From Anaerolineae bacterium (lineage in GTDB: Bacteria; Chloroflexota; Anaerolineae; Anaerolineales; Anaerolineaceae): 14,807 nt of DNA. Made by a program: the position numbers and the translations under genes. Positions 1-14,807 of the stretch are shown here, one piece after another (the stretch's first letter is position 1; the number at the start of each line of letters is the position of its first letter). Below the pieces are notes generated by a model that was given only the letters and a program-made list of their open reading frames with translations, did no database searches and was not told where the DNA came from. The DNA lies in contig JACRAG010000072.1 of assembly GCA_016213455.1 (NCBI GenBank), positions 1 through 14,807 of the forward strand, in the 5' to 3' direction.

Positions 1-794
1 AACGCCCAGGCCAGCGGGACCAACCAACCAGCCAGGACCAGCAGGTAGTGCGCGCGGCGCAGGGAGGGGGTGTAATCGCCGGCGGAGGTGGCGTTGGCGA
101 AGGCCCAAGCGCCCACAGCCAGCGCCAGCGACCAGGCGCCCAAGATGGCTGCGCCGAGAGAGCGGTGACCATTTTCGGACAGGTTGCGCGAGCTGTACAC
201 TGCCATCCACACCGCGGGCAGCAGAGTCAGCGCGGTGAACTTGGCCGAAATGCACAGTCCGAGCAGGATGCCGGAGACAGCAGCCCGGCCCAGGGTGGGT
301 TTCTCTTGAAAGCGAGACAACGCGACCATCAGCCAGGCCAGGGTACAGGCCAGGTAAATATCCGACTCGGTGAAGGCAATGCGCGCAAAACTGAGGAAGA
401 AGGGACTGGAAGCCAGGAGCAGCGCAGCCAGCAGGCCCTGTTTCTTGCCAAATGTGCGCGCGCCGTATACATAGATTCCCAGAATGGTCAGGCCACCGAC
501 CAGGACGCTGACGAAACGCCCGGTGAGCAAGTCATCGGTGCCCAGCAGTTTGTAAACCAGCGCAACGGTAAACATGGGCAGGCGCGTCTGGCTGGGGTCC
601 GAGTCCGAGCCAGCCAGCCAGCCGTCCGGTTTGAGATAAGCACGGGTGATATCGATGTCGGTTTGTTCGTCCCAGGAGATGCCCTGGCGGGTCAGGGTGG
701 GGATGAGCATCAAGGCGTACAGCGCCAGAATGGCAGCCAGCAGGAGCCAGAGGGTGCGTTTTTGGGTCGGTATTGGGAGGGGGGATGTACTCAT
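1..794 (-). CDS. PMT/ArnT-like membrane glycosyltransferase, 3' end missing
   Basis: The reading frame starts with ATG at 794 and stays open for about 264 codons to the window edge, so the C-terminus is missing. The visible protein is very hydrophobic. TM1 covers about residues 15-34 and is followed by the extracytoplasmic loop motif SWDEQTDIDITRAYL, with adjacent acidic residues D42 and E43. Such an acidic pair after TM1 is characteristic of the GT39/GT83 (PMT, ArnT, PMT_2) polyprenyl-phosphate-sugar transferases. At least five further membrane segments follow. These enzymes work in the cytoplasmic membrane and move a sugar from a lipid-phosphate donor to a protein or glycolipid; the acceptor cannot be told here. 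There is no convincing Shine-Dalgarno before 794, so the start is provisional. The gene lies 64 bases downstream of the arsC terminator and is probably transcribed separately. It has no obvious link to the polyamine/AOR cluster. Confidence 0.72.
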   Translation of the reverse strand, partial: MSTSPLPIPTQKRTLWLLLAAILALYALMLIPTLTRQGISWDEQTDIDITRAYLKPDGWLAGSDSDPSQTRLPMFTVALVYKLLGTDDLLTGRFVSVLVGGLTILGIYVYGARTFGKKQGLLAALLLASSPFFLSFARIAFTESDIYLACTLAWLMVALSRFQEKPTLGRAAVSGILLGLCISAKFTALTLLPAVWMAVYSSRNLSENGHRSLGAAILGAWSLALAVGAWAFANATSAGDYTPSLRRAHYLLVLAGWLVPLAWA

Positions 795-858
795 AACGAT
801 TGCGGGGTATTCTATCCTGTTTTGGTTGCGACGGGTTGCAGACAGGAGGATCAGCATT

Positions 859-889
859 AAAAAACCTGCCGGATGGCACCCGGCAGGTT
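859..889 (-). terminator. Rho-independent terminator of arsC
   Basis: A perfect 10-bp stem (863-872 with 880-889) encloses a 7-base loop. On the minus strand it is followed by a run of six T (864-859). It begins 27 bases after the arsC stop codon, so it should end the arsC transcript before the glycosyltransferase gene. Confidence 0.85.
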
Positions 890-915
890 GATCCCACACA
901 TCACCTGTGATGAAT

Positions 916-1344
916 TTATCCGGCTGGCGACGCAGTTTTCAAGAAGGGCAGGATGGTTTTTTCAATATCGTCGCGTACCTGGCGGAATACAGCCAGCCGT
1001 TCTTCTGGCGAGCCTTGCGCGAGGGCCGGATCGGGGAAACCGATGTGGGTACGCAGCCCGCGCCCCAACCAGACCGGGCAGTCCTCCGCGGCGGAATCGC
1101 ACACCGTGATGACCCGGTCAAAGGTCTCCCCGCGAAATTCATCCACCGATTTGGAGATTCCCTGATGGTGAATGCCGACCTCGCCCAGGACCTGCAGAGC
1201 CAGGGGGTGCACATATCCCGCTGGGCGGGTGCCGGCGGAGAATGCCTGCCACTCCCCGGCGAGAAGATGGTTGACCAACGCCTCGGCGAGCTGCGAACGG
1301 CAGGAATTGCCGGTGCAAAGAAACAAGACTTTGTGCGCGCTCAT
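916..1344 (-). CDS. arsC: Arsenate reductase, thioredoxin-coupled (LMW-PTPase fold)
   Basis: This cytoplasmic enzyme of 142 residues reduces arsenate to arsenite. The P-loop CTGNSCR lies at residues 10-16 with nucleophile Cys10. Cys82 and Cys89 (within VCDSAAEDCPVW) sit exactly where the Staphylococcus/Bacillus thioredoxin-linked ArsC family places its disulfide-cascade cysteines, and the DPA motif with Asp105 is present. All catalytic residues are therefore there. The frame is open further upstream, but ATG at 1344 is chosen because AGGAGG lies 4 bases before it and the family N-terminus starts there. No arsR, arsB or acr3 is visible, so this is a lone arsC. It is flanked by terminators on both sides and is probably monocistronic. 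A plain LMW protein tyrosine phosphatase is unlikely given Cys82 and Cys89. Confidence 0.93.
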   Translation of the reverse strand: MSAHKVLFLCTGNSCRSQLAEALVNHLLAGEWQAFSAGTRPAGYVHPLALQVLGEVGIHHQGISKSVDEFRGETFDRVITVCDSAAEDCPVWLGRGLRTHIGFPDPALAQGSPEERLAVFRQVRDDIEKTILPFLKTASPAG

Positions 1345-1379
1345 CGTTCCTCCTGGCTTGCGGCAAATGACTTGCATGA

Positions 1380-1388
1380 ATTGTAGCA
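1380..1388 (-). promoter_or_regulatory. Possible extended -10 promoter of arsC
   Basis: On the minus strand TGC is followed by TACAAT, an extended -10 pattern, 36 to 44 bases before the arsC ATG. No -35 hexamer resembling TTGACA lies 16-18 bases upstream. This is a weak prediction from sequence alone. Confidence 0.35.
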
Positions 1389-1438
1389 AACCTCTGGTTT
1401 CCGGGGGGCTGGCCTGTACAGGCTGTGCCGGTTTGAGA

Positions 1439-1472
1439 ATCAAAATACCGGCAGCGCAGCCGGTATTTTGAT
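1439..1472 (-). terminator. Strong, probably bidirectional terminator after AOR-MoaD operon
   Basis: A perfect 14-bp stem (1439-1452 with 1459-1472) encloses a 6-base loop, with A-rich and T-rich arm ends. It lies downstream of the first MoaD-like gene and upstream of arsC. Its design (ATCAAAA ... TTTTGAT arms around a GC core) closely resembles the terminator after the second MoaD-like gene at 14039-14068. Confidence 0.75.
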
Positions 1473-1476
1473 CGCG

Positions 1477-1576
1477 TACTTAATGTTAGTCCGGGTTAGC
1501 GAACATTTGCCCATCTCCCCACCCTTGGGGCGGAGCCGGGGGTGGGGGAAGCCTTATCCCGGACTGAGGTTACTTA
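1477..1576. repeat. MITE/REP-like palindromic element with possible 6-bp target duplication
   Basis: Imperfect terminal inverted repeats of 18 bases (1481-1498 and 1555-1572) match at 14 positions and share a perfect 8-bp core, AGTCCGGG/CCCGGACT (1488-1495 and 1558-1565). An inner 8-bp stem, CCCCACCC with GGGTGGGG (1517-1524 and 1540-1547), sits inside. The hexamer TACTTA occurs at both edges (1477-1482 and 1571-1576), as a target duplication would. There is no coding potential. It sits between the moaD-like stop codon and the operon terminator. Being a mobile repeat is inferred from structure; other copies in the genome cannot be seen here. Confidence 0.6.
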
Positions 1577-1579
1577 TGC

Positions 1580-1813
1580 TCATCCCCCAGCGATGGCAGG
1601 AATCAGGTCCAGCCTGTCGCCATCCTGTAACGGGTGATCCGGCTCCACTTCCCGGCGGTTAACCACCAGCGCCAGCGCCTCGGGGTCATAGGTCAGCGCC
1701 AGGCGAGCCAGCGCATCGCCGACAGTCGCGCCGGCTGGCAGGTGCATGTCCAGGTGCGTGCGCCGGCCCTGCGGGGTGACCTGCTGCAGCAGGGTGTGAA
1801 AATGGACGTGCAC
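1580..1813 (-). CDS. MoaD/ThiS-family sulfur carrier linked to AOR
   Basis: This small (77-residue) ubiquitin-fold protein ends in Gly-Gly. That tail is adenylated and thiocarboxylated in MoaD and ThiS so that sulfur can be delivered. The motif LPAGATVGDAL (residues 25-35) and the acidic turn DGDRLDLIP near the end are typical of the family. The start is GTG at 1813, which overlaps the TAG stop of the AOR gene by one base, implying translational coupling. The same pairing recurs at 13793. Carriers of this type beside AOR genes are thought to supply the dithiolene sulfur of the tungsten pterin cofactor; whether it replaces or supplements a housekeeping MoaD is unknown. An upstream ATG in this frame would lie deep inside the AOR gene and is not favoured. 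Confidence 0.85.
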   Translation of the reverse strand: MHVHFHTLLQQVTPQGRRTHLDMHLPAGATVGDALARLALTYDPEALALVVNRREVEPDHPLQDGDRLDLIPAIAGG

Positions 1814-3513
1814 TACCAATTGTACAGCCCGTCCAGGTCCTCGTTGGCCACATCGAAAACCGCCTGGGTGGGCGCGAGGGGTTCTTCGGTCATCCACTCC
1901 GGCAGGCGGTCATCGGCAGCGGTGAAACCGGCACGCCGGTTGAATTCGCGCTCCAGCTTGAGCGTGGCCCGTCCCAACTGCTGTAAAATGCCTGTGTCAA
2001 CCGACCATCCGTAGCGCGCATTGAGCAGGTCACGGATCGATTCGGGTGAGGCAGCGAAGCCGAACCCGGCAAACACGCACGCGCCGAGGGTGTCATAGCC
2101 CGCCATGTTGATCTGCGCATTGCGCGAGACATCGATCTGCGCTTTGGGGTCCAGGTGATCCACCTTGGCGCGGATGGTTAATCCGGCGGTGTGATCTGCG
2201 CCCTGCGGGTTGGTGGCGTAGGTCACGCCCGTGCCCTTGATGGCGCGCGGGTCGTAGCCTGAGATGGCCTGACCCTTGACCACCGGAACACGCCGCACAC
2301 CCAGGACCTGACCGGTCAGGGCTGCGCCATGACCCAGCATGCGTCCCAGCGGCGAACCCGTATAGATTTCTCTGAGCAGTTCCCCGGCGCGCTGTGCGTC
2401 GCCGAAAGACAGCAAACCGGCTTCCGCTGCCACGCCCAGAGCAGCCCCGGCGTCAATCGAGTCGATGCCCAGATCGTTAACCAGCCAGTTCAGGCGCGCC
2501 ACGTCATCCAGGTCGCTGATGCCCAGGTTGGAGCCCATCAGGCTGATGGTCTCATATTCGAGGGGTGAGACGATCTCTTCGCCGTTTTCGCCGGCATAAT
2601 TGTTGGAGCAGCGGATGGTGCAGCCTGCCATGCAGGCGTGGGTGGGGTTGGCCTTGCCGCCGCGCTGCAGCAGCGTCTGGCGCAGGTGTTCACCCGAGAT
2701 GCTTTCCAGGTCTTCATACTGCCCGACAGAAAAATTACGCACCGGGATGGCGCCCAGGGTGTCGCACAGGCGCGCCACGCCGGCGGTGCCGAAGTCGCGG
2801 TAAACCGCGGTTTGCGGGTGGTTCATCAGCGCGGTGGTGAAGGCTTTTTGCGCTGCCTTGAAGCCCTCGGGATCGCGGATGGGTGGTTTATCGCAGCCGG
2901 CGGCGTCAAAGATGATGGCTTTGAGGCGTTTGCTGCCCATCACCGCACCCAGCCCGCCGCGTGCATTGATGCGGCTGGGGACTTTGTCTTTGTCCAGGTT
3001 CTGAATGCCGGCGGTGCGCAGCTGCATTTCTCCGCCGGGACCGATGAGCGAGATGGCAACTTTGTCACCATACCGTTCGCGCAGGCTGCGCGCGGCTGCA
3101 TACACCCCCAACCCGGCGATCGGTCCGGCTGGCTCAAAGCGCGCGCCGGACGAATCGATAACGAGGATCTGCCATTCATCCCCGGCAGGCGCGCCTTCCA
3201 GGATGAGGGCCTGGATGCCCAACAGGGCAATTTGCAGACCGGTGGACCCGCCTGCGTTGCTTTCCTTGATACCTCCGGTCAGCGGGCTTTTACCGCCCAC
3301 CGAGATGCGGTCGCAGCTGGAGAGCATGTGCCCCACCAACAGTCCGGGCGCAAAGATCAGCTTGTTGTGCGGACCGAGCGGGTCGCAGGTGGGCGGCACC
3401 TCATCCAACAGTATGCGCGCCAGCAAGCCGCGCCCGCCCAGGGTTTTCCACCCATCCGGGACGGGCGTGCGCTCCAGGCTGCGCTCATGCACATTTATTC
3501 GCCAGATTAGCAT
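1813..3513 (-). CDS. Aldehyde:ferredoxin oxidoreductase, tungsten-type (AOR 1)
   Basis: This 566-residue protein is an AOR-family enzyme. Members oxidise aldehydes to carboxylic acids with a tungsten bis-pterin and pass electrons through a [4Fe-4S] cluster to ferredoxin in the cytoplasm. The pterin-binding stretch NARGGLGAVMGSKRLK lies at about residues 183-198. A second motif, TYATNPQGADHT, is near 431-442. Cluster cysteines are C294, C298 and C302 in CMAGCTIRC, with C479 in GACVF as the probable fourth. The first spacing is CX3C, whereas Pyrococcus furiosus AOR has CX2C. The ATG at 3513 lies only 3 bases after the stop of the aminotransferase gene, and its own stop overlaps the MoaD-like gene, so the three are co-translated. 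The substrate is not readable from sequence; succinate semialdehyde from the upstream aminotransferase is a reasonable guess. Confidence 0.92.
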   Translation of the reverse strand: MLIWRINVHERSLERTPVPDGWKTLGGRGLLARILLDEVPPTCDPLGPHNKLIFAPGLLVGHMLSSCDRISVGGKSPLTGGIKESNAGGSTGLQIALLGIQALILEGAPAGDEWQILVIDSSGARFEPAGPIAGLGVYAAARSLRERYGDKVAISLIGPGGEMQLRTAGIQNLDKDKVPSRINARGGLGAVMGSKRLKAIIFDAAGCDKPPIRDPEGFKAAQKAFTTALMNHPQTAVYRDFGTAGVARLCDTLGAIPVRNFSVGQYEDLESISGEHLRQTLLQRGGKANPTHACMAGCTIRCSNNYAGENGEEIVSPLEYETISLMGSNLGISDLDDVARLNWLVNDLGIDSIDAGAALGVAAEAGLLSFGDAQRAGELLREIYTGSPLGRMLGHGAALTGQVLGVRRVPVVKGQAISGYDPRAIKGTGVTYATNPQGADHTAGLTIRAKVDHLDPKAQIDVSRNAQINMAGYDTLGACVFAGFGFAASPESIRDLLNARYGWSVDTGILQQLGRATLKLEREFNRRAGFTAADDRLPEWMTEEPLAPTQAVFDVANEDLDGLYNW

Positions 3514-3516
3514 GGT

Positions 3517-4803
3517 TTACCCGTGATTGTGTTTCAATGCGGATTCAAAGATACCCAGGGCTTCGTCAATTTGCTCCGCGGTCACCACCAGGGGCGGGAT
3601 CCAGCGGATGACGTTGTCCCACGGCCCGCAGGTCAGCAGCATCAGGCGCTGATCCAGGCAGTCATGCGCGGCTGCCTTGGCGGCAGCTTTGTCGGGCTTG
3701 CCTTGCGCATCGCGGAATTCCACGCCGACCATCAATCCCAGGCCGCGCACCTCGGCGATGCCGGGGTATTGTGCCTGCAGGTGGCGCAGCCCAGCCATCA
3801 GCTGTGCGCCGCGCGCCTGAGCATTTTCCAGCATGTGCTCTTCCTGGATGGCGCGGATGGTCGCCACCGCCGCCGCGGCTGCCACGGCATTGCCGCCATA
3901 GGTGCCGCCGTGCGAGCCGGGCGCCCATTTCTTCATGAGATCCAACCGGCTGAACACGCCCGAGATGGGCAGACCGGAGGCGAGGCCCTTGGCGACGGTC
4001 ATGATATCGGGCTGCACGCCGAAATGCTCCAACGCGAACCAGCGCCCGGTGCGGCCAAATCCAGATTGAATTTCATCCATGATCAGCAACAGGCCGTGCT
4101 TGTCGCACAATTCGCGCAGGCTCTTGAGGAAGGCGGCTGGCGGAACCACATAACCGCCCTCACCCAGCACCGGCTCAATGATCACCGCGGCGGTTTCGCT
4201 GGGGGCAGTCTGGGTCATGAGCAGGTATTCCAGCTCGTTGAGACAGAAAGCGGTGGTGGTTTCCTCATCCCAGCCGTAGCGCAGCGGGTAAGGATAGGGG
4301 GCGGAAAAAACACCGGAGGGCAGCGGCTGGTAACCGGCGCGATAGATCGTCTTGGAGGTAGTGAGAGCCATGGTGCTGGCGGTGCGCCCGTGGAACGAGC
4401 CCTGGAAGACGATGATGTTGGATTTACCGGTGGCATGGCGGGCCAGTTTGACCGCGCCTTCCACGGCTTCAGCGCCGGAATTGCTGAAGAAGAACCCGTC
4501 GATGGAAGGCGGCACCAGCGGCAACAGCGAGCGGACCAGTTCCAGCATGGGCTGGTGCAAGATGATGTTGGCCTGTCCATGCAGCAGCAGACCGGCTTGC
4601 TCGCGAATGGCTTCCACTACACGCGGATGGCAGTGGCCGGTGTTGGTCACGCCAATGCCACAGGTGAAGTCGAGATAAGGCGTGCCATCCAGGTCATAAA
4701 CGGTGCTGCCTTCGGCGCGGCTGGCAATGATATTCGTGTAATGCGTCCATACCGGGGAAAGATGCGGTAGAACGTCGCTGTAGGTAAGGATTTCCTTTTC
4801 CAT
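3517..4803 (-). CDS. gabT: Class-III aminotransferase, GABA aminotransferase-like
   Basis: This PLP enzyme has 428 residues, the usual length for the family. Motifs in order are: NTGHCHP at 54-60; FFFSNSGAEAVE, residues 104-115, for phosphate binding; FHGRT at 138-142; EPVLGEGGYVVPP from 210; MDEIQSGFGRTG with Asp243 for the PLP ring nitrogen; and Lys272 in TVAKGLASGLPIS as the Schiff-base lysine. It probably transfers the amino group of an omega-amino acid such as GABA to 2-oxoglutarate, giving succinate semialdehyde. The start at 4803 has AAGGA 5 bases upstream. The gene is tightly joined to AOR 1 (3-base gap), which would remove the aldehyde product. Class-III substrate choice is hard to read, so 5-aminovalerate, beta-alanine or another omega-amine remains possible, and the gabT symbol is provisional. 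Confidence 0.85.
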   Translation of the reverse strand: MEKEILTYSDVLPHLSPVWTHYTNIIASRAEGSTVYDLDGTPYLDFTCGIGVTNTGHCHPRVVEAIREQAGLLLHGQANIILHQPMLELVRSLLPLVPPSIDGFFFSNSGAEAVEGAVKLARHATGKSNIIVFQGSFHGRTASTMALTTSKTIYRAGYQPLPSGVFSAPYPYPLRYGWDEETTTAFCLNELEYLLMTQTAPSETAAVIIEPVLGEGGYVVPPAAFLKSLRELCDKHGLLLIMDEIQSGFGRTGRWFALEHFGVQPDIMTVAKGLASGLPISGVFSRLDLMKKWAPGSHGGTYGGNAVAAAAAVATIRAIQEEHMLENAQARGAQLMAGLRHLQAQYPGIAEVRGLGLMVGVEFRDAQGKPDKAAAKAAAHDCLDQRLMLLTCGPWDNVIRWIPPLVVTAEQIDEALGIFESALKHNHG

Positions 4804-4859
4804 TTTTATCCTTTGGTTTCAAGCGCAGATCATGGAGCGGCGATGCTGCTTGAGATGAT

Positions 4860-4892
4860 CTGCCGGACTGCCTTCAACAGGCAGTCCGGCAG
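4860..4892 (-). terminator. Intercistronic hairpin after the APC permease
   Basis: A perfect 13-bp GC-rich stem (4860-4872 with 4880-4892) has a 7-base loop. It begins 12 bases after the permease stop codon. No T-run follows on the minus strand, so it may be a partial terminator or an mRNA-stabilising hairpin rather than a full stop signal. The 100-base gap 4804-4903 contains nothing else recognisable apart from the ribosome site of the next gene. Confidence 0.5.
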
Positions 4893-4903
4893 TGTTGTGA
4901 CGG

Positions 4904-6577
4904 TTATTCCTCGTCTCCTTCACTGGCCCGGTATGGATCCACATCTGGGACGCCGGGTTTAATGAAGCGGCGGATGGGGAAGTACAGGACCATGCCCAGC
5001 GCCATGAAGACCAGCGCCCAGCCGATAGCCTGCCAGCCTTCTTCCACGATCTGGCTGTAGATCGCCAATAGAATGATGACGGTGGGGCCGAGGGTGGACA
5101 GGATCAATCCGATCATCCCGCCGGGGATGGCCTGGCGCGGGCGGTCAGGATCGGTGTAGCGCAGTTTCCACAACGCGGCAAATTCGGCCAGAATGACCAG
5201 CGTCTGCAGGAAGACGTCTGCCACCACCAGGAAGGCAAACGCCTGCCAGGAGAATATGGTGAAGATGATGCCGACAAGGACGATGGCAACCCAGGGCGTG
5301 CCAAAGCGGTTGTGAACTTTGACCATAAAGCTGGGGAACATACCGTCTTCCGCCAGCGCGAAGGGCACGCGGCTGCCGCCCAGGCTGTTGCCCACAAACA
5401 GGCCAATCATCGAGAGGACGGCTGCCATGGTGAGGATGGTGCCCATAAAGCCCGCCAGGGCTGGCCCACCCAGCGCCATGCCCACCCGGTCGCCAATCTG
5501 CGGGAATTCCCAGCCGGTCGAACTGGCCGGGTCGGCTCCCCAGGCGTCAAATTGGGATTTGACGGCAGCGATTTCACCGTCGGAGAGATCGTCCAGCGTG
5601 ATCTCCTCCGGCGCAACGCCTTTGGCCGCCGCAGCGGCTTCAATCTGGGCATCCAGTGCTTCTGAGTCGATGAAGTCACCGGCGATGCCGATGCTTTCAT
5701 TGCTGGCTTCAATTCCCCACAGCTGCCACTGGCCGTCTGCGCCCGCGCCGCCAAACAGGCCGGCGGTGACCGGCAGGGCGTAGGTGAGGATGGCGGCGAT
5801 CAGCACCAACGCCATCGCACGCGGATAGGTTTTCTTGGGGTTGACGATTTCGTCGCCGGCAGCCGAGGGCAGCTCCCAGCCCATGTAGTTCCACATGACC
5901 ACAAACAAGCCGGTGCTCAACGCGCCGAGCAGGGTTTGGCCTTCCGGGAGGAAGGGCAGGGCGATGGTCGTGCCGCTGCGAATCCACTGGATGATGCCGA
6001 GGATGGATAAAATACCCAGGGGGGTGATCATCACAATGCCGAGCCAGTTGGTGAATAGGCCCGACAGGCGCGCGCCGCGGATTTGCAGCCAGCTGATGCC
6101 CCAAATGATCAACGCCGAAACCACCCAACGCAGGAAGTCGCCGGAGAAATCTATCCCAAAGATATTGGCGCCGGTATCCAGGGGCGGGATGAAATAGCTC
6201 AGGTAGGAAGCCGCCCAGACCGGGTAGATGGCGACGTCCAGCCAGGAAACCACCCAGTTGTTCCAGCCAGCCATGAAACCGGCAAAGGGACCAAAGGCCC
6301 GCTTGATCCAGTGATAGTAACCGCCTTCGGCGGGCATCATGCTGCCCAACTCGCGCACCATGAGCACATTGGGAAGACTGAATACCAGCGGGGTGATAGC
6401 GATGAGCAAGAGCGCCAGGCCCGGACCGGAATAGCCGATCAAAGGCTCAACGCCGAACGAACCACCGCAAACGGTGAAGTAGATCAACCCAAATAGAGGC
6501 AGCAGAGTCAACTCGCGCTTCAGCTTGCGCGACTCGGATTGAATGACCTGTCCTTTGTTAGCTGGTTGAACCGCCAC
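4904..6577 (-). CDS. APC-superfamily amino acid/polyamine permease (PHS/LAT-like)
   Basis: This integral membrane carrier has about 557 residues. The chosen start is GTG at 6577, because GGAGGTGA lies 4 bases upstream and the family N-terminus follows. An in-frame ATG at 6646 has no such site. The first membrane segment carries CGGSFGVEP (about residues 37-45). Then come LGSMMPAEGGYYHW and SWLDVAIYPVW, which resemble the polyamine:H+ symporter/LAT branch of the APC superfamily (GGPFG.E, ELGS..P..GGY, D.A.YPV). Roughly twelve membrane segments can be seen. A hydrophilic, Ala/Glu/Asp-rich stretch of about 70 residues (about 293-362) interrupts the loop after TM7, where relatives usually have a short loop. 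The neighbours suggest import of putrescine or a related amine or amino acid; direction and substrate are inference. Confidence 0.85.
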   Translation of the reverse strand: MAVQPANKGQVIQSESRKLKRELTLLPLFGLIYFTVCGGSFGVEPLIGYSGPGLALLLIAITPLVFSLPNVLMVRELGSMMPAEGGYYHWIKRAFGPFAGFMAGWNNWVVSWLDVAIYPVWAASYLSYFIPPLDTGANIFGIDFSGDFLRWVVSALIIWGISWLQIRGARLSGLFTNWLGIVMITPLGILSILGIIQWIRSGTTIALPFLPEGQTLLGALSTGLFVVMWNYMGWELPSAAGDEIVNPKKTYPRAMALVLIAAILTYALPVTAGLFGGAGADGQWQLWGIEASNESIGIAGDFIDSEALDAQIEAAAAAKGVAPEEITLDDLSDGEIAAVKSQFDAWGADPASSTGWEFPQIGDRVGMALGGPALAGFMGTILTMAAVLSMIGLFVGNSLGGSRVPFALAEDGMFPSFMVKVHNRFGTPWVAIVLVGIIFTIFSWQAFAFLVVADVFLQTLVILAEFAALWKLRYTDPDRPRQAIPGGMIGLILSTLGPTVIILLAIYSQIVEEGWQAIGWALVFMALGMVLYFPIRRFIKPGVPDVDPYRASEGDEE

Positions 6578-6602
6578 TTCGTCACCTCCACAAACCAGAT
6601 TT

Positions 6603-6627
6603 ACCGGCAGGCTGCTGCGCTGCCGGT
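6603..6627 (-). promoter_or_regulatory. Leader hairpin before the APC permease
   Basis: An 8-bp stem (6603-6610 with 6620-6627) with a 9-base loop lies in the presumed 5' leader of the permease, 26 bases before its GTG. It could affect mRNA stability or initiation. No riboswitch class is recognised. Confidence 0.3.
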
Positions 6628-6657
6628 TCGAACGTTTTCCGTACAAGGGATGAACTT

Positions 6658-6663
6658 ATTATA
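6658..6663 (-). promoter_or_regulatory. Possible -10 element of a permease promoter
   Basis: A perfect TATAAT on the minus strand lies in an AT-rich patch 80 bases before the permease GTG and after the terminator-like hairpin at 6713-6747. No good -35 is found at 16-18 bases; TTGTTT sits at a short 15-base spacing. If it is real, the permease, gabT-like, AOR 1 and MoaD-like genes form a unit separate from the upstream genes. Confidence 0.4.
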
Positions 6664-6712
6664 GTATGGGTATCGCAAAAACAAACCTCTCCAGGAAGTG
6701 TGTTTGTGGCAT

Positions 6713-6747
6713 TGTCCCCGCCGCGTAAACCTCACGCGGCGGGGACA
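6713..6747 (-). terminator. Strong hairpin after the saccharopine dehydrogenase-like gene
   Basis: A perfect 14-bp GC-rich stem (6713-6726 with 6734-6747) has a 7-base loop. It starts 11 bases after the stop codon at 6759. It lacks a downstream T-run on the minus strand, so termination may be incomplete or Rho-assisted. It divides the cluster into two blocks. Confidence 0.55.
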
Positions 6748-6758
6748 GAGGGTCTGGC

Positions 6759-7964
6759 TTACATTTCTTTGATCCCGTACGGGAATCCGTAATCCGCCAT
6801 GCATTCCATGAAGGGGATGGGATCGAAAGCCTCGGGTCCCATCACGCCGGTGCCTTTCCACAGGCCTTTCGCAAGCAGTTCAAAGCCGATTACGGCGTTG
6901 AACCCGGTCTGTGCGACGACCGCCTGGCAGCCAAATTTCTCCATGCATTCCTGGTTGTCGGCCACCTGGTACAGGTACACCTGGCGGGGTTTGCCGTCTT
7001 TGATGCCTTTGACCCAGGTGCCAGCGCAGGTTTTGCCGAACATGTGGTCGCCAAGATGGGCAGGGTCGGGCAGGCAGGCTGCCACGACGTCGCGCGGGGC
7101 CACGCACACGTTTTTGACCTTGATCGGCTCTTTGTTATCCAACCCCAACATTTTAATGGTCTTGAGCACACCGATGAACTGGTCGCCCAGCCCATATTTG
7201 AAGGTGACGCGTTTGGCTTTGACCCAGCGCGGTACCAGCAGCACTTCTTCATGTTCCACGTTGACGCATTCGACCGCGCCGATGCCTTCGGGGAATTCAA
7301 AGACTTCCGGCTCGGAGAAAGGCTCGGTGGTGTACCAGCCTTTATCCGCTTCCCAGATGACCGGCGGGTTCAGGCATTCTTCGATGGTGGTCCAGATGGA
7401 GAAGTTGGGGGCAAATTCATACCCGCGCACTTCCAGATTGGCTCCGTCGCGAATGCCCACTTCTTCGATCTCATCGAACAGATAATCCTGCGCATAACGG
7501 GCGAAGACATCCGCCATGCCGGGTTCCACGCCCAGACCGACCAGCGCCAGCAAGCCTTTCTCTTCCCATGCTTTGGACTGTTCGAATTGCAGATCGCCCA
7601 GTTTAAGCCCGGTCTGGTGGAAGGGGTCGTCCTCGTGCGGTTCAGAGAGCGACATGGCCATGTCCATATAGTGGCATCCGGTGGCAAATGCGGCCTGGAA
7701 AATGGGCATGTTGTACTGCGGATCGCAGGCATTCATGATGAGGTCCACGTTGTACTTGCGGGCCAGCTCTTCAATCAAGGCCTGGTCGGATGCGTCCACC
7801 CATTCGCCGGGGAACCGTTGCGGATCGCCCAGGCGGGCCTGCACTTCATCGACACGAGCTTTGTTGTAATCGGCCAGAACCATCATCTCCAGCCAATCGC
7901 GCGGTTGCGAAATGCGTGCAATCGCTTCACCGACACCACCAACGCCAACTAATAGAATCTTCAT
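6759..7964 (-). CDS. Saccharopine / carboxynorspermidine dehydrogenase-like enzyme
   Basis: This 401-residue oxidoreductase begins with a Rossmann fold (GVGGVG at residues 7-12, with an acidic LADYN at the end of the second strand). A saccharopine-dehydrogenase-like C-terminal domain follows. The downstream segments LPDP, GTWVKGIKDGK and then an aliphatic VYLYQVAD stretch recall the carboxynorspermidine dehydrogenases, which reductively couple aspartate semialdehyde with a diamine, as well as lysine-type saccharopine dehydrogenases. ATG at 7964 follows AGAGGA at suitable spacing. The neighbours (putrescine-type aminotransferase, polyamine-like permease) favour an amine substrate. However, no carboxynorspermidine decarboxylase (NspC) gene is in view, so a catabolic or lysine role is also possible. 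Family assignment is firm; the reaction is not. Confidence 0.8.
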   Translation of the reverse strand: MKILLVGVGGVGEAIARISQPRDWLEMMVLADYNKARVDEVQARLGDPQRFPGEWVDASDQALIEELARKYNVDLIMNACDPQYNMPIFQAAFATGCHYMDMAMSLSEPHEDDPFHQTGLKLGDLQFEQSKAWEEKGLLALVGLGVEPGMADVFARYAQDYLFDEIEEVGIRDGANLEVRGYEFAPNFSIWTTIEECLNPPVIWEADKGWYTTEPFSEPEVFEFPEGIGAVECVNVEHEEVLLVPRWVKAKRVTFKYGLGDQFIGVLKTIKMLGLDNKEPIKVKNVCVAPRDVVAACLPDPAHLGDHMFGKTCAGTWVKGIKDGKPRQVYLYQVADNQECMEKFGCQAVVAQTGFNAVIGFELLAKGLWKGTGVMGPEAFDPIPFMECMADYGFPYGIKEM

Positions 7965-7985
7965 ACAATCCTCTCTGTGAATAAT

Positions 7986-8015
7986 CCCGGCGCTTTCGGG
8001 GCACGCAGCGCCGGG
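7986..8015 (-). promoter_or_regulatory. Intercistronic hairpin between symporter and dehydrogenase genes
   Basis: A 9-bp stem (7986-7994 with 8007-8015) fills most of the 60-base gap between the two genes. It leaves just enough room for the AGAGGA ribosome site of the dehydrogenase gene. There is no T-run. It is probably an RNA-processing or stability element within a shared transcript. Confidence 0.4.
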
Positions 8016-8024
8016 TTGAAACGC

Positions 8025-9629
8025 TTAGTGATCCATCTCGTCCGGTCGCAGCTTGCGCAGCGCGTCGCGCAGCGGCAGGATCCCCATGCGGTTTTTGAAC
8101 GCCAGGGGTTTGTTATCCACATCCAACAAGGGACGCGGCGCATCACGTTTTTGCGTCAAGAGCGATACCACGACCACCAGGATGAGCGAGACCAGGAATG
8201 CGGGCACCGAACCGATGTAGGTGGCATCCCAAATGGCCAGTTCCGCATCGCCGGCGTTGATCTCAATGGTGGTTGGGTAGAGCAGCGGCAGAGAGATCAA
8301 CCAGGTGACCCAACCGCCAATAAAACCTGCCAGCGCGCCAGTCTGGTTGGTTTTCTTCCAATACATGCCCAGCGCGAAGGGCGCGAACATGCCCACCAGG
8401 ATGACCGTCCAGGCGAAGACGGAGAGCTTGTAAATCGTCTGTGCAAAGAGCGCCATGAGCAGGCTGATCACGCCGATGACCAGCACCATCCAGCGCGTCC
8501 ACATCAGGTTGGCTTTTTCACTCAGGTTCTTTTTGAAGAACGGCAGGATGTTTTCGGTGAAGACGGATGCGCCCGCCAGGATGGAACTGTCGCTGGTGCT
8601 CATCAGGGCCGAAGCCAGCGCGGCGATGAAGATGCCGGCGAGGAAAGGTGACAGGTTGTCTGTGGCGGCAGTGACCAGCAGGAACTCGGTTTGCTCAGGC
8701 GCAATGTTGGGGTTCATGGCAAACATGGCGATGCCGATGAGGGGTGAGAGCACGCCGAAACCCAGGTAGAGGATGCCCGCCATGTAGGTGCCGTGCACCG
8801 CGGTGGCTTCATTGCGCGCCGACATGGAGCGCTGCATCAAGTCCTGGGCGGCAATGCTGCCCAATCCCAGGGCCATCCAGGCGCCCAGCCAGTAAGTCCA
8901 GCCCAGCCCGCCCTGATAGCCCAGGTAGCCCTCGCCGGGGATGGGCAGGAGTGTGAAGGGCTTGGAGACATACAACGAGCCGGCGTTGGCCAGGAAGGCG
9001 TCCCAGCCGCCCGCGGCGTTCATCACGCCCACAAAGATGAGCGTAACCCCGCCGGCGGTGAGGAACATTTGCATAAAGTCCAGCAGGGTGTCAGCCCACA
9101 TGCCGCCCATCATTGTGTACGAGATGACGATGGTCGCCACAAAGAGCATGCCGATCTCTACCGGCCAGCCGAACAGGGCGTGAACGATATTGCCGCCTGC
9201 CACGATCTGCGCGGCGGTCCACCCGAAGTAGGTGATCATCTGGATGGCGGCTGCGGCCATGCCCATCCACTTGCCAAAGCGCCGCTCAAAGAAATCCACC
9301 ACCGTGAGGTAGCGTGCGCGGCGCATCAGACGGATGAAGAAAAAGCCGGAAACGAACAGGCACAGCGCTGCGCCGAATGGGTCAAAAACCACGCCCTGAA
9401 AACCGTACTGGTAGGCGGTGGAGCTGGCGCCCATCAAGGTTTCGGCGGCGAACCAGGTCGCCATGATGGATGCGCCTGTGAGGTAGATGGGCAGGCGGCG
9501 GCCCGCCACAATGTAGTCGGTGGTGTTGTTCACTTTTCGCGAGGCAAGATAGCCGATCAACATGCGCACCGCAAAGAAAACGACGATGCAGGCCACTATG
9601 ATAGTCAGGTTTGATGCAGGGATTTCCAT
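8025..9629 (-). CDS. Sodium:solute symporter (SSS/PutP-PanF-like)
   Basis: This is a membrane transporter of 534 residues with about thirteen hydrophobic segments. The N-terminus has the SSS pattern: DYIVAGRRLP at about 38-47, then TWFAAETLMGASSTAY, where the unwound TM1 usually lies. YTMMGGMWADTLLDFMQM (about 170-188) matches the family signature. ALMSTSDSSILAGAS, in the TM8 region, carries the Ser/Thr pair expected at the Na2 site. ATG at 9629 follows a G-rich ribosome site. The gene begins 21 bases after the patA-like stop codon, so the two are very probably one transcript. The family imports amino acids, carboxylates, vitamins or sugars with Na+. Context suggests an amine, amino acid or related carboxylate, but the sequence does not fix the substrate. 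Confidence 0.9.
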   Translation of the reverse strand: MEIPASNLTIIVACIVVFFAVRMLIGYLASRKVNNTTDYIVAGRRLPIYLTGASIMATWFAAETLMGASSTAYQYGFQGVVFDPFGAALCLFVSGFFFIRLMRRARYLTVVDFFERRFGKWMGMAAAAIQMITYFGWTAAQIVAGGNIVHALFGWPVEIGMLFVATIVISYTMMGGMWADTLLDFMQMFLTAGGVTLIFVGVMNAAGGWDAFLANAGSLYVSKPFTLLPIPGEGYLGYQGGLGWTYWLGAWMALGLGSIAAQDLMQRSMSARNEATAVHGTYMAGILYLGFGVLSPLIGIAMFAMNPNIAPEQTEFLLVTAATDNLSPFLAGIFIAALASALMSTSDSSILAGASVFTENILPFFKKNLSEKANLMWTRWMVLVIGVISLLMALFAQTIYKLSVFAWTVILVGMFAPFALGMYWKKTNQTGALAGFIGGWVTWLISLPLLYPTTIEINAGDAELAIWDATYIGSVPAFLVSLILVVVVSLLTQKRDAPRPLLDVDNKPLAFKNRMGILPLRDALRKLRPDEMDH

Positions 9630-9650
9630 GGTCCCCCGTGCCTTTCTTGC

Positions 9651-11009
9651 TTATTTCTCCTGGGCAATTTCTTTGAGGGTATCTTCCAGCCGGTCGACAA
9701 CCGCATCCAGATCCGCATATGAAATGATCAGCGGTGGTTCGATGCGGATGGTATTGGCCGAGATGAGCGTGCCAGCCACCAGCACGCCGCGTTTGAACAG
9801 CCCCGCGGCGACTTTGTAGCCGTCATGCCCGTCATGGAAGTGCATGCCGATCAGCAGGCCCTTGCCGGTGACATTTTTCATAATGCCCGGATAGCGTTCG
9901 ATAAGCTCCTTCAAGCGCCCCATCATGTAATCGCCTTTTTGCGCGGCGGTTTCCCACAAGCGTTCGCGCAGGGTCACATTGATGGCAGCGATGGCAGCGC
10001 TGCAGGCCAGGGCGCCGCCGCCGGTGGTGGTGGTGTGAATGAAGGGATTGGGGTACATCATCACCTGCCAGATCTCCTCGGTGGAGCAGAATGCCGAAAT
10101 GGGCATCACCCCGCCGCCCAGTGATTTGGCGAGTGCGATGATGTCGGGCTTGACGTCCCAATGGTCCACGCCCCACATCTTGCCCGTGCGGCCCATGCCG
10201 GTTTGCACTTCGTCGGCAATCAGCAGCACACCGTAATGGCGGGTGGCCTCGCGAATGCGCGGCCAGAAGTCATCGGGTGGGACAATGGCGCCGGCTTCAC
10301 CCTGGATGGGTTCCATGATCACCGCGGCGATATCCACGCCGACTTTGTCACAAATATCAAGCTGGCGTTCCACAGCATCGGCGTCGCCAAACGGCACGTG
10401 ATAGACCGGCCCGCCGTACAGGATACCAGGCGGCTGACGGTAATCGGATTTGCCCATCATGCTCAGCGAGCCCATGGTTTTGCCGTGGAAACCCTTGAGC
10501 GCGGTGATGAATCCGCTCTTTTTGGTGTACATTTTGGCCAGTTTGATCGCGCCTTCGTTGGCTTCGGTGCCGGATGCGCAGAAGAAACTGTATTTGATGT
10601 CGCCTGGCAGGATCATCGCCAGCAGGCGCGCCAGAACGCCGCGCAGCGGATCGATCAACTCCTGTGATGGCATGGGGGTGTGATCCAGCTGGGCTTTAAC
10701 GGCGGCAATCACTTCAGGATGCCCCCAGCCCAGGTCCATCATGCCGTAACCGCCCAGGCAGTCGATGAACTCGCGCCCCAGCACATCATGAAAGCACGCA
10801 CCGTTTCCTGTCCACTCGGTCATGGCCCAATCGCCGGCTTCGGTGACCGATTTACGGTACTCCAGCCAGCCTTTGTTGAAGTGCTCGGCAAAGTTGTATT
10901 GAGATTCCTCAATGATCCACTTGCCGACCTCTTCGGGAACGTTTTTTTGCTTGATGATGTCCAGCCAACGTTCAGAATACTGGACTGCTTGCTTAAATTC
11001 CGACCCCAT
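9651..11009 (-). CDS. patA: Putrescine aminotransferase (PatA/YgjG-like)
   Basis: This PLP-dependent class-III aminotransferase has 452 residues, close to the 459 of E. coli PatA. Blocks shared with PatA include GWLEYRKSVTEAGDW (47-61), EFIDCLGGYG, SQELIDPLR, KYSFFCASGTEANEG, EPIQGEAGAIVPP, DEVQTGMGRTGKM with Asp266, ALAKSLGGGVMPI with Lys295 as Schiff-base lysine, and VAGTLISANTIRIEPPL near the end. PatA moves an amino group from putrescine to 2-oxoglutarate, giving 4-aminobutanal (which cyclises to 1-pyrroline). ATG at 11009 is chosen over an in-frame ATG at 11066 because AGGAG lies 7 bases before it. It is the first structural gene of the minus-strand cluster and follows the Lrp gene. Cadaverine or another diamine could also be a substrate. 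Confidence 0.88.
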   Translation of the reverse strand: MGSEFKQAVQYSERWLDIIKQKNVPEEVGKWIIEESQYNFAEHFNKGWLEYRKSVTEAGDWAMTEWTGNGACFHDVLGREFIDCLGGYGMMDLGWGHPEVIAAVKAQLDHTPMPSQELIDPLRGVLARLLAMILPGDIKYSFFCASGTEANEGAIKLAKMYTKKSGFITALKGFHGKTMGSLSMMGKSDYRQPPGILYGGPVYHVPFGDADAVERQLDICDKVGVDIAAVIMEPIQGEAGAIVPPDDFWPRIREATRHYGVLLIADEVQTGMGRTGKMWGVDHWDVKPDIIALAKSLGGGVMPISAFCSTEEIWQVMMYPNPFIHTTTTGGGALACSAAIAAINVTLRERLWETAAQKGDYMMGRLKELIERYPGIMKNVTGKGLLIGMHFHDGHDGYKVAAGLFKRGVLVAGTLISANTIRIEPPLIISYADLDAVVDRLEDTLKEIAQEK

Positions 11010-11178
11010 AATGATTCTCCTTTGGCAAGAAAAAACCGCTGATGATACGGGGCGTAAACACGCCAACCGCGGGCAATACCAGAAGAACCGGGTCCATCGT
11101 CTCCGCAGGCACCGTTGGGCACGGCCTGCGCTGCAACGTTAAAATGTCGAGTCAGTAATGAGAAAACTGGCGAGGCGG
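11010..11178 (-). promoter_or_regulatory. Intergenic leader between lrp-like gene and patA-like gene
   Basis: This 169-base gap holds no gene. It contains small inverted repeats: GGCGT/ACGCC at 11051-11064, CGCAGG/CCTGCG at 11104-11130, and a 9-bp pair at 11148-11156 and 11192-11200 straddling the end of the regulator gene. None has a T-run. It probably carries the promoter of the patA-like gene, but I could not identify convincing -35/-10 boxes. Confidence 0.3.
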
Positions 11179-11655
11179 TCAGGCTTGTATGACTGACTCG
11201 GGGATGCGCCAGCGGGCATCATCTTTAATAACAAACGGCACCAGCGAGGTGGAAGTGCGACGTACCCCGGCGATGCGACCGATGACTTCAGTGACGAAGG
11301 CGTACAGCTCCTGGTTGTTGCGCGCCACCAACTGGATGGAGATATCCCGTTCGCCGGTCGCGCAGGCCACATAGGTCACGGTTTCATACTCGGCTAATTT
11401 TTGCGCCAGCTCGACCACCATGCCCGGCTCGACTTCAATGAACACGTCTGCGACCACCGGGAAGCCGATTGCCTTGGGGTCCACGACCGCGCTGACCGTG
11501 AAAATTTTGCTTTCGAGCAGCCGTTCCAGCCGGTACCGCACCGCCCGTTCGGTGATGTTCCCGATGGAGCGGGCGAGGTCGGCGCAGGACATGCGCCCGT
11601 TTTCGGTGAGCAAATCCACAATTTGTTTGTCGATGCGGTCGAGTTGGTTTGACAT
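11179..11655 (-). CDS. Lrp/AsnC-family transcriptional regulator
   Basis: This 158-residue regulator has the standard two-part plan. An N-terminal helix-turn-helix (about residues 4-55, LDRIDKQIVDLL ... ERAVRYRLERL) is followed by a RAM/AsnC ligand-binding and oligomerisation domain (about 65-140, with the ATGERDISIQLVA strand). Members bind DNA as dimers to octamers and sense amino acids or related metabolites. The ATG at 11655 has only a weak ribosome site. It sits between the minus-strand catabolic genes and the divergent AOR 2 gene, as local Lrp-type regulators often do, so it may control both and itself. An Lrp-type box lies in the shared intergenic region. Whether it activates or represses cannot be told. 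Confidence 0.9.
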   Translation of the reverse strand: MSNQLDRIDKQIVDLLTENGRMSCADLARSIGNITERAVRYRLERLLESKIFTVSAVVDPKAIGFPVVADVFIEVEPGMVVELAQKLAEYETVTYVACATGERDISIQLVARNNQELYAFVTEVIGRIAGVRRTSTSLVPFVIKDDARWRIPESVIQA

Positions 11656-11662
11656 ATCACTA

Positions 11663-11684
11663 TTGATTTTAGCGAAAAAATCAA
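11663..11684. promoter_or_regulatory. Inverted repeat just upstream of the lrp-like gene
   Basis: A perfect 8-bp inverted repeat TTGATTTT/AAAATCAA (11663-11670 and 11677-11684) with a 6-base centre starts 8 bases before the regulator's ATG. It may be an autoregulatory operator, or a leader hairpin that limits translation. Confidence 0.45.
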
Positions 11685-11703
11685 CAAAAGATAGATGTTT
11701 TAA

Positions 11704-11716
11704 TTCCGTTTCGGAA
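11704..11716. promoter_or_regulatory. Short palindrome in the divergent promoter region
   Basis: TTCCG and CGGAA flank a TTT centre, giving a 13-base palindrome between the regulator and AOR 2. It is a candidate operator; the binding protein is unknown. Confidence 0.3.
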
Positions 11717-11721
11717 ATGCT

Positions 11722-11736
11722 TAGAAAATTTTAAGG
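11722..11736. promoter_or_regulatory. Lrp-type binding box
   Basis: TAGAAAATTTTAAGG agrees at 13 of 15 positions with the E. coli Lrp consensus YAGHAWATTWTDCTR. It lies 67 bases from the regulator's start and 32 bases before the AOR 2 -10 element, a sensible place to act on both promoters. AT-richness makes chance matches more likely, so this is moderate evidence. Confidence 0.45.
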
Positions 11737-11741
11737 GAAGA

Positions 11742-11755
11742 AACGGCAAACGGCA
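11742..11755 (+). repeat. Tandem heptamer repeat at the AOR 2 -35 region
   Basis: AACGGCA occurs twice in direct succession. It occupies the position where the -35 hexamer of the AOR 2 promoter would lie, so it may be an activator site. Confidence 0.3.
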
Positions 11756-11767
11756 GACGAATTTCTC

Positions 11768-11773
11768 TATAAT
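11768..11773 (+). promoter_or_regulatory. -10 element of the AOR 2 promoter
   Basis: A perfect TATAAT lies on the plus strand in the divergent region. No good -35 hexamer lies 16-18 bases upstream, which would fit an activator-dependent promoter. Transcription from here would give a leader of about 115 bases; a small GGATC/GATCC inverted repeat (11790-11814) lies in it, but I recognise no riboswitch. Confidence 0.55.
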
Positions 11774-11894
11774 AGTATTGGAGCTGGTCGGATCGCGCCC
11801 GGCAAGGCAGATCCACAGGTTGTAAAAATACCTCCATTCACCCCGAACCATTCGAGATCGTTTGACCGCGTTGGAAAAGAGCAAAGGAGTTCTT

Positions 11895-13790
11895 ATGCCC
11901 GGCAGCATTAATCAGCGCATTCTGCATGTCGATCTTTCATCCGGAAAAACCTGGATTGAGACTCCCGATGAGGGCTTCTACCGCATGTATGGCGGGGGAA
12001 GCGCGATGGGTGTCGTTTACATCCTGCGCGAAGTACCGGTCGGCGCCGACCCGTTGGGACCGGACAATGTGCTGACCATGTTCACCGGCGTTCCCACCGG
12101 TCTGCCCATCTCCGGGCAGTCGCGCCTGGCGATCAATTGCAAATCGCCCATCAGCGGGGCCATTGGCGACTCGCAAAGCGGCGGTTTCTTTCCGGCGGCG
12201 TTGAAAGCGGCGGGTTTCGACGGCATTGTGGTGAGCGGCAAGGCGCCAGAGCCGGTGTACCTGTACCTGCACCATGCCCAGGCGGAGATTCGTCCGGCAG
12301 GCGGATTGTGGGGCATGTTGACCGCGGACGCGGATGAAGCCATCAAGCAGGAACTGGATGACCCCAAGCTTGAAGTGCTGGGCATTGGTCCGGCGGGTGA
12401 AAAGCTGGTGTGCATGGCGGCGATCATGAACATGCACAATCGCGCCAATGGACGCACCGGTGTAGGCGCGGTGATGGGCTCGAAGAACCTGAAAGCTGTG
12501 GCGGTGAAGAGCACCGGCAAAGTGGAAGCTGCCAACCGGGCTGCCATCACCGCCATGCAGCGCGGCGGTACAAAGAGCATTGACCAGTACCCGGACGTGA
12601 AAGGCCTGGGCCTTAACGGCACCGCGGATGTGGTGGCATTTCAAAATTCAATCGGCTCGCTGCCGACGCGCAATTACGGCATGGGATCGTTTGACGGCTT
12701 TGAGTCGCTGTGCGGCGATCGCATGACCGATACCATCCTGAAGGAACGCGACACCTGCTACTCCTGCTCGGTGCGCTGCAAACGGGTGGTGGAAACCGAA
12801 TTTATGGGAAGCAAGGTTGACCCGACCTACGGTGGGCCGGAATATGAGACGATCGCTACGTTCGGCTCGTACTGCTTGATTTCCGACCTGAACGCGGTGG
12901 CGTTGTGCAACCAGATCTGCAATGCATACGGCATGGATACCATTGCGACAGGCGCGACAATCGCCTTTGCCATGGAGTGCTATGAAAACGGCCTGCTGAC
13001 CCAGGCGGACACCGGTGGGCTGGACCTGCGTTTTGGCAACGCGGAAGCCGCGGTGACGCTGGTGGAGCAAATTGCCCGCCGCGAAGGCCTGGGTGATCGC
13101 CTGGCGGAAGGTTCGGCGCGCTTTGCCGAGACGCTGGATGCGCGCGCGCTGGATTATCTGGTGACGATCAAGAAGACCGAACTGCCGGCGCACATGCCGC
13201 AATCCAAGAAGAGCCTGGGTGTGATCTATGCCGTCAATCCCTTTGGCGCAGATCACCAGTCTTCCGAGCACGACCCGATGTATGAGGAAGGCGGCTTCCC
13301 CCATTATTATGAGCGGCTGGCGCTGTTGGGTTTGAAAGACGTTCAACAACCCGGGGCTATGACGGATGAAAAGATTCGCTTTGCCTACCTGGGCGAGTGC
13401 TTCTATTCGGCAATGGACAGCTATTCACTGTGCCAGTTTGTATGGGGACCCTCCTGGCAGTTGTATGGTCCCAAGGAGATGGCGGAGCTGATTTCGGCAG
13501 CCAGTGGATGGGATGTGACCGTGGAAGAGATTCTCGCGGTGGGCGAACGGCGCCTGAACCTGATGCGGGTTTTCAACGCGCGCGAAGGCTTCACCCGGGC
13601 CGAGGACGTGCTGCCCAAACGCTTCAGCAAGCCGCTGGATGGCACTGGACCTTCGGCGGGCGTGGCCTACCCGGCGGAGGACCTGGAACGCTATAAAGAT
13701 GTGTATTACCGCTTTGCTGGTTGGGACCCGAAAACCGGCAATCCGGATCCCGCCCGCCTGGCGGAACTCGGTCTGGCGTGGGCTGCCTGA
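11895..13790 (+). CDS. Aldehyde:ferredoxin oxidoreductase, tungsten-type (AOR 2)
   Basis: The protein has 631 residues, near the length of classical AORs. Pterin-binding GRTGVGAVMGSKNLKAV starts at about residue 186. Cluster cysteines are C288, C291 and C295 in CYSCSVRC (CX2CX3C, the same numbers as in P. furiosus AOR), with C513 in YSLCQF as the probable fourth. The PEYETIATFGS block (from about 315) and VIYAVNPFGADHQ (about 443-455) resemble other AOR active-site segments. ATG at 11895 is chosen because AGGAG lies 5 bases before it; a longer frame begins at 11862 without support. It is divergent from the Lrp gene and is followed after 2 bases by its own MoaD-like gene. It oxidises an aldehyde and reduces ferredoxin; 4-aminobutanal or succinate semialdehyde are context-based candidates. 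Confidence 0.93.
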   Translation: MPGSINQRILHVDLSSGKTWIETPDEGFYRMYGGGSAMGVVYILREVPVGADPLGPDNVLTMFTGVPTGLPISGQSRLAINCKSPISGAIGDSQSGGFFPAALKAAGFDGIVVSGKAPEPVYLYLHHAQAEIRPAGGLWGMLTADADEAIKQELDDPKLEVLGIGPAGEKLVCMAAIMNMHNRANGRTGVGAVMGSKNLKAVAVKSTGKVEAANRAAITAMQRGGTKSIDQYPDVKGLGLNGTADVVAFQNSIGSLPTRNYGMGSFDGFESLCGDRMTDTILKERDTCYSCSVRCKRVVETEFMGSKVDPTYGGPEYETIATFGSYCLISDLNAVALCNQICNAYGMDTIATGATIAFAMECYENGLLTQADTGGLDLRFGNAEAAVTLVEQIARREGLGDRLAEGSARFAETLDARALDYLVTIKKTELPAHMPQSKKSLGVIYAVNPFGADHQSSEHDPMYEEGGFPHYYERLALLGLKDVQQPGAMTDEKIRFAYLGECFYSAMDSYSLCQFVWGPSWQLYGPKEMAELISAASGWDVTVEEILAVGERRLNLMRVFNAREGFTRAEDVLPKRFSKPLDGTGPSAGVAYPAEDLERYKDVYYRFAGWDPKTGNPDPARLAELGLAWAA

Positions 13791-13792
13791 GC

Positions 13793-14026
13793 GTGCGCAT
13801 TCAGGTTGTGCTGCATTCCTATCTGCGCGAAAAACTTCCAGCGCAGGCCAAAGGTCGGGCTGCGCTGGATTTGCCCGAGGGGGCCACGGTGGCGGATGTG
13901 TTCCACAGGCTGGGCCTGCCCGAACAGGCAGCCTGGTCGGTGAACGGTGTGCTGCAGCGCGATCTATCCTTGCGTCTGGCGGAGGGCGATGAGCTGAGGG
14001 TCTTCCGCCAGGGAGCGGGGGGATAA
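13793..14026 (+). CDS. MoaD/ThiS-family sulfur carrier, second copy
   Basis: This small protein of 77 residues is identical in length to the carrier at 1580 but quite different in sequence. It has LPEGATVADVFHRLGL in the middle, EGDELRVF before the end, and a Gly-Gly C-terminus. The start is GTG at 13793, two bases after the TGA of AOR 2, so translation is probably coupled. It should be thiocarboxylated on the last glycine and supply sulfur for the pterin cofactor of AOR 2. The GTG start and tight coupling copy the arrangement after AOR 1. The Gly-Gly tail argues against it being a chance reading frame. Confidence 0.85.
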   Translation: MRIQVVLHSYLREKLPAQAKGRAALDLPEGATVADVFHRLGLPEQAAWSVNGVLQRDLSLRLAEGDELRVFRQGAGG

Positions 14027-14038
14027 AACCGTACTATA

Positions 14039-14068
14039 ATCAAAACCGCCGTACCCGGCGGTTTTGAT
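14039..14068 (+). terminator. Terminator of the AOR 2-MoaD operon
   Basis: A perfect 12-bp stem (14039-14050 with 14057-14068) has a 6-base loop. Its second arm ends in TTTTGAT and TTTC follows. It begins 12 bases after the MoaD-like stop codon and resembles the hairpin at 1439-1472. Confidence 0.8.
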
Positions 14069-14082
14069 TTTCTGGAGGACCT

Positions 14083-14807
14083 ATGCCGCTTACCTTTGAC
14101 CTGCCGCTTGAGAAATTAAAGACCTACACCGGGATCAACCCCCGGCCTGCCGATTTTGACGCTTATTGGGATGATGCGCTGGCTGAAATGCGTGCGCTGG
14201 ACCCGCAAGTGGAGCTGGTTCCGGCGGCTTTTCAGACGCCGTATGCCGAATGTTTTCACCTGTAGTTCACCGGGGTGGGCGGCGCGCGTGTGTATGCCAA
14301 GCTGCTGCGCCCGCGCCAGGCATCTATGCCGCACCCGGCGGTGGTCATGTTCCACGGTTACACCGGTCAATCCGGCGATTGGACCGACAAATTGCCGTAT
14401 GTTGCGTTGGGCTACAGCGTGGCTGCGCTGGATTGCCGCGGACAGGGCGGTCGTTCGGAAGACGCCAGTGATGTTATTGGCAACACGCAGAACGGGCACA
14501 TCATCCGTGGTCTGGAAGATGCGCTGGCTGGACGGCCTGAAAAACTGCTTTATCGCCAGATTTACCTGGATTGCGCGCAGCTGGCGGGGATCGTGATGGA
14601 CATGCCGGATGTGGATGCCGCGCGGGTTGGCGCCACCGGCGGCAGTCAGGGCGGCGCGTTGACCGTGGCTTGCGCCGCGCTGGAACCGCGCATTGCCCGC
14701 CTGGCCCCGGTTTTCCCTTTCCTGTCCGATTACAAACGCGTGTGGGAGATGGACCAGGCCAAAGATGCTTACGAGGAATTGCGCGGTTATTTCCGGCGCT
14801 TCGATCC
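14083..14807 (+). pseudogene. CE7 acetyl xylan esterase-like gene with an in-frame amber stop
   Basis: The first 60 codons (FDLPLEKLKTYTG ... DFDAYWDDAL) match the start of CE7 esterases (acetyl xylan esterase / cephalosporin-C deacetylase), alpha/beta hydrolases that remove acetyl groups from sugars. TAG at 14263-14265 interrupts the frame. Beyond it the same frame stays open to the window end and keeps family features: FTGVGGARVYAKLLRP, MFHGYTG, LDCRGQGGRSE, and the nucleophile elbow GGSQGG. Counting the stop as codon 61, the serine is at 188, the position known for the Thermotoga maritima enzyme. No frameshift is involved; one base change from Tyr, Gln or Trp would explain it. GGAGG precedes ATG at 14083. 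The 3' end is cut by the window. It may be a fresh pseudogene, a sequencing error, or a read-through case. Confidence 0.8.

Follow-up and report, generated by a model that had tools for sequence, protein, structure and literature searches.

Introduction

The transaminase route for putrescine breakdown in Escherichia coli proceeds through PatA, PatD, GabT and GabD, and this textbook pathway requires NAD(P)-linked aminobutyraldehyde and succinate-semialdehyde dehydrogenases. A rather different group of aldehyde-oxidising enzymes is represented by the class I tungsten oxidoreductases (WORs), such as PfAOR and BmWOR, which PMC13328260 describes as single-subunit enzymes linked to ferredoxin. According to the abstract of that source, only 5 of 92 WOR clades include a member whose physiological role has been defined, and its main text nowhere uses the terms putrescine, polyamine, aminotransferase or semialdehyde. 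Among the matches listed in a search of titles and abstract openings in PMC, with subscription papers and preprints outside the search, none dealt with the breakdown of putrescine, spermidine or GABA by way of an aldehyde oxidoreductase (AOR).

Here, we describe a gene cluster from a member of the Anaerolineae, contained in a 14,807-nucleotide stretch of DNA (the window), that has PatA-like and GabT-like aminotransferases in common with the E. coli route, and for which we propose the same aldehyde intermediates. It differs from that route in lacking PatD and GabD, in place of which it carries two AORs, and in its additional genes for a regulator, two carriers and a dehydrogenase that we call SacDH. 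We consider it probable that the cluster serves anaerobic polyamine breakdown towards succinate, with the AORs replacing NAD-linked aldehyde dehydrogenases (ALDHs).

Results

Gene content of the window

Most of the cluster lies on the minus strand, where a ThiS/MoaD-like gene, moaD1 (1580..1828, an ORF of uncertain start; Pfam ThiS, 44 bits), overlaps the end of AOR1 (1813..3513). AOR1 lies 4 nt from the gene for a GabT-like class III aminotransferase (3517..4803), beyond which lie an APC-family permease (4904..6646, start uncertain), SacDH (6759..7964), an SSS-family sodium:solute symporter (8025..9629; TIGR00813, 192 bits, above cut-off) and PatA (9651..11009, in an ORF that extends to 11066). 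An Lrp/AsnC-family regulator (11179..11655, minus strand; Pfam AsnC_trans_reg and an HTH_AsnC-type domain) sits between the divergent units, with AOR2 (11895..13790, in an ORF extending to 11862) and a second ThiS/MoaD-like gene, moaD2 (13784..14026, start uncertain; Pfam ThiS, 23.7 bits, barely above cut-off), on the plus strand. Each of the small ThiS/MoaD-like genes thus overlaps one AOR, and both encode proteins ending in Gly-Gly.

These ORFs and their Pfam and NCBIfam matches bear out the initial annotation, made from the sequence alone, which had listed all of these genes except SacDH. Its statement that the window holds no PatD- or GabD-type ALDH also stands, with tblastn searches using five ALDH references giving nothing better than E = 0.23. 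The description of the permease as polyamine-like is only partly upheld: the protein does belong to the APC family (Pfam AA_permease_2, 164.6 bits), but the polyamine label lacks sequence support because every NCBIfam transporter model scores below its cut-off. In the source genome as a whole, which is 61.6% complete, there are two Aldedh matches, an acylating ALDH and ProA.

PatA is probably of the putrescine aminotransferase type, scoring 587.9 bits with model NF008570, slightly below the cut-off of 612, and having the putrescine aminotransferases 5h7d and 4uox as its best solved relatives (E about 1e-128). The GabT-like protein has PuuE and GabT as its top solved matches (343 bits) and falls under the cut-off of every NCBIfam GABA-transaminase model, including NF005993 (548.8 bits against 574); it also matches the 2-aminoadipate transaminase model at 352 bits, for which the cut-off is 650.

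SacDH as a proposed amine dehydrogenase

SacDH has a saccharopine-dehydrogenase fold and is a relative of carboxyspermidine dehydrogenase (CASDH), matching the solved structures 4rl6, 4ina and 8deb with E values from 9e-61 to 6e-48. It shares with CASDH (8DEB; PMC10413350) the fold family and the His-Glu-Glu triad which, along with Glu188, is present in 91 of 91 aligned SacDH rows. It differs in having an NAD-type pocket, with Asp32 in the window's protein and Asp or Glu in place of the NADP phosphate-binding Ser34 of CASDH in all 78 close SacDH rows, as well as in its location within a catabolic cluster and in having no NspC decarboxylase as a partner. Carboxyspermidine decarboxylase NspC was above cut-off in none of 24 genomes, which yielded two weak matches, and SacDH itself scores 195.9 bits in the curated CASDH family, where the cut-off is 800. 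Since the CASDH catalytic residues are retained, the pocket is of the NAD type and the decarboxylase partner is missing, we predict that SacDH oxidises spermidine or a related amine.

Features of the two AORs

Both AORs have the AFOR N- and C-terminal domains, the Fe4S4 cysteines and the catalytic Glu, His, Tyr and Thr of class I WORs, AOR1 with a Cx3C in place of Cx2C. In an alignment of 49 AOR1 rows, cysteines 294, 298, 302 and 479 are each kept in 48-49, and Thr243, Glu321, Tyr420, His441 and Arg448 in all 49; AOR2 retains Cys 288, 291, 295 and 513 and Glu458-His459-Asp460 in 69 of 69. They share with PfAOR and BmWOR, as described in PMC13328260, a single large subunit, four cluster cysteines and the catalytic Glu and His, but are about 30% identical to each other, have a proposed role in amine catabolism and, in the case of AOR2, carry His in place of Tyr427, a replacement also noted in another AOR in PMC12096430. 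No gene for a small FeS or NAD subunit stands beside either AOR, the neighbours being MoaD, GabT and Lrp. Acting as single tungsten subunits, both would use ferredoxin as their acceptor; an [FeFe] hydrogenase that might serve as a ferredoxin sink was found in none of six genomes.

AOR2 scores 359 bits against PfAOR (1aor). AOR1 reaches 217.7 bits with PfAOR and a lower 184.8 bits with the formaldehyde ferredoxin oxidoreductase of Pyrococcus furiosus, for which we know of no link to GabT. PMC12096430 gives glutaric semialdehyde as the suggested native substrate of the Pyrococcus enzyme, a compound close to succinate semialdehyde, which we propose as the substrate of AOR1. Judging from alignments only, the charged residues past the catalytic His appear to differ between the two (Arg448 in AOR1 against Glu458 and Asp460 in AOR2), in a region where the alignment is ambiguous because AOR2 has an insertion of about 13 residues past that His. 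Pairing with MoaD was rejected as a general rule for these enzymes: a MoaD-like ORF lies just downstream of 7 of 50 AOR1 and 2 of 69 AOR2 ORFs (at least 50% identity), so the pairing is either a trait of some lineages or obscured by MoaD sequences too diverged for BLAST.

Conserved neighbourhoods

The arrangement of the window recurs in an isolate, Longilinea arvoryzae KOME-1, where moaD2-AOR2 is divergent from Lrp-SSS-SacDH-APC-GabT-AOR1-moaD1, and because of this near-identical arrangement the cluster is more than a product of chance or mis-assembly. No PatD- or GabD-type ALDH was found in L. arvoryzae, and no PatA orthologue either, despite the nearly identical cluster. More widely, SacDH orthologues keep company with PatA and the AORs, PatA being present in 61 and PotD in 50 of 75 loci, and many relatives also carry the polyamine importer PotABCD and a pair consisting of a malonate-semialdehyde-type dehydrogenase (MMSDH) and an aminotransferase. 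The importer and this pair suggest that the substrate is not putrescine alone but polyamines of the spermidine type, with a branch through beta-alanine. AOR1 orthologues also occur without SacDH, and in many genomes alone; in 13 of 20 selected loci of this kind the stretch lacks a GabT-like gene. More distant SacDH homologues adjoin proline dehydrogenase.

Natural exchange of AORs and ALDHs

In a sister family to the window's own, AOR2 is absent from 13 of the 55 genomes with SacDH. All 13 have an aminobutyraldehyde dehydrogenase above cut-off, compared with 4 of the 42 that have AOR2, and in 10 of the 13 at least one such gene is located no more than 10 kb downstream of SacDH, directly adjoining it in five. 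Ten of these 13 genomes have no AOR gene anywhere. Across the 75 loci, AOR2 (45 loci) and the aminobutyraldehyde-type ALDH ABa (10 loci) never share a stretch, nor does AOR1 (30 loci) with SSm or SucD (16 loci); none of the six aldehyde enzymes occurs in 16 of the stretches. SSm is under the cut-off of every NCBIfam model, with lactaldehyde dehydrogenase as its top score. Within the window's own family, the position directly after GabT, which is held by AOR1 in the window, is taken in five of seven loci examined by a CoA-acylating ALDH related to SucD, its best solved match being succinate-semialdehyde dehydrogenase 8cei.

Four mixed loci (L121, L244, L262 and L288), which keep AOR2 and have ALDHs but no AOR1 in the stretch, also speak for such replacement. 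Other observations weigh against the proposed reading. Three genomes (G503, G509 and G552) have both AORs plus an aminobutyraldehyde dehydrogenase, and a further three (G530, G544 and G546) have AOR2 with neither AOR1 nor an aminobutyraldehyde-type ALDH. The missing PatA of L. arvoryzae, the AOR1 orthologues without SacDH, the 16 stretches devoid of aldehyde enzymes, the low model scores of SSm, the lack of an [FeFe] hydrogenase and the incompleteness of the source genome count on the same side. The swap events are few, because the SacDH tree needs only two changes of ALDH type, one of them forced. A reading of the counts as many independent swaps (Fisher p = 1.6e-9) was set aside, since the ALDH type forms almost one group on this tree.

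The comparison of neighbourhoods across the Anaerolineae proposed in the initial annotation shows that the genes stay linked and that, in related clusters, AORs and ALDHs exclude and replace one another, and this natural swapping is the best evidence for the AORs in ALDH roles. The earlier suggestion that the AORs stand in for PatD- and GabD-type dehydrogenases gains support from it, but was incomplete in omitting SacDH, and its putrescine-to-succinate scope was too narrow given PotABCD and the MMSDH pair in relatives and the missing PatA in a cultured one.

Discussion

These genes and their neighbourhoods lead to the following scheme, in which the activities of all the enzymes, the identity of the polyamine, the substrates of the carriers and the electron acceptor are inferred. 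A polyamine would be taken up by the APC or SSS carrier, or by PotABCD in many relatives, and SacDH would cleave spermidine or a related amine oxidatively. PatA would convert putrescine to 4-aminobutanal, AOR2 would oxidise one or more aminoaldehydes to GABA and/or beta-alanine, GabT would produce succinate semialdehyde from GABA, and AOR1 would oxidise this to succinate, with ferredoxin reduced at both AOR steps. A more specific version is possible, but is offered tentatively. SacDH would have arisen from the CASDH fold as an NAD-dependent spermidine dehydrogenase, running a CASDH-type reaction in reverse on the decarboxylated compound to give putrescine and 3-aminopropanal. The two AORs would share 3-aminopropanal, 4-aminobutanal and succinate semialdehyde and, with PotABCD, PatA, GabT, an omega-aminotransferase and MMSDH, as found in many relatives, would form a complete oxygen-free route that stores electrons in ferredoxin. 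Many Anaerolineae would have kept this route, which would alternate with a version based wholly on NAD(P).

The cluster might instead degrade lysine or another amino acid. SacDH would then act in the manner of a lysine 6-dehydrogenase or a saccharopine dehydrogenase, 2-aminoadipate semialdehyde would be oxidised by an AOR, and the GabT-like protein would serve as an aminoadipate transaminase. The shared fold family, the match to the 2-aminoadipate transaminase model, the clusters without PatA and the proline dehydrogenase beside more distant SacDH homologues all accord with this, but we consider it unlikely given that SacDH is accompanied by PotABCD, PatA and aminobutyraldehyde dehydrogenases, that its solved matches at E <= 0.001 do not include 3abi, a lysine 6-dehydrogenase, and that the invariant His-Glu-Glu triad is absent from lysine 6-dehydrogenase according to PMC10413350. 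It is more doubtful still that SacDH works in biosynthesis, as a carboxyspermidine or carboxynorspermidine dehydrogenase, in a cluster that balances polyamine synthesis and removal. Its nearest solved relatives are regarded as CASDH and the catalytic residues are retained, but this reading sits poorly with the lack of NspC, the NAD-type residues at the NADP-binding position and a score far below the family cut-off.

A role for the AORs in the detoxification of mixed aldehydes, near amine genes by coincidence, would match that given for several class I WORs in PMC13328260, as well as the genomes with AOR1 alone. Since the AORs are exchanged slot by slot for substrate-type ALDHs or SucD, and their neighbours are conserved across many genomes, such a coincidence is improbable. 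The AORs could also reduce acids, such that amines are made from GABA or succinate, and PMC10816221 reports that an AOR takes part in the reduction of organic acids; the importers in the cluster and the replacement by NAD(P)- and CoA-linked ALDHs fit catabolism better, and we regard this direction as highly improbable.

If polyamine breakdown through the AORs is correct, amine catabolism joins the roles of tungsten enzymes, and two further AOR groups gain specific, testable substrates by way of a natural swap. It also suggests that polyamines may be used anaerobically without flavin oxidases. Longilinea arvoryzae and Levilinea saccharolytica are isolates suited to testing these predictions.

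Gene content of the window

At 14,807 bases, the window is one complete contig (C514) of a source genome that is 61.6% complete and lies in 594 contigs. Its minus strand carries a membrane glycosyltransferase-like protein (start only) and an arsenate-reductase-like phosphatase, both named from their translations as read, together with MoaD1, AOR1, a GabT-like aminotransferase, an APC permease, a saccharopine-dehydrogenase-fold gene (SacDH, 6759-7964), an SSS symporter, PatA and an Lrp regulator. AOR2, MoaD2 and then an esterase-like frame lie on the plus strand. All genes named in the initial annotation were confirmed, but SacDH was missing from that account; its statement that the window holds no PatD- or GabD-type aldehyde dehydrogenase (ALDH) also held, the best match to five ALDH references having E = 0.23. 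The two Aldedh matches in the window's own genome are, from the translations as read, an acylating ALDH and ProA; the former, EutE/AdhE-like (L001, contig C476), adjoins genes reading as bacterial microcompartment shell proteins. An in-frame TAG interrupts the acetyl xylan esterase-like frame (14083-14805) 60 codons in, and could mean that this is a pseudogene, that the sequence contains an error or that the true start lies downstream of it.

Exchange of AORs and aldehyde dehydrogenases

The initial proposal that the two predicted tungsten aldehyde oxidoreductases, AOR1 and AOR2, stand in place of PatD- and GabD-type dehydrogenases survives a genuine test, in a more specific form. Related clusters exchange AORs and ALDHs. 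SacDH is carried by 55 genomes of the sister family (f2), 42 with an AOR2 orthologue and 13 without (E ≤ 1e-150). An aminobutyraldehyde dehydrogenase above the NF010000 cut-off occurs in all 13 AOR2-less genomes, in two copies in 12 of them, and in 4 of the 42 with AOR2. At least one lies no more than 10 kb downstream of SacDH in 10 of the 13, directly adjoining it in five (gap <400 bases) and at 0.9 to 8.1 kb in the other five; in L130, a 60-residue SacDH remnant immediately precedes the dehydrogenase. They lie about 40 kb from SacDH in G436, and on different contigs from it in G046 and G269. Nine AOR2-less f2 loci hold a trio of two aminobutyraldehyde dehydrogenases flanking a third ALDH (ABa-SSm-ABb), and the L132 contig stops inside SSm. 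In G064, the scores are 667.8 for ABa and 674.4 for ABb (cut-off 615), and SSm falls under every cut-off, its top model being lactaldehyde dehydrogenase. AFOR_N genes are absent from ten of the AOR2-less genomes and single in three; five f2 genomes of the AOR type carry between 4 and 7. Of seven loci fetched from f1, the family to which the window belongs, five have a CoA-acylating ALDH (SucD) after GabT. Its top solved match is 8cei, a succinate-semialdehyde dehydrogenase (acetylating), at 372 bits, against 323 bits for acetaldehyde dehydrogenases, and its top NCBIfam model, acylating sulfoacetaldehyde dehydrogenase, is under cut-off.

Across the 75 SacDH loci fetched from the order, 45 stretches with AOR2 and 10 with ABa show no overlap, nor do 30 with AOR1 and 16 with SSm or SucD. 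The most telling evidence comes from mixed loci, arranged as SacDH-AOR2-SSm-ABb-GabT (L121, L244), as GabT-SSm-AOR2 (L288), or with AOR2 (two frames), SSm and GabT (L262). The L121 genome (G500) has no AOR1 genome-wide at E ≤ 1e-120; for L244, L262 and L288 its absence covers the fetched stretch. The two overlapping AOR2 frames of L262 (12721-14650; 515 + 97 aligned residues), which adjoin SSm, may reflect a frameshift or a sequencing error.

On the simplest reading, AOR2 fills the ABa slot, acting on the aminoaldehyde, and AOR1 that of SSm or SucD, acting on succinate semialdehyde. Catalytic roles are given to Thr243, Glu313 and His448 of PfAOR in PMC12096430. In the alignments as read, both AORs have equivalents of all three; PfAOR Tyr427 corresponds to Tyr420 of AOR1 and to His433 of AOR2. 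Just past the catalytic His, AOR1 has an invariant Arg448 (49/49 rows) and AOR2 an invariant Glu458-His459-Asp460 (69/69 rows), opposite charges that would fit substrates bearing a carboxylate and an ammonium group respectively, although this is suggestive only. AOR1 (1813-3513) also has a Cx3Cx3C cluster motif, near-invariant in its group, where Cx2Cx3C is usual.

The exclusion of AOR2 and ALDH gives a naive Fisher p of 1.6e-9 that should not be taken at face value, since on a tree of SacDH from all 55 f2 genomes the ALDH-type cluster requires two changes, one of them forced by well-supported branches. The cassettes were probably inherited or moved as whole units. An aminobutyraldehyde dehydrogenase, remote from SacDH, accompanies both AORs in G503, G509 and G552; in G530, G544 and G546, AOR2 occurs without AOR1 or an aminobutyraldehyde dehydrogenase above cut-off; and 16 of the 75 stretches have none of the six aldehyde enzymes. 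AOR1 orthologues also occur without SacDH and, given that 13 of 20 such loci chosen lack a GabT-like gene within the stretch, the occurrence of AOR1 extends beyond the polyamine pathway. No AOR-based pathway of this kind is described in the PMC literature among the matches listed (titles and abstract starts; subscription papers and preprints lie outside it).

SacDH and the proposed link to polyamines

SacDH was found in 97 of the order's 301 genomes, the window's included, and stretches were fetched for 75 of the other 96; counts over these include many contigs cut short and leave out L041 and L046, which are not members of the order, and L125, another contig of a genome already represented. 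PatA occurs in 61 of the loci, MMSDH in 54, GabT in 53, PotD in 50, PotA in 44 and AT062, an aminotransferase of the PRK06062 type, in 37. A typical f2 order is AT062-MMSDH-PatA-PotABCD-Lrp-SacDH-AOR2-GabT-AT046-AOR1. At L040, PotA passes the potA subfamily threshold; the best models for PotB, PotC and PotD are Pot proteins, with scores below cut-offs; and MMSDH scores 553.9 (cut-off 448.5). PotABCD points to polyamines, and the pairing of MMSDH and an aminotransferase suggests that malonate semialdehyde is formed from beta-alanine, itself the product expected from the C3 moiety of spermidine. Besides SacDH, the exchange and the division of labour between the AORs, we add to the initial account the relatives' polyamine importer and, probably, a spermidine/beta-alanine branch. 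AT046, a PRK07046-type transaminase (L040:14495-15856; 656.5 bits, cut-off 425), keeps its place next to GabT in 31 of the 75 loci, and the proposed pathway has no step needing it.

The nearest solved structures to SacDH are 4rl6, 4ina and 8deb (E 9e-61 to 6e-48). PMC10413350 argues that the first two are carboxyspermidine dehydrogenases (CASDH); it assigns His228-Glu229-Glu230, Glu188 and Ser144 to the active site and places Ser34, Thr36, Lys39 and Arg45 about the phosphate of NADP. We aligned the window protein with 90 homologues, giving 78 close rows (at least 66% identity, window included) and 13 distant ones. The His-Glu-Glu and Glu188 equivalents are kept in all 91; at the Ser144 position, 70 of the close rows have Ala, and 12 of the distant ones have Ser or Thr. 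The second strand, ending in Ser in CASDH, ends in Asp (76) or Glu (2) in the close rows and in Asp in the distant ones, and such an acidic residue is the usual sign of NAD preference. The decarboxylase NspC is above cut-off in none of 24 genomes, with two weak matches. Taken together, these features show that SacDH derives from the CASDH family, although a biosynthetic CASDH function is unlikely; an NAD-linked oxidative role on a polyamine is the better inference.

Two relatives are in culture. The gene arrangement of Longilinea arvoryzae KOME-1 (L222) is almost that of the window (AOR2 72% and AOR1 74% identical), and its two Aldedh matches, P5CDH-like and EutE-like, are both under NCBIfam cut-offs. 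Its genome has no PatA orthologue (top match 39%), which suggests that SacDH may itself deliver an aldehyde there. In Levilinea saccharolytica KIBI-1 (L226) the cluster reads SacDH-GabT-AOR1-moaD1; PatA (77%) lies elsewhere, and there are four Aldedh matches: MMSDH (above cut-off), P5CDH-like, benzaldehyde-dehydrogenase-like and EutE-like.

SacDH homologues at varying distance (58-76%) lie near a proline dehydrogenase gene in L041, L054 and L056, and a contig labelled Spirochaetaceae (L292) holds SacDH-ABb-GabT, possibly through transfer out of Chloroflexota or mis-binning. A second type of cluster (L187, L191, L207, L213) joins GabT and AOR2 with a distant SacDH relative (27-29% identity), with AOR1 also in L187 and L191. 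These loci also contain an ALDH and a HemL-like class III aminotransferase, three of the four have Pot transporter genes, and L187 and L207 have an additional FAD amine-oxidase-like gene.
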